Notes under the pieces: generated by a model
Databases searched by the model: none
Told to the model about the DNA's origin: nothing
Seen by the model: the letters and a program-made list of their open reading frames with translations, nothing else
DNA from: Anaerobacillus alkalilacustris
GTDB lineage: Bacteria; Bacillota; Bacilli; Bacillales; Anaerobacillaceae
Length of the DNA: 64,000 nucleotides
NCBI RefSeq assembly: GCF_001866005.1
Contig: NZ_MLQR01000004.1
Location: 62,001-126,000 of the forward strand
Direction of reading: 5' to 3'
Position numbers and translations under genes: made by a program
In this document: positions 1 to 64,000 of the stretch, in pieces
Layout: every line of letters starts with the position of its first letter
Numbering within the stretch: the stretch's first letter is position 1

Positions 1-585
1 GAAGATTCAAAAATATATTTTGCAATTGTGCAAAAAGTCCTAAGTGATATGAAAATAGAATTTGTAATAGACCCTAATTTAGTAAGGGGACTTGATTACT
101 ATAACAATACAGCATTTGAAATTATGGTAGATGGAGAAGGCTTCGGGTCAATTACTACGTTATGTGGTGGCGGACGGTATAATGGTCTAGTACAAGAAAT
201 TGGTGGACCAGAGACGCCAGGTATTGGATTTGCTTTAAGTATTGAGCGTCTTCTCATGGCCTTAGAAGTTCAGCAAGTATCGTTACCATTAAACAAACAC
301 CTTGATTGCTATGTTATTGCAATGGGCGATGAGGCCAAACTTGTTGCTTCTAACATTAGCTTTAAAATTCGACAAGCTGGATTTTCATGTGACCAAGATT
401 TTCTTAATAAGAAAATGAAGGCGCAAATGAAAGCAGCTGACCGCTTTAAAGCAAAGTATGTTGTAATCATTGGTGAAAGTGAAATAGAGAAGAATACAAT
501 TGTTATTAAGGAAATGGAAACAGGGGATCAACAAGAAATTCCTGTAGATAAATTAATTAACTTTTTAGGCGAAAAGCTGAAATAA
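1..585 (+). CDS. hisS: Histidyl-tRNA synthetase, 3' part
   Basis: C-terminal part of histidyl-tRNA synthetase, which charges tRNA-His in the cytoplasm. The reading frame is open from base 1, so the gene begins upstream of the window. Visible are the class II motif-3 area ([15 protein letters not shown], then GGGRYNGL and [12 protein letters not shown]) and the C-terminal anticodon-binding domain (about the last 90 residues). It ends 16 bases before aspS, whose Shine-Dalgarno site lies in the gap; hisS-aspS is the usual Bacillus operon. Nothing looks odd apart from the cut by the window edge. Confidence 0.96.
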
Positions 586-601
586 TAAGGAGGCAATACT
601 T

Positions 602-2389
602 GTGATTGGAAGAACGCATAATTGTGGAGAGGTATTAGAAAAAACGATTGGTGAGAAAGTTCGTTTAAAAGGATGGGTACAAACTCGTCGTGATTTAGGA
701 CAAGTGATTTTTATTGATTTAAGAGATCGTTCAGGTATTGTACAAATTGTATTTCAACCTGAAGTTTCTGCAGAAGCTTTAGCGATTGCAGATAAAGTAC
801 GTACAGAATATGTTTTGGATGTGGAAGGTACAGTAATCGCTCGTGAGGAAGCTACAATTAACCCGAAAATGAGTACAGGTACAGTTGAAGTTCTTGTAGA
901 AAAAATTGAAGTTTTAAATAGAGCGAAGACGTTACCATTTCAAATTGAGGATGAGACAAATGTATCTGAAGACATTCGTCTTAAATACCGTTACTTAGAT
1001 TTACGTCGTCCTGAAATGCAAGAAACATTTAAATTAAGACATAATACTACAAAATTAATTCGTGACTATTTAGATGAGAAGGCATTTTTAGAAATTGAAA
1101 CACCGATGCTAACAAAAAGTACTCCAGAAGGCGCACGTGACTATTTAGTACCTAGTCGTGTACATCATGGAGAATTCTATGCATTACCACAGTCACCGCA
1201 AATTTTTAAACAGTTGTTAATGGTTTCAGGTTTTGAGCGCTATTATCAAATTGTACGCTGTTTCCGTGATGAAGATTTACGTGCAGACCGTCAGCCTGAA
1301 TTTACACAAGTAGATATTGAGACTTCGTTTATGGATAAAGAAGACTTGATTTCCATGATGGAAGAAATGATGATTAAAGTGATGAAAGAATTTAAAGGAA
1401 TCGACATATCTTCTCCATTCCAACGTTTAACTTACGAAGACGCAATGAACCGTTATGGGTCAGACAAGCCAGATACTCGTTTTGGTTTGGAACTTGTAGA
1501 ATTATCGGATATTGTTAAAAATTGTGGTTTAAAAGTATTTACAAATGCTATCGAAAATGGTGGTATTGTAAAAGGGTTAAATGTAAAAGGTGGAGCAACG
1601 AAGTTATCCCGTAAGGAAATTGATGATTTAGCAAAATTTGTTGCTATCTACGGTGCAAAAGGTCTCGCTTGGTTAAAAGTTGAAGAAGACGGTTTAAAAG
1701 GTCCTATTGCAAAATTTTTCACAGAAGAAGAAATTGAAGCAATGAGTAGGGCATTTAATGCTGAAGTTGGTGACTTACTATTTTTCGGAGCAGATAAAAA
1801 GAAAGTTGTTTTTGATAGCTTAGGAGCTCTTCGTTTGAAATTCGGAAAAGACCTAGGACTAATTGACAAGAACAAATTTAATTTCTTATGGGTGACAGAG
1901 TTCCCACTGCTATCTTATGATGAAGATGAGAAGCGTTATGTTGCTGAACACCATCCGTTTACAAGGCCTGTAAAAGAGGACGTAGAGTTATTAACAACTG
2001 CTCCAGAAAAAGTACGCGCTGAAGCTTATGATTTAGTGTTAAATGGATATGAATTAGGTGGTGGCTCACAACGTATCTTTGAGAGAGAGCTTCAAGAAAA
2101 TATGTTTAGAGCGCTAGGATTTTCTGAAGAAGAAGCAAGAAATCAATTTGGGTTCCTAATGGATGCGTTTGAATACGGAACACCTCCACATGGTGGTATT
2201 GCTCTAGGGTTAGATCGTTTGGTTATGATTTTAGCGGGCCGTACAAATTTACGTGATACAATTGCCTTCCCGAAAACAGCAAGTGCAAGTTGTTTATTAA
2301 CAAATGCACCTGGTGAAGTTAGTGGTGCACAATTAAAAGAATTAAATTTATCTGTTCTACCTAGAAAAGAAGAGAAAGTAAAAGCTTAA
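602..2389 (+). CDS. aspS: Aspartyl-tRNA synthetase
   Basis: Aspartyl-tRNA synthetase of the bacterial type, 595 aa, charging tRNA-Asp. The N-terminal OB-fold anticodon domain (about 1-110) is followed by the class II core: the [20 protein letters not shown] stretch, motif 2 ([16 protein letters not shown]) and motif 3 ([13 protein letters not shown]), with the bacterial GAD insertion between motifs 2 and 3. The start is GTG at 602, seven bases after AAGGAGG. It forms an operon with hisS. Length and motifs match the B. subtilis enzyme. Confidence 0.97.
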
Positions 2390-2461
2390 CGATAGCCCTA
2401 TTAATTTTAAAAATAATTTATAAATTTCTAATAGAGCTTGAGACAAAAAATGTTAATAGTG

Positions 2462-2490
2462 TTTACATTTTTTTGCTCTCATGTTATAGT
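2462..2490 (+). promoter_or_regulatory. Predicted promoter of the SAM-riboswitch leader
   Basis: TTTACA (2462-2467) and TATAGT (2485-2490) are separated by 17 bp, a good SigA-type promoter. Transcription would start near 2497, about 60 bases before the SAM aptamer. Confidence 0.6.
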
Positions 2491-2555
2491 TTGTTTACTT
2501 ACGAATTCTAAATAGTTTTACTATTTTAAAAAATGAACAACTAACAATTAAATAT

Positions 2556-2702
2556 ACTTATCAAGAGAGGCGGAGGGACTGACCCGATGAAGCCCGGCAA
2601 CCTGTTATACTTTTGTTTTGCTATTTAAGGCTAAATAAAAACAAAAGGCTATCTAAACAAGGTGCTAATTTCAGCAGAGCAAATGCTCTGGCAGATAAGT
2701 GA
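2556..2702 (+). promoter_or_regulatory. SAM-I riboswitch (S-box leader) of hom
   Basis: S-box aptamer. The P1 arms ACTTATC (2556-2562) and GATAAGT (2694-2700) pair, and the core reads AAGAGAGGCGGAGGGACTG, then CCCGATGAAGCCCGGCAACC and GGTGCTAATTTC, the conserved S-box landmarks. S-boxes bind S-adenosylmethionine and then favour the downstream terminator, so expression of the next gene should fall when SAM is plentiful. The next gene is hom, about 450 bases on, beyond a terminator and an inserted repeat. Confidence 0.95.
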
Positions 2703-2708
2703 GGATAT

Positions 2709-2741
2709 AAAAAACCTTTCCTTGTCTGGAAAGGTTTTTTT
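2709..2741 (+). terminator. Riboswitch-controlled terminator
   Basis: AAACCTTTCC and GGAAAGGTTT form a stem followed by a T-run. This is the expression platform of the SAM riboswitch. Confidence 0.92.
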
Positions 2742-2746
2742 GTAGT

Positions 2747-3035
2747 ATCAGAATTTATAAATTTCTAACTTAGAAACTGTCTAGCGCAAGCAGCCTACGA
2801 GCCCGCTCACTTTAGTTAAGCAACGGACTTCAATTACTGCTTGAGATCCTTCTTCGATTAGCCTCATGCAGCTTTGCTCCTGCGGTTACTCGTCGCACAA
2901 AACACTGCTTCGAGGAAGCTTGCTACGAAGCTATACTAGAAGACGCAGAAGTACATAGATTGCGGTCAAAGAGCAGACCGCTACTTGCCGACCTTCCAGT
3001 GTTTGTCACCGATAGGCGGGCGCCTTGCGCTTTTC
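2747..3035 (+). repeat. Modular intergenic repeat, copy 1
   Basis: Copy of a family that starts TATCAGAATTTATAAATTTC, continues with CTGTCTAGCGCAAGCAGCC and ends near CTTGCGCTTTTC. This copy has the right half containing GGTCAAAGAGCAGACCG and CGATAGGCGGGCG. It lies between the SAM riboswitch terminator and hom. The ends AGCGCAAG and CTTGCGCT are inverted copies of each other. No protein is evident. Confidence 0.85.
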
Positions 3036-3157
3036 ATCGATTTTTATGTGGGTAGTAAGGTATTCGGGATTTAGGCTTAATATAATGAGATTTTTTTGAA
3101 GATTACGTGAATTAAGAAACACTTTTTGTTAATTATAGGGTAAGGGAGCTGTTTACA

Positions 3158-4429
3158 TTGATTAAAATTGGTTTTTTAGGGTTTGGGACTGTAAATTCAG
3201 GTGTGTATGAGGGTATTACAGAAACTTTGGATTATTTAGAGTCTGTAATTGGTGAGGAGTTATGTATTACTAAAATATTAATTAGAAATAAATGTAGATA
3301 CGTAGATGTAGCAAACTTTGAACTTATGACAGATAGACCAGAAGATTTTTTTAGCAATGAGTTTGATATTGTTTTTGAGGCTATGGGTGGAGAACAACCA
3401 GCGCTAGATTACATTACATTACTTTTAATGAAAAAAATACCTGTAATTACAGCGAATAAAGAGCTAGTCGCTAAACACGGACCTCTACTTGAAAATTTAG
3501 CAAGTAAATATAATTCATTTATCGGTTATGAGGCAACTGTTGCAGGAGGAATACCAATTGTCAACACACTCAATAGTCAGTTACAATGGAGCGCGGTAGA
3601 AAAGGTATCTGGAATTTTAAATGGAACTACAAATTATATCATTACAAAGCTTGCAAATGGAAAACGGTCGTTTGAAAGTGTCTTAAAGGAAGCACAACAA
3701 TTAGGATTTGCTGAGGCTGATCCTACTGCTGATATTGAGGGATTTGATGCGTTATACAAACTTCAAATACTCTGTAAACTCTGTTTTGGATCTTGGGTTA
3801 GTGAAGAACAGTTTCAAAGAAAAGGAATGTCTCATCTCAAAAGTTGGCATTTTAAAGCTGGAGAGGCTCTTGGTTTAAAATTAAAGTATATAGCAGAAGC
3901 TTATTATGATGGTAGGGAAGTTCATGGTACAATCTCACCGTGTTTCATTGACAAAAACCATCCATTATCAGCAATTGAAAATGAAAATAATGGAGTTCAT
4001 ATTAAAGCGGCTTGGTTAGGAGATTTCGTCACTGTTGGTCCTGGAGCAGGTAAAAGACCAACGGCTACTAGTATGATTGAAGACTATCTCCATCAGTTAT
4101 TAAAAAAGAACAATCAAACTAATAGAAAGAAACGTGTAAAGGCATATCTTCCAGATAGTCAACAATTTGTAATCTTTTATGAGAAAAGCAAAGAAAATGA
4201 AATCTATCAAAAGATAATAGACAGTACTTATGACGTGGAAGAAGTTTTACAGATTAATGATACTGAAAAAATAGCTATGATAATAAAAGCACGTGAAAAA
4301 TGTTTGTCTATATTTGATGAAATTGATCAAGTTGATATTTTCCCTATACAGCGAGGCTCAAATGATAACAATGATCATGGAGATGGACTAACTACAGGTG
4401 GTCAAAATAAAATAAAAGCATATAATTGA
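3158..4429 (+). CDS. hom: Homoserine dehydrogenase
   Basis: NADP-dependent homoserine dehydrogenase, 423 aa, which reduces aspartate semialdehyde to homoserine on the way to threonine and methionine. The N-terminal Rossmann motif is GFLGFGTVNSGV; the catalytic region has ITANKELVAKHGP, SGILNGTTNYI and EADPTADIEGFDA with the active-site Lys around residue 200. The last 80 residues correspond to the usual ACT regulatory region but look weakly conserved, and the tail is hydrophilic. The start is TTG at 3158 behind AAGGGAG. The SAM-I riboswitch upstream ties it to methionine supply; no threonine genes follow it. Confidence 0.93.
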   Translation: MIKIGFLGFGTVNSGVYEGITETLDYLESVIGEELCITKILIRNKCRYVDVANFELMTDRPEDFFSNEFDIVFEAMGGEQPALDYITLLLMKKIPVITANKELVAKHGPLLENLASKYNSFIGYEATVAGGIPIVNTLNSQLQWSAVEKVSGILNGTTNYIITKLANGKRSFESVLKEAQQLGFAEADPTADIEGFDALYKLQILCKLCFGSWVSEEQFQRKGMSHLKSWHFKAGEALGLKLKYIAEAYYDGREVHGTISPCFIDKNHPLSAIENENNGVHIKAAWLGDFVTVGPGAGKRPTATSMIEDYLHQLLKKNNQTNRKKRVKAYLPDSQQFVIFYEKSKENEIYQKIIDSTYDVEEVLQINDTEKIAMIIKAREKCLSIFDEIDQVDIFPIQRGSNDNNDHGDGLTTGGQNKIKAYN

Positions 4430-4446
4430 GTGAATTTATATACTTA

Positions 4447-4495
4447 GCGTCATAAAATATATAACTAGTGACGCACAATTTAACGTTACTAGTTA
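4447..4495 (+). other. Inverted repeats downstream of hom
   Basis: TAACTAGTGACG (4462-4473) pairs with CGTTACTAGTTA (4484-4495). Alternatively GCGTCA (4447-4452) pairs with TGACGC (4469-4474). The two stems exclude each other. There is no T-run, so it is not a clear intrinsic terminator; it may end or stabilise the hom transcript. Confidence 0.45.
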
Positions 4496-4580
4496 TAGTT
4501 ATCTATAGAAGCTAAAATCTAATCCATTTAAGGGTAATTAACTAAAAAAATGTTTGTTTTACGTTAACGTGCATCTCAAC

Positions 4581-4609
4581 TTGAAATCTAAAAAAGATCG
4601 TGATATTAT
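4581..4609 (+). promoter_or_regulatory. Promoter of the 6S RNA gene
   Basis: TTGAAA (4581-4586) and TATTAT (4604-4609), 17 bp apart, place the transcription start near 4616, which fits the 5' end of the 6S RNA. Confidence 0.8.
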
Positions 4610-4615
4610 AAAGTT

Positions 4616-4805
4616 AATCCATTAGAGTCCTGAGGTGTTCGTAGGATACTATACGTTTTGAGCCAACACTTTTAATATGGGAGCTTGAAGTTTTAGCTTG
4701 GCGTGCAGGCCTTCTTGAAAGGAAGTACAAGAAGTTAAACAGGGCACCCACCTGCGAGAGCAGGTTCAAAACTATGTTTTTACGGCACATTGGGACTCTA
4801 ACTTT
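4616..4805 (+). ncRNA. ssrS: 6S RNA (SsrS, 6S-1/BsrA type)
   Basis: 6S RNA of about 190 nt, which binds the SigA RNA polymerase holoenzyme by mimicking an open promoter. Terminal arms AGAGTCC and GGACTCT pair (4624-4630 with 4793-4799). Internal landmarks shared with B. subtilis 6S-1 RNA are TGAGGTGTT, GCTTGGCGTGCAGGCC, GGGCACCCACCT and GGCACATTGGGACT. In B. subtilis this gene also sits between aspS and yrvM (tcdA), so the context agrees. Confidence 0.93.
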
Positions 4806-4818
4806 ATACTAACTTTTT

Positions 4819-4846
4819 AAACCTAGGAGAGTTCCTAGGTTTTTTG
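4819..4846 (+). terminator. Terminator after 6S RNA
   Basis: AACCTAGGA and TCCTAGGTT form a stem followed by TTTTTT. Confidence 0.88.
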
Positions 4847-4848
4847 TA

Positions 4849-5186
4849 TAGCCTTGTTAGTTTTGGTTGATAGTATAAGAAGGGATATAATCGCCCCTAA
4901 GATGCAATAAACTTTCAAAACTTGAGAAAATCCAAAGCTTTCTGTGCATAGCTGACCGATTAATTGCTCAAAAGGTAGGATAAGTTAAATGAACAAAAAA
5001 TGTAGATTGGAGAGTTTCCCTTGCTTATTGAAGTTTCAGCTTCTTGATAAAAATAATTGTTATTATTCAATCCGTGGGGAAAAATTTTCTGTTTAATGAA
5101 GATCTAAATTTACATCTAATGAAGTTTTATGATATATTCAAAATCGTGAAATAAGCATATAGGTATTTTGGAAGGAGAATTAACTA
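4849..5186. other. Gene-free stretch before tcdA
   Basis: No coding sequence is seen. Bases about 5010-5110 contain GAAGTTTCAGCTTC and ATCCGTGGGGA, a worn relative of the small hairpin repeat found at 6052 and 42894. The tcdA Shine-Dalgarno site (AAGGAGA) is at 5171. Confidence 0.4.
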
Positions 5187-5948
5187 ATGTTACATCAATT
5201 TTCTAGAAATGAACTAGCAATTGGACATGAAGGATTAACTATTTTAAAAAACAGTACGGTTGCTGTTCTTGGTATAGGGGGAGTCGGTTCATTTTCAGCT
5301 GAGGCTCTTGCCAGGTCGGGGGTAGGTCGGCTAGTTTTGGTAGATAAGGATGATGTTGATATTACAAATGTAAATCGCCAAGTTCATGCGTTATTATCAA
5401 CAGTTGGAAAACCTAAAGTGGATTTAATGAAGGCAAGGATTGCAGATATTAACCCTGAATGTGAAGTGATTGCATTAAAGATGTTTTATACTGAAGAAAC
5501 ATATGAAACGTTTTTTGATTATGGGCTTGATTTTGTTGTAGATGCTTCTGATACTATTTCATATAAAATCCATTTAATGAAAGAATGTTTAAAACGCAAA
5601 ATCCCTATTATCTCTAGTATGGGAGTTGCAAATAAAATGGATCCTACAAGATTAAGAATAGCGGACATTTCCAAGACTAGCTACGACCCAATAGCAAAAG
5701 TCATTCGAACAAAACTTAGAAAACAAGGTATACATAAAGGAATAAATGTTGTTTTTTCTGATGAACAACCGATTAAAATTAGAGAAGAAATAAGAAAAGA
5801 GATTGTATCCAAGGCACAAGAAGAATCTCCAATTCGAAAAGCTAAAATGCCTCCTTCATCAAATGCATTTGTCCCTTCTGTATCAGGTCTTATAATGGCA
5901 GGTCATGTGATTACCTCTTTACTCAAAGATATAAAAATAGAGCGCTAA
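5187..5948 (+). CDS. tcdA: tRNA threonylcarbamoyladenosine dehydratase (TcdA/YrvM)
   Basis: ThiF/MoeB-type (E1-like) enzyme, 253 aa, that cyclises t6A37 of tRNAs to ct6A using ATP. The nucleotide-binding motif GIGGVGSFSAEALARSG is at about 29-45, followed by the LVDKDDVDITNVNRQ loop, both typical of the family. The adenylation site Arg is in NVNRQ. The start is ATG behind AAGGAGA. Its position after aspS and 6S RNA is the same as yrvM in B. subtilis, which supports TcdA over a ThiF involved in thiamine synthesis. Confidence 0.9.
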   Translation: MLHQFSRNELAIGHEGLTILKNSTVAVLGIGGVGSFSAEALARSGVGRLVLVDKDDVDITNVNRQVHALLSTVGKPKVDLMKARIADINPECEVIALKMFYTEETYETFFDYGLDFVVDASDTISYKIHLMKECLKRKIPIISSMGVANKMDPTRLRIADISKTSYDPIAKVIRTKLRKQGIHKGINVVFSDEQPIKIREEIRKEIVSKAQEESPIRKAKMPPSSNAFVPSVSGLIMAGHVITSLLKDIKIER

Positions 5949-6051
5949 TAATTACTGTTACACCGCCCCTAAATGTCCGATATAGAATAACTTTCATCAG
6001 TGAAAGCTGATGATTAGTTACTCTTATGCCTGTGGTATAAGTTAAACTAAC

Positions 6052-6097
6052 AATCAGTGGGGGATGAAGCAAAACTCCCTCTGATTGAAGTTCAGCT
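6052..6097 (+). repeat. Small hairpin repeat, copy a
   Basis: AATCAG-TGGGGGA pairs with TCCCTCTGATT, followed by GAAGTTCAGCTTT. Related sequence occurs at 42894-42950 and, more distantly, at 34811 and 5010. The rest of 5949-6486 is AT-rich, with only the cre site below standing out. Confidence 0.5.
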
Positions 6098-6359
6098 TTA
6101 TATACAATTCAACATTCAAACACCCTCCTAATTAGACCTTTCCAAGATAAATTAATATTTTAATGAATTTCATTCAACTAATTTTGAAATTTTAGTGTCA
6201 GTCTTGTAGTTTTTATTCTTAAATAAAAATAAATTTTGTATGAATGTACAAAAAACAATCTTAATATTATACTAGATTTCTTATATATAACTAAAAAATG
6301 AAAGTTTGTGAAATTTTTTTGAACGATCTCATTGATTACTTTCAAAATCTTACATACAA

Positions 6360-6373
6360 TGAAAGCGGTTACA
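6360..6373 (+). promoter_or_regulatory. cre site (CcpA operator) upstream of lctP
   Basis: TGAAAGCGGTTACA matches the cre consensus TGWNANCGNTNWCA at every position. It lies 113 bases before the lactate permease start, so carbon catabolite control of lactate uptake by CcpA-HPr(Ser-P) is likely. Confidence 0.8.
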
Positions 6374-6486
6374 ACTAATGTTTACTAATCAAAAATAGTA
6401 ATTTGGGTGATTTTACAAGGATTGGAGGTAACTTAGCACTAATGGTTTGTTGGGGATAAGCATGAATTTTATGGGGGGGTTACATT

Positions 6487-8073
6487 ATGCAATTATTAGC
6501 AGCATTTAGTGCAATTATCGCGCCATTTATATTTTTAGTCCTTTTGAGAATGCCTGCAAAGCGTGGGATGCTTTACAGTGCAGTGATCGTAATTTTGTTT
6601 GCTTTTACAGTATGGGGATTAAATATCGAAATATTGTCTGCGTCTATTTTGCAAGGTTCACACAGGGCAATAACGATTTTATTTATTCTTTTCGGGGCCA
6701 TTGTTTTGTTAAATACTTTAAAGAACACTGGAGCTGTTGATAGAATTAATGAAGGTTTCCGGAATATCTCTCCGGATATGAGAGTTCAAGTTGTTATAGT
6801 GGCTTTTCTATTTGGAAGTTTAATTGAAGGTGCGGCGGGTTTCGGAACACCTGCGGCGGTTACTGGACCATTGCTAGTGGCTCTTGGATTCACTCCTTTA
6901 GCTGCTGCCGCTACAGCACTAATTGCCGATAGTACAGCGGTATCATTTGGGGCTGTTGGAACTCCGATTATTGTGGGGCTAAGCAATATTGAAGGAGCAG
7001 GGGTCGAGCTCTTTAAAGAGGTTGGAATTTTAATTACATTAATGGATTTATTGGTAGGTACATTAATACCATTTATTCTAGTTCTTGTTTTAACAATTGC
7101 TTTTGAAAAGAAAAAAGGGCTATCAAGTGCATTTTCACTATTACCTTGGACGTTACTAGTAGGTGCATCCTATACTCTTTCAGCTGCTTTATATGCTTGG
7201 TTGTTCGGACCAGAATTTGTTTCAATTTTAGCGTCGATTACGGCAATGGCTATTGCGACATTAACAGCAAAGAAGAATATTTTCATTCCAAAAGTTGTAT
7301 GGCAAGATGCTTTGGCTAAGGATTTTAAAGCGGAAGAGAAGAAATCTGATATGAGTCTTGTATCTGCATGGAGTCCATATTTTATTGTCGTTGTCTTGCT
7401 TTTGTTAACAAGAATTGTTACGCCAATTAAGCAATTCACGCAAAATACAATTGACCTGGGTTGGAATAATGTACTTGGAATAGAAGGAATTAATTCAGCG
7501 TGGCAAGTGCTATATTCTCCAGGAGCAGTTCTTGTACTCGCTGCAGTGATCTCGGTATTTATACAAAGGAGTACTTTTTCAAGTTTTACGAAAGCTTCTA
7601 AGGAATCATTAAATTCTGTTAAGGGGGCAGCACTAGCGTTAATTCCTACTTTGGCACTTGTGCAAGTATTTTCGAATTCTGGAATGAACACGAGTGATCT
7701 CGTGTCGATGCCGGAATATATTGCATTATCTATGGCGTCTACGTTTGGTGGCGTATGGCCATTTGTTGCACCTTATCTCGGAATTCTTGGAGCTTTTATC
7801 ACTGGAAGTGCAACGGTATCAACACTTACTTTTGCTCCGATTCAGTACAGTGTAGCGATAGAGACAGGATTAAACACAAACCTTATTTTGGCGCAGCAAG
7901 TGGCAGGAGCAGCTGCAGGGAATATGATTTGTGTACACAACGTTGTTGCAGCTTTAGCGGTTGTTGGGCTTGTTGGTAAAGAAGGGGAAGTTATTCGTAA
8001 AACATTGGCCCCTGCCCTTATATATGGGCTATTAGTAGGAATTGCTGCTACAGTTTTATTTTTGACCTTGTAA
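6487..8073 (+). CDS. lctP: L-lactate permease
   Basis: Membrane transporter of the LctP/LldP family, 528 aa, importing L-lactate (possibly glycolate) with protons. Twelve or more hydrophobic segments are visible across its length. The family stretch [14 protein letters not shown] is at about 112-125, and [10 protein letters not shown] and [12 protein letters not shown] are also typical. The start is ATG at 6487, six bases behind a G-rich site (GGGGGGGTT). It precedes lutABC, so uptake and oxidation of lactate are encoded together. A perfect cre site lies upstream. Confidence 0.93.
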
Positions 8074-8113
8074 ACACAATTGCTTTACTCTTGGTTATGG
8101 AAATAATTTCATG

Positions 8114-8154
8114 GTAACCCAAATCTATTATCTTATATAATAGATTTGGGTTAC
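8114..8154 (+). other. 18-bp perfect inverted repeat between lctP and lutA
   Basis: The arms GTAACCCAAATCTATTAT (8114-8131) and its exact complement (8137-8154) flank a 5-base loop. No T-run follows, so it could be a weak terminator, an mRNA-stabilising stem after lctP, or an operator for lutABC. Confidence 0.6.
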
Positions 8155-8253
8155 TAAATTATTTAGTAGTTCAGTTGAGAGCGCATCCATCTAAGTTTAA
8201 TCGCGTAAAATTCATATTTGTCATTATTAATGACCTAGGGGGAGAAAAAGTAA

Positions 8254-8973
8254 ATGAAGGTTTCCTTATTTTTAACCTGTTTAGCAGATGTTGTTTATCC
8301 AGCATCAGTAGGGAAAAGTACAGTAGAAATTCTTGAACGGTTCGGCTGTGAAGTAGATTTTCCGAAAAAGCAAACGTGCTGTGGTCAGCCCGCTTTTAAT
8401 AGTGGCTACCACCGTGAAACAAAAGAAGTAGCGAAGCACATGATTAATGTGTTTAGAGATGCCAAGTATGTTGTTTCACCTTCGGGTTCATGTACTTCTA
8501 TGTTACATGAATATATTCATTTATTTGAAGATGATCCTGAATGGAAACAAAAAGCCGAAGAACTAAAAAGTAAATCCTATGAATTAACTCAATTTCTTGT
8601 TAATGTTTTAAAAATTAACGATGTGGGTGCAAAACTTCAAGCAAAGGCCACTTACCATACGTCATGTCACATGACTCGTTTATTAGGAGTAAAGGATGCA
8701 CCAATGAATTTACTGAGAAACGTTGAAGGTTTAGAGTTTACAGAGCTTCCACATAAAGAGCAATGTTGTGGATTCGGAGGAACATTTTCAGTTAAAATGG
8801 TACCTATTTCAGAGCAAATGGTTAATGAAAAAGTACAACATATTGAAGAATCAGATGCAGAAGTTTTAATCGGAGCTGATTTAGGTTGTTTAATGAATAT
8901 TGGCGGAAGAATTAATCGTCAAGGTAAACAAATAAAAGTCATGCATATTGCAGAAGTATTAAATAGTAAATAA
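8254..8973 (+). CDS. lutA: Lactate utilisation protein A
   Basis: 239-aa (Fe-S)-binding protein of the CCG family. LutA, LutB and LutC together oxidise L-lactate to pyruvate, allowing growth on lactate. Two cysteine-rich CCG domains are visible: [12 protein letters not shown] near residue 43 and [12 protein letters not shown] near 171. CHMTRLLG is the usual partner of the second. The start is ATG behind GGGGGAG. It is 12 bases from lutB, so the three lut genes form an operon. No LutR-type regulator lies nearby. Confidence 0.93.
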
Positions 8974-8985
8974 GGTGGTGAAAGA

Positions 8986-10416
8986 ATGGCAATAAAAATT
9001 GGGGAAGAAAAATTTTTTAATCGTGTAGAAAATGGAATTAACAATGATTTTATGCGTAAAGCCGTTGCTAGTGCACAAGAACGAATGCAAGGTCGTCGAT
9101 TAGACTCAATAAATGCGTTAGGAAATTGGGAAGATTGGAGAAACCTTGCTGAGGAAATTCGCCAACATACACTTGAGAATTTAGACTTTTACTTGGAGCA
9201 GTTAGCAGAAAATGTGGTAAAGAATGGTGGCAATGTCTTCTTTGCTGAAACTGCCCAAGAAGCAAATGACTACATTAAAGGTGTGGTTTCAAAAAAAAGT
9301 GCTAAAAAGATTATAAAGTCAAAGTCAATGGTTACCGAAGAAATAAGTATGAATCAAGCTCTAGAATCTATTGGTTGTGAGGTAATTGAAACAGATCTCG
9401 GAGAGTGGATCTTACAATTAGATGACCATGATCCGCCTTCCCATATTGTTGTCCCAGCTCTTCATAAAAATAAAGAGCAAATTCGGGACACATTTATGGA
9501 AAAAAAAGGTTATGAGAAAACAAGTGATCCAAAAGAGTTAGCTCTATTTGCACGTGAAGTATTACGAAAAGATTTTTTAGAAGGTGAAGTAGGTATAACA
9601 GGTTGTAACTTTGCAGTTGCAGAGTCAGGGTCAATTTCACTCGTAACAAATGAAGGAAATGCAAGACTAGCAACAACAATACCTAAAACACAAATTACAG
9701 TAATGGGTATGGAGAGAATTGTACCTACTTGGGAAGAACTAGATATTTTAACTAGTATGCTTGCTAGAAGTGCGGTTGGGCAAAAACTAACGAGTTATGT
9801 TACGGGTTTAACTGGACCAAGAGAAGATGGAGAAGTCGATGGCCCGGAAGAATTCCATTTAGTAATAGTAGATAATGGTAGGTCAAAAATATTAGGTACT
9901 CAATTTCAAAGTGCCCTACAATGTATTCGTTGTGCTGCTTGTATCAATGTCTGTCCTGTTTATCGTCATGTAGGTGGACATTCTTATGGTTCTATTTATC
10001 CAGGGCCAATTGGAGCAGTTTTAAATCCATTATTAAGCGATTATGATGAATATAAAGAATTGCCCTATGCATCAAGTTTATGTGCCGCCTGTACAGAAGT
10101 TTGTCCTGTTAAAATCCCACTTCATAATCTATTAATTGAGCATCGGCGTGTAATGGTAGAAGAAGAAGGGAAAGCACCTTTTGCTGAAAAGTTGGCTATG
10201 AAAGGATATGCGTTTGCTGCATCTTCACCGAGTGTTTATAGTGTAGGAACGAAAACGGCTCCAACTGTAATGGGTCCGTTTACAAAAAATGGGTTTATCT
10301 CTGAAGGTCCTGGTCCGGTTAAGCTTTGGACAGATATTCGCGATCTTCCTGAACTGAGTAAAGGCAAAGATAAGTTCAGAACATGGTTTGAGAATCGTGA
10401 CAAAGGAGGTAACTAA
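8986..10416 (+). CDS. lutB: Lactate utilisation protein B (iron-sulfur)
   Basis: Iron-sulfur component of the LutABC lactate-oxidising system, 476 aa. The N-terminal two thirds is the LUD domain ([20 protein letters not shown] around 205). Two 4Fe-4S clusters follow: [15 protein letters not shown] at about 312 and [11 protein letters not shown] at about 366. The start is ATG at 8986 behind AAGGTGGTGA. Its last codons contain the Shine-Dalgarno site of lutC, so the two are translationally close-coupled. Confidence 0.94.
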
Positions 10417-10417
10417 T

Positions 10418-11137
10418 ATGGCAGTTGGAACAGTTCATAATAAAGATAAATTTCTCAATAATATTGCTAAATCCCTAGGTAGGGAGCGTAAAGCAGAAGG
10501 TGTTATTCTCCCCGAGTGGAAAAACCGTCCGCAATATGAAGTTTTTAAGGGTCTGTCACAAGATCAATTAGTAGATCAATTAGAGGATCAGTGTCAACGA
10601 ATTCACACTGTAGCTAAACGTGCTACACTACAAACATTAACAAATGTTCTAAAGGAGGCCATTTCAGAACTCGGTGGGAAATCTATCGTTAATTGGAAAG
10701 ATCCTCGATTTGAAGAATATAACCTAATAGATACTTTTGCAGAATTTGCTAATGATGAAGGAAAAGAATATCATGTTTGGGATCCTACTCTAGGAGAAGA
10801 AAATGTTGAAATTGCAGAACGTGCGAACATTGGGATTACATTCTCTGATATAACGTTAGCTGAATCTGGTTCTGTCGTATTATTTAGTGATAAGGGAAAA
10901 GGGCGTTCTGTTAGTCTACTTCCTGCAACCTATATTGCTATTATACCAAAAAGTACAATTGTACCACGAATGACACAAGCTACTAAAAAGATACATGAAA
11001 TGGCTCAAGAAAGTCGTCTCCCTTCCTGTATTAATTTTATATCGGGTCCAAGTAATAGTGCTGACATTGAATTAAATTTAGTAGTTGGGGTTCATGGACC
11101 AATAAAAGCTACGTATATTATTGTAGAAGATAAATAA
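10418..11137 (+). CDS. lutC: Lactate utilisation protein C
   Basis: LUD-domain protein, 239 aa, third component of the lactate oxidation complex. Its core GITFSDITLAESGSVV resembles the matching segment of LutB, as expected for the family. The start is ATG at 10418, one base after the lutB stop, with AAAGGAGGT at 10402; an upstream GTG-type start inside lutB is possible but poorly placed. A terminator follows directly. Confidence 0.93.
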   Translation: MAVGTVHNKDKFLNNIAKSLGRERKAEGVILPEWKNRPQYEVFKGLSQDQLVDQLEDQCQRIHTVAKRATLQTLTNVLKEAISELGGKSIVNWKDPRFEEYNLIDTFAEFANDEGKEYHVWDPTLGEENVEIAERANIGITFSDITLAESGSVVLFSDKGKGRSVSLLPATYIAIIPKSTIVPRMTQATKKIHEMAQESRLPSCINFISGPSNSADIELNLVVGVHGPIKATYIIVEDK

Positions 11138-11145
11138 TAAATATT

Positions 11146-11177
11146 AAATAAAGCATCGGATTTTCCGATGCTTTATT
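11146..11177 (+). terminator. Terminator of the lut operon
   Basis: AAAGCATCGGA and TCCGATGCTTT form a GC-rich stem with flanking A- and T-rich arms. Confidence 0.88.
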
Positions 11178-11181
11178 TAAT

Positions 11182-11474
11182 AATCAGGATTTATAAATTT
11201 CTATCTTGAAAACTGTCTAGCGCAAGCAGCCTACGAGCTCGGTCACTTCAGTCAAGTTACTGACTTCAATGTCTTCTTGGATTACTTCTTGAATATGCTC
11301 CATGCTACTTTGCTCCTGCGATTACTCGTCGCACAAAACACTGCTTCGAGGAAGCCTACTTCAAAGCTATGCTAGAAGACGCAGAAGCACGTAGATTTCG
11401 GTCAAAAACCCGACCGGTACGAGCAGGTCTTCCAGTGTTTGTCGCCGATAGGTGGGCGCCTTGCGCTTTTCTTG
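11182..11474 (+). repeat. Modular intergenic repeat, copy 2
   Basis: Begins ATCAGGATTTATAAATTTC five bases after the lut terminator and ends CTTGCGCTTTTCTT. It has the same right-half type as copy 1 (GTTTGTCGCCGATAGG, GGGCGCC). A short open frame across it has no coding character. Confidence 0.85.
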
Positions 11475-11496
11475 TAAATGGCATGCACTATCCTAT

Positions 11497-12132
11497 TTAC
11501 TTTGCAATCTTTTCTAAGTTTCCATTCTTGTCCATACGAAATTTTGGTGCTTGAACGTGTTCATCTTCATCTTGTAACAGTGCCATACGTCTTGCCCTAT
11601 TCATTATTTGAATTAGTGATTGATAGTCTTCCTCAACAACTCGATGATCTTTTTCGAGTTTTGTAAGCTTTGTTTCTATTTCTTTTTTCTCGGTCATTAA
11701 CTGTAAGTTTTCTTTCATTAATTTCTCGTTTTCTTTTCTTAATTCTAATGAACTACCTTCCTTAGATGCCATAGACTGAATAAATTGAAGTACATCTTTT
11801 AGACTTATACTTTGTTTTTGATCAGTTGTAACTCTCATTTCAGGTAATGGCATCATCGCAGTTTCCATTTCCGGTTGAAGGGTAGTAGGTTTATTTAACA
11901 ATCTTCTTTTCATTTCTTTTCGTTGTTTTTTTGCTAGTTTTATTGCCTCATTATACTGATTTCTAACAACTGCATTCCATCGAAAACCACAGGCTGCTGA
12001 AGTTCTGTTTAGTTCATCGCCTACTTCGTCGAATGCTTTTAACTGAGTTCCACCCTCTCTAATGTGGCGTAATACAGTCTCTGCTAGTAATAAATCATCT
12101 TCTGATGACCAGGCATCTTGTCTTATTTTCAT
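11497..12132 (-). CDS. RsfA-family prespore transcriptional regulator
   Basis: 211-aa DNA-binding protein of the RsfA/YlbO family. RsfA in B. subtilis tunes SigF-dependent transcription in the forespore. The N-terminal Myb/SANT-like region is about residues 1-70 ([17 protein letters not shown], then [12 protein letters not shown]). Residues about 120-185 are a charged heptad-rich coiled coil, probably for dimerisation. The start is ATG with AGGAGATG upstream on the minus strand. It stands alone. The exact paralogue (RsfA, YlbO or YwfN type) cannot be told from sequence reading alone. Confidence 0.85.
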
Positions 12133-12593
12133 TAATCATTCATCTCCTAAAAATATTTGTTTTCTATTTTTCTACGCAATTATTTAAAACTTTTAATGTC
12201 AATTATTAGTAATACTTTTTCCAGTATTAAAAAAAAATATACATAGTCAGTTTGATTTTTTCATAGATGTAATATTTAAAAGTTAGAAGTCACTCATCTT
12301 TAAGTGGAATGTAGTAATCTAGTTTTTTCATTTTACAAGAATAGTTAACTATCTTGATATTCTTATCTTTCAAACTATTTAGAAGGCAGGTATTATATGT
12401 ATTACTACAATGCTGAAACTAACTTGATAAATTCATCAGTTTGGGAATGATCTTATTTCACAACACAAGGACAACCAAACATATAGTTTGAGTTTTCTGA
12501 ATTTGAACTTAAGTGTGATTAAGGCTCTGGGAACTAGATTGTTTAAAGAGTGGGGATAGTTTTGATTTAACTTGTAGTAAACATTAAAATAAA
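12133..12593. other. Gene-free stretch between rarA and the rsfA-like gene
   Basis: AT-rich, with no convincing coding frame, RNA gene or repeat. The small frame on the minus strand at its left edge overlaps the rarA terminator and has no Shine-Dalgarno site. Confidence 0.4.
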
Positions 12594-12645
12594 AAATGTA
12601 GAATGTAAGTAACTGCTCTAAAGCAATACTATTCATTCTACATTT
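12594..12645 (-). terminator. Terminator of rarA
   Basis: AAATGTAGAATG (12594-12605) and CATTCTACATTT (12634-12645) are exact complements. On the minus strand the stem is followed by a T-run just after the rarA stop. Confidence 0.75.
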
Positions 12646-12649
12646 ACAT

Positions 12650-13972
12650 TTAAATTCGTTGCTTAAAGTATTGAAGTCGCTTGTTTACGGTCATTTCATA
12701 CCCGTTCTCCGAAGGGGTATAAAATTGTTTCCCAACCATATGGTCAGGTAAATATTGTTGTGGTACATAATTCTTTTCGTAGTTATGAGGATATTTATAG
12801 CCGACTCCGTGTCCTAATTCCTTTGCTCCTTTATAATGAGCATCTCTTAGATGAACAGGAATTTCACCTGTTTTTTCTTTTTTAACTGCCTCAAGAGCTT
12901 GGTCTATTCCTACAATTACAGCATTACTTTTAGGGGCTGTTGCTAAATATAAGGCAGCCTCTGCTAAAGGGATTCTTGCTTCAGGCATCCCGACAAAGTC
13001 AACAGCGTATGCTGCTGCTTGAACGATAAGTAGAGCATTAGGATCGGCAAGACCGATGTCTTCAGCTGCATGAACATATAGTCTTCTTGCAATAAATTTT
13101 GGATCTTCCCCAGCATATAGCATTTTAGCTAGCCAGTATAAAGTGGCATCAGGATCTGAGCCCCGTATACTTTTAATAAATGCAGAAATAGTATCATAGT
13201 GATTATCACCTTTTTTATCATAGCGGACAATCCTTTTTTGGATTGACTGTTCTGCAATTTGTAATGTAATAATAATTGTGCCATTTTCATTAGGTTCAGT
13301 TGTTAAAATAGCAAGTTCGAGTGCGTTTAATGCTGAACGTGCGTCGCCATTTGCGATATTTACTATATGATTAAGTGCACCTTCTTTTAATTCAATTGAG
13401 TAGTTACCAAAGCCGCGTTCTTTGTCACTAATAGCTGCTTTCACTATTTTTTTTAAGTCATTATCAGAATGTGGTTTTAATTGAAACAGCCTCGAGCGTG
13501 AAAGTAATGCTTGATTAATTTCAAACATTGGACTTTCTGTTGTAGCTCCAATGAGGATAACTGTACCATCTTCTACATATGGTAATAAAGCATCTTGTTG
13601 ACTTTTGTTGAAGCGATGGATTTCATCGATAAACAGTATAGTTTTTTTCTCATACATCAGTAATCTTTCTTTTGCAATTTCGATAACACGACGAATATCA
13701 GCAATACCAGCTGTAACTGCATTCAGTTGCTCAAAAGCAGCAGAAGTAGAATTTGCAATAACCTTTGCAAGTGTGGTTTTCCCTGTTCCAGGTGGTCCAA
13801 AAAAAATCATAGGCGTCAAACGATCTGCTTTAATTGCCCTTCGTAATAAAGTGCCTTTTCCTAAAATTTCTTCCTGCCCTATAACCTCATCTATCGTTCT
13901 TGGGCGCATTCGACTTGCTAATGGCCCTTTAAGATTTTCATTTTTTTTTGCTGAATAATTAAATAAATCCAC
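12650..13972 (-). CDS. rarA: Replication-associated recombination protein A (MgsA/YrvN)
   Basis: AAA+ ATPase of the RarA/MgsA/WRNIP1 family, 440 aa, acting at stalled replication forks. Walker A GPPGTGKTT, Walker B LFIDEIHR and sensor-1 region IGATTESP are present, followed by the family C-terminal tetramerisation domain (LYVHAAEDIGLADP, HYKGAKELGHGVGYKYPH). The chosen start is GTG at 13972 (MDLFNYSAKK), ten bases after GAGGAG; an in-frame ATG at 13990 lacks a Shine-Dalgarno site, and that site lies within its first codons. The B. subtilis yrvN-cymR order is kept, apart from a membrane gene in between on the other strand. Confidence 0.94.
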   Translation of the reverse strand: MDLFNYSAKKNENLKGPLASRMRPRTIDEVIGQEEILGKGTLLRRAIKADRLTPMIFFGPPGTGKTTLAKVIANSTSAAFEQLNAVTAGIADIRRVIEIAKERLLMYEKKTILFIDEIHRFNKSQQDALLPYVEDGTVILIGATTESPMFEINQALLSRSRLFQLKPHSDNDLKKIVKAAISDKERGFGNYSIELKEGALNHIVNIANGDARSALNALELAILTTEPNENGTIIITLQIAEQSIQKRIVRYDKKGDNHYDTISAFIKSIRGSDPDATLYWLAKMLYAGEDPKFIARRLYVHAAEDIGLADPNALLIVQAAAYAVDFVGMPEARIPLAEAALYLATAPKSNAVIVGIDQALEAVKKEKTGEIPVHLRDAHYKGAKELGHGVGYKYPHNYEKNYVPQQYLPDHMVGKQFYTPSENGYEMTVNKRLQYFKQRI

Positions 13973-14274
13973 TGTATTCGTACTCCTCATAGTTTCTTTG
14001 AGTCAAAAATACATGATGACTGATCTAATTGCAACGATTATCTTATATATCTTTATTTCGGCTCCCTACAATTTTACGATTCGTGCTATAATTGATGAGG
14101 AATTTTAGGTTAGCTTTTACAAAATGGGGAAATATCATTTGATATAGAATACTCTAGCTCTGGTGCAATTGATGAATGAATTCATTTCTTTCGTTACGGC
14201 ATACCACTGACTACTTTGTGTAGTCCTTTAAGTGTTTTTTGTCTGTGCTCTTGGTGCTTGTGTTTTTCTTACAG

Positions 14275-14600
14275 TGTCAGAATTTATAAATTTCTAACTT
14301 GAAAACTGTCTAGCGCAAGCAGCCTACGAGCTCGGTCACTTCAGTCAAGTTTCTGACTTCACTGACTTCCTGGATTGCTACTTTGCTCCTGCGATTACTC
14401 GTCGCACGATAAACAATTGCTCCTGCGATTACTCGTCTGACAGCAATGCTTCGAGGAAGCCTCCTTCGAAGCATTGCTGTCAGACGCAGAAGCACATAGA
14501 TTGCGGTCAAAGAGCAGACCGCTCCTTGCCGACCTTCCAGTGTTTGTCGCCGATAGGCGGGCGCCCTGCGCTCGTGACCAAGGCGCTTGTGCTTTTCTTA
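14275..14600 (+). repeat. Modular intergenic repeat, copy 3
   Basis: Begins GTCAGAATTTATAAATTTC and ends GCGCTTGTGCTTTTCTT. It contains a tandem of the GCTCCTGCGATTACTCGTC unit and a perfect 20-bp hairpin (14435-14454 with 14466-14485). A stray end-like fragment (CTTGGTGCTTGTGTTTTTCTT-like) lies just before it at 14249-14270. Confidence 0.85.
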
Positions 14601-14617
14601 TGAGAGGATGAAACTAG

Positions 14618-15310
14618 TTGAGAAGAGAAAATGGAAGTATGATAAAAAGATGGCTAATTTTCTTAGTCGGGTTGATGGTGATGTCTCTAGGGGTAGTTCT
14701 AATGATTGAGGCTAATCTAGGGGTTGCACCATGGGATGTATTGCATATTGGGTTAACTAAAAAGATTGGATTGACAGTTGGTACTTGGTCAATTTTAGTA
14801 GGTATTTGTATTATTGTAATTGCAAGTTTAATAATGAAAGAATGGCCCAAGTCAGGAGCATTAATAAATATGTTATTAGTAGGTGTGTTTATCGACACAT
14901 TTAGATTATTTATTGATACACCTACGACAATTGTGGGACAATATGTTATGCTTTTTACAGGAATTATTGTAATAGGCTATGGAATTGGGCTTTATATTGC
15001 ACCAAAGTGTGGAGCAGGACCTAGAGATAGTTTAATGATTGCCATTACAGAAAAGAGTGGCTGGAAAGTTCAGTATGTTCGAGCAGTAATGGAAATTGTT
15101 GTTTTATCAATTGGTTGGAGTTTAGGAGGGCCTGTTTTTATAGGTACAATCCTATTTAGTTTAACAATTGGTAATATAGTAGGAATTACATTACCTCAAT
15201 GTCAGCGTTTAGTAGATCGTATTATAGAAAGAGGGGTTAAAATTGAAGATTTCGACAAAAGGACGTTACGGATTAACCATCATGATGGCGTTAGCAAAGA
15301 AGTACGGTGA
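14618..15310 (+). CDS. YczE/YyaS/YitT-type integral membrane protein
   Basis: 230-aa membrane protein resembling the YczE family (function unclear; YczE is needed for surfactin-type antibiotic production in Bacillus). Five or six hydrophobic segments are visible; ANLGVAPWDVLHIGL and APKCGAGPRDSLMIAI are the family's repeated motifs. The start is TTG at 14618 behind GAGAGG; an ATG at 14639 would lose seven residues. The last 68 bases overlap the start of cymR in another frame, giving an unusual hydrophilic tail of about 25 residues. B. subtilis has no gene here. Confidence 0.82.
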   Translation: MRRENGSMIKRWLIFLVGLMVMSLGVVLMIEANLGVAPWDVLHIGLTKKIGLTVGTWSILVGICIIVIASLIMKEWPKSGALINMLLVGVFIDTFRLFIDTPTTIVGQYVMLFTGIIVIGYGIGLYIAPKCGAGPRDSLMIAITEKSGWKVQYVRAVMEIVVLSIGWSLGGPVFIGTILFSLTIGNIVGITLPQCQRLVDRIIERGVKIEDFDKRTLRINHHDGVSKEVR

Positions 15311-15662
15311 AGGACCAATCTCCTTAAAATCAATTGCAAAAGACCATGATTTATCAGAACATTACTTAGAGCAATTAATTGCACCACTTCGAAATGCCTT
15401 ACTAGTGAAGAGTGTTAGAGGCGCATACGGTGGCTATATGTTAGCAAAAGAAGCAAATCAAATTACAGCTGGTGATATTATTCGTGTCTTAGAAGGGCCA
15501 ATTAGTCCTGTAGAAGTTCTAGAAGATGAAGAACCAGCAAAAAGAGATCTATGGATAAAGATTAGAGATGCGGTAAAAGATGTTCTTGATAATACAACCT
15601 TAGAAGATCTGGCAAACTTTGAAGATAAGGGTGATCAAGAATACTATATGTTCTATATTTAG
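15243..15662 (+). CDS. cymR: Cysteine metabolism repressor CymR (Rrf2 family)
   Basis: 139-aa Rrf2-type regulator, which with CysK represses sulfur-assimilation and cysteine genes when cysteine is plentiful. The winged helix covers about 1-85 (KISTKGRYGLTIMMALAKK, SLKSIAKDHDLSEHYLEQL, SVRGAYGGYML) and the C-terminal part has the CymR signature VLEGPISPVEVLEDEEPAKR. It has no Fe-S cysteines, which separates it from IscR. The start is TTG at 15243 behind GAGGGG, inside the end of the upstream membrane gene. It lies next to the cysteine desulfurase, as in B. subtilis. Confidence 0.94.
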   Translation: MKISTKGRYGLTIMMALAKKYGEGPISLKSIAKDHDLSEHYLEQLIAPLRNALLVKSVRGAYGGYMLAKEANQITAGDIIRVLEGPISPVEVLEDEEPAKRDLWIKIRDAVKDVLDNTTLEDLANFEDKGDQEYYMFYI

Positions 15663-15675
15663 TCCATAATAATTT

Positions 15676-15755
15676 AGAATGTAATGTTTTGTAGAAAATC
15701 TAATTAATAATTCCTTAAAGTTTATTAATTAGATGTATCTTCATAGGTACATTCT
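15676..15755 (+). other. Nested inverted repeats between cymR and the desulfurase gene
   Basis: Outer arms AGAATGTA (15676-15683) and TACATTCT (15748-15755) enclose inner arms ATCTAATTAATAA (15698-15710) and TTATTAATTAGAT (15722-15734). No T-run follows. It could be an RNA stem in the cymR-desulfurase transcript or an operator. Confidence 0.5.
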
Positions 15756-15788
15756 ATATTGATATTTAAGAAGGTGAAAATGAAAATA

Positions 15789-16931
15789 ATGAAATCGATA
15801 TATGTAGATCACGCAGCGACTTCACCTACACACTTGGCTGTTGTTGACGCGATGATACCGTTTTATTATGAGAATTTTGGAAATCCATCTAGTATTCATC
15901 AATTCGGTCGAAAAGCAAGACTTGTAGTAGATGAAGCTAGAGTTGTAATTGCAAAAACGATAAATGCATGTGAAAAAGAAATTATTTTTACTAGTGGTGG
16001 TACAGAAGCCGACAATTTAGCGGTAGTTGGCTATGCTATGGCTAATAGAGCGAAAGGAAAACATATTATTACAACTTCTATTGAACACCACGCTCTACTA
16101 CATACATGTGGGCATTTAGAGAAAAATGGTTTTGACGTTACATATTTAAAGGTGAATGAATACGGCGAAATCATATTAGAGGATTTACGAAATGCAATTC
16201 GTGAAGATACAATTCTTGTGTCCATTATGTATGGTAACAACGAGGTTGGAACACTCCAACCAATCAAGCAAATTGGTGATCTTCTAGCTGAGCAAGGTAT
16301 TGCATTTCACACTGATGCAGTTCAAGCGTATGGAATAGAAGAAATTAATGTGAAAGAAATGAAGATTGATTTTTTAAGTGCTTCTGCTCATAAGATCAAT
16401 GGTCCAAAAGGTGTAGGGTTTTTATACGCTAACAGTAAACATAAAATACAACCGCATCTGTTTGGAGGAGAACAAGAAAGAAAAAGACGAGCTGGAACGG
16501 AAAATGTTGCTGGTATTGTAGGTCTGAGAGAAGCAGCACAAATAGCTATCACTGAAAGACAAGCAAAAAGCAAGCAATATCGTGCTTTTCGTGATAAGAT
16601 GATTTCCATATTTAATGAACAAGGATTAACTTATGAAATAAATGGAAAAAAGACTTCCTGCCTGCCACATATTTTAAATGTAAGTTTTCAAGGGGTTGGA
16701 ATAGAGTCATTATTAGTTAATCTTGATATAGCTGGAATTGCTGCATCTAGTGGTTCGGCGTGTACAGCTGGAAGTCTAGAACCATCCCATGTATTAAAGG
16801 CCATGTTTCCTAGTGATAAGGAAAGAACTATGTCGTCGATTCGTTTTAGTTTTGGTTTAGGAAATACTATAGAAGAAATTGAGCAAGTTGCCTATGAAAC
16901 GGTGAAAATTGTTCAACGCATTAAAAAGTAA
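15789..16931 (+). CDS. Cysteine desulfurase (YrvO, IscS-like)
   Basis: PLP-dependent class V aminotransferase-fold enzyme, about 380 aa, that takes sulfur from cysteine as a persulfide. YrvO in B. subtilis feeds MnmA for 2-thiouridine in tRNA. Visible are the N-terminal YVDHAATSP, the PLP lysine in SASAHKINGPKG, and the persulfide cysteine in SSGSACTAGSLEPSHVL near residue 325. The start is ATG at 15789 (MKSIYVDH); ATG at 15780 is too close to the AAGGTG site but cannot be excluded. mnmA follows at once, which fits the role of sulfur donor. Confidence 0.93.
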   Translation: MKSIYVDHAATSPTHLAVVDAMIPFYYENFGNPSSIHQFGRKARLVVDEARVVIAKTINACEKEIIFTSGGTEADNLAVVGYAMANRAKGKHIITTSIEHHALLHTCGHLEKNGFDVTYLKVNEYGEIILEDLRNAIREDTILVSIMYGNNEVGTLQPIKQIGDLLAEQGIAFHTDAVQAYGIEEINVKEMKIDFLSASAHKINGPKGVGFLYANSKHKIQPHLFGGEQERKRRAGTENVAGIVGLREAAQIAITERQAKSKQYRAFRDKMISIFNEQGLTYEINGKKTSCLPHILNVSFQGVGIESLLVNLDIAGIAASSGSACTAGSLEPSHVLKAMFPSDKERTMSSIRFSFGLGNTIEEIEQVAYETVKIVQRIKK

Positions 16932-18091
<1,160 letters not shown>

Positions 18092-18167
18092 CCCATTAAA
18101 ATAATGTAGTTTTACTTTGTTTTTGTTAGACTTAATCTTAAAGAAATAAAGCGAGGGAATTAACTAT

Positions 18168-18833
18168 ATGGAAAATAAACATTTAGAAGCAGCCCGCCTC
18201 ATTCAAGAAGGAAAAATTGAGGAAGCTGCTACGTTATTAAATGAATTGATTGAAAAAAATCCAAATGATGCATTGGCATACGTTAATTTTGGTCATTTGT
18301 TATCGATAATCGGAGATAAAGAACGAGCTATTGTTTTTTATAATAGAGCAATAGAAATCGATTCGAAATTAGCAACTGCCTATTACGGTGCTGGGAATAC
18401 ATTTTTTGATCAAGAGAAATATGAGGAAGCAATTGAGAAATTTAAAGCTGCTATTCGTTATGGTTTAGATGAAGCAGACGTATATTTTATGCTCGGACTA
18501 TGTTACTACAATTTAAGACTTCTCCCTTATGCTTTAGCTAATTTGCAAACAGCCATTGAAAAAAATCCGAATGACATTGAATCATTATTTCAATATGGTT
18601 TAACGCTAGCGCAACTTGAACAAGTTGATGAAGCTATTCGTGTTTTTGAGCAAGTAGTAACAAAAAAAGAGGATCATGCTGATGCTTATTATAATTTAGG
18701 TGTAGCTTATGCATATAAAGAAGATGCCCAAAAAGCAATTAATATGTTTGATAAAGCATTAAAAATTCAACCAGATCATTTACTTGCGGGAAATGGAAAG
18801 AAGCAGCTAGAAGCATTACTCTCAGAACAATAA
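18168..18833 (+). CDS. TPR-repeat protein (YrrB-like)
   Basis: 221-aa protein made almost wholly of tetratricopeptide repeats, about six, with the usual W/L-G-Y-A-P spacing (for example AYVNFGHLLSIIGDKERAI and AYYNLGVAYAYKEDAQKAI). TPR domains hold protein partners; YrrB of B. subtilis sits at the same place between trmU and recD2, and its partner is not settled. No signal peptide or membrane segment, so it is cytoplasmic. The start is ATG behind GCGAGGG. Confidence 0.9.
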   Translation: MENKHLEAARLIQEGKIEEAATLLNELIEKNPNDALAYVNFGHLLSIIGDKERAIVFYNRAIEIDSKLATAYYGAGNTFFDQEKYEEAIEKFKAAIRYGLDEADVYFMLGLCYYNLRLLPYALANLQTAIEKNPNDIESLFQYGLTLAQLEQVDEAIRVFEQVVTKKEDHADAYYNLGVAYAYKEDAQKAINMFDKALKIQPDHLLAGNGKKQLEALLSEQ

Positions 18834-18854
18834 TCCTTGAGAGAGGTAGTTATT

Positions 18855-21128
18855 ATGAAGAATGAATACGAAAATGATGAACCTTATATTAAAGGTGAAT
18901 TAATAAATTTAATTTTTAATAATGAGGAAAACTTTTATACGGTTGCTCGTGTTAAGATACATGCTACAAATGTTGAGATCTCTGAAAAAGTAGTTGCTAT
19001 CGTTGGTACTCTTCCAAAGTTAGACGAAGAACACCTCTACACTTTTTTTGGTAAATTAACCGATCACCCTAAATTTGGTGTGCAGTTTCAAGTGAGCCAT
19101 TTTGAAAAAGAAATGCCAAAAACAACGGAAGGAATTATTCGGTATTTAAGTAGTGATCGCTTCAAAGGTATTGGGCGTAAAACTGCTGAGGCTATCGTAA
19201 ATAAATTAGGAGAACAAGCCATTTCCAAGATCATTGAAGATAAAGAAGTTTTAAAGAAAATTGCTTCATTAAACGATGAAAAAATTCAGCTTATACATGA
19301 TCAAGTAATTGAAAATCAGGGAATTGAACAAATATTAATTGAACTTTATAAGTTTGGGTTTGGAGCACAGCTTGCTATAAAGATTTTTCAAACGTATAAA
19401 GATGAGACGTTACAGGTAATTCGATCAAATCCCTATCAATTAATTCAAGATGTTGAAGGAATAGGTTTTGCAAAAGCTGATACGTTAGGGCAAGCAATTG
19501 GTTTTACGAAAGATCAACCAGAACGAATTCATGCGGGATGTCTACATATCGTTCAGGAAGTATCTATGCAAGAGGGTCATGTGTTTATTAATAAAGCTAA
19601 TCTTATTGAAGAAGCTATATCATTACTTAGTGATCAAAGTTTTTCAATAGTTATGAAAGAGGTTGAGAAACAACTACTTTACCTAGAAGAAGAAGGGAAA
19701 TTAATTGTTGAGGGAGATCACGTTTATTTACCTTCACTATTTTATGCAGAAAAAGGGTTAGTAACTAATATTTCAAAACTCATAAAAAATAAGGATCATA
19801 TTGAAGAATTTCCTGAAGCTGAATTTTTAAAAGCGATTGGTGAAACAGAGGAAGATTTAAAAATCGAATATGCTTCGTCTCAAAAAGAAGCTATCAAAAC
19901 AGCATTACAATCTTCAATCATGATACTAACTGGTGGACCAGGTACTGGGAAAACAACTGTTATAAAAGGAATTGTTGAGTCATTCGCTAAATTACATGGT
20001 ATATCTCTTAATAAAAAAGATTATGGAAAGAATAATCCCTTTCCAATTGTACAAGTGGCTCCTACAGGGAGGGCAGCAAAAAGAATGGCTGAAGCCACAG
20101 GGTTACCTGCAGAAACTATTCACCGTCTTTTAGGTTGGAAAGGTGGTCATACAGGTTTTGAAAAGGATGAAGATAATCTTATAGAAGGAAAATTGTTAAT
20201 CATTGATGAGACTTCAATGGTTGATATTTGGCTTGCAAATCAGCTTTTTAAATCATTACCAAATACTATTCAAGTAATATTAGTTGGTGATGAGGATCAG
20301 TTACCCTCTGTAGGCCCAGGACAAGTGTTAAGTGAACTTATTCATTCAAATGTAATACCTACAGTTAATCTTGTCGATATATACCGTCAGTCAAAAGAAT
20401 CCTCAATTATTCAGTTAGCTCACAGCATGAAGGAAGGGCAACTTCCGATGGATATTTTGGAGGCGAAGCCAGATAGACGTTTTTTTTCTTGTCACCAAGA
20501 CCAGGTCGTAACAGTTATTGAACAAATTTGCACAAATGCAATTAATAAAGGTTATACCGCTAAAGAAATACAAGTTTTGGCTCCTATGTACAGAGGTAAT
20601 GCCGGTATAGAGGCACTTAATCTAAAGCTCCAAAACATTTTTAATCCTAAGAAAGAAAAGCAAAGGGAAATGCTCTTTGGTGAAGTTACTTATCGAGTAG
20701 GAGATGTTGTACTACAATTGGTAAATAACCCAGATGAAAATGTATTTAATGGAGATAGAGGAGAAATTGTTGCCATTATTTATGCTAAAGAAAATATTGA
20801 AAAACAGGATCAAATGGTTATTTCTTTTGATGGAATAGAAGTTATCTATACGAAACAAGATTTAAATCAAATAACATTAGCCTATTGTTGTAGCGTTCAT
20901 AAATCTCAAGGAAGTGAATTTCCAATTGTAATCATGCCAATTGTCAGAGGTTACCATCGGATGCTTAGACGAAACCTTGTCTATACTGGAATTACAAGAG
21001 CAAAAGAATACTTAATCCTTTGTGGCGAAGTAAAAGCCTTCCAAACTGCAATTGATCAACAAAATGAGATGAAACGAAATACATTATTAAAGGAAAGGCT
21101 AATTAATCACGTTACTTTGTCGACTTAA
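18855..21128 (+). CDS. recD2: RecD2 helicase (YrrC)
   Basis: RecD-like superfamily 1 5'-3' DNA helicase without RecBC, 757 aa, involved in DNA repair and fork maintenance. An N-terminal OB/helix-hairpin-helix region (about 1-190, with KGIGRKTAEAIVNKLG) precedes the motor: Walker A LTGGPGTGKTT, PTGRAAKRM, IDETSMVD, GDEDQLPSVGPG, and the C-terminal VHKSQGSEFP and YTGITRAKEYL. The start is ATG at 18855, eight bases after GAGAGG. It follows the TPR gene with only a short gap, so the two are probably co-transcribed. Confidence 0.95.
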   Translation: MKNEYENDEPYIKGELINLIFNNEENFYTVARVKIHATNVEISEKVVAIVGTLPKLDEEHLYTFFGKLTDHPKFGVQFQVSHFEKEMPKTTEGIIRYLSSDRFKGIGRKTAEAIVNKLGEQAISKIIEDKEVLKKIASLNDEKIQLIHDQVIENQGIEQILIELYKFGFGAQLAIKIFQTYKDETLQVIRSNPYQLIQDVEGIGFAKADTLGQAIGFTKDQPERIHAGCLHIVQEVSMQEGHVFINKANLIEEAISLLSDQSFSIVMKEVEKQLLYLEEEGKLIVEGDHVYLPSLFYAEKGLVTNISKLIKNKDHIEEFPEAEFLKAIGETEEDLKIEYASSQKEAIKTALQSSIMILTGGPGTGKTTVIKGIVESFAKLHGISLNKKDYGKNNPFPIVQVAPTGRAAKRMAEATGLPAETIHRLLGWKGGHTGFEKDEDNLIEGKLLIIDETSMVDIWLANQLFKSLPNTIQVILVGDEDQLPSVGPGQVLSELIHSNVIPTVNLVDIYRQSKESSIIQLAHSMKEGQLPMDILEAKPDRRFFSCHQDQVVTVIEQICTNAINKGYTAKEIQVLAPMYRGNAGIEALNLKLQNIFNPKKEKQREMLFGEVTYRVGDVVLQLVNNPDENVFNGDRGEIVAIIYAKENIEKQDQMVISFDGIEVIYTKQDLNQITLAYCCSVHKSQGSEFPIVIMPIVRGYHRMLRRNLVYTGITRAKEYLILCGEVKAFQTAIDQQNEMKRNTLLKERLINHVTLST

Positions 21129-21211
21129 TATTTTGATTGGTAGTAGTTCACTAGCATGTTTTTTGTATATAAACAAATCATATTAATGTTCGGAAAGGTG
21201 GAGGATATTCT

Positions 21212-21691
21212 TTGCGAACATTTTCTGTTCTTAATGGTTTATCCGTCATTTCTTTAGCAAATGGTGAAGAAATTGGCAAAATTATTGATTTATTGTTCTT
21301 TGAAACAAACGTCAAAGGGGTAATGGTTGATAAAAAAGGGTGGTTAAATCGTCATTTATTTGTACCAATTGAAGAAATTCATGCAATAGGTAAAGATGCA
21401 TTAACAATTAAAGATGTAGAAAGCCTACTCATTTATGATAAAAAGAAATATCCTTTCTATACACTTCATAATGGAGTAAATCATATAGGTGGTAAGCCAC
21501 TAATGACAACTGAAGGGGAAACAGTAGGCTTGGTCGAAGATGTATATTTTAATGAAAAATTGGGAAACATCGTAGGGTATGAGGTGACGGACGGTTTAAT
21601 CGCTGATATTAAAGAGGGAAAACAAGTATTAAAAACAAATTCTCCTTTAACAATTGGTGAAGAGGTTCTGATCATCGACTTAAATTGTTAA
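21212..21691 (+). CDS. PRC-barrel domain protein (YrrD-like)
   Basis: 159-aa protein with two PRC-barrel folds, about 1-70 (LSVISLANGEEIGKIIDLLF) and 85-155 (KPLMTTEGETVGLVEDVYF). PRC barrels bind RNA or protein partners; the role of YrrD is not known. The start is TTG at 21212 behind GGTGGAGG. It follows recD2 and precedes a zinc-ribbon gene by 15 bases, as in B. subtilis. Confidence 0.85.
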   Translation: MRTFSVLNGLSVISLANGEEIGKIIDLLFFETNVKGVMVDKKGWLNRHLFVPIEEIHAIGKDALTIKDVESLLIYDKKKYPFYTLHNGVNHIGGKPLMTTEGETVGLVEDVYFNEKLGNIVGYEVTDGLIADIKEGKQVLKTNSPLTIGEEVLIIDLNC

Positions 21692-21706
21692 AAGGAGGCT
21701 CTTTCC

Positions 21707-21898
21707 TTGCGGTGTCCCAATTGTAAAGGTAAAGATATCGGTAAAATTGGTACAAATCAATATTATTGTTGGCATTGTTTCATTGAGTTATCGATCGTTA
21801 ATGGCCGTTATTCACTCCACCAGGTTGAAGAGGACGGAAGTTTAAGTTCACTTGATGATCTATTTGAAGATGAAGATATGAGTGTAGAAAGTGGTTAA
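21707..21898 (+). CDS. Small zinc-ribbon protein (YrzR-like position)
   Basis: 63-aa protein with one four-cysteine zinc ribbon: CPNC near the N-terminus and CWHC about 14 residues on. The rest is acidic (SLDDLFEDEDM). Start TTG at 21707 with AAAGGAGG upstream. It is probably co-transcribed with the PRC-barrel gene. No function is known to me. Confidence 0.75.
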   Translation: MRCPNCKGKDIGKIGTNQYYCWHCFIELSIVNGRYSLHQVEEDGSLSSLDDLFEDEDMSVESG

Positions 21899-22037
21899 AT
21901 GTCCTTCGATTATCATAGCTGATAAATAGCCATTATCTGTAAACTTGTATCTTCAAAAAAACGTTCATCTAGTGTTAGAGGTTAAAGAGTTTGACCAAAG
22001 TCAAAGAAATAACACTCTAAAATTGGTGGTGAATGAA

Positions 22038-22223
22038 GTGCGAAGAACTACATTATTGGCATTAGGTATAGGTGCTGCTGCGTTCTCTATGACAGACAGA
22101 AAACGCCGTAAAAGAATGGCACGTATTATTGAACCGATTAAAAACATGGAAATGGCACAAATGATGCCGTCAAAACGTACAGTGAAAAAACTTCAAAAGC
22201 GCATGATGCGTACATTTTCGTAA
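22038..22223 (+). CDS. Small basic protein, DUF3918/YrzQ-like
   Basis: 61-aa basic protein: a short hydrophobic N-terminus (TLLALGIGAAAF), then many Arg and Lys residues ending in a helix (KKLQKRMMRTF). It resembles the tiny YrzQ/DUF3918 proteins found at this place in Bacillus. The start is GTG at 22038 with GGTGGTG seven bases upstream; a longer frame from 21945 lacks a Shine-Dalgarno site. Function unknown. Confidence 0.65.
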   Translation: MRRTTLLALGIGAAAFSMTDRKRRKRMARIIEPIKNMEMAQMMPSKRTVKKLQKRMMRTFS

Positions 22224-22346
22224 GCTAAAGGTCCTTTAGGCAAAAAACTAGACCGTTCAGTTTTGTGAGAGAAAAAGTGAATTCACAAGCTAAATAACGG
22301 AGAATTTCGCATTCAAATCCCATAATATCAACATTGTAATAAGCAT

Positions 22347-22383
22347 AAAAACCGCACAGATATAACATCTGTGCGGTTTTATC
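22347..22383 (+). terminator. Strong intrinsic terminator
   Basis: AAAACCGCACAGAT and ATCTGTGCGGTTTT are exact complements around ATAAC. The stem is symmetric and could serve both strands. The surrounding 22224-22608 holds no gene. Confidence 0.88.
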
Positions 22384-22608
22384 CTGTTTTCTTTTCCTAT
22401 TGTAACTCACTGCTAACGGACACAGTGGACCTTATTTTACCGATTTGATCAAATGAAAAGGTTCACTAGCTTCCCATCACATCTTGATCGAAATTTCTTT
22501 GCCTTATTACTAGATATTTTGCAAGCAAAAGTACTTGGTATTCCTATTATATTTTAACAGTTTTTGTTAAAGACTAGAGTAGTAAGTATAAATTTTGGGG
22601 TGTTTAAG

Positions 22609-23679
22609 ATGGATCTACTACCAATGAAATGGCTATTACGTTCAGTTAGTCTTTTAGTTATTCTCTTATGTCTTTACGTATTTTTATTACTATCTCCGAT
22701 TTGGGAGCCACTTGTAACCGTAATTATTCGAATTTTTATTCCCTTTATCATAGCTGGAGTAATTACATATTTATTGCATCCAATTGTAGAACAATTAAAA
22801 ACTATAGGGATAGCCAGACCCATATCAATCTTACTCATTTACATTGTCATTATTGTAATTTTTTCTTATTTATTATTGAAAGGAACCCCATATATTATTG
22901 AGGAGATAAAAGACTTATTAGAAAATATTCCTCATTTTGCAAATATATATCGAGAGTTAGTTAGTGATTTTTATAGACAGACTTCAATGATGCCAGAAGG
23001 TTTTAGGGCTACTGCAGAAGGCTGGTTGACTAACATTGAAACAATAGCTGCTCAAGGTCTTGTAGGAACAGTGGCAAATTTACGTGGTATAGTAGATTAC
23101 TTCTTTATGTTAATCATCATTCCATTTATTGTATTTTATTTACTAAAAGACTTTAATTTATTAGAAAAAACAACTTGGTATTTAACACCTAGAAAATGGA
23201 GAAATTCTGGGCGAGAGCTTCTAAGAAATATTAATATTTCATTAGGAAATTATATTAGAGGACAATTGTTAGTTTGTTTATCAGTAGGTTTTATCGCAAC
23301 TATTGGTTTATGGTTAGTTGGAATGCCTTATGCAGTAATTTTAGGGATTTTTATAGGAATAACGAATATAATACCATATTTTGGTCCGATTATTGGTGCG
23401 TTACCAGTAGCTATCATTGCTTTTACAGAATCTTTTCAATTAGTTATGCTAGGGTTGTTAGTAAATTTCGGTATTCAACTAATTGAAGGTAATATTCTTT
23501 CCCCTTTGATTGTTGGTAAGAGTTTACACATGCATCCAGTATTAATTATCTTTGCCTTAGTAGTAGGTGCTGAAGTTGGTGGAGTAATTGGGTTAATTAT
23601 AGCTGTGCCAATTTTAGCTATAATAAAAGTATTAATTATGCACATTCGTGAATCGTTGCAAAAAGTCAATGAAGAGTAA
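22609..23679 (+). CDS. AI-2E family transporter (YrrI-like permease)
   Basis: 356-aa membrane protein of the AI-2E/PerM family, with about eight membrane segments. The family covers putative exporters, some linked to Na+/H+ antiport. Typical are the early pair of helices (residues 10-60), a soluble middle region, PFIVFYLLKD and the C-terminal GNILSPLIVGKSLHMHP. The start is ATG at 22609 behind GGGGTG; an upstream TTG at 22564 lacks a site. It lies before alaS as yrrI does in B. subtilis. The substrate is not known. Confidence 0.87.
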   Translation: MDLLPMKWLLRSVSLLVILLCLYVFLLLSPIWEPLVTVIIRIFIPFIIAGVITYLLHPIVEQLKTIGIARPISILLIYIVIIVIFSYLLLKGTPYIIEEIKDLLENIPHFANIYRELVSDFYRQTSMMPEGFRATAEGWLTNIETIAAQGLVGTVANLRGIVDYFFMLIIIPFIVFYLLKDFNLLEKTTWYLTPRKWRNSGRELLRNINISLGNYIRGQLLVCLSVGFIATIGLWLVGMPYAVILGIFIGITNIIPYFGPIIGALPVAIIAFTESFQLVMLGLLVNFGIQLIEGNILSPLIVGKSLHMHPVLIIFALVVGAEVGGVIGLIIAVPILAIIKVLIMHIRESLQKVNEE

Positions 23680-23780
23680 TTGAAAAGATTTATCGTGTTA
23701 AAATTATCGATCTTATTTTGACTGCCAGTAAGTAAATATCATGAAAATTACCGTAGAAAAAATAAAGTGCTAAGGGTTTG

Positions 23781-23809
23781 TTGACAAAGGGATTTTCCGT
23801 ATCTATAAT
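23781..23809 (+). promoter_or_regulatory. Consensus SigA promoter of the alaS leader
   Basis: TTGACA (23781-23786), 17-bp spacer, TATAAT (23804-23809): a perfect consensus promoter. Strong constitutive initiation suits a gene controlled by leader attenuation. Confidence 0.9.
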
Positions 23810-23815
23810 GTCATT

Positions 23816-24084
23816 TATAAGTGTAAATATTGTTAACTTGATGAAGGAAAAAATTTTGTTAAAGACCATCTAACTAATGGAAACATTATGCAGAGAAGGA
23901 TTTCCATGGCTGAGAGAAATTCTAGATGAAGATTAACAAATAGCTAGTCCTGAAAGCAGGCAAAACCTGCCGGTGTAAAAACCGTTATTATTGTAAGGTG
24001 ATGAACGTTTTTAACGTTTATAACTAGGGTGGTACCGCGTGAGCTCAGCTCTCGTCCCTTTTAGGGATGGGGGCTTTTTTATAT
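23816..24084 (+). promoter_or_regulatory. T-box leader of alaS
   Basis: tRNA-sensing leader of about 270 nt. The T-box proper, AGGGTGGTACCGCG, is at 24026-24039, and the terminator stem (AGCTCTCGTCCC with GGGATGGGGGCT, then a T-run) ends near 24080. A likely specifier is GCT (Ala) at 23943-23945, followed by A; this choice is by eye. Uncharged tRNA-Ala should stabilise the antiterminator and switch alaS on. Confidence 0.93.
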
Positions 24085-24164
24085 TTTTCTTATGCAAAAT
24101 TAATATATAAGCTTAAGAAGTACATAATGCAATATGTATATATTTAATTAAGGAGGAAATATTG

Positions 24165-26801
24165 ATGAAACGATTAACTTCTGCTGAAGTAAGACAAATG
24201 TTTTTAGATTTTTTCAAAGAAAAGGGACATGCAGTTGAGCCAAGTGCTTCTTTAGTACCTCATGATGATCCGTCTTTACTATGGATTAATAGTGGCGTTG
24301 CTACATTAAAAAAATACTTTGACGGTAGAGTAATACCTGAGAACCCACGAATAACAAATGCCCAAAAATCAATTCGTACAAATGATATCGAAAATGTAGG
24401 AAAAACGGCTCGTCATCATACGTTTTTTGAAATGTTAGGTAACTTCTCAATTGGTGATTATTTTAAAAGGGAAGCTATCGAGTGGGCTTGGGAATTTTTG
24501 ACAAGCGAAAAGTGGATCGGTTTTGATCCAGAAAAACTCTCAGTTACAATTCATCCAGAAGATCATGAGGCTTTTGATATTTGGGTAAAGGAAATCGGCT
24601 TACCAGAGGAAAGAATTATTCGATTAGAAGGTAACTTTTGGGACATCGGTGAAGGACCTAGTGGGCCTAACACGGAGATTTTTTATGACCGTGGCGAAAA
24701 ATATGGAGCTGATGAAAATGACCCAGAACTTTACCCGGGTGGAGAAAATGAACGCTATTTAGAGGTTTGGAACTTAGTTTTTTCACAATTTAACCATAAT
24801 CCTGACGGTACTTATACTCCGCTTCCGAAAAAGAACATTGATACAGGAATGGGACTAGAAAGAATGGTATCAGTCATTCAAGATGTTCCAACAAACTTTG
24901 ATACTGATTTATTTGTTCCAATTATAAAAGTAACAGAAGAAATTTCAGGAGTTTCTTACGGAGGGGATAAAGAAATTGATGTTTCATTTAAAGTAATTGC
25001 AGATCATGTACGTACAGTAAGTTTTGCAATTTCTGATGGAGCATTGCCTTCAAATGAAGGGCGAGGGTATGTACTACGTCGTCTAATTCGTAGAGCGGTT
25101 CGATATGCGAAATTAATTAACATTGATCGACCATTTATGTATGAACTTGTTCCAGTTGTTGGAGAAGTTATGGTAGATTTCTACCCAGAAGTAAAAGATA
25201 AAACTGAATTTGTACAAAAAGTAATTAAAAATGAAGAAGAACGTTTCCATGAAACATTAAACGAAGGTTTAACTATTTTATCGAAAATCATTGAACAAGC
25301 GAAATCATCAAAAGAAGAAACGATTTCAGGTGTCGACGTATTCCGTTTATATGATACGTATGGCTTCCCAGTAGACTTAACAGAGGAGTATGTAGTTGAA
25401 GCGGGACTTTCAATTGATCGTGATGGTTTTGAAGTAGAAATGGAAAAGCAAAGAGAAAGAGCTAGGTCAGCTCGTCAATCTGAATCATCAATGCAATCAC
25501 AGGATCGTGTTTTAGGTGAACTTACAGTTACCAGTAAATTTGTAGGTTATGATAATCTCTCTTGTGATTCAACTATTAATGCAATAATCAAGGAAGCAGA
25601 ACTTGTAGAAGAAGCTACAAATGGAGAGGTAGTAAAGGTAATCGTTGATCAAACTCCATTTTACGCCGAAAGTGGTGGGCAAGTTTCAGATAAAGGAACA
25701 ATGAAAGCCGATGGTGTTCATATCGAGGTTGAAGATGTACAAAAAGCTCCTAACGGACAAAATATTCACACAGTTCGAATTGTTGAAGGGGTAATAAAAA
25801 GTGGTATGTCAGTAACGTCAACTGTTGAAGAGACAGAACGCAATGGAATTGTAAAAAACCATACTGCAACACATATTCTACATCGAGCACTTAAAGATAC
25901 TCTCGGAGAGCATGTTAACCAAGCTGGTTCTTTAGTTTCTGAAAATCGATTGCGCTTTGATTTTTCACATTTTGGTCAAGTAACTACCGAAGAAGTAACA
26001 AAAATTGAAGCTATTGTTAATGAAAAAATTTGGGATGCAATTAGCGTGAATATTTCTAATAAGAAGATTGATGAAGCAAAGGCAATGGGGGCAATGGCAC
26101 TTTTCGGCGAAAAGTATGGAGACGTTGTACGAGTTGTACAAGTTGGAGACTATAGTCTTGAGCTATGTGGTGGTTGTCACGTGAAAAATACAGCTGAAAT
26201 TGGTCTTTTCAAAATTGTATCAGAATCTGGCATAGGTGCCGGAATCCGACGTATTGAAGCTGTAACTGGTAAAGGCGCATATGAACATATGAACAGCCAA
26301 GTAGATATAGTGAAAGATGCAGCAAATCTTCTTAAGTCGAATATGAAAGATGTGCCTGAGAAGGTGAAACAATTACAAACCCAAATACGAAAATTGCAGC
26401 GCGAAAATGAATCGTTGGCAGCGAAGTTAGGAAATATTGAAGCAGGCGGTTTAGTAGATGATGTACTGAAGGTAAATGAAATTTCCGTTATTGCTAAACA
26501 AGTAAATGTAGCAGATATGGATAGTATTCGTGGGTTAGTAGATAATTTGAAAAATAAATTAGGTTCAGGTATTGTTGTGTTAGGTGCTGTCAATAATGAA
26601 AAAGTAAACATTGTTGCGGGCGTAACCAACGACTTAGTTAAAAAGGGTTATCATGCTGGTAAAATTGTCAAAGAAGTAGCTACTCGTTGTGGTGGTGGCG
26701 GTGGTGGTCGTCCTGATATGGCCCAAGCTGGAGGGAAGAATCCAGCTGAATTACAGTCAGCATTGGAATTTGTTCCAGAATTTCTTAAAACAATTTCCTA
26801 A
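24165..26801 (+). CDS. alaS: Alanyl-tRNA synthetase
   Basis: Alanyl-tRNA synthetase, 878 aa, the same length as in B. subtilis. The class II catalytic core is at the N-terminus ([36 protein letters not shown]). The editing domain has NHTATHILH and the distal zinc site CGGCHVKNT. The C-Ala domain ends with the glycine-rich [16 protein letters not shown]. The start is ATG at 24165, eight bases after AGGAGG; a TTG one codon earlier is unlikely. Controlled by the T-box upstream. Confidence 0.97.
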
Positions 26802-26911
26802 ATAATTCATGTTAGTGTACAATACAGTTATATGAAAAAATTTGTCCAAATTTGTTGGAAGATAATGGACATGAATAATCAATGTGCATTGTAGGAAAAG
26901 AGGTGTTTGTG

Positions 26912-27178
26912 ATGAGTTCAATGGATAATACGATGAAATTTAACTTCCAAGATGACTCAGTAGATACGAATGTTCAAGAAGTACTACTTACTGTCTATGA
27001 AGCGTTGGATGAGAAAGGATATAATCCGATTAATCAAATTGTTGGATATTTATTATCAGGTGATCCAGCATATATTCCAAGGCATAAAGATGCAAGATCA
27101 CTAATTCGTAAGCTTGAAAGAGATGAATTAATAGAAGAATTAGTAAAATCGTATTTATCACAGCACCAAGAGGAGTAA
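26912..27178 (+). CDS. IreB-family regulatory phosphoprotein (DUF965, YrzL)
   Basis: 88-aa protein of the IreB/DUF965 family. In Enterococcus, IreB is a small substrate of the IreK Ser/Thr kinase that affects cephalosporin tolerance; the Bacillus role is less clear. The family signature [19 protein letters not shown] is present, with YIPRHKDAR after it. The start is ATG at 26912 behind AGAGGTG. The next gene begins one base after the stop, and the yrzL-yrrK-yrzB order is the usual one behind alaS. Confidence 0.92.
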
Positions 27179-27179
27179 T

Positions 27180-27599
27180 ATGAGAACATTAGGTCTAGAT
27201 GTAGGAACAAAAACAATAGGAGTTGCAGCAAGTGATGAACTAGGTTGGACAGCCCAAGGGATTGAAACGATTAGAAGAGATCAGGATGATCCAGAAAAAG
27301 ATTGGGAGAAGCTTAAAGGGTTAATCTCAGAACTGGATATAAACAAAATAGTCGTAGGCTTACCTAAAAATATGAATGGTACAATTGGTCCAAGTGGAGA
27401 AGCTTGCAAAGCTTTTTCAGAAGAAGCTAAATTCCGATTTAATTTACCTGTTATTTTATGGGATGAACGTTTAACAACAGTGGCAGCTGAAAGAATGCTT
27501 ATTGCTGCTGACATGTCTCGTAAAAAAAGAAAAAAAGTTATAGATAAAATGGCAGCAGTCATGATTTTACAAGGGTATTTAGATTCGGTATTAAAATAA
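27180..27599 (+). CDS. YqgF/RuvX family putative pre-16S rRNA nuclease (YrrK)
   Basis: 139-aa RNase H-fold protein. Family members are linked to 16S rRNA 5' maturation (YqgF) or Holliday-junction cutting (RuvX). The N-terminal acidic motif [12 protein letters not shown] and the later [12 protein letters not shown] and [12 protein letters not shown] supply the expected catalytic acids. ATG at 27180 follows AAGAGGAG. It is tightly coupled to the DUF965 gene. Confidence 0.92.
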
Positions 27600-27679
27600 G
27601 TGTATGTTAGCAATAGTATTGCAGATATTATATCTATGTCATTACACTGATTAGATAAAAAATTAATGAGGTGTTATTT

Positions 27680-27970
27680 GTGGAAAAAGCAGAAAGAGAA
27701 AGAATTATTATTCCTGATGAAAATGGAGACGAGCATTTATTTGAAGTGTTATTCACATTCGACGTGGAAGAAACCGGCAAATCTTATATGGTATTAATTG
27801 CAGCCGGAGACGAAGAAAACGATGAAGAAGAGGTTGAGGTTCATGCTTTCCGTTACGAAGAAAAAGGTGACGGAGACGATGATCTATCACTTCATCCAAT
27901 CGAAACTGATGAAGAATGGGATATGGTTGAGGAGATGCTTAACACATTCTCTGAAGGAGAAGAAGAGTAA
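27680..27970 (+). CDS. DUF1292 protein (YrzB)
   Basis: 96-aa highly acidic cytoplasmic protein. The family features are IIIPDENGDEHLFEVLFTF near the start and the C-terminal IETDEEWDMVEEMLNTF. The start is GTG at 27680, six bases after GAGGTG. It completes the alaS-yrzL-yrrK-yrzB order. Its function is not established. Confidence 0.88.
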   Translation: MEKAERERIIIPDENGDEHLFEVLFTFDVEETGKSYMVLIAAGDEENDEEEVEVHAFRYEEKGDGDDDLSLHPIETDEEWDMVEEMLNTFSEGEEE

Positions 27971-27980
27971 TAACTAACTT

Positions 27981-28021
27981 AAAGGACGGAACTCTCTTTA
28001 CTGAGTCCTGTCCTTTTTTTG
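27981..28021 (+). terminator. Terminator after yrzB
   Basis: AAAGGAC and GTCCTTT arms, with inner ACTC/GAGT pairing, followed by a T-run. Confidence 0.82.
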
Positions 28022-28025
28022 TATA

Positions 28026-28370
28026 ATCAGAATTTATAAATTTCTAACTTGGAAACTGTCTAGCGGAAGCAGCCTACGAGCGGTTACTTCATTCAAGTTT
28101 CTGAGTTCAATGCCTTCCTGGATTACTTCTTGAAGATGCTCCATGCTACTTTGCTCCTGCGGTTACTCGTCGCACAAAACACTGCTTCGAGGAAGCCTAC
28201 TTCAAAGCTATGCTAGAAGACGCAGAAGCACGCGGAAGCCAAAGAGCGGCTTCTGTCAAAGGCCGCCCCAGTGAAGCTACTACTTAGATTACTACGAAGT
28301 GGTTTTGCAACGAGCATACGGAGTGGCACAGGAGCAGCTGCTCGTGACCAAGGCGCTTGCGCTTTTCTTG
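28026..28370 (+). repeat. Modular intergenic repeat, copy 4
   Basis: Starts AATCAGAATTTATAAATTTC right after the yrzB terminator and ends GGCGCTTGCGCTTTTCTT. It carries the second right-half type (AAAGAGCGGCTTCTG, GGCCGCCCCAGTGAAGC, GAGTGGCACAGGAGCAGC). Confidence 0.85.
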
Positions 28371-28390
28371 TTCAAAGAAAGTGAAAGTAT

Positions 28391-28535
28391 AAAATTTTGA
28401 AGCTAGAAAGCTTCCCTCGCCTCGTCGATAAGTCGAGAGCGAAGGTATATCGTCTGTTCGTCGCATAAACATTGCTTTAAGGAGTGTTGTAGGAGAAGTT
28501 GCTTATGAGACTAAGCGTTTGGATTTTTCTTAATA
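28391..28535 (+). repeat. Worn copy of the modular repeat, next to copy 4
   Basis: Starts AATTTTGAAGCTAGAAAGCT, the same lead-in as copy 5 (29978), and keeps GTTCGTCGCATAAACATTGC and TTTAAGGAG-like pieces. Much is lost. The remaining bases to mltG (28714) show only an A/T-rich promoter-like segment with TATAAT at 28629. Confidence 0.5.
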
Positions 28536-28714
28536 TGATAGGCTAGTCGAATTTTACATATAGGTTTGAGTGGATTGAATTCCCACAACAATATTCTACA
28601 TTTTTAATGATATTTTGTAGAAATATAGTATAATAGGGGTATTGTTTGTATGAATATGTAATGAAAAAATAAAAGAAATACCCTCTATTAGTGGGTTTTG
28701 AGGGGGAAAAATGG

Positions 28715-29842
28715 ATGGAGAAAGAAGAAAAAAAGAAACAAAAGCTCGAGATAAAAAGAAAAAAATTACAAGAACGTCAAGAAGAAGCGAGCATTGTTCG
28801 TAAAATTGTTTTAGCGTGTTTATTATTCATTATAATTGCTTTGGGTATTGCAGGGACATCGGCATATTATTATGTGAAATCAAGTTTAGGACCAATGGAT
28901 GAAACTGATGAGGAAATGATTGATATTCATATTCCTATTGGCTCCACTAGTACTCGAATTGGAAATATTCTAGAAGAAAATGGACTTATCAATAATTCTA
29001 GCTTTTTCCGGTACTATATTCGTTATAGAAATGAAAGTGGATTTCAAGCTGGAGATTACCAATTATCTAAATCTATGACTATGGATGAAATTATCGTTGC
29101 TTTAAAAGAAGGAACATTACTTCAAGACTACGCTGTGAGTTTTACTATTCCTGAAGGAAGATGGTTGGAGAATATCTTAAAAACCATCTCTGAAAATACG
29201 AATCATGAATTGAAGGATTTAGAGGAAAAAGTAAAAGATGAACAATATCTTAAAGAGTTAATTAATCGCTATACAGTTTTAACTGAAGATATTATAAACG
29301 AAGAGATACGTTGGCCACTAGAAGGTTATTTATTTCCAGCAAGGTATGACTTTGTTGAAGAAAATCCTTCGATAGAAACTATAATTGAATCGATGTTAAC
29401 AAGGACAGAGCAAGTAGTAGGTCGCTATTTTGACGATTTAGAGGATAGTGAATATACAACACACGAAATATTGACTCTGGCTTCAATTATAGAAGGTGAA
29501 GCTCAAAAGAGTGAGGACCGTTATAAAATTTCAGGTGTATTATATAATCGACTGAATCAGAATATGCGTTTAGAGGTTGACCCAACTGTTGCATATGCTC
29601 ATGGTGAGCATTTATCAAGAACGTTATATGCTCATTTGGAAATTAACTCACCGTATAATACGTATCGTATCACAGGAATTCCAGTAGGACCTATTAATAA
29701 TCCTGGTGAAGCTTCAATTAAAGCTGCTCTACAACCAGCAGAGCACAATGACCTTTTCTTTTATGCGACAAACGAAGGTAATGTGATTTACTCTGAAACA
29801 TTCCAGCAACATCAAGAAGTACTAAGAGAGTATCGTGACTAG
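28715..29842 (+). CDS. mltG: Endolytic murein transglycosylase MltG (YrrL)
   Basis: Membrane-anchored lytic transglycosylase, 375 aa, thought to release new glycan strands during elongation. A lysine-rich cytoplasmic start and coiled region (about 1-35) lead to one membrane helix (about 38-60). The extracellular part has a LysM-like region (IPIGSTSTRIGNILEENGLI) and the YceG core with the catalytic Glu in LASIIEGEAQ, then EVDPTVAYAHG and YNTYRITGIPVGPINNPG. The start is ATG at 28715, eight bases after GAGGGGG. Confidence 0.93.
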   Translation: MEKEEKKKQKLEIKRKKLQERQEEASIVRKIVLACLLFIIIALGIAGTSAYYYVKSSLGPMDETDEEMIDIHIPIGSTSTRIGNILEENGLINNSSFFRYYIRYRNESGFQAGDYQLSKSMTMDEIIVALKEGTLLQDYAVSFTIPEGRWLENILKTISENTNHELKDLEEKVKDEQYLKELINRYTVLTEDIINEEIRWPLEGYLFPARYDFVEENPSIETIIESMLTRTEQVVGRYFDDLEDSEYTTHEILTLASIIEGEAQKSEDRYKISGVLYNRLNQNMRLEVDPTVAYAHGEHLSRTLYAHLEINSPYNTYRITGIPVGPINNPGEASIKAALQPAEHNDLFFYATNEGNVIYSETFQQHQEVLREYRD

Positions 29843-29977
29843 TGTTTGATAGAAAACTTTATAATACAACATGCATTATACGTAGATATTTTGGCTAAGC
29901 TTTAATAAAGATATTTGTAATCATTACCTGGAGGGATATCTACTCCGTTTTCTCTTTTTTACAATGTAAGAAAGGCT

Positions 29978-30225
29978 AATATTTTGAAGCTAGAAAGCTG
30001 TCTAGCGCAAGCAGCCTACGAGTTCGGGCACTTCAGTCAAGTTTCGAACTTCAATTACTGCTTGAGATCCTTCGTCGATTAACTTCATGCAGCTTGGCTT
30101 CGAGGAAGCTTGCTACGAAGCTATGCTAGAAGACGCTAAAAGCACGTAAACGTAAGAAGCCAAAGAGCGGCTTAAAGGCCTTCCAGTGCCTTTCGCTCGT
30201 GACCAAGGCGCTTGCGCTTTTCTTG
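29978..30225 (+). repeat. Modular intergenic repeat, copy 5
   Basis: Starts AATATTTTGAAGCTAGAAAG, then CTGTCTAGCGCAAGCAGCC, and ends GGCGCTTGCGCTTTTCTT. Shorter than other copies. It lies about 135 bases after mltG; no strong terminator precedes it, but a T-rich run (CTCTTTTTT) is close. Confidence 0.8.
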
Positions 30226-30402
30226 AGAGAGTGTGATATATTCGCATTCTCTTTCTCTTTATGCTAAAATAAATCGTTCTTTTTAATACCTACCTTTTAC
30301 TATCATTAATCTATCTACTAGAAGATTTTTATTTTATTGAAACATTTTTTAGTTTATAGCACTATTTCAATAGTATAACTTTTTAATAAAGGAGGCTTTA
30401 TT

Positions 30403-31041
30403 ATGGTCTCAGATCAAATAAATCATTATATCAGTTCATTAATTAAATCTAGAAACCCGCTATTAGCAGAAATGGAAGAATACGCACGTATCCATGATGT
30501 ACCGATTATGGATATTATTAGTATGGAAGCAATGTTACAAATACTTTCTTTGGCTGGTACAACAAAAGTTCTTGAAATTGGAACGGCTATTGGATATTCA
30601 GCCATGAGAATGGCTGAAAGACTCCCAGATTGTGAAATAGTTTCGGTTGAAAGAGACAAAACTAGATATGAGATAGCCAAGGAATATGTTAGTATGTCGG
30701 ACTTAGAAAATCGCATAACTCTAATTCATGGAGACGCATTAGAAACGGTTGATCAAATTAGAGCATTACATTCATTTGATTGTTTGTTTATTGATGCTGC
30801 TAAAGGACAATATAAACGCTTTTTTGAATTGTATAGTCCCCTTGTTGAAAAAGGTGGACTAATTATTAGTGATAATGTTCTATTTAAAGGGATTGTTGCA
30901 AGTGAAGGTAAGGTAGCCAAAGGCCTAAGAACGATGGTAGTCAATTTACGTTCATACAATGAAATGTTAATGTCAAATGAGCAATATGATACAACAATCT
31001 ATCCAATTGGGGATGGAATTGCCATTAGCAAGAAAAAATAG
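30403..31041 (+). CDS. trmR: tRNA 5-hydroxyuridine methyltransferase (TrmR/YrrM)
   Basis: 212-aa SAM-dependent O-methyltransferase of the COMT-like family. In B. subtilis, YrrM (TrmR) methylates 5-hydroxyuridine at wobble position 34 to 5-methoxyuridine. Motif I VLEIGTAIGYSAMRMA, the acidic VSVERD and the metal-site segment CLFIDAAKGQYKRFFE and IISDNVLF are present. ATG at 30403 follows AAGGAGG. It heads the cluster with the two U32-family genes that make the hydroxyuridine. Confidence 0.92.
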   Translation: MVSDQINHYISSLIKSRNPLLAEMEEYARIHDVPIMDIISMEAMLQILSLAGTTKVLEIGTAIGYSAMRMAERLPDCEIVSVERDKTRYEIAKEYVSMSDLENRITLIHGDALETVDQIRALHSFDCLFIDAAKGQYKRFFELYSPLVEKGGLIISDNVLFKGIVASEGKVAKGLRTMVVNLRSYNEMLMSNEQYDTTIYPIGDGIAISKKK

Positions 31042-31054
31042 GTGGTGACTAATA

Positions 31055-31984
31055 ATGAAAAAACCTGAAATACTCGTTACACCAACCAAAACTGATGATA
31101 TAAACCGGTTACTAAAGGTTGGAGCAACTGCTTTTTTAATTGGTGAGGAAGAATTTGGCTTACGTCTTGCTGGGGACTTTAAACGTGATGATATAAAAAA
31201 TGCTGTAGAAATAGCGCATAAACATGGAGCAAAGGTGTATGTGGCCATGAATGCTCTTTTTCATAATGATAAATTACCTCTGCTACCTGATTATATTTCT
31301 TTTTTAGCAGAAGCAAAAGTTGATGCAATTGTATTTGGAGATCCAGCAGTTTTAATGGCGGCACGTGAAGTAGCGCCTACCATGAAGCTTCACTGGAATA
31401 CAGAAACAACAGCAACAAATTATTTCTCAGCAAATTATTGGAACCGAAAAGGGGCAAAAAGAGCTGTTATGGCTCGCGAAATAAATATGGACTCAATCGT
31501 TGAAACAAAAGATCATGCTGAGGGTGAAATTGAAGTTCAAATTCACGGAATGACATGTATGTTTCAATCGAAACGTACGTTAATTGGGAACTATATGGAG
31601 TTCCAAGGTAAAGACTTGAAAGTTGAAGGGCGAAGTAAGGATCGATCATTGTTTTTACATGATCCGGAAAGAGATGCAAAATATCCAATTTTTGAAGACA
31701 AAAATGGAACACATATAATGAGTCCTAAAGATATTTGTATAATAGATGAATTAGAAGATATGCTTGATGCTGGTATTGATAGCTTTAAAATTGATGGGAT
31801 ATTAAAGAGCATAGATTACATTGAAAAGGTAACTGAATTATATAGTAAAGCTATTGATCTATATCTTGAAGATCCTGATGCTTATCAAGATCAAAAATTT
31901 CATTTTTATCAAGAAATTGAGAAAATCCAACCGGCTAATCGAAGGTTAGACACAGGATTTTTCTTTAAAGAGACTGTTTATTAA
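31055..31984 (+). CDS. trhP1: U32-family tRNA hydroxylation protein TrhP1 (YrrN)
   Basis: 309-aa protein of the peptidase U32 family. In B. subtilis, YrrN and YrrO (TrhP1/TrhP2) are required for 5-hydroxylation of U34 in tRNA, feeding TrmR. The TIM-barrel-like core is visible (LLKVGATAFLIGEEEFGLR, then YISFLAEAKVDAIVFGDP). In the signature region it reads IHGMTCMFQSKRTLIGN, with fewer cysteines than its partner, as is usual for YrrN. It lies between trmR and trhP2 with short gaps. Confidence 0.9.
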   Translation: MKKPEILVTPTKTDDINRLLKVGATAFLIGEEEFGLRLAGDFKRDDIKNAVEIAHKHGAKVYVAMNALFHNDKLPLLPDYISFLAEAKVDAIVFGDPAVLMAAREVAPTMKLHWNTETTATNYFSANYWNRKGAKRAVMAREINMDSIVETKDHAEGEIEVQIHGMTCMFQSKRTLIGNYMEFQGKDLKVEGRSKDRSLFLHDPERDAKYPIFEDKNGTHIMSPKDICIIDELEDMLDAGIDSFKIDGILKSIDYIEKVTELYSKAIDLYLEDPDAYQDQKFHFYQEIEKIQPANRRLDTGFFFKETVY

Positions 31985-31999
31985 AAGGAGGGGTGTAAG

Positions 32000-33280
32000 A
32001 TGGAACAAATATCAACAATAACTTCAGAAGGAAAACGTGTTATCGTTAAAAAGCCTGAGTTACTTATTCCAGCCGGAAGCTTAGAAAAGTTAAAAGTAGC
32101 TGTTCATTACGGTGCAGACGCAGTTTTTATAGGTGGTCAAGAATTTGGTTTGCGTTCAAATGCGGATAACTTTACGATTGAAGAGATGCAAGAAGGGGTA
32201 GAATTCGCTAATAAGTATGGAGCAAAAATTTACGTTACAACAAACATCTTCGCCCATAATGAAAATATGGATGGGTTAGAAGAATATTTACAAGATCTTC
32301 AAAAAGTAGGCGTTGCTGGTATAATTGTAGCTGACCCGTTAATTATAGAAACATGTAAAAAGGTAGCTCCTAAAGTAGAGGTCCATTTAAGTACACAACA
32401 GTCATTAACAAATTGGCAAGCGATAAAGTTTTGGAAGGAAGAAGGTCTTCATCGTGTTGTACTAGCAAGAGAAGTTGGACTTGAAGAAATGCTAGAAATG
32501 AAAAAGCAAGTAGATATTGAAATCGAAGCATTTATCCATGGGGCTATGTGTATTTCTTATTCTGGTAGATGTGTCCTAAGTAATCATATGACAGCACGTG
32601 ACTCTAATAGAGGAGGATGTTGCCAATCGTGTCGTTGGGATTATCACTTGTATGAACATGCGGATCAAGAGAGTTTCAATGAAAATCCATTGTATACCGA
32701 AGAACATTTACCTTTTTCAATGAGTCCGAAAGACTTAAATTTACTTGAAGGAATTCCGAAACTAATAGAAGCAGGAATAGACAGTTTGAAGGTTGAAGGT
32801 CGAATGAAATCTATTCATTACGTAGCAACGGTAACATCTGTTTATCGAAAAGTTATTGATGCTTATTGTGCTGATCCTGATAATTTTAAACTAGACCCAA
32901 AATGGATAGCAGAATTAGATAAATGTGCAAATCGTGATACAGCCCAATCGTTCTTTGAGAATGACACACCTACGTATAAAGAGCAATTGTTCGGAAGAAT
33001 TGATGGAAAGAAAACGACATATGATTTTGCTGGGTTGGTTTTAAATTATGACGCAGAAACAAAAATCGTTACATTACAACAGAGGAACTATTTTAAACCT
33101 GGTGATAAAGTAGAGTTTTTTGGACCTGAAATTGAAAACTTTGAAATTGAAGTTGGCGAAGTGTGGGATGCTGAAACTAATGAAGATTTAGATGCAGCTA
33201 GACATCCACTACAAATTGTTAAATTTAAAGTAGACAAGCCTTTATTTCCGAATAATATGATGCGAAAAGGAGTGCAATAA
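32000..33280 (+). CDS. trhP2: U32-family tRNA hydroxylation protein TrhP2 (YrrO)
   Basis: 426-aa peptidase U32 family protein, partner of TrhP1 in wobble-uridine hydroxylation (prephenate is the usual co-substrate in E. coli). The U32 signature [20 protein letters not shown] is complete, and GGCCQSCRW adds the Fe-S type cysteines. A C-terminal beta domain (about 340-426) follows. ATG is at 32000 behind AAAAGGAGGGG. Its TAA overlaps the udk ATG by one base. Confidence 0.92.
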
Positions 33281-33915
33281 TGACAAAGAAGCCCGTTGTC
33301 ATTGGTGTAGCAGGTGGAACAGGTTCAGGGAAAACAACGGTAGCTAGAGAGCTATATCAGCGATTTATTGAAAAATCTATATTAATGATTGAACAAGATG
33401 CATATTATAAGGACCAAAGTCATAAAACAATGGATGAGAGGATAAAGACAAACTATGACCATCCACTTGCCTTTGATAATGACTTATTAATAGAACATTT
33501 AGAGCAATTATTATCTTATCAAACCATTGAAAAACCTATCTATGACTATTCAAACCACACTAGAGATAAAGAAAGTGTTTACGTAAAGCCAAAAGATGTT
33601 ATTATTTTAGAAGGAATATTAATTTTAGAAGATAAAAGGCTTCGTGATTTGATGGATATTAAGCTTTTTGTAGATACTGATGCAGATATTCGGATCATTC
33701 GTAGGCTTGTACGTGACATTGAAGAACGAGGTAGAACAATGGAGGCAGTTATACAGCAATACACTTCTATTGTTCGTCCAATGCATCTACAATTTATTGA
33801 GCCTACCAAAAGGTATGCGGATATCATTATTCCAGAAGGTGGCCAAAATCGTGTCGCAATTGATCTAATGGTGACGAAAATCAGAACAATCCTTGAAGAA
33901 AAAGAAATTTTGTAA
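33280..33915 (+). CDS. udk: Uridine kinase
   Basis: Uridine/cytidine kinase, 211 aa, of the pyrimidine salvage pathway. The P-loop is [32 protein letters not shown] and [11 protein letters not shown] are typical of the family. ATG overlaps the trhP2 stop, with AAAAGGAG upstream, so it is translationally coupled. In B. subtilis the same order yrrO-udk-greA is found. Confidence 0.95.
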
Positions 33916-33980
33916 TAGCATAGGATAGTGAGGTTTTTATACTTGATTAAATTGCTAATCAATAACATATGGTGGTAATG

Positions 33981-34027
33981 AAAAGCTTGTGTATTAACCA
34001 ATATATGGTTAATACTGAGCTTTTCTG
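33981..34027 (+). terminator. Terminator after udk
   Basis: AAAAGCTTGTGTATTAACCA (33981-34000) pairs, with a small internal mismatch, with TGGTTAATACTGAGCTTTT (34006-34024). The T-run is short. Confidence 0.7.
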
Positions 34028-34198
34028 TATACATATTAATTGAAGTTTATTATTAAAAATCATTTCTTACAATGGAACATATTTTTATTGATGCTGTATA
34101 GCGAAATACTATTGAAAACCTTACCAACAAATAATATCTTAACAAAAGACAAAAAGTAATTGAAAATGTAGACATTTAACTAAGGAGTGACGATCAAG

Positions 34199-34675
34199 AT
34201 GAGTGAAGACAAAAAGTTTTATATGACGTTGGATGGAAAGGCAAAATTAGAACAGGAGTTAGAGTATCTAAAAACTGAAAAAAGAAAAGAAGTTGTTGAG
34301 CGTATAAAAATCGCCCGTAGTTTTGGGGATTTATCGGAAAATTCCGAGTACGATTCAGCAAAAGAAGAGCAGGCCTTCGTTGAAGGAAGAATCGGAACTT
34401 TAGAAAAGATGATTCGTAATGCAGTCATCATTAAAGAGGACGAGACAAACTCGTCTGTTGTTTCATTAGGTAAATCCGTTAAATTTAAGGAGTTACCAGA
34501 TGGTGATGAAGAAATTTATACGATCGTTGGAAGTGCAGAAAGTGATCCATTTGAGGGCAAAATTTCAAATGACTCACCAATGGCCCAAAGTTTATTGGGC
34601 AGAACTGTAGGAGATAAAGTAACTGTACAAACACCTGGTGGAGAAATGAAAGTAGAAATTTTAGAAATTAAATAA
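34199..34675 (+). CDS. greA: Transcription elongation factor GreA
   Basis: 158-aa GreA, which enters the secondary channel of RNA polymerase and triggers cleavage of backtracked RNA. The N-terminal antiparallel coiled coil has the acidic tip [20 protein letters not shown] with the key Asp and Glu. The C-terminal FKBP-like domain ends [19 protein letters not shown]. The start is ATG at 34199 behind AAGGAG; a GTG at 34187 overlaps that site. It is followed by a terminator. Confidence 0.96.
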
Positions 34676-34683
34676 AGTAAATC

Positions 34684-34731
34684 CTTGATGCCGGACTCCT
34701 TCTTTTTTTGGGGGGTTAGGCATCTTCTTTT
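34684..34731 (+). terminator. Terminator of greA
   Basis: GATGCC (34687-34692) and GGCATC (34719-34724) with inner ACTCC/GGGGG pairing, followed by TTCTTTT. Confidence 0.65.
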
Positions 34732-34810
34732 GTATGTAATGATTTAACAATTGATTTCTTCCGCCGCTAAGATACTATATCTAGTTGATCAAACTGATTT
34801 GTACTTAAGG

Positions 34811-34918
34811 GTCATAGACTCTCACTTCTAAGCGTAGCGTAGGTGGGAACGTCCATTCAGGTGGAGTTGAGACTCCATCTGAATTTCCGATGTTCTAGCG
34901 AAGCTAGAACGAGTTCTC
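34811..34918 (+). repeat. Small hairpin repeat, copy b (double hairpin)
   Basis: ATTCAGGTGGAGT and ACTCCATCTGAAT form a stem with a four-base loop, followed by GTTCTAGCGAAGCTAGAAC, a second hairpin. The lead TCTCACTTC...AGGTGGGAACG resembles the stem at the left end of the tnpB element (61473). The rest of 34732-35075 shows no gene. Confidence 0.5.
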
Positions 34919-35075
34919 TTTAACACTGTTCGTACATTAATTTAGATTTATGTTGTTTATTTTTGATATTACGAAATACACTCAGATAAAAGATTGTAGA
35001 TATAAAGAAACGAATTTCTCGCTTTGAATAAATATATCTGTAGAAGGTTAACAATGAATGTATAGAGGTGTTTAT

Positions 35076-36839
35076 ATGACTATACATAAACGGATAATTC
35101 AAATACTAGTGATATCAGCGGTTATAATGTTTATTATTATTTTAAGACTTGCATATGTTCAACTCTATGCAACGAATCACTTTTCAAAAAATAATATTGA
35201 TTTAGTGGAAGAAAGTATTAAACAAAGGACACAAACATTTGTCTTACATTCAGGAAGAGGATACTTTACAGATCGAAATGGCAAGGCACTAAATTCAGAT
35301 TATTATCCTTGTTTAATTTTATTTCCATTTTTACAAACAAGAGATTGGCCAGTAGAGAAAATTTCGAACATCCTACAAATTGAAAAAGAACAGATCTTGG
35401 AAGCATTAAATGCCTCCAAAGAACCGTTTATACTAAAAGTTGATGGAAACCCATTAAAACTGTCAGGAAATGATATGGAAAAAATTAATCAGCTTAGAAT
35501 TCCAGGAGTATTTGTACACAATGTTCAACAACGTACAGAAAATATTGCTCCACACTTACTTGGTGTACTTGGTGAGAATGTTGAAGAAGTAAAAAGAAGA
35601 TATGAAACTCAAGTTGCAAATGGAAGTATTTCTGTTCATTCAGAAATCGGTGTTTCAGGAATGCAAAGAGCTTTTGACCCGTTTCTTATTTCTCAAGGAA
35701 ATAGTAGTTTAGCTTATTTTGTTGATAATTTAAACCAACCATTATTTGGTTTTGATGTAAAATATAACGCGCCTGCTAATCCCTATCATCCTACGGAAGT
35801 AATTACAACAATAGATAAAGACATACAAAAATATGTTATAAACGTATTACGAGAAGTTGGTTTGACGAAGGGAGGAGCAGTAATTTTAGATGTAGAATCG
35901 AATGATCTACTTTCTCTTGTTAGTTTACCTACTTATAATGTGAATTTTCCTTTTGATGAAGGGGCAGTAAATCATATTGTTACATCCTATACACCAGGTT
36001 CAATATTTAAAATTGTCGTAGCTGCAGCAGCTATTGACTTAAATCTAATTAATAAAAATGACTTATTTGACTGTAATAAGGATTTATATGGAGATGGAGA
36101 TGAACCTCGTCAATTAGGAAAGTTAACCTTTCATGAGAGTTTTGCTCAGAGTTGCAATTTTACCTTTGCCTATCTTGCATATGAGTTATTGAAGAAAGAT
36201 GATAAAGTATTACAAAAGTATGCTAAGAAGTTAGGATTGTTGGATAAAGTGGGGTGGAATGGCGATATTTTTCGTTTAGAAAGTATAGCTCATTTTCCTG
36301 AAGAAGAAAAGGGAATAATTTCAGAGGGTGAGATTGACCTCAAAGATAAGTATGCTATTGCACAAACAGCAATTGGTCAAAAAAATGTACGTATCACTCC
36401 TTTAGCAGTTGCCAATATGCTAGCAACTATAGCGAGAGGTGGGGAAAAAAAGCAAGTTCGAGGAGCTTCTAAAATAAAGTACGAAAACGGTACTACGTTT
36501 GTAGATTTTCCAATCCATACTATTAATGATCATGAGAATATATCGAGATATACCGCAATGAGACTACAAGAGTTGTTAAGATCAGTAGTAAAAATGGAAT
36601 TAGGTACAGCTCATCATGTATTACAAAAGAATCCTTATCCTATAGCAGGAAAGACTGGAACAGCACAAAAAGGTATTGAGAAAAAGGATTTAACTCATTG
36701 GTTTGCAGGCTATTTTCCCACAGATAATCCTAAATATGTAATGGTAATTATTGATCTGGATCATCGGAACGGGGATATGAAAACTTTAAAGGCTTTTAAT
36801 AAAATAGTTGAGTATCTACATAAAGTAGATAGTTTATAA
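35076..36839 (+). CDS. pbpI: Class B penicillin-binding protein (PbpI/PBP4b, YrrR)
   Basis: Transpeptidase, 587 aa, cross-linking peptidoglycan outside the membrane. One N-terminal membrane helix (about 5-27) precedes the dimerisation domain with SGRGYFTDRNG. The transpeptidase domain has the SxxK motif in TPGSIFKIV, SxN as SCN in FAQSCNFTF, and KTGTA in AGKTGTAQKG. The start is ATG at 35076 behind AGAGGTG; an ATG at 35058 is less well placed. PbpI of B. subtilis, at the same place, is made in sporulation. Confidence 0.92.
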   Translation: MTIHKRIIQILVISAVIMFIIILRLAYVQLYATNHFSKNNIDLVEESIKQRTQTFVLHSGRGYFTDRNGKALNSDYYPCLILFPFLQTRDWPVEKISNILQIEKEQILEALNASKEPFILKVDGNPLKLSGNDMEKINQLRIPGVFVHNVQQRTENIAPHLLGVLGENVEEVKRRYETQVANGSISVHSEIGVSGMQRAFDPFLISQGNSSLAYFVDNLNQPLFGFDVKYNAPANPYHPTEVITTIDKDIQKYVINVLREVGLTKGGAVILDVESNDLLSLVSLPTYNVNFPFDEGAVNHIVTSYTPGSIFKIVVAAAAIDLNLINKNDLFDCNKDLYGDGDEPRQLGKLTFHESFAQSCNFTFAYLAYELLKKDDKVLQKYAKKLGLLDKVGWNGDIFRLESIAHFPEEEKGIISEGEIDLKDKYAIAQTAIGQKNVRITPLAVANMLATIARGGEKKQVRGASKIKYENGTTFVDFPIHTINDHENISRYTAMRLQELLRSVVKMELGTAHHVLQKNPYPIAGKTGTAQKGIEKKDLTHWFAGYFPTDNPKYVMVIIDLDHRNGDMKTLKAFNKIVEYLHKVDSL

Positions 36840-37073
36840 ATAAGATTGGATAAATTTTAATGAATAAAACTTCATTCTATCTATCGAAAAAGTTTTTCTC
36901 TTTGATTATAATGGTAACTAAGTATTTCATAATGCTATATAAAATAGCTTTATTAAAGGTAGTTCGTGATACTTATCTATATGATGAAATCATTAACCAT
37001 TGAAGAACAAAGATGGAATCGAGAAGGGCTTGGTTTTACACATCCATTTCATCAAAGAGGAGAGGGAACATAT

Positions 37074-37697
37074 ATGAGTGATGAAGAAAGCTATAACAGT
37101 AGGAGTTATAAGAGGAAACGTAAAAAGGTACAAAAAATATTTAATTTAGCGATCATCGTTGTAGTTTTTATGGTTTTACTAGTAGGTGGACAGGTATTAT
37201 TTAGTGATAAGTCTTCTGAAACAGTCGTTGAGAATAATAATGAAAGAAGCGAAGTAATAGAAGGTGAAGATAAAGAGGTGATTTCAGAAGAAAATAATAT
37301 AAAGGAAACGGATGGAGTATTGCCATCTAGTGATGATCGTAATGATGAGGAAATAGATGCTTCAAATATAGTCACATCAGAAATGACACCTTCCCAATCT
37401 GGAGAATGGAAGCCTATCGGTACTGTGCAAGAAGAACCATTTAGTGCTGTATACAGTAAAGAACACATTAATTGGAAAGAAATGACGCAGGCTTTCCAAT
37501 ATGCAACTGGTCTTGGTGAAGATATGACAATTTGGCATGTTGGTAACGGCGGTGACCATCAAAGTGCTGTAGGTATTGTTGCAGATGCAACCACTCGAGC
37601 AACACCGTATCAAGTACGAATAGAATGGGTAACAAATGGAGGTTGGATGCCAGTAAGTGTACAACAACTAGATGAAAACCCCTATATGTCAAGGTAA
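37074..37697 (+). CDS. YrrS family protein (DUF1510)
   Basis: 207-aa protein: basic cytoplasmic start (RSYKRKRKKVQ), one membrane helix (about 22-42), a long acidic, Ser/Glu-rich linker (about 50-110) and a C-terminal DUF1510 domain (about 115-207, with TIWHVGNGGDHQSAVGIV). The domain faces outward. It is the usual partner of pbpI in Bacillus. The start is ATG at 37074 behind GAGGAGAGGG. Function not established. Confidence 0.88.
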   Translation: MSDEESYNSRSYKRKRKKVQKIFNLAIIVVVFMVLLVGGQVLFSDKSSETVVENNNERSEVIEGEDKEVISEENNIKETDGVLPSSDDRNDEEIDASNIVTSEMTPSQSGEWKPIGTVQEEPFSAVYSKEHINWKEMTQAFQYATGLGEDMTIWHVGNGGDHQSAVGIVADATTRATPYQVRIEWVTNGGWMPVSVQQLDENPYMSR

Positions 37698-37828
37698 TCC
37701 ACCAACAATGCAAGTAGTGATTAATAGCAGCCTTGAAATTTTGTAGCTACTTGCTTTTTACCGAGGTTTTACTATCATTAAAATGATTAACATTTATTTC
37801 ATGTATGTATTAGAAAGGAAAATTTGAT

Positions 37829-38524
37829 ATGAGAATTGGGATTATAGGAGCAATGGATGAAGAAGTTGATCTTCTGAAAGAAAAGCTTGAAAATAAGAAA
37901 GAGGAAACAATTGCTGGATGTGTATATTTTACAGGGATGTTAAATGGAGTAGATGTTGTCCTTTTAAAATCAGGAATAGGAAAAGTAAATGCAGCAATAG
38001 GAACTACGCTCTTAATAGAGAAATTTTCTCCTAATTATGTAATAAATACAGGGTCAGCTGGTGGTTTTGAAGAAAGCTTAAAGGTTGGTGACATTGTCAT
38101 TTCAACAGAGGTTCGCTACAATGATGTTGACGCAACTGTTTTTGGATATGAGTTTGGGCAAGTACCAAGAATGCCAGCATATTATGAACCTAATGAGATG
38201 TTAATTTCTCTCGCTGAAAAGAGCGCTACAGAAGTCGGGGTTCATTCAGTTAAAGGCTTGATTTTGTCAGGAGATTCATTCATGAGTGATGAAAAACGAG
38301 TGATTGAGTTGAAAGAACTCTTTAAAAATTCTTATTGTTCAGAGATGGAAGCAGGTGCTATTGCGCAGGTATGTTACCAATTTGGTTGTCCATTTGTTAT
38401 TATTCGATCATTAAGTGATATAGCTGGAAGTAATGCGAAAATTTCTTATGATCAATTTTTAGAAACGGCAGCTGTTAATTCAGCTAAGCTTGTTTTATTA
38501 ATGCTTGAACATATAAAAAATTAA
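37829..38524 (+). CDS. mtnN: 5'-methylthioadenosine/S-adenosylhomocysteine nucleosidase
   Basis: 231-aa MTA/SAH nucleosidase, releasing adenine from by-products of SAM use. The family motifs [27 protein letters not shown] and the C-terminal SDIAGSNA with the catalytic Asp are all present, with [13 protein letters not shown] at 37829 follows AAAGGAAA. In B. subtilis it is in the yrrT-mtnN-mccAB-yrhC operon; mccA and mccB are not here. Confidence 0.95.
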
Positions 38525-38533
38525 TTTTGCTAA

Positions 38534-38559
38534 TAGTCGACGTCCCTGTACGTCGACTA
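38534..38559 (+). other. Palindrome after mtnN
   Basis: TAGTCGACG (38534-38542) and CGTCGACTA (38551-38559) form a 9-bp stem. There is no T-run; it may be a weak terminator or a processing stem. Confidence 0.5.
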
Positions 38560-38739
38560 GACTATCTACGTTTATCCATCTCCTTAGTATACAATTTATC
38601 ATGGGATGAAGTTAACTTCTTTCCATGTATTAAAATAACGTAACGTTACTAATATTTACTTGTAACCTTAAACTCTAGCACATGCTATACTTAAATAGTA
38701 ATTGAAATGTGTGATATTGTCGTAGAGTTGGGGGTTGTA

Positions 38740-38988
38740 ATGATGGATAACGATAACAATCATATTAAGCTATTAAAAGATAAAGTAACTGATTACAAGA
38801 GATTTGCTTTTATTTTGTTAGCATTAACTACTTTTATGTTTGTTGGATTACTGGTTCCTAACGAAGATGCAACTCAAATTCAACATATTTTGCTAATAGG
38901 ATTAAGTATATGTGCAATTTTATGTGCTGCGTTATTTCATAGAAAAGCAATGAAATTTCAAGAACAGTTATACAGTGATGAACAATAA
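38740..38988 (+). CDS. YrhC-like small membrane protein
   Basis: About 82 aa, with two hydrophobic helices (about 20-38 and 48-67) and charged ends. LKDKVTDYKRFAFILLAL matches the YrhC family, whose gene ends the methionine-to-cysteine operon in B. subtilis. The start is one of two adjacent ATGs (38740 or 38743) behind GGGGG. Function unknown. Confidence 0.78.
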   Translation: MMDNDNNHIKLLKDKVTDYKRFAFILLALTTFMFVGLLVPNEDATQIQHILLIGLSICAILCAALFHRKAMKFQEQLYSDEQ

Positions 38989-39017
38989 ACTCTACCCAAT
39001 AAAGGGAGAGTTTTTTT
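38987..39017 (+). terminator. Terminator after the yrhC-like gene
   Basis: AACTCTACCC and GGGAGAGTT arms with one bulge, followed by seven T. Confidence 0.82.
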
Positions 39018-39069
39018 CTTGGATGTTACAACTAAATCATTGTGTTAGTTGTAACATCTAAGAAAAAAA
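39011..39069. other. 25-bp inverted repeat
   Basis: The left arm 39011-39035 (T-rich, then GATGTTACAACTAA) and right arm 39045-39069 (TTAGTTGTAACATC, then A-rich) match at 24 of 25 positions around a 9-base loop. The left arm starts in the T-tract of the preceding terminator. Possible cruciform, operator of the next gene, or relic of a tiny mobile element. Confidence 0.6.
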
Positions 39070-39151
39070 TAATATATAACTATCTAAAAATATTTATGGT
39101 AAAATATGATAATAACAGCTTAATCATTTGAAAAAAGGGAGGAAGTGCTTT

Positions 39152-39394
39152 ATGAAATTAAAAGTATTAACACCAATTTTTGCTGAGTCAGCTAGTAAGT
39201 TAGTAAATGTAGCTAGTAAGTATGAAAGTACAATCCTAATTAAAAAGGATCATTGGGTCGTTGATGCAAAGAGTTTATTAGGCTTGCTAGCCCTTGCTCT
39301 GCAACCTGGTCAAATCGTAGAGTTGAGTATGGAAGATGAAGAGGAACTTGTAACAGTACTTACTGATTTGAAACTTTTTGAAAAAGTGGAATAA
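39152..39394 (+). CDS. HPr-like protein lacking the catalytic histidine
   Basis: 80-aa protein with the HPr/Crh fold pattern (LVNVASKYESTILI, then KSLLGLLALALQPGQIVEL). Aligned to true HPr, the His-15 place is Phe-10 and the Arg-17 place is Glu-12, so it cannot take phosphate from EI. The serine matching Ser-46 is kept as Ser-41 in KSLLG. Crh likewise lacks the His and acts only in catabolite control, but this is a different, more divergent protein. The start is ATG at 39152 behind GGGAGG. A single-gene unit with its own terminator. Whether HPr kinase modifies it is unknown. Confidence 0.82.
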   Translation: MKLKVLTPIFAESASKLVNVASKYESTILIKKDHWVVDAKSLLGLLALALQPGQIVELSMEDEEELVTVLTDLKLFEKVE

Positions 39395-39397
39395 ATA

Positions 39398-39446
39398 AAA
39401 AAAAGGTGTTAAAACTCTTTAATTAGAGTTTTAACACCTTTTTTTT
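39398..39446 (+). terminator. Very strong terminator after the HPr-like gene
   Basis: AGGTGTTAAAACTCT and AGAGTTTTAACACCT pair exactly, flanked by an A-run and a T-run. Confidence 0.93.
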
Positions 39447-39450
39447 ACAG

Positions 39451-39830
39451 TATCAGAATTTATAAATTTCTAACTTTGAAACTGTCTAGCTCCAGGCGCC
39501 ATCGGCTCGATCACTTCAGTCAAGCTACTGACTTCAATAACTACTTGAATAACGTCTCTGAATAGCTTCATGCAGCTTTGCTCCTGCGGTTACTCGTCGC
39601 ACAAAAAACAATTGCTCCTGCGGTTACTCGTCGCACAAAACACTGGTTCGAGGAAGCTTACTTCGAAGCAGTGCTTCAAGACGCAGAAGCACGTAAGAAG
39701 CCAGTGAGCGGCTTCTGTCAAATGCCGCCCCAGTGAAGCTACTACTTGGATTACTACGAAGCGGCTTTGCGACGAGCAAACGGAGTGGCACATGAGCAGC
39801 TGCTCATGACTAGGCGCTTGCGCTTTTCTT
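39451..39830 (+). repeat. Modular intergenic repeat, copy 6
   Basis: Begins TATCAGAATTTATAAATTTC four bases after the terminator T-run and ends GGCGCTTGCGCTTTTCTT. It has the TAGCTCCAGGCGCC left end, a tandem of the GCTCCTGCGGTTACTCGTCG unit and the second right-half type. Confidence 0.87.
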
Positions 39831-39975
39831 GTGATAAATATTCTTTTGTTAGAAAATCGTAATTTTACTAGGTGTGAACATTTATCAAAAATTTATAAAA
39901 ATACTTGATATTATATACATGAAAAGAATATAATGACATTGAAAATTATTATCAATGATTGGAGGTAGGAATGAC

Positions 39976-40137
39976 ATGGTTTATCTTTTGATCAGTTTAA
40001 CAATAGTCGTATATTTTCTCATTGTCATCCGTATTTTTCATGGGATTAATGATGAAAAAACCATTTCTATCGTTTCCAAGGTCAAGAATTTTTTTAAAGC
40101 AAATAGTATGAATACGTTTAAAACGAATATAAAATAG
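39976..40137 (+). CDS. Small single-span membrane protein
   Basis: 53-aa hypothetical protein. The N-terminal helix (VYLLISLTIVVYFLIVIRIF) is followed by a basic cytoplasmic tail. The start is ATG at 39976 behind GGAGGTAGG. A terminator follows at once. I do not recognise a family. Confidence 0.55.
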   Translation: MVYLLISLTIVVYFLIVIRIFHGINDEKTISIVSKVKNFFKANSMNTFKTNIK

Positions 40138-40168
40138 GTAAGCTGAATAATAGCTTACCTATTTTTTT
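40133..40168 (+). terminator. Terminator of the small membrane protein gene
   Basis: AATAGGTAAGCT and AGCTTACCTATT pair, followed by a T-run. Confidence 0.88.
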
Positions 40169-40316
40169 GTTATTGTAAAAGTTACAACATTAGGATGAAC
40201 GAGGATGTAAAACAAATTCTTGATAGGTCATTTTTCTTGTGAATAACATAAAATGTTGGTACGATAACTTTAGAATCATTATTTTCTAATGGTTAAATTT
40301 TTTTAGAGGTGAAAAA

Positions 40317-40598
40317 ATGAAAATTACAGATGAAGCTAAGTCATTCATTCAAGGAATTCTTGATGAAAACAATGCAAAAGGGATTAAAGTAATTTTTGCA
40401 GGAATGGGCTGAGGTGGCCCTAAATTAGGACTGTCTCTGGATGAGGCAGCAGATGAGGACATTATTGAAACAATTAATGGAATTCAAGTTGCATTTGAAA
40501 AAAGTGTATTGGAACAAACGAAAGTATTAACCTTAGATTTCCAACAAACACCAGAAGGTTCTGGATTAGTTATGGTTGGAGTTAATGATTGTTGTTAA
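40317..40598 (+). CDS. HesB-like selenoprotein (in-frame TGA read as Sec)
   Basis: 93-residue HesB/IscA-related protein if TGA at 40410-40412 (codon 32) is read as selenocysteine. The codon sits in FAGMG-U-GGPKLGLSLDE, exactly where HesB-like proteins have their conserved Cys (GMGCGGP). A HesB-like (seleno)protein family with Sec at this Cys is established (the TIGR01911 type). Frame and coding quality continue on both sides, ending NDCC. A 7-bp stem-loop lies 18 nt after TGA. The start is ATG at 40317 behind AGAGGTG, and a terminator follows. The likely role is iron-sulfur or redox chemistry; the exact one is unknown. The sel genes are not in this window. The alternative is a Cys gene broken by one mutation, less likely because nothing else is damaged. 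Confidence 0.85.
40431..40449 (+). promoter_or_regulatory. Candidate bacterial SECIS hairpin
   Basis: CTGTCTC (40431-40437) and GAGGCAG (40443-40449) pair over seven positions (one G-U) around the loop TGGAT. The loop G lies about 27 nt beyond TGA, within the range usual for bacterial SECIS elements, which present a G in the apical loop to SelB. Confidence 0.6.
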
Positions 40599-40603
40599 AA
40601 ATA

Positions 40604-40633
40604 AAGCTAACCTCATGTGGGTTAGCTTTTTTT
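40604..40633 (+). terminator. Terminator of the selenoprotein gene
   Basis: AAAGCTAACC and GGTTAGCTTT arms followed by a T-run. Confidence 0.9.
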
Positions 40634-40637
40634 ACAG

Positions 40638-40900
40638 TATCAGAATTTATAAGTTTCTAACTTGGAAACTGTCTAGCGCAAGCAGCCTACGAGCTCGGTC
40701 ACTTCAGTCAAGTTTCTGACTTCAATGACTTTTGGATTCCTTCTTTGAAGATACTTCATGCTACTTTGCTCCTGCGATTACTCGTCGCACGGAAAACAAT
40801 TGCTCCTGCGATTACTCGTCGCACGGAAAACAATTGCTCTTGAGCGAACGGAGTGGCACAGGAGCAGCTGCTCGTGACCAAGGCGCCTCGCGCTTTTCTT
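40638..40900 (+). repeat. Modular intergenic repeat, copy 7
   Basis: Begins TATCAGAATTTATAAGTTTC five bases after the terminator T-run and ends AAGGCGCCTCGCGCTTTTCTT-like sequence. Its middle holds a 34-bp unit repeated in tandem (40767-40800, 40801-40834, then a partial third). Confidence 0.86.
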
Positions 40901-40929
40901 AGTTGTTATTTAAATAATCAACTACATAA

Positions 40930-41381
40930 TACAAAATTTATCAAAATCACGATCTGATTGTATCAAAAACTAAAACTGGTATCCATGTTTTACAAAGTGG
41001 AAGGAAAGAAGAGCTCCATTTTCAACAAGGTGGGCCTTATTATGCTAGGTATGATCAAAGATGGATGATAAATGGGAAATATGATACTTTAGATTTAGAT
41101 ATTAATGACAAATACATCCGATATGGAAATTTCCCTGAGGCGTTTAGAAGGATAGAAGCAGCAATGAATCCCCATGAAGGTACGTTTATTGTAGTAAATG
41201 CTAAGACAGTTTTGAATTTATAGCAAGCTACTCCAAATCAATTAGGTGGTGCAGCTCATTGGTCCCTTTACAAACAAGAATCTTTAGTACCGTTACTATT
41301 TATAGGGACAAAATAAAACCTAAGTATCATCGGTTGGTTGATATAAAAGAATGGCTATTCAAATTATTGATGAAGAATTAG
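40930..41381 (+). pseudogene. Decayed alkaline-phosphatase-superfamily phosphodiesterase gene, 3' remnant
   Basis: About 150 codons of the C-terminal part of a type I phosphodiesterase/nucleotide pyrophosphatase-like protein. Recognisable are GGPYYARYDQRWMINGKYDT, PHEGTFIVVNAK and GGAAHWSLYKQESLVPLLF. The N-terminal majority is missing, cut off by repeat copy 7. A TAG interrupts the frame at 41221, and a frameshift near 41310 is needed to reach the natural end (KYHRLVDIKEWLFKLL). It is certainly inactive. The family call is from memory of the C-terminal motifs. The rest to 41615 is AT-rich with nothing seen. Confidence 0.7.
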
Positions 41382-41615
41382 CTTTTTGATTAATGGAGAA
41401 ATATATGGTAAATTAATACGAAATTATTAATAATGTTATTCGTAAACCATTGAGATTATGTTTATCCCATATCGAATGGTAGTTTTACTTCTAACCCAAC
41501 TATCTTCTCTAATTTTCTTAAGTTTTGATGTTGGATAGTAGCCGTACCTTAGGCTAGGATAGAATATTATGAAGCGAACGTTTAGAAATTAGCCAATTAT
41601 TAGGAGGTTTTATAC

Positions 41616-42323
41616 ATGAGTGTACATATCGGTGCAAATGAAAATGAAATAGCTGAATCAATGTTATTACCAGGAGATCCGTTACGAGCTAAATTTATTG
41701 CTGAGAAATTCCTTGAGAACCCAAAGTGCTACAATGAAGTACGTGGTATGCTTGGCTACACAGGTACTTATAAAGGAAAACGTGTTTCTGTTCAAGGGAC
41801 GGGTATGGGCATCCCTTCAATTTCAATTTATGCTCAAGAATTAATGCAAAGCTATGGAGTGAAAAATTTAATTCGGGTAGGAACATGTGGCGCAATTCAA
41901 GAAGATGTAAAGGTAAGAGATTTAATTATTGCTATGAGTGCCTCTACTGACTCAGCGGTAAATAAAATTCGTTTTAAAGGAATTGATTTTGCACCTACTG
42001 CAAATTTTGATTTATTAAAAACGGCTTATGATATTGCAGTGCAGAGAAACAAACAAGTTAACGTTGGTAGTGTATTTACAAGCGATACTTTTTACAACGA
42101 AGACAAAGAAGCTGTCCAAAATTGGGCTAAACATGGGATTTTAGCGCTTGAGATGGAAACAGCTGCCTTATATACACTCGCTGCAAAGTTTGGAGTAAAA
42201 GCACTTTCTATTTTGACAGTAAGTGACCATGTATTAACTGGGGAAGAAACGTCTGCAGAAGAACGTCAAAAAACATTTGGTGAAATGGTAGAAATCGCAT
42301 TAGACACAGCTATTCAATTTTAA
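41616..42323 (+). CDS. deoD: Purine-nucleoside phosphorylase DeoD
   Basis: 235-aa hexameric purine-nucleoside phosphorylase, splitting (deoxy)nucleosides to base and sugar phosphate. Family segments: [43 protein letters not shown], and EMETAALY, with Asp in [14 protein letters not shown] at 41616 follows AGGAGG. A single-gene unit with its own terminator. Confidence 0.96.
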
Positions 42324-42330
42324 TACGTTC

Positions 42331-42369
42331 AAAACGAAGGGTCTTTATGTAGGATACCTTCGTTTTTTT
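42331..42369 (+). terminator. Terminator of deoD
   Basis: AAAACGAAGG and CCTTCGTTTT pair, followed by a T-run. The stem may also serve the convergent minus-strand gene. Confidence 0.88.
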
Positions 42370-42379
42370 ATTTTAAAGC

Positions 42380-42685
42380 TTAAAAGAAAATTTTTAGTCC
42401 GATACTTAATAGGCCAACAGCTGATACATATAGCCATAATTTTAGCTTCCAAATTTTCTTTTCAAGTAATTCTTTTGTAACTAAGTTTTCTTTTCTTATT
42501 GTATCTTGAATAAGTACGATAATTTTTTCTTCTTTTGGAAGAGAATCAATGGATCGATTAATCATATTTTCTATTTTTTCAAAAGTAGGAATTTTACCGA
42601 ATTGCTTTTGGCGATCTTCTAATATGGCAATTTTTGTCTTAATCTCATTAATATCATCATATAGTTCTTTCGGTTCATTTGACAA
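42380..42685 (-). CDS. Small coiled-coil protein with C-terminal membrane anchor
   Basis: About 101 aa. The N-terminal two thirds is charged and helical (LYDDINEIKTKIAILEDR and further), and the last 20 residues form a membrane helix (LWLYVSAVGLLSIGLKIFF). The layout resembles XhlA-type holin-associated proteins, but no clear homology is claimed. The start is taken as TTG at 42685 (MSNEPKELYD), nine bases after GGAGAGG; upstream TTG (42703) or ATG (42694) are possible but poorly spaced. It stands alone, converging on deoD. Confidence 0.6.
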   Translation of the reverse strand: MSNEPKELYDDINEIKTKIAILEDRQKQFGKIPTFEKIENMINRSIDSLPKEEKIIVLIQDTIRKENLVTKELLEKKIWKLKLWLYVSAVGLLSIGLKIFF

Positions 42686-42893
42686 ATTTATCATCCTCTC
42701 CAAAAAGTCATATGTCTTCCATACAATATTTTATGCGCTGTAAGTTAATAAGAAACGGATATGTGTCATGAATTTAACGTTCGTTTCATTATTTCTAGTA
42801 AAGAATTTTCTTAAGTAAATGATAGAAACATGATTTTATTATGAGAGTGGTTTAGGGATGGAAAGAGGTCAACTGTTGTACAAGTAAATAATT

Positions 42894-42950
42894 TCTCCCA
42901 CTCCTAAGGTGCAGATGAAGGAAAACACCCACGGATGGAAGTCCAGCTTT
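42894..42950 (+). repeat. Small hairpin repeat, copy c
   Basis: CTCCCACTCCTAAGGTGCAG, then GATGAAGGAAAACACCC and GGAAGTCCAGCTTT, which matches the layout of copy a at 6052 (GATGAAGCAAAACTCCC, GAAGTTCAGCTTT). The rest of 42686-43041 shows no gene. Confidence 0.45.
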
Positions 42951-43041
42951 ATTAAATAAAAATAGTTCTTTTTTATTAGTACAGACACATACAAGCTCAC
43001 GACAACATAAATATAGAATAAATGCATTTGGAGGTGAGCTA

Positions 43042-43755
43042 ATGTCTAGTATTATTGCAGCGCTCGGCTATTTCTTCAAAGAATTTATCTTTTTTGTTTC
43101 TTTTGTAAAAAACAATGCATTCCCACAGCCATTAAAAGAGGAAGAAGAACAAAAGTATCTAAAGCTTATGGCAGAAGGTGATGAAATAGCAAGAAATCGA
43201 CTGATTGAGCATAACCTTCGACTCGTAGCACATATAGTTAAAAAATTTGAGAATACACGTGAAGATAACGAGGATTTAATTTCTATCGGTACGATTGGAT
43301 TAATGAAAGCAATTGATAGCTATTCAACTGGAAAAGGAACAAAATTGGCCACGTATGCTGCACGATGTATTGAAAATGAAATACTAATGCATCTACGTGC
43401 TTTGAAGAAAGTAAAAAAAGACGTTTCTCTTCATGATCCAATTGGAACTGATAAGGAAGGCAATGAAATTACTTTAATTGACGTCCTGCAGGCAGATACT
43501 GCAGATGTTGTTGATACAATTCAGTTAAAGATGGAAAAAAAGCAAGTATACGACTACATCCATATTTTAGATGACAGGGAGAAGGAAGTCATTATTGGTC
43601 GATTTGGTCTTGACATGAAAAAGGAACGAACGCAAAGAGAAATTGCAAAAGATTTAGGCATTTCACGTAGTTATGTGTCACGGATTGAAAAAAGAGCATT
43701 AATGAAACTGTTTCATGAGTTTTATAAGCAAAGTCAAAAAGGTCGGAAAAAATAA
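43042..43755 (+). CDS. sigK: Sporulation sigma factor SigK (intact)
   Basis: 237-aa sigma factor of the mother cell, late stage of sporulation. The hydrophobic pro-sequence (about 1-20, [16 protein letters not shown]) is the part removed by SpoIVFB. Regions 2 and 4 are complete: [49 protein letters not shown] and [21 protein letters not shown]. In B. subtilis the gene is split by the skin element; here it is continuous. ATG at 43042 follows GGAGGTGAG. Confidence 0.95.
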
Positions 43756-43763
43756 AAACTTTT

Positions 43764-43812
43764 AAAAAGAAGGTACTTCAAATTATACATTTTGAGGCAC
43801 CTTCTTTTTATT
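43764..43812 (+). terminator. Terminator of sigK
   Basis: AAAAAGAAGGT and ACCTTCTTTTT pair, with inner TCAAA/TTTGA pairing. Confidence 0.85.
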
Positions 43813-43910
43813 GTGTTGAAAAATCAGCGTAATTTTTTCAAAAGTATTTTTGCATTCTAATAAAATGCAACTAGTTTGATAAGGGAAAAGTATAATTTGG
43901 CGGTGAGGAA

Positions 43911-44048
43911 TTGAGTCGAAAAAATAAACCGAAAATTGGAATTACAAGTTCTATAGAAAAAAATAATAATAATAACCCGTGCGTTCATGATCCAAACATG
44001 GTGCAATTGTTTAAAGACTTTATCAGCAAGTGTAGTTCGATTCAATAA
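43911..44048 (+). CDS. Possible small protein, 45 aa
   Basis: TTG start at 43911 three bases or so after GGTGAGG, then 45 codons with a poly-Asn run and two Cys. No family is recognised. It ends just before the next gene and may be co-transcribed with it. It could be chance. Confidence 0.35.
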   Translation: MSRKNKPKIGITSSIEKNNNNNPCVHDPNMVQLFKDFISKCSSIQ

Positions 44049-44075
44049 TTTAGTACGTTATAAAGGTGTGACTGT

Positions 44076-44735
44076 ATGAATACTAAGACGAAAAAGAGAA
44101 AGTACGTTCGGTATGTAAGTTATGGTTCAAATTTAAGTCGAGATAGATTTTTATGTTACATAAAAGGGGGACAACCTAAAGGTTCAGAAAAAATAGAAGT
44201 AGGATGTCTCGATAAATCCCTGCCAATAAAAGAAGAAACATATATAATAAATCACCCTTTGTATTTCGCAAAAGAATCAATTCGTTGGCAAGATCAAGGA
44301 GTTGCTTTTATTGGGTTAACTAAAGATGAGAAGTACAAAACATATAGTAGAAAATATTTAATAACGCTTGAGCAATTTTTAGATGTAGTTAAACAAGAAA
44401 ATAATGGTGCTACCTTTTCGATTAAATTAGAGGAAGTAATGCAAAGCGGTTCAAAAACCTTCCGAGAATCGTGGTATGGAACTATTTTATATTTAGGTGG
44501 TGACGATGAGGGTATTCCAATATTCACCTTTACTTCTGGTTGGGATTTAGATGTTCCTTTCAATAAACCGTCAAAAGAATAATATTTAAGCATAATTATT
44601 GAGGGGTTAAAAAAGAATGTTTTATTAGAGGATATGGAAATTGTTAATTATTTATTTTCAAAACAAGGTGTAGAGGGTAATTATAATAAGGTTGATATTG
44701 AAAATCTAATTAAAAGTTCTCTGAAATTCTTGTAA
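44076..44735 (+). pseudogene. YGSNLS-motif (cyclotransferase-like) protein gene interrupted by TAA
   Basis: Frame of 219 codons with a stop at 44580-44582. The first part (168 codons) has YVSYGSNLSRDRFLCYIKGG, like proteins with a gamma-glutamylcyclotransferase-type fold. After the TAA the same frame runs on for 50 codons (YLSIIIEGLKKN, MEIVNYLFSKQGVEGN), which look like the natural C-terminal end. So the gene is either broken by one point mutation or makes a shortened but stable protein. The start is ATG at 44076 behind AAAGGTGTG. The family name is tentative. Confidence 0.6.
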
Positions 44736-44893
44736 AGTATAAATTCATTCCTTGCTAGAAACAAATGGTTAAAGAAAATAGAAATTCACCAATATATAAA
44801 GTATATTATATAATAGACTTTATATAAACGAAATTTCATAGACACAAAGCAGTATAGACAAGCTTTTGGTGAAATTTTAGGGGGGGACTTTCA

Positions 44894-46831
44894 ATGCTTA
44901 GTGTACGAATAATTTCTATTTTTCGTGAGTTATTAGCCGCTGAAGAACCGATAACAGGTGATTATTTAGCCAATATTATTCAAGTTACATCACGAACAAT
45001 TAGAAATGATATGAAAGAATTAGACATGTTATTATCTAAACATGGTTCCTCAATAAAATCGGAACGAGGGAAAGGCTATGTTTTAGAAGTACATGATGAT
45101 AAGCTTTTTCGGAAAATGCTTCAAGAAATGTTTCAAAATGAACAGATAGAACCTGACTTTGTACCAATTTCTCCAGAAGACCGTGTTCAGTTTCTTATAA
45201 AGCAACTGCTTCTAAAAGATGATTTTATGAAACTCGAAGATTTGGCTGATGAACTATTTATTAGTAAATCGACACTGCAGAATGATTTACAAGAAGTAAA
45301 GAAAATTCTTAAAAAATATGATTTGATTTTGGAGTCGCGACCGAATTATGGATTTAGGTTAAAAGGGAATGAATTAAAAAGGCGATTTTGTATGTCTGAA
45401 TATTTATTTGATAGAAGTGAATCGGAAATTGATGCAATTAATTCAAAAATTTCAATTATTCCAAATGAAGATATGTTGTCGATCAAATCCATAATCATTA
45501 ATCATATTAATATGCACGAAATAGAGTTATCCGATATCGGGATAAATAATTTAATTATTCATATTGCAATAGCTTGTAGACGAATAAGAAATGGCAATCA
45601 CGTGTCGCTTATTCCAGACGAGTTAAAAGAAATAGTTAATAAAAAAGAATATGAAGTTGCCAAGGAAATAGTAGGTGAAATCGAAAAGAGTTTAAATGTT
45701 GTATTCCCTGAAACAGAGACTGCATATATAGCTATTCATTTACTAGGAACTAAAATGGTTGTAGAAGAAAAAATAAGTCAAAAAGAAATTAAGTCATTAA
45801 TGGATGATGAAATATATAAATTAGTCGAGAAAGTACTAGATGCAGTAGAAGAACAGCTAAGGCTAGGTATTAAAGAGGATAAAGAACTTATAGTAGGGTT
45901 ATGTATTCATTTAAAACCTGCAATAAACCGTTTTCGTTATGGAATGAACTTACGTAACCCAATGATAAATGCGATAAAATCTTATTATCCAGTAGCCTTT
46001 CAAGCAGGTGTGGTTGCAGGAATGGTGTTGAAAAAAGAAATAGGAATTTCCATTCATGAAAATGAGATTGGTTATATTGCTCTTCATTTAGGTGGAGCAT
46101 TAGAAAGAAAAAAAATGACAATTCGTCCAAAGCGATGTATTGTCGTATGTGCTTCTGGAATTGGAAGTGCAAAGTTATTAAATTATAAACTTCAATCTAG
46201 ATTTGGTTCAAAAATAGAGATATTAGGTACGACGGAATATTATAAGCTTAAACAAATGTCATTACATTCTCTAGACTTTATTGTTAGTACGATCCCAATT
46301 TCAGAACCTTTATCAATTCCTGTTATTGAAGTTAATACGATATTGGGTGGACAAGATCTTGAAAAAGTTGAAGTTATGCTAACTGACGCTGTGGATGATA
46401 CGTTTGAATATACAAGAGAAGAATTAGTGTTTCTTCAACAAAAGTTTGAAACAAGAGATGAAGTGATTAACTTTTTAGGAGAAAAACTATACCAATTGAA
46501 CCTTGTAGGTGAGGGTTATTTAGATGCGGTCTACGAGAGAGAAGCGGTCTCACCCACATGCTTTGGAAATCTTGTAGCAATTCCTCATCCTATAACATCC
46601 CAAACAAACTCTACATTTTGGGCTGTATGCACATTGCAAAAACCAGTTATGTGGGCAGATAAACCTGTACAATTTGTTTGTTTATTAAATGTTGAGAAGA
46701 ACAACAAATCTGATTTACAAAAAATGTATAATATATTAGGAAGTGTTGTTGATAGTAAACAATTAGTTCAGCAGTTATTAAAATGTAAAACGTATCAAGA
46801 GTTTATAAACATATTTATTCAAAAAAAATAA
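44894..46831 (+). CDS. licR: LicR-type PTS-regulated transcriptional activator
   Basis: 645-aa BglG/MtlR-class activator. Order: two N-terminal HTH domains (about 1-70, VTSRTIRNDMKELD; and 85-150, FISKSTLQNDLQEVKK), PRD1 (about 180-280), PRD2 (about 295-400), an EIIB-like domain (about 410-495, IVVCASGIGSAKLLNYKL) and a C-terminal EIIA domain (about 500-640, with PHPI). PRD histidines are phosphorylated by HPr and by PTS enzymes, so activity tracks sugar uptake. It precedes the beta-glucoside PTS genes, as licR precedes licBCAH in B. subtilis. ATG at 44894 follows GGGGGGA. Confidence 0.92.
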   Translation: MLSVRIISIFRELLAAEEPITGDYLANIIQVTSRTIRNDMKELDMLLSKHGSSIKSERGKGYVLEVHDDKLFRKMLQEMFQNEQIEPDFVPISPEDRVQFLIKQLLLKDDFMKLEDLADELFISKSTLQNDLQEVKKILKKYDLILESRPNYGFRLKGNELKRRFCMSEYLFDRSESEIDAINSKISIIPNEDMLSIKSIIINHINMHEIELSDIGINNLIIHIAIACRRIRNGNHVSLIPDELKEIVNKKEYEVAKEIVGEIEKSLNVVFPETETAYIAIHLLGTKMVVEEKISQKEIKSLMDDEIYKLVEKVLDAVEEQLRLGIKEDKELIVGLCIHLKPAINRFRYGMNLRNPMINAIKSYYPVAFQAGVVAGMVLKKEIGISIHENEIGYIALHLGGALERKKMTIRPKRCIVVCASGIGSAKLLNYKLQSRFGSKIEILGTTEYYKLKQMSLHSLDFIVSTIPISEPLSIPVIEVNTILGGQDLEKVEVMLTDAVDDTFEYTREELVFLQQKFETRDEVINFLGEKLYQLNLVGEGYLDAVYEREAVSPTCFGNLVAIPHPITSQTNSTFWAVCTLQKPVMWADKPVQFVCLLNVEKNNKSDLQKMYNILGSVVDSKQLVQQLLKCKTYQEFINIFIQKK

Positions 46832-46838
46832 TTGATCC

Positions 46839-46880
46839 AAAAAGCTTGTTAATGATCTCTTCTATTAACAAGCTTTTTCT
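46839..46880 (+). terminator. Terminator of licR
   Basis: AAAAAGCTTGTTAAT and ATTAACAAGCTTTTT pair exactly. Confidence 0.9.
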
Positions 46881-46887
46881 TATTTAA

Positions 46888-47201
46888 CCAGAATTTATAA
46901 ATTTCTAACTTGGACACTGTCTAGCTCCAGGCGCCATCGGCTCGATCACTTCAGTCAAGCTACTGACTTCAATAACTACTTGAATAACGTCTCTGAATAG
47001 CTTCATGCAGCAAGGCTTCGAGGAAGCCTACTTCGAAGCCTTGCTGTAAGACGCAGTAGCACGCGAAGCCAAAGAGCGGCTTCTGTCAAAGGCCGCCCCA
47101 GTGAAGCTACTACTTGGATTACTACGAATCGGCTTTGCTCCTGCGGTTACTCGTCGCACGGAAAACAATTGCTCGTGTGCCACTCCGCTTGCGCTTTTCT
47201 T
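46888..47201 (+). repeat. Modular intergenic repeat, copy 8
   Basis: Begins ACCAGAATTTATAAATTTC just after the licR terminator and ends CCGCTTGCGCTTTTCTT. It has the TAGCTCCAGGCGCC left end and most of the second right-half type. It separates licR from its probable target operon. Confidence 0.86.
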
Positions 47202-47273
47202 GTCACTCAAGTTGGAAAGCCGTTTATAAAAATGGGTTAGCTATAATTTTATTATTACTAGCATAAACCGCGA

Positions 47274-47340
47274 TGAAAACGCTTCAAATGATTTCCGTTG
47301 ATTAACGGAAAAAGGTTATGTTTAAATGAAAGCGCTTTTG
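47274..47340 (+). promoter_or_regulatory. Operator region of the first PTS operon
   Basis: Three elements: a cre-like TGAAAACGCTTCAA at 47274; a perfect palindrome, TTTCCGTT (47292-47299) and AACGGAAA (47304-47311) around four bases; and a cre-like TGAAAGCGCTTTTG at 47327. The palindrome is a candidate site for the LicR-type activator. The last two elements recur with the same spacing before the second EIIB gene. Confidence 0.65.
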
Positions 47341-47456
47341 AATTAAGATGTACTTAAGCAAGGGAAACACAAAAGGAGTTAAAAAAACAGGAAAGTTACT
47401 TAGACAAATTTTAACAAAAATAAACTACTTAATATTTTATCTAGGAGGAATTTAGA

Positions 47457-47762
47457 ATGAATATTTTATTATGTTGTGCAGCGGGAATGTCTACAAGTTT
47501 ATTAGTTACAAAAATGGAGAAAGTGGCGGCTGAACAAGGGTTAGAGACAAAAATTTGGGCAGTAAGTGCAGATACAGTACCAAACGAAATTGATAAAGCA
47601 GATGTATTATTATTAGGACCACAAGTTCGTTACCTATTAAACCAAATGAAAAAATATGAAACTGAGAAAAATATTCCAGTTGATGTTATTAACCCAGTTC
47701 ATTATGGAACTTGTAATGGGGCAGAAGTTATAAAATCAGTACAACAACTTTTAACAAAATAA
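47457..47762 (+). CDS. licB: PTS beta-glucoside/cellobiose EIIB component (copy 1)
   Basis: 101-aa soluble EIIB of the lactose/cellobiose family, passing phosphate from EIIA to the incoming sugar. The phosphorylated Cys is Cys-8 in [13 protein letters not shown] (Cys-7 or Cys-8 by eye). ATG at 47457 follows AGGAGG. It heads the EIIB-EIIC-EIIA-GH4 operon. It is about 93% identical in DNA to the copy at 51627. Confidence 0.93.
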
Positions 47763-47773
47763 ATAATAAAAAA

Positions 47774-47807
47774 TCTCCTTGGTATAGGTTGCAGCCTACC
47801 AAGGAGA
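47774..47807 (+). other. Intercistronic hairpin EIIB-EIIC (copy 1)
   Basis: TCTCCTTGGT (47774-47783) and ACCAAGGAGA (47798-47807) with inner TAGG/CCTA pairing. No T-run, so it is more likely a processing or stability element than a terminator. A counterpart lies at 51942. Confidence 0.65.
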
Positions 47808-47892
47808 AATAAAAAAACAGAAAAAACGTTAAAGTAATTTTAAAGAAATTACTAGAAATTGTCAAATGACAATCAAATAGGAGTTGAACTAA

Positions 47893-49227
47893 ATGAGTAA
47901 AGTAAATACATTTTTAGAAAATAAAGTTATGCCAGTAGCAGGTAAGGTAGCAGGTCAACGTCACTTAAACGCCTTACGTGATGGAATTATATTAACAATG
48001 CCACTTATCATTGTCGGATCGCTGTTCCTAATTTTAGCGTTCTTACCAATCCCAGGTTATGCTGACTTTATGGCTGGAGTTTTCGGAGATCAGTGGATGT
48101 CAAAATTACTTTATCCTGTTGGAGTAACGTTTGACATTATGGCGTTAATTGCTTGCTTCGGTATCGCTTATCGACTTGCTGAAAGATATGGAATTGATGC
48201 TCTTTCCTCAGGGGCGATTGCCATTTCATCGTTCTTATTAGCAACACCATTTCAAATTTCATTTACACCAGAAGGTGCAGCTGAAGCTGTTCAAGTAGGT
48301 GGAGGTATTCCGTTAGCACTAATGGGAAGCCAAGGTTTATTCGTAGGGATGCTTATAGCTATATTTTCAACAGAAATTTATCGTTATATTGTATCAAAAG
48401 ATATCGTTATTAAAATGCCAGATGGTGTACCGCCAGCAGTAGCAAAATCATTCGTCGCGTTAATTCCAGGATTTGTTGTAATTTCATCAATTTGGATATT
48501 GAGAATTTTTGTAGAGATGATATCATTCGGAAGTATTCACGCACTTGTAACACAAATCGTAGGTGCACCACTTACTCTAGTAGGTGGAAGTTTAATTGGT
48601 AACTTATTCGTCGTATTCTTCGCAATGCTATTATGGAGTGTTGGATTACACGGAATGAACATTGTAAGTGGTGTAATGGCGCCAATTTGGATGGGTGCTA
48701 TGGATGAAAACCGTATTGCGTTCCAAGCAGGTGAAGAATTACCAAACATCTTTACAACACAATTTATTGAAATGATGAACGTTGGTGGAAGTGGAGCTAC
48801 CTTTGCCTTAGTAATCATGATGCTTTTATGGGCACGAAGCCAGCAGATCAAGCAATTAGGAAGGTTAGCAGCGGGACCAGGTGCATTTAATATTAACGAG
48901 CCGATTATTTTCGGTATGCCGATCGTAATGAACCCGCTATTAATTATTCCATTTATTATAACGCCGTTAGTAACAGTAATAGTAACATATTTTGCAATGT
49001 CGTTAGGTATTGTTGCGAAGCCAGCCGGTATCGCCGTTCCATGGACAACACCACCGATTTTACACGGATATTTAATCACAGGTGGAAATATCTCAGGAGC
49101 AATTATGCAAGCAGTTAACATTTTAATTGCCTTTGCGATTTGGTTCCCATTCTTCAAGATTTTTGATAAGCAAAAAGTAAGAGAAGAAGGTGGAGTTTCA
49201 ACACCTGATGAAAAAAAAGTAGGTTAA
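47893..49227 (+). CDS. licC: PTS beta-glucoside/cellobiose EIIC permease (copy 1)
   Basis: 444-aa EIIC of the cellobiose/lichenan type with about ten membrane segments, moving and delivering the disaccharide for phosphorylation. Typical are LNALRDGIILTMPLIIVGS near the start and GAFNINEPIIFGMPIVMNP with the substrate-site NEPIIFG. ATG at 47893 follows AGGAGTT. Its DNA is over 99% identical to the copy at 52062, with four amino-acid differences. Confidence 0.95.
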   Translation: MSKVNTFLENKVMPVAGKVAGQRHLNALRDGIILTMPLIIVGSLFLILAFLPIPGYADFMAGVFGDQWMSKLLYPVGVTFDIMALIACFGIAYRLAERYGIDALSSGAIAISSFLLATPFQISFTPEGAAEAVQVGGGIPLALMGSQGLFVGMLIAIFSTEIYRYIVSKDIVIKMPDGVPPAVAKSFVALIPGFVVISSIWILRIFVEMISFGSIHALVTQIVGAPLTLVGGSLIGNLFVVFFAMLLWSVGLHGMNIVSGVMAPIWMGAMDENRIAFQAGEELPNIFTTQFIEMMNVGGSGATFALVIMMLLWARSQQIKQLGRLAAGPGAFNINEPIIFGMPIVMNPLLIIPFIITPLVTVIVTYFAMSLGIVAKPAGIAVPWTTPPILHGYLITGGNISGAIMQAVNILIAFAIWFPFFKIFDKQKVREEGGVSTPDEKKVG

Positions 49228-49265
49228 CATAATAGTAAATTAATAGAAATCTAAAATAGTAACAT

Positions 49266-49292
49266 CCAGTGTGGGAAAGTTATCCACACTGG
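49266..49292 (+). other. Intercistronic hairpin EIIC-EIIA
   Basis: CCAGTGTGG (49266-49274) and CCACACTGG (49284-49292), no T-run. Probably an mRNA processing or stability stem. Confidence 0.6.
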
Positions 49293-49347
49293 GGATAATA
49301 AAAAAATATTAACGACACAAAAAGATATAGATTGGAGAGGAAATATT

Positions 49348-49674
49348 ATGATAAATGAAGAGTTGATTTTTCAATTAATACTACACGCAGGTAATGGGAA
49401 AAGTTCGGCTATGGAAGCTTTAGCTGCAGCGAAGCAAGGTGAGTTTGTAGAAGCAAGAGAAAAATTAAAACAAGCAGGGCAAGAGTTAAATGAAGCTCAT
49501 CATATACAAACATCTCTTATTCAAGGTGAAATAAGAGGAGAAAAAACAGAAATTTCATTGTTAATGATTCATGCACAAGACCACTTAATGAATGCGATCA
49601 CTGTAAAAGATTTAGCAGCAGAAATTATTGACTTAAATGAGCTTGTGAAATCTAATGGGGGTGTAAGATCTTGA
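49348..49674 (+). CDS. licA: PTS lactose/cellobiose-type EIIA component
   Basis: 108-aa trimeric helical EIIA that receives phosphate from HPr. The phosphorylated His is in [13 protein letters not shown] near residue 78, the usual lactose-family site. ATG at 49348 follows GGAGAGG. The stop overlaps the next gene's TTG start. This is the only EIIA in the region, so it probably serves both EIIB-EIIC pairs. Confidence 0.93.
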
Positions 49675-51005
49675 GTAATACAAAAGGATTAAAAATCGCA
49701 ACAATTGGTGGGGGCTCTAGCTACACACCAGAACTAGTAGAAGGTTTTATTAAACGTTATGATGAACTACCAATTCGTGAGCTTTGGTTAGTAGATATTG
49801 AAGCTGGTAAAGAGAAAATGGAGATTGTTGGGAACTTAGCGAAACGTATGATTGAAAAAGCAGGTTTACCAATTGACGTACATTTGACATTAGATCGTCG
49901 TGCCGCGTTAAAAGATGCTGACTTCGTTACAACACAATTCCGTGTCGGCTTATTAGAAGCACGGGCAAAAGATGAAAGAATTCCTTTAAAATATGGCGTT
50001 CTTGGTCAAGAAACAAATGGTCCTGGTGGATTATTTAAAGGGTTACGTACAATCCCTGTTATTTTAGATATTTGTAAAGATATCGAAGAGTTATGCCCAA
50101 ATGCATGGTTGATTAATTTTACAAACCCTGCTGGTATGGTAACTGAAGCTGTTCTTCGTTACTCAAATATTAAAAAAGTTGTAGGTTTATGTAACGTACC
50201 TATCGGAATTGAAATGGGAATTGCGAAACTGTTAGATGTTGATCATTCTCGCATCCGTATTGATTTCGCTGGATTAAACCATATGGTTTACGGATTAGAT
50301 GTATATGTTGATGGCGTAAGTGTGAAAGATGAAGTCATTGAAAAGTTAACAGATCCTGCTAACAGCAGTTTCGTTAAAAATATTGAAGGGATTGGTTGGG
50401 AGCCAGAATTCATTAAAGCACTTGGCGTACTAACTTGCCCTTACCATATGTACTATTACAAAACGAGACAAATGCTTGAAAAAGACATGAAAAACGCTGA
50501 TGGCGAAGGAACTCGTGCTGAAGTTGTGCAAAAATTAGAGAAAGAATTATTCGAACTTTACAAAGATCCGAATTTAGCTATTAAACCACCTCAACTTGAA
50601 AAGCGTGGTGGAGCTTACTATTCTGATGCAGCTGTACGTTTAATTACGTCAATTTATACGGACAAACGTGACATTCAACCGGTTAACACGATTAACAACG
50701 GCGCGATTGCTAGTATTCCTGCAGATTCTGCAGTTGAAGTTAGCTGTGTCATCACAAAAGACGGTCCAAAACCTATTTCCATGGGTGACCTTCCAGTTCC
50801 AGTTCGCGGACTTGTTCAACAGATTAAATCATTTGAGCGTATTGGAGCAGAAGCTGCAGTAACTGGAGACTACAACAAAGCCGTTTTAGCAATGACAATT
50901 AATCCACTTAGCCCATCTGATACGATTTCAAAACAAATCGTCGATGAAATGATGGAAGCTCACAAAGAGCATTTACCACAATTCTTTAAAAAAATTGAAG
51001 CTTAA
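49671..51005 (+). CDS. licH: 6-phospho-beta-glucosidase, GH4 family
   Basis: 444-aa NAD+- and Mn2+-dependent glycosidase of family GH4, splitting the phosphorylated beta-glucoside inside the cell. The NAD-binding [14 protein letters not shown] is at the N-terminus. [13 protein letters not shown] and the metal-site Cys in [10 protein letters not shown] (with His in [10 protein letters not shown]) are present. TTG at 49671 overlaps the licA stop by four bases, with GGGGGTG upstream. A terminator follows. Confidence 0.94.
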
Positions 51006-51007
51006 AA

Positions 51008-51046
51008 AAATGGTTCTAGTGAAAATTCACTAGAACCATTTTTTTA
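51008..51046 (+). terminator. Terminator of the first PTS operon
   Basis: ATGGTTCTAGTGAA and TTCACTAGAACCAT pair, followed by a T-run. The stem sequence is shared with the terminator at 53407. Confidence 0.92.
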
Positions 51047-51214
51047 AGTTGATAAGAAGACCTCACATTGTACCTAGCACAGTTAACTCGAATTGAAAAG
51101 ATCAGATTCTAGCCAAAAAGGTCTAAGAGCTGAATGCAGTGTATTTGTTTATTTCTAAGGATAAAATTAACTACACCTTTCTCTTCAGTAAGAATGCATA
51201 AGGCATAAATTTCA

Positions 51215-51395
51215 ATTCGATAGCATGGCGTCCTACCCAAGGCCATCGTCTATTCAACGCGACTCAAGCTACCGAGCTTAACTTTCTACATGAAATACAT
51301 CTCTGAATAACTTCCAGCTGCTTTATCCTGGGATTACCCGTCCCAAAAAATGTTTTGAGGAAGTGAACGTCGACCTATGCTAAAAGACCAACAGA
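51215..51395 (+). repeat. Degenerate copy of the modular repeat (copy 9)
   Basis: Keeps GGCGTCCTACCCAAGGCCATCG, ACATCTCTGAATAACTTC, GCTGCTTTATCCTGGGATTAC and TTTTGAGGAAG in the order of the full repeat, with many changes and no clear ends. It lies between the two PTS modules, as copy 8 lies before the first. Confidence 0.55.
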
Positions 51396-51417
51396 ATATT
51401 GTAAGCGTAATCAACCT

Positions 51418-51466
51418 TTTCCGTTACCTAAAGGAAAAAAGTTAAGTTTATATGAAAGCGCTTTTA
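51418..51466 (+). promoter_or_regulatory. Operator region of the second PTS operon
   Basis: TTTCCGTT (51418-51425) and AAAGGAAA (51430-51437) form the same 8-4-8 palindrome as upstream of the first operon, with one mismatch. TGAAAGCGCTTTTA at 51453 matches the cre consensus at 13 of 14 positions. The palindrome-to-cre distance (15 bases) is the same as in the first operon. Confidence 0.68.
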
Positions 51467-51626
51467 CTGTAAGATGTAATTAAGCAACAGGAAACAAAAA
51501 TGAAAGAAAAAACATGTATGGTTTGAAAATATATTCTACATAATTTTCATTCTCTAAGTTGAAAGTTGCTTGCTAATTATTTTTTATGAAATTATTTATA
51601 TAACTATTACTTAGGAGGAATTTAGA

Positions 51627-51932
51627 ATGAATATTTTATTATGTTGTGCAGCAGGAATGTCTACGAGTTTACTAGTTACAAAAATGGAAAAAGCAGCGGC
51701 TGAACAAGGTTTAGAAACAAAAATTTGGGCAGTAAGCGCAGATACTGTACCAAACGAAATTGATAAAGCAGATATATTATTGTTGGGGCCTCAAGTTCGT
51801 TACCTTTTAAACCAAATGAAAAAATATGAAACTGAGAAAAACATTCCAGTTGATGTTATTAACCCAGTTCATTATGGAACTTGTAACGGTGCGGAAGTAA
51901 TAAAATCAGTACAACAACTTTTAGCAAAATAA
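51627..51932 (+). CDS. PTS beta-glucoside/cellobiose EIIB component (copy 2)
   Basis: 101-aa EIIB, same family as the protein at 47457, differing by three residues (Val/Ala, Val/Ile and Thr/Ala) while the DNA differs at about 22 of 306 positions. The active-site [11 protein letters not shown] is unchanged. ATG at 51627 follows AGGAGG. No EIIA follows in this module. Confidence 0.92.
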
Positions 51933-51941
51933 ATAAAAAAG

Positions 51942-51978
51942 ACTCCTTGGTGTAGGCGGCAACCTTAACCCAAGGAGT
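51942..51978 (+). other. Intercistronic hairpin EIIB-EIIC (copy 2)
   Basis: ACTCCTTGG (51942-51950) and CCAAGGAGT (51970-51978). It keeps the stem of the 47774 hairpin although the loop and flanks differ, which suggests selection on the structure. Confidence 0.6.
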
Positions 51979-52061
51979 TCCAAATCTAAGAACAAGATTT
52001 TAGCGTAATTATATCATAATTTTTATTAAATACCAATACAAAATGGTAGGAGTTGAACTAA

Positions 52062-53396
52062 ATGAGTAAAGTAAATACATTTTTAGAAAATAAAGTTATG
52101 CCAGTAGCAGGTAAGGTAGCAGGTCAACGTCACTTAAACGCCTTACGTGATGGAATTATATTAACAATGCCACTTATCATTGTCGGATCGCTGTTCCTAA
52201 TTTTAGCGTTCTTACCAATCCCAGGTTATGCTGACTTTATGGCTGGAGTTTTCGGAGATCAGTGGATGTCAAAATTACTTTATCCTGTTGGAGTAACGTT
52301 TGACATTATGGCGTTAATTGCTTGCTTCGGTATCGCTTATCGACTTGCTGAAAGATATGGAATTGATGCTCTTTCCTCAGGGGCGATTGCCATTTCATCG
52401 TTCTTATTAGCAACACCATTTCAAATTTTATTTACACCAGAAGGTGCAGCTGAAGCTGTTCAAGTAGGTGGAGGTATTCCGTTAGCACTAATGGGAAGCC
52501 AAGGTTTATTCGTAGGGATGCTTATAGCTATATTTTCAACAGAAATTTATCGTTATATTGTATCAAAAGATATCGTTATTAAAATGCCAGATGGTGTACC
52601 GCCAGCAGTAGCAAAATCATTCGTCGCGTTAATTCCAGGATTTGTTGTAATTTCATCAATTTGGATATTGAGAATTTTTGTAGAGATGACATCATTCGGA
52701 AGTATTCACGCACTTGTAACACAAATCGTAGGTGCACCACTTACTCTAGTAGGTGGAAGTTTAATTGGTAACTTATTCGGCGTATTCTTCGCAATGCTAT
52801 TATGGAGTGTTGGATTACACGGAATGAACATTGTAAGTGGTGTAATGGCGCCAATTTGGATGGGTGCTATGGATGAAAACCGTATTGCGTTCCAAGCAGG
52901 TGAAGAATTACCAAACATCTTTACAACACAATTTATTGAAATGATGAACGTTGGTGGAAGTGGAGCTACCTTTGCCTTAGTAATCATGATGCTTTTATGG
53001 GCACGAAGCCAGCAGATCAAGCAATTAGGAAGGTTAGCAGCGGGACCAGGTGCATTTAATATTAACGAGCCGATTATTTTCGGTATGCCGATCGTAATGA
53101 ACCCGCTATTAATTATTCCATTTATTATAACGCCGTTAGTAACAGTAATAGTAACATATTTTGCAATGTCGTTAGGTATTGTTGCGAAGCCAGCCGGTAT
53201 CGCCGTTCCATGGACAACACCACCGATTTTACACGGATATTTAATCACAGGTGGAAATATCTCAGGAGCAATTATGCAAGCAGTTAACATTTTAATTGCC
53301 TTTGCGATTTGGTTCCCATTCTTCAAGATTTTTGATAAGCAAAAAGTAAGAGAAGAAGGTGGAGTTTCAACACCTGATGAAACGAAAGTAGGTTAA
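52062..53396 (+). CDS. PTS beta-glucoside/cellobiose EIIC permease (copy 2)
   Basis: 444-aa EIIC, almost identical to the protein at 47893: the differences are Ser to Leu (QIS/QIL), Ile to Thr (EMIS/EMTS), Val to Gly (LFVV/LFGV) and Lys to Thr near the end. All membrane segments and the NEPIIFG motif are kept. Identity begins at the shared ribosome-binding site and stops at the stop codon. With so few changes it probably has the same sugar range. Confidence 0.94.
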   Translation: MSKVNTFLENKVMPVAGKVAGQRHLNALRDGIILTMPLIIVGSLFLILAFLPIPGYADFMAGVFGDQWMSKLLYPVGVTFDIMALIACFGIAYRLAERYGIDALSSGAIAISSFLLATPFQILFTPEGAAEAVQVGGGIPLALMGSQGLFVGMLIAIFSTEIYRYIVSKDIVIKMPDGVPPAVAKSFVALIPGFVVISSIWILRIFVEMTSFGSIHALVTQIVGAPLTLVGGSLIGNLFGVFFAMLLWSVGLHGMNIVSGVMAPIWMGAMDENRIAFQAGEELPNIFTTQFIEMMNVGGSGATFALVIMMLLWARSQQIKQLGRLAAGPGAFNINEPIIFGMPIVMNPLLIIPFIITPLVTVIVTYFAMSLGIVAKPAGIAVPWTTPPILHGYLITGGNISGAIMQAVNILIAFAIWFPFFKIFDKQKVREEGGVSTPDETKVG

Positions 53397-53406
53397 GCTT
53401 TCAATT

Positions 53407-53442
53407 ATGGTTCTAGTGAAGTGTACTAGAACCATATTTTTT
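53407..53442 (+). terminator. Terminator after the second EIIC
   Basis: ATGGTTCTAGT and ACTAGAACCAT pair, followed by a T-run. It may separate the EIIB-EIIC pair from the GH1 gene. Confidence 0.88.
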
Positions 53443-55227
<1,785 letters not shown>

Positions 55228-55247
55228 CATTAAGGAGGCAATAAAAA

Positions 55248-55511
55248 ATGGCACAAAAATCATATACTATTACTGATGAAACAGGAATTCATGCAAGGCC
55301 AGCTACAATGTTGGTAAATACGGCAACTAAGTTTAATTCTGATGTTTCACTTGAGTATAACGGGAAAAAAGTAAATTTAAAATCAATTATGGGTGTGATG
55401 TCTTTAGGAATCGGTAAAGGAGCAGAAGTAACAATTATTACTGAAGGTGATGATGCAAATGAGGCCTTAGAAGCGATTAATAAGATTATTACAAGTGGCC
55501 TTGGCGAGTAA
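55248..55511 (+). CDS. ptsH: HPr phosphocarrier protein
   Basis: 87-aa HPr, passing phosphate from EI to EIIA proteins and to PRD regulators. The catalytic His-15 is in [12 protein letters not shown] and the regulatory Ser-46 in [12 protein letters not shown], so both PTS and CcpA functions are possible. ATG at 55248 follows AAGGAGG. It is in the GH1 unit, not with ptsI, which is absent here. It may be the cell's only HPr or a second copy. Confidence 0.93.
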
Positions 55512-55559
55512 TCAATTAGGTAAGGAATGATTTAATAAACTATTTATACAAACATTATT

Positions 55560-55597
55560 TTCCCCTCACTACAGCAATATCTTGTGAGGGGGTTTTA
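55560..55597 (+). terminator. Terminator after HPr
   Basis: TCCCCTCAC and GTGAGGGGG pair, followed by TTTTATT. Confidence 0.82.
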
Positions 55598-55618
55598 TTA
55601 AGAGAAAGGAGGGTATTT

Positions 55619-56128
55619 ATGTATATTGTTTATTTAACGATGGCTCTATTAGGAGGGTTATTAATAAGTGTTCATGGTATAGTGAATAGTGTTGGAGCTA
55701 AAGTAATAGGTTTACCAGCAGTGATTATATTATATTCTATTATTCAAGCAATTCCCGCTCTTATTTATATTCTTATCAAACAACCTTCCCTTGGATTAAC
55801 CGCTACCCTTGTACAAGGGTTTAAATGGTATTTAATATCAGGGTTAATTGGGGTAACGATTGTATCAATTGTCACTTTATCGATTTCTAATATTGGTGCA
55901 CTTACAGCTTTTGTATTAGTTGTTTTAGGGCAAGTAATAGGTGCAGCCATTGCTGATCATTTCGGATTATTTGGTACTGAAGTTAAACCATTAAATGTTA
56001 TGCGCCTTATCAGTATAGTTGTTATCCTTGCAGGGGTAGGCTTATTAATTCAGTCAGAATCGATGGAAAAGAAAAACACAAGTAAAGATAATAATGGTAT
56101 TATAGTTGAAGCAGAGAAAGTTTCATAG
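55619..56128 (+). CDS. DMT-superfamily permease (YdcZ/DUF606)
   Basis: 169-aa membrane protein with five hydrophobic segments, of the DUF606/YdcZ type (half-size drug/metabolite transporter fold). Typical is the G-rich first helix with HGIVNSVGAKVIGLP and the segment LTAFVLVVLGQVIGAAIADH. A short charged tail follows. ATG at 55619 behind AAAGGAGG. The substrate is unknown. It is probably co-transcribed with the HAD gene 33 bases on. Confidence 0.83.
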   Translation: MYIVYLTMALLGGLLISVHGIVNSVGAKVIGLPAVIILYSIIQAIPALIYILIKQPSLGLTATLVQGFKWYLISGLIGVTIVSIVTLSISNIGALTAFVLVVLGQVIGAAIADHFGLFGTEVKPLNVMRLISIVVILAGVGLLIQSESMEKKNTSKDNNGIIVEAEKVS

Positions 56129-56161
56129 ACTCCTATAATATGAAAAGTGAGGTATTATTTA

Positions 56162-56938
56162 ATGAATCAACAGATCATCTTTTTTGACATAGACGGTACA
56201 CTACTTGATCACGAAAAGCAATTACCAGCTTCTACAAAGTATGCAGTGAAAGAACTAAAGGAAAAAGGTTATGAGGTAATTATCGCAACAGGTCGTGCAC
56301 CCTATTTATTTAAAGAATTAAGAGAAGAACTAGATATTAATTCCTATGTTAGTTTAAATGGCCAATATGTTGTTGTAAATAATAAAGTAATATTTAAAAA
56401 TCCATTAGAAAAAAATGCATTAAAATCGTTCTCGGAATTTGCTTTGAAAAATAATCATCCTGTTGTATATCAATCTCATGAAGGTATGAAAACAACAACT
56501 GAACTTCATCCTGGATTAGAAGAATGTGTTCAATCGCTACAATGTTATTATCCAGAAATTGATCCTACGTACTTAGAAGGACGCGATATCTACCAATCAT
56601 GGATTCTTTGTAATGAAGAAGAAGAAAGTTCTTACAAAGGGAAGTTTGATAAATTTGAGTTTATCCGATGGCATGAAAAGGCAATGGATGTATTACCAAT
56701 TGGTGGATCTAAGGCTAGAGGAATCCAAGCTGTAATCGATCATTTAGGTGTACATGAAGATGATATTTATGCATTTGGTGATGGGTTAAATGATATTGAA
56801 ATGCTTAAGTTTGTTAAAAATAGTGTAGCTATGGGAAATGCTCCTGAGGCTGTTAAGAAGGTTGCAAAGCACGTGACGAAACATGTTGATGATGACGGTA
56901 TTGTCCATGGACTTGAGCTAGTAGGCTTATTAAAATAA
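56162..56938 (+). CDS. Cof-type HAD-IIB phosphatase
   Basis: 258-aa cytoplasmic phosphatase of the Cof (HAD-IIB) subfamily, acting on small phosphorylated metabolites such as sugar phosphates. Motif I FFDIDGTLLDH (nucleophile and acid/base Asp), motif II IATGRAPY, motif III Lys in GGSKARGIQA and motif IV FGDGLNDIEML are all present, with a C2 cap in the middle. The start is ATG at 56162 behind GTGAGG. The substrate cannot be read from sequence. Confidence 0.9.
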   Translation: MNQQIIFFDIDGTLLDHEKQLPASTKYAVKELKEKGYEVIIATGRAPYLFKELREELDINSYVSLNGQYVVVNNKVIFKNPLEKNALKSFSEFALKNNHPVVYQSHEGMKTTTELHPGLEECVQSLQCYYPEIDPTYLEGRDIYQSWILCNEEEESSYKGKFDKFEFIRWHEKAMDVLPIGGSKARGIQAVIDHLGVHEDDIYAFGDGLNDIEMLKFVKNSVAMGNAPEAVKKVAKHVTKHVDDDGIVHGLELVGLLK

Positions 56939-57061
56939 CAAAAAAGGGTGTAAATTTCTATTTGCATCCTTTTAAACATTTTTTCATTAGTAATTGACAG
57001 ATTTTTTACTATCCTTTATAATTATCTTGCTTTCAAGATAAAAACGTAAGGTATGATATTA

Positions 57062-57502
57062 ATGAAAATAGATACAAATGATTTATCGCTAAAACTTTTT
57101 ATTGTTTTATCGCGTGCAACTAGAGCGATTAATGATCTTATTGAAGATGATATTAAAACATATGGACTAAATCCAACTGAATTTGCAGTTTTAGAATTGC
57201 TTTATCATAAAGGTGACCAGCAAATTCAACAAATTGGAAAGAAAGTATTACTATCAAGTGGTAGTATTACGTATGTAGTAGATAAATTAGAAAAAAAGAA
57301 CCTCATATTGAGAAAAGCTTGTCCTAAAGATCGCAGAGTAACCTATGCTGTTATTACAGAAGCTGGAAAAAAACTGATGGACGAAATCTTTCCTCAACAC
57401 AAGGAAGCGATAAAAAAAATATTTAGCGGACTAGATGAAGAAGAAAAGTTGGGAGTTATAGAGTTACTAAAAAAACTTGGATTCCATGCAAAAGGAATTT
57501 AA
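57062..57502 (+). CDS. MarR-family transcriptional regulator
   Basis: 146-aa winged-helix regulator. The DNA-binding part is NPTEFAVLELLYHKGDQQIQ through VDKLEKKNLILRKACPKDRR, where KDRR is the wing. It resembles the YusO/MhqR branch, which senses quinone or thiol stress, and it has one Cys (RKACPKD) at the wing base. The start is ATG at 57062 or 57053. It stands alone; targets are unknown. Confidence 0.86.
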   Translation: MKIDTNDLSLKLFIVLSRATRAINDLIEDDIKTYGLNPTEFAVLELLYHKGDQQIQQIGKKVLLSSGSITYVVDKLEKKNLILRKACPKDRRVTYAVITEAGKKLMDEIFPQHKEAIKKIFSGLDEEEKLGVIELLKKLGFHAKGI

Positions 57503-57516
57503 ACAATAATATTATA

Positions 57517-57571
57517 AAAAATACGAAAGAGAATGGCACTCCATTGCTTGTCAACTCTTTCGTATTTTTTT
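57517..57571. terminator. Bidirectional terminator
   Basis: AAAATACGAAAGAG and CTCTTTCGTATTTT pair around a long loop with TGGCACTCCATTGCTTGTCA-type inner pairing. It lies between convergent genes. Confidence 0.78.
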
Positions 57572-57643
57572 ATTTATAAATTTTATTTTGAACTTGGAAT
57601 GATGTTTAGCTTAGTACTCATGTGCTAAAGGCATTTTAGTTTT

Positions 57644-60232
57644 CTAATAATTTTCTTTTATCATTAAAATGGCTTCTTCTTTAGACGAAACTTTTTTATC
57701 TAAATAATCACATTCAATTTGTTGTAAAATTTTTGAATAAATTGGCCCTGGATTTATATTTAAAGCTTTAAGATCGTTTCCATTGATAAGTTTTGGAATT
57801 GCTTGTCTTTCTATCAAATACCTTGTTATATTTTCTGCAATCTTGTTTGGAAATTGCTTTAATATTGTAAAGCATAATATTGACTCTATTCGGTAATTCT
57901 TTAACGTATGATGAAGGGAGCCACTAGTATTATTTTTTGAAAAATGATACTTTCCTTCTAGTAATGCTTTTATTTCTTCTATTGTTTTTTTGTTTTCGTT
58001 GTTAAGTGTAAACATGTTTACTTGCTCAAAACCATTATCAAGTTTAGAAAACAATAGAACTAAATAGCAAATCCAAGCTTGGCTTACGTTTGTTGGAGGA
58101 TTAGTCAATTGTGAAGAAACATTATCAAAAATTAGTTTGAAATTTTTTATTTGCTTAATCATACTATTATCATAGCTGTTAACCGTAATTAAAAAGTTAA
58201 GAACTCCTATTTCATCTAGACGTTTAAGTGATTCTACTGGGTGTTTTTCGCTTAGTAGTCTACTTAGTTCATAGGCAAGTCTTGGTTTTGAAGTTAATCT
58301 AATTTTATCAACTGAAATTTGCGCTAAATCAAATGTTTGCTCATCCATTTCAAAACCGAAGCGTTGCTCAAAACGCACAGCCCTTAAGATCCTAGTAGGG
58401 TCTTCAACAAAACTAAGATTGTATAATGTTCGTATTTTTTTTTGAGATATGTCTTGATAACCATGAAAAAGGTCGATTAAATCCCCAAATTTGTCTTTGT
58501 TTAATTGGATAGCCATTGCATTGATTGTAAAGTCTCTACGATATAGATCTTCTCTCAAGCCAGATAAATGAACAGTCGGTAAAGCTGCTGGGAAATCATA
58601 ATACTCAGTTCTAGCTGATGTAATATCTATTTTTAATCCGGAGTGAAGTCTCCACGTGGCCGTACCAAATTTTTCATGTACCCGAATATCTCCACCGACT
58701 TCTTTCGCTAACTTGCTAGCAAAGGCAGGTCCATCTCCTTCAACTACAACATCAACATCCTCATTTCTTCTGCCAAGTATTAAATCTCTAACAATGCCAC
58801 CTACCAAAAAAACAGGGTAATTCGTCTTGTCAGCTAAATTTGCAATTTTTATTAGTAAATCAATAATATCTCTAGGAAGTAGTGAATTTATTTTTTCTAT
58901 TAGTGAAACCTTTATCTTAGGAGCGTTGTTTTTGTAATCTCTGTTTTTATTTCCATAAAGAAATTCAATCACATTTGTTCTTGTAACAATTCCAATAAGT
59001 TCATTATTCTCAAGCACAGGAAGACGGCCTATATTTTTATTTATCATTATTTTTTGGATTTCTTCGACCACCGTTGAAGAATGTACTGTAATGGGTCTTG
59101 TACTCATATAACCTTTTACAGGAGCATGTCCTAAACCATGATGCTTTGCTTTATCAATATCTCTTCTAGAAATAACTCCAACTAACTTATTTTCATCTAC
59201 TACAGGAAAACCCGTATGGCCGTACCTGATTACCATTTTAGCTGCTTTTTCAATAGTAGTAGCTGAAGAAATAAACTTAACAGGACTAGACATAATATCT
59301 TTTGCCATAATAGCTGGTTGAACAGTTTCACGAATACGCTTTCTAATAATGTCTAATACATGATCAATTTTGTAGTTCTTTACCATTGCAGAGGATGCTT
59401 TTTGGTGTCCGTTACCACTAAAATGTTTAATGATAGGTAATATATTAACTCGATCACTAGATGAGCGACCAACGATAAAAATACGTTTCCCCATTTCAAC
59501 TACAAAGATTAATGCATCTGTTCCAGTTATTTCGATTGCTTTATTAGCTAAAATTGAAAGGCCACCAGTATATTCATTTTGTTGATGATAAGCAATGAGA
59601 ATGGTTACCCCTTCATAGTAATGTTCTTCACTATTTTGAATAAGTGAATGAAATAATTTCTGATCATGTTCATTTAGTGGTGAATTAGTATATTTTGAAA
59701 TTATATGAAGGTTAGCCCCATGTTCTAAAAGGTAGCTACCTACCTTTAAATCTCTAGATGTAGTAGTTAAATATGAAAACGAACCGGTGTCTGTATACAG
59801 ACCAAGGGCAAAAATAGTTGCTTCAAAAGCTGAAATAGTAATATTTTTCATTTTTATTTTCTCTAGTAGTAGAGTAATGGTTGCCCCAACTTCCTCTATC
59901 GTTGTTTCCTTAGCAAGTACATTGTGTTCGGTCGGTTGATGATGGTCATAGACGATAAAATTAACTTTTTCTCCCTTTATATAGTTATTTAATTCCCCAA
60001 TTCTCTTTAAAGAGGCAGTATCAACCATGATAACTTCAGATACATTTTCCCAATTAATTTGATTAGGAGAGTAATAATTAATTGAATCACGATATAGGGC
60101 CAAGAATCGTTCAACGGACTTACCTTGCTTTGTTGGTAAAACCATCTTAGCTTGAGGGTATAATTTTTTTGCCGCTAGCATGGAAGCAAGGCCATCAAAG
60201 TCTAAATTTACGTGTGATATTATAACTTGCAA
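57644..60232 (-). CDS. DHH-CBS-tRNA nucleotidyltransferase/poly(A) polymerase fusion
   Basis: 862-aa multidomain protein. A DHH phosphoesterase domain with DHHA1 covers about 1-310 (HVNLDFDGLAS, VDTAS, VYDHHQPTEHN, GNGHQKASS). Two CBS domains cover about 315-430 (GHTGFPVVDENKLVGVISRR). The nucleotidyltransferase head is about 465-590 (VFLVGGIVRDLILGRR, then EDVDVVVEGDG with the catalytic Asp pair, and DFTINAMA), followed by the RNA-binding part (DPTRILRAVRFEQRFGF). This layout is known among A-adding and CCA-type enzymes. The TTG start at 60232 has AGGAGG eight bases upstream. The likely job is tRNA 3'-end repair or A addition, with the DHH part perhaps a nuclease or nucleotide sensor. Confidence 0.9.
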   Translation of the reverse strand: MQVIISHVNLDFDGLASMLAAKKLYPQAKMVLPTKQGKSVERFLALYRDSINYYSPNQINWENVSEVIMVDTASLKRIGELNNYIKGEKVNFIVYDHHQPTEHNVLAKETTIEEVGATITLLLEKIKMKNITISAFEATIFALGLYTDTGSFSYLTTTSRDLKVGSYLLEHGANLHIISKYTNSPLNEHDQKLFHSLIQNSEEHYYEGVTILIAYHQQNEYTGGLSILANKAIEITGTDALIFVVEMGKRIFIVGRSSSDRVNILPIIKHFSGNGHQKASSAMVKNYKIDHVLDIIRKRIRETVQPAIMAKDIMSSPVKFISSATTIEKAAKMVIRYGHTGFPVVDENKLVGVISRRDIDKAKHHGLGHAPVKGYMSTRPITVHSSTVVEEIQKIMINKNIGRLPVLENNELIGIVTRTNVIEFLYGNKNRDYKNNAPKIKVSLIEKINSLLPRDIIDLLIKIANLADKTNYPVFLVGGIVRDLILGRRNEDVDVVVEGDGPAFASKLAKEVGGDIRVHEKFGTATWRLHSGLKIDITSARTEYYDFPAALPTVHLSGLREDLYRRDFTINAMAIQLNKDKFGDLIDLFHGYQDISQKKIRTLYNLSFVEDPTRILRAVRFEQRFGFEMDEQTFDLAQISVDKIRLTSKPRLAYELSRLLSEKHPVESLKRLDEIGVLNFLITVNSYDNSMIKQIKNFKLIFDNVSSQLTNPPTNVSQAWICYLVLLFSKLDNGFEQVNMFTLNNENKKTIEEIKALLEGKYHFSKNNTSGSLHHTLKNYRIESILCFTILKQFPNKIAENITRYLIERQAIPKLINGNDLKALNINPGPIYSKILQQIECDYLDKKVSSKEEAILMIKENY

Positions 60233-60466
60233 GAGAAAAGCCTCCTAAATATTCCACTTTTTATAAATTAGTTTATCAAATAATAAATCGTATTGGTACT
60301 ACATGAATTGAAGAATGGATGTAAACAGAATGGAAAAGTGGCGGTTTAAAGAAGGTAATAGAGTTTGTGACTGTTATCACTGAAATTAAGGTTATTTTCA
60401 GTGTACGTTATAAATACTAGTAACAAGCTATTAAAGTATTAAAAAACATAGAAAAGGGGAAATAAA

Positions 60467-60769
60467 ATGAAAGTTGTAAATTATCCAAGTCTTTACGAGA
60501 CTGCGGTTTCTAAACGTATGTTACATGAATTTGATCACGGTATTGTTATGAACTTACAACTAAAAAAAGGTGAAAAAATTCCTAGGCATTTAGCTCCATG
60601 TGAGGCAATTATCATTGTTACTGATGGAGAAGTTTATTTCCGTAGTGGGCAATCAGAAGAAATATTAAAGCCAGGAATATTAGCGACAATGGAAGTTGAA
60701 GATGATCATGAATTTGAAGCTGTTGAAAACTCTAGTATTGTTGTTGTAAAGGTAAATGGAAAAAAATAA
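60467..60769 (+). CDS. Small cupin-domain protein
   Basis: 100-aa single beta-barrel of the cupin type (LKKGEKIPRHLAPCEAIIIV, then GEVYFRSGQSEEILKPG). The usual metal-binding motif is partly kept (RHLAPCE), so metal binding is uncertain. ATG at 60467 follows AAAGGGGA. It stands alone between minus-strand genes. Function unknown. Confidence 0.8.
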   Translation: MKVVNYPSLYETAVSKRMLHEFDHGIVMNLQLKKGEKIPRHLAPCEAIIIVTDGEVYFRSGQSEEILKPGILATMEVEDDHEFEAVENSSIVVVKVNGKK

Positions 60770-60780
60770 CCTTTAACCGT

Positions 60781-60807
60781 TAAAACTCCCTTTTGTGGGG
60801 AGTTTTA
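60781..60807. terminator. Bidirectional terminator between cupin and pssA
   Basis: TAAAACTCCC and GGGAGTTTTA pair; T-run on the plus strand follows a few bases later, and the right arm contains the pssA stop. Confidence 0.8.
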
Positions 60808-61344
60808 TACTTTTTTTACCTTAAATGTGCTAATCATTAATATGGATAATAATAAGATAATAAACATAAACACTGGTCCTGAAATTGTATCTACTAGTAA
60901 AAAACTAATGGTAAGTAAACAGCCACCAGCAGTAATAGGCAATCCAATAAAATAACCTTTATGTTCTGAAATGTTAAACCTCGCTAAACGAATCGCGCCA
61001 CAGGCAATAAATATTATTGTAAATATCGCTCCAGGTGTACCGAAGTCGAATAAAATAGCTGAATATAGCAGTAGTGCAGGTGCTACTCCAAATGAAATTA
61101 AATCACATAATGAGTCGAGTTGTTTACCTAAATCAGAAGTGATATTTAGCTTTCTGGCTACGATACCATCGAAACGATCAAAAATAGCAGCTAAGCAGAT
61201 AAAAAAAAGACTCATATATAAATCGCCTTGAAGTACAAATAATATAGAAAATGCGCCTAAACTTAAATTGATGATTGTAAGTAAGTTTGCAGAATGACTT
61301 CTGAATTTTTTTATCGTTTGGTCTAGGTGTTGAAGAATTAACAA
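60805..61344 (-). CDS. pssA: CDP-diacylglycerol-serine O-phosphatidyltransferase
   Basis: About 179-aa membrane enzyme making phosphatidylserine from CDP-diacylglycerol and serine. The CDP-alcohol phosphatidyltransferase motif is complete: DRFDGIVARKLN, then GKQLDSLCDLISFGVAP (pattern DG-AR-G-D-D). About six membrane segments. The start is TTG at 61344, eight bases after AAGGAG; ATG at 61350 or GTG at 61353 are closer to that site. psd, the next enzyme of the pathway, is 1 kb away, separated by the mobile-element remnant and on the opposite strand. Confidence 0.92.
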   Translation of the reverse strand: MLILQHLDQTIKKFRSHSANLLTIINLSLGAFSILFVLQGDLYMSLFFICLAAIFDRFDGIVARKLNITSDLGKQLDSLCDLISFGVAPALLLYSAILFDFGTPGAIFTIIFIACGAIRLARFNISEHKGYFIGLPITAGGCLLTISFLLVDTISGPVFMFIILLLSILMISTFKVKKV

Positions 61345-61464
61345 ATTCATCACTCCTTATTAAAATCTAACAAATATAGATAAAAATGTTAGTTACTTAA
61401 TATATAATGATATCATAACTATGATAAAATGAGTTTGTTTTTTATATAATTTTTTATCTTTTTT

Positions 61465-62194
61465 CGACAGAAGACTCCCACCTCAAGGAATGTGAAGGGG
61501 CTAGCCCAATGAGTAGGTGGGAGATGAATGTCGGTTGGCCGTAGCCAAAACTTTCCTTATTAAGATACAATAAGAACAAGTATTCCTTTTTGGTGAGATG
61601 AAAGAAATGTTAGTTAACAAAGCCTACAAGTTCCGCATCTATCTAAACAAAGAACAAGAAATACTGATTGCTAAAACAATTGGTTGTTCACGTTTTGTAT
61701 TCAATTATTTTTTAGCAAGATGGAATGATTCTTAACAAAGAAACAGGAAAAAGCTTAACTTACAAGTCTTGTTCTTCTCAATTAACACAACTAAAGAAAG
61801 AGTTAGCTTGGTTAAAAGAAGTTGACAGCATTGCTATTTGATTAGCGAAGCATCTTGGTCACAATTTAGAACGCTGCTTGAATACAAAGCGAATTGGTAT
61901 GGCAAACAAGTAATTGTTGTATCCAAAACATTTGCTTCGAGTCAACTGTGTTCGTGTTGTGGCTATCAAAATAAAGACGTTAAGAATCTTAACCTTCGTG
62001 AGTGGAACTGTCCTTCTTGTGGCAGATATCACGATGGAGATAGTAGCGCAGGACAAAACCTTAAAAATGAAGCAATAAGGCTTCTAAACGTAGGAACTAC
62101 GGGGCTAGCCTAATCAAACTAGTCGGTTACGCTGGTGTTCTTAGGAATACCCTGCTTCAAACACCCTAAGGGCGTTAAGTGGTGAGTAGTTCAA
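61465..62194 (+). mobile_element. Decayed IS200/IS605-type (tnpB-only) element
   Basis: Left end: stem ACTCCCACCT (61474-61483) with AGGTGGGAGA. Middle: a tnpB pseudogene. Right end: GCGTTAAGTGGTGAGTAGTTCAA near 62172-62194, typical of IS200/IS605 right ends where the guide-bearing RNA would finish. No tnpA is present. Exact borders are estimates. Confidence 0.65.
61597..62113 (+). pseudogene. tnpB: tnpB remnant with internal deletion
   Basis: N-terminal piece KAYKFRIYLNKEQEILIAKTIG, a frameshift near 61726, then ETGKSLTYKSCSSQLTQLKK, a direct jump from KEVDSIA to [17 protein letters not shown] (about 200 codons deleted, including RuvC-I and RuvC-II), and a good C-terminal zinc ribbon (CSCCGYQNK ... 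CPSCG). The last RuvC motif reads DGDSSAGQN for the usual DRDxNAxxN. It cannot be an active nuclease. Confidence 0.85.
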
Positions 62195-62327
62195 GACCTA
62201 TAATTGTATCCATAAACAAGTTAAAATGTAAGTCTAGTTGTAATTTATTACTTTTGCTATCTTAATTAGTAAGCATAAAATGAAATTCTTTAAACTACAA
62301 AATTTTATTTCTTTTGGAGGCAACAAA

Positions 62328-63113
62328 GTGAAAAAGGCTATTTATCAATCGTTAATAGAATTATCTAGTAATCGTATGAATTCTTTTTTATTAAAATCTT
62401 TTACGGAGTCAAAAATGAGTAAAATAGTGAATAAATCGTTTGTAAAAGTATTTAATATTGATGAAGCTGAAATGGAGAAACCTTTGCATCAATATTCTAG
62501 TTTACAGGAACTATTTATTAGAAACTTAAAAGAAGATGCAAGAATCATTGATCCACATCCAAATAGTATGATTAGTCCTGTTGATGGAATTTTAGCTGAT
62601 GTCGGTCATATTACCGAGCACTGTACATTTCACGTTAAAAATCAAGACTATAGCTTAATGGAGATGCTTGGCAATACCCAAAGAGCTGAGAAATATAAGG
62701 AAGGTACTTATATCATTTTATACTTAAGTCCTAGTCATTATCATCGAATACATACACCATATACAGGGACGATCGTAGCTAGATGGGCATTAGGAAATAA
62801 GTCATATCCGGTGAATGAATTAGGATTAAGACTAGGGAAAAGACCATTATCAAGAAACTATCGTTTAATGACAGAAGTTAAAATGAAAAATAACAAGCAT
62901 TATACATTAGTTAAAGTTGGAGCAATGAATGTTAATAGCATTCACCCAACACATACAAAGACTGAAATAAAAAAAGGTGACGAAATGGCTTATTTTACTT
63001 TTGGTTCAACGGTTATTTTGCTATTTGAAAAAGACACCATTCAACTTGAGGAGAAAATTAAAGCGCCAATAGATGTAAAAGTTGGTATGAAAATTGGTTC
63101 TATAACAATGTAA
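62328..63113 (+). CDS. psd: Phosphatidylserine decarboxylase
   Basis: 261-aa proenzyme that decarboxylates phosphatidylserine to phosphatidylethanolamine. It cleaves itself at the Ser of FTFGSTVILLFE to form the pyruvoyl group. ISPVDGILADVG, YLSPSHYHRIHTPYTG and VGAMNVNSI are typical. The start is GTG at 62328 behind GGAGG; an in-frame ATG at 62280 lacks a site. It probably works with pssA upstream. Length is close to B. subtilis Psd. Confidence 0.94.
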   Translation: MKKAIYQSLIELSSNRMNSFLLKSFTESKMSKIVNKSFVKVFNIDEAEMEKPLHQYSSLQELFIRNLKEDARIIDPHPNSMISPVDGILADVGHITEHCTFHVKNQDYSLMEMLGNTQRAEKYKEGTYIILYLSPSHYHRIHTPYTGTIVARWALGNKSYPVNELGLRLGKRPLSRNYRLMTEVKMKNNKHYTLVKVGAMNVNSIHPTHTKTEIKKGDEMAYFTFGSTVILLFEKDTIQLEEKIKAPIDVKVGMKIGSITM

Positions 63114-63149
63114 TTTAATGAATTTCATCATTTATTATTCTTACTATTA

Positions 63150-63200
63150 AAAATCTATATCTAGTTACGGTGGCCGTTCGTATTTACTTATAGATTTTTT
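63150..63200 (+). terminator. Terminator of psd
   Basis: AAAATCTATA (63150-63159) and TATAGATTTT (63189-63198), with T-run. Confidence 0.65.
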
Positions 63201-63308
63201 ATCCGGTTTGTTTTGGTAATTATGAAATTTACTCAATAAATAACGTATAGAACATGTAAACTGCAGCTTTTAAAGCGAAAGACCTATACAAGAAGGGTGT
63301 TGAAGCTG

Positions 63309-64000
63309 TTGAAGCTACTTTCCGGGTTAGCTCAGAGAATTGTTAATGAGGTTACAGATATTTTATCTGGAGAAGTCATTGTTGTTAATGATAATGGTCT
63401 TATTATTGCTGGTAGTGACCAAAAACGAGTAGGAAAATTTCATGAAGGTGCACTCGTTGCTGTAAAAAGAAAAGAGACAATAATGATATCAAAAGAAGAC
63501 GTTTTTCAACTTAAAGGCGTAAAAGCAGGTATAAATTTACCAATTATTTTTCATAACAAAGCAATTGGTGTGATTGGTATTACTGGTGAGCCCAAAGATA
63601 TTGTTCAATTTGGGGAATTAATACAGCGGATGACAGAATTAATTATTCAAGAGGCACATTCGCATGAAAAGTTAGAATTGAAATATCGTGGTCTAGAAAC
63701 ATATGTTTATGAATGGCTTCATCTCCAATATATGGATGATGATTTTAGAGAACGAGGGGAAATCTTAGGTATTTCTATGGATATGCCTCGCTGTTGTTCA
63801 TTATTTGAAATTGATCGTAAACAATTTCAAGAAAACCAATTAATTGAGAGAGAAGCAATTGAATTATTTAGAGAGTTATTTCCAAGTGAGACGCAAGATG
63901 TACTTGCCCAGTGGGGAAGTGGAAGGTTTGTTCTCCTTAAAGTGATTTCTAACAATAATTTTAAGGAAAGTGTCATATCAATTGTCAAGTCTACTCAAAC
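63309..64000 (+). CDS. CdaR-type sugar diacid regulator, 5' part
   Basis: First 230 codons of a CdaR-family regulator, running off the window. The N-terminal diacid-recognition domain (about 1-130) shows LAQRIVNEVTDIL, VIVVNDNGLIIAGSD, GVKAGINLPIIFHNKAIGVIGITGEP and LIIQEA; a middle region starts with YRGLETYVYEWL. The C-terminal HTH is beyond the edge. The start is TTG at 63309 (or 63300) behind AAGGG. Such regulators control glycerate, glucarate or galactarate genes, which would be downstream. Confidence 0.85.
   Translation, partial: MKLLSGLAQRIVNEVTDILSGEVIVVNDNGLIIAGSDQKRVGKFHEGALVAVKRKETIMISKEDVFQLKGVKAGINLPIIFHNKAIGVIGITGEPKDIVQFGELIQRMTELIIQEAHSHEKLELKYRGLETYVYEWLHLQYMDDDFRERGEILGISMDMPRCCSLFEIDRKQFQENQLIEREAIELFRELFPSETQDVLAQWGSGRFVLLKVISNNNFKESVISIVKSTQ

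Follow-up and report, generated by a model that had tools for sequence, protein, structure and literature searches.

A probable HesB-like selenoprotein gene in Anaerobacillus alkalilacustris, with a covarying SECIS hairpin and relatives in arsenic-resistance operons

A small gene of Anaerobacillus alkalilacustris is very probably a functional selenoprotein gene, in which selenocysteine (Sec, U) would be inserted at a UGA in codon 32. The gene lies at 40317-40598 of the window that we analysed, a stretch of 64,000 nucleotides (G000:C4:62001-126000). Its frame runs from an ATG at 40317 to a TAA at 40596-40598 and its single interruption is the TGA at codon 32. Translated through that codon, the full product is MKITDEAKSFIQGILDENNAKGIKVIFAGMG-U-GGPKLGLSLDEAADEDIIETINGIQVAFEKSVLEQTKVLTLDFQQTPEGSGLVMVGVNDCC; it begins MKITDEAK, carries the UxGP motif of HesB-like selenoproteins as GMG-U-GGP and ends NDCC. 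A terminator follows directly 3' of the TAA, and the gene stands as a separate unit, alone between terminators. A sequence-only reading of this DNA had already reported the start codon, the ribosome-binding site, the lone TGA, a 7-bp hairpin 18 nt beyond it and the terminator; its coordinates were exact when checked base for base, re-translation gave the same frame, and the hairpin was located as given in Table 1.

Table 1. Features at and around the HesB-like gene, in window coordinates
Feature	Position	Strand	Remarks
Conserved small gene, 60 aa, upstream	39955..40137	+	Syntenic ORF, 58-74% identical, in each of the six further genus genomes
Ribosome-binding site GAGGTG	40306..40311	+	5 nt before the ATG; read directly
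HesB/IscA-like selenoprotein gene (probable)	40317..40598	+	93 residues, Sec at 32, stop TAA; translation with TGA = U
In-frame TGA within GMG-U-GGP, codon 32, predicted to be read as Sec	40410..40412	+	Cys in the Caldalkalibacillus homologue
Predicted SECIS hairpin	40431..40449	+	Stem 40431-40437/40443-40449, loop UGGAU 40438-40442; from fold, covariation and absence from Cys homologues
Codons for the C-terminal Cys92-Cys93 pair	40590..40595	+	Protein alignment: Cys93 invariant, Cys92 at least 90%
Intrinsic terminator, hairpin and T-run	40603..40632	+	Fold -14 kcal/mol, z -5.0
deoD-type purine nucleoside phosphorylase gene, the first large one downstream	41616..42323	+	PF01048

The genes that define the Sec-decoding trait are all found in the host genome. 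Contig C29 carries selA (25281-26663, 554.3 bits), selB (31134-33005, 349.6 bits, over its cut-off) and a tRNA-Sec (38038-38130, 58.6 bits, over the gathering threshold, with the anticodon tca according to ARAGORN). Between selA and selB sits selD (L028 5424-6476, forward strand), which has an in-frame TGA of its own (SKGG-U-GCK) and adjoins a SelW-like frame with the motif CMQ-U (L028 4978-5322, reverse strand), both names being read by eye. A further TGA lies in the formate dehydrogenase FdhA, in CNRT-U-HAPS (L071). Taken together, the decoding genes and the additional TGA genes indicate that the host very probably uses selenocysteine, with at least four predicted selenoproteins. The sequence-only reading had proposed as much, and had named a genome devoid of selB or selC as grounds for giving the proposal up; both selB and the tRNA-Sec are present.

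With these decoding parts in the genome, we propose that SelB carrying Sec-tRNA-Sec would bind the hairpin downstream of the UGA, that selenocysteine would be inserted at codon 32 and that the ribosome would thus continue to yield a 93-residue protein of the HesB/IscA fold. The hairpin, CUGUCUC-UGGAU-GAGGCAG, has 7 bp and begins 18 nt past the TGA. It folds at -9.1 kcal/mol, a value that 0 of 200 dinucleotide shuffles match (z -3.6), and is less striking when judged alone in a longer context (z -1.1 to -1.5). Bacterial SECIS elements are described as having a loop of 3-9 nt with a G within its first two positions, a stem of 4-16 bp, a UGA-to-loop distance of 16-37 nt and a folding energy of at most -7.5 kcal/mol (PMC13188914). 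Here the loop has 5 nt with G in second place, the stem 7 bp and the UGA-to-loop distance 25 nt, and the energy is likewise within bounds.

What makes the predicted SECIS hairpin convincing is the comparison between species rather than its lone fold energy. The comparison took in 35 TGA sequences (genus, order, Ammoniphilus and Thalassobacillus). Of their stem cells 95.2% are paired; shuffles reach 85.2% and slid registers 29-54%. Both sides have changed at four of the six stem pairs, and the covariation score of 0.298 (against 0.114) is reached by none of 500 shuffles. The stems take such different forms as GUCUC/GAGGC, GGCUC/GAGCC, GGUUC/GAACC, GGCGC/GCGCC and CACUC/GAGUG, while the loop stays UGGAU, with UGGAA and UGGAC as variants. 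Some of this covariation could follow amino-acid changes, because the stem codons also encode protein (SLDEA, ALDEP, VLDEP, LTLDEC). Eight Cys homologues of similar protein sequence serve as a control, and in these merely one or two of the six pairs form. Covariation and absence from the Cys homologues thus rule out a chance hairpin.

HesB-like selenoproteins are a known family of bacteria and archaea (PMC1794560; PMC13188914), counted at 90 proteins in 86 organisms (PMC5029168). That such a family has Sec at the Cys of this motif had been stated in the sequence-only reading, and the same three papers list the family. The window gene adds a member to this known kind; it is not a new system. 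Like the curated HesB-like selenoproteins (TIGR01911; NF038090, IscA_HesB_Se), its product has Sec at UxGP, the HesB fold and a SECIS directly downstream. These are also its two best NCBIfam models (NF038090, 7e-15; TIGR01911, 2e-11). It differs from them in that it falls under both curated cut-offs (55.1 of 85 bits and 44.4 of 66.35 bits), ends in DCC and belongs to a branch that spans many families of one order. The scores therefore place it in a divergent branch of the HesB-like selenoproteins and not as a certified member of a curated subfamily. A Pfam search of the protein returned nothing at E 0.001.

The AlphaFold2 model (pLDDT 89.8) finds its best PDB matches in IscA (1r94, TM 0.82; 1s98, TM 0.81), followed by HI1723 and then by DsrR and SufA, which assigns the protein to the HesB/IscA fold. 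Among 30 aligned proteins Sec/Cys32, Pro35, Asp48, Asn54 and Cys93 are invariant and Cys92 is nearly so. In the predicted protein Sec32 would occupy the place of the first ligand Cys of A-type Fe-S carriers, and the conserved Cys92-Cys93, its probable partners judging from the alignment, would supply further thiols. Sec32 and Cys92-Cys93 are a plausible three-ligand or redox site; residues 91-93, the Cys pair among them, are poorly modelled (pLDDT < 50). We tentatively favour a small thiol/selenol protein, which may serve either to bind or buffer soft metals, metalloids or Fe-S clusters, or to carry out redox chemistry with a Sec-Cys pair.

Two narrower roles have to be weighed against this one. 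The protein could be an A-type Fe-S carrier of the IscA/SufA/ErpA type with Sec in place of the first ligand Cys, a possible role that we nonetheless regard as doubtful. The two kinds share the fold (1r94, 1s98, 2d2a) and the first-ligand position, TIGR00049 is matched by 30 of 30 members, and the C-terminal CC lies close to the position of the carriers' CxC ligand pair. The C-terminal motif of IscA is CGC, however, whereas this protein ends in DCC and so has CC for CxC, besides Sec for Cys; identity to the carriers is about 13-24%, its TIGR00049 score is 32.7 against a cut-off of 58.8, and no suf or isc genes were found among the neighbours examined. Alternatively, the protein could act through protein-protein contacts, as PdhI/YneR does in B. 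subtilis, where this protein with a HesB fold inhibits pyruvate dehydrogenase (PDH) through its Y31 and is reported to block the E1 active site (PMC10090944). The YneR model is among the structural matches (9a4q, E 0.014), yet the match is weak (TM 0.56), and the strictly conserved Sec/Cys with its C-terminal Cys pair suggests thiol/selenol chemistry, which leaves the regulator reading improbable.

Every one of the seven genus genomes, which in our sample make up the whole family, carries an orthologue with TGA at this codon; the six other proteins are 76-84% identical to that of the window. Three of the seven genomes also have a paralogue in which GMGUGGP recurs. A diverged paralogue in G003 (NSNUGTS; L026, G003:C1:4648938-4649168) also keeps the TGA, and its hairpin, CACUC-UGGAC-GAGUG, is paired on a partly different stem. 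The sequence-only reading had suggested comparing homologues at codon 32. A TGA occupies the matching codon in the 37 homologues whose sequence was read, with TGA-bearing homologues coming from some 16 families of the order (labels counted by hand), while the Caldalkalibacillus homologue (L030, 53% identical) has Cys in the same motif, GMGCGGP. An aligned Cys homologue of this kind is a general criterion for bacterial selenoproteins. In a tree of 48 sequences, with low support for either order of Cys and Sec, the Sec/Cys labels require three changes.

Of the 397 genomes that we took from the order, selA exceeds its cut-off in 181. Its presence follows the TGA: among the matches listed, to about E 1e-17 and with the TGA position read in 37 copies, selA is found in 86 of 87 genomes with a TGA copy against 9 of 50 with solely stop-free (Cys) copies. 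The Fisher p is about 6e-25, an optimistic value since the genomes are related. The HesB-like branch is widespread in bacilli. Because selenocysteine use is common in the order, the earlier remark that few selenoproteins are described in aerobic Bacillaceae carries little weight. In the exception, G384, the TGA copy (L066, G384:C15:469068-469346) keeps its hairpin intact; in the 20-contig draft of this genome, 99% complete, selA is absent and neither selB nor a tRNA-Sec scores over the cut-off. A gap in the assembly or a recent loss of the trait are possible explanations.

In bacteria the decoding of UGA competes with termination. The TGA might therefore mainly terminate, giving a 31-residue peptide with selenium-dependent read-through, and the gene might chiefly be a selenium-responsive switch; the retention of a TGA copy in G384 without detectable machinery would suit such a gene. 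Purifying conservation extends through the whole 3' part, including Cys92-Cys93, and the short product would be without most of the fold, both of which make a switch very unlikely. A sequencing error or young nonsense mutation, in a pseudogene or a truly Cys-encoding gene, would fit a lone TGA in an otherwise open frame of a 50-contig draft, and is ruled out by the six independent genus assemblies that share the TGA, by its recurrence across families of the order and by the covarying hairpin.

The surroundings of the window gene had been described as sulfur-rich, a description that does not hold up: the only sulfur-metabolism genes nearby are mtnN (37829) and yrhC (38707), the remainder of a methionine-to-cysteine operon known from B. 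subtilis, and these are set apart from the HesB-like gene, a unit of its own, by an HPr-like gene and a small gene. The deoD neighbour is syntenic, at about 90% identity, in four other genus genomes. Two further observations concern the window at large. A dispersed repeat, CTCCTGCGATTACTCGTCGCACGG, occurs at 40769-40826 and at 2877, 11313, 14386, 28154, 39581 and 47138, often as 34-bp-spaced pairs, and the window has 10 such places when up to 3 differences are allowed. Exact copies of a 25-base form of the repeat number 19 in the genome and 2 in one congener; the other five have none. Within 47893-53396, three open frames (47893, 49671, 52062) each measure exactly 444 aa; the first encodes a PTS EIIC permease, and the three are possibly tandem duplicates.

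Relatives of the gene, both Cys and Sec, lie in arsenic-resistance clusters with arsD-arsA, arsB-arsC, arsI, trxB or arsR (L031-L037, L030, L048, L066, L076, L077), the ars names in unannotated loci being read by eye from translations. Cys homologues of Neobacillus, Niallia, Metabacillus, Gracilibacillus and Bacillus spp. are found downstream of arsA, most with a preceding arsD, and the Caldalkalibacillus homologue comes after arsB-arsC. On an Alicyclobacillus plasmid a Cys copy annotated as 'adhesin' follows arsC-arsI-trxB; on a Cytobacillus plasmid a TGA copy lies between trxB and arsR/arsI, and the PLSDB table, itself incomplete, gives no gene for it. The chromosomal Sec copies of G154 and G384 follow arsC, with an arsI-like gene intervening in G384. 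A HesB-like protein of Bacilli, orf7, is known from the ars1 operon of Bacillus sp. CDB3, and its gene order, arsD-arsA-...-HesB, recurs for the Cys homologues L031-L037 (PMC4562236). Unlike orf7 as described there, the window gene has Sec and stands alone outside an ars operon; in fact, the majority of Sec copies with flanks read, this one included, have no ars genes adjacent. The Sec copy of Thalassobacillus pellis (L038 1-2277) is near CsoR-like and copper P-type ATPase-like genes, by eye another soft-metal neighbourhood.

The position of relatives inside arsenic-resistance operons is why we favour a soft-metal or metalloid reading, held here by analogy since the window copy lies outside any such operon. 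We can envision, as a speculation more likely wrong than right, that the Sec/Cys branch of Bacilli is a distinct soft-metal/metalloid family, in which Sec32 and Cys92-Cys93 would together make a site offering three ligands to As(III) or a similar ion, used by the Cys and Sec members of ars operons and, against metalloid or selenium-related stress, by the stand-alone Sec members.

For genome annotation, the case means that a very probable selenoprotein can be missed by default gene calling, and that curated models score this branch below their cut-offs although at least 87 of the 397 genomes from the order carry a TGA copy. For the biology of the branch, the most interesting lead lies in the ars operons: Cys and Sec versions turn up there repeatedly, which offers a testable approach to the function of HesB-like selenoproteins.
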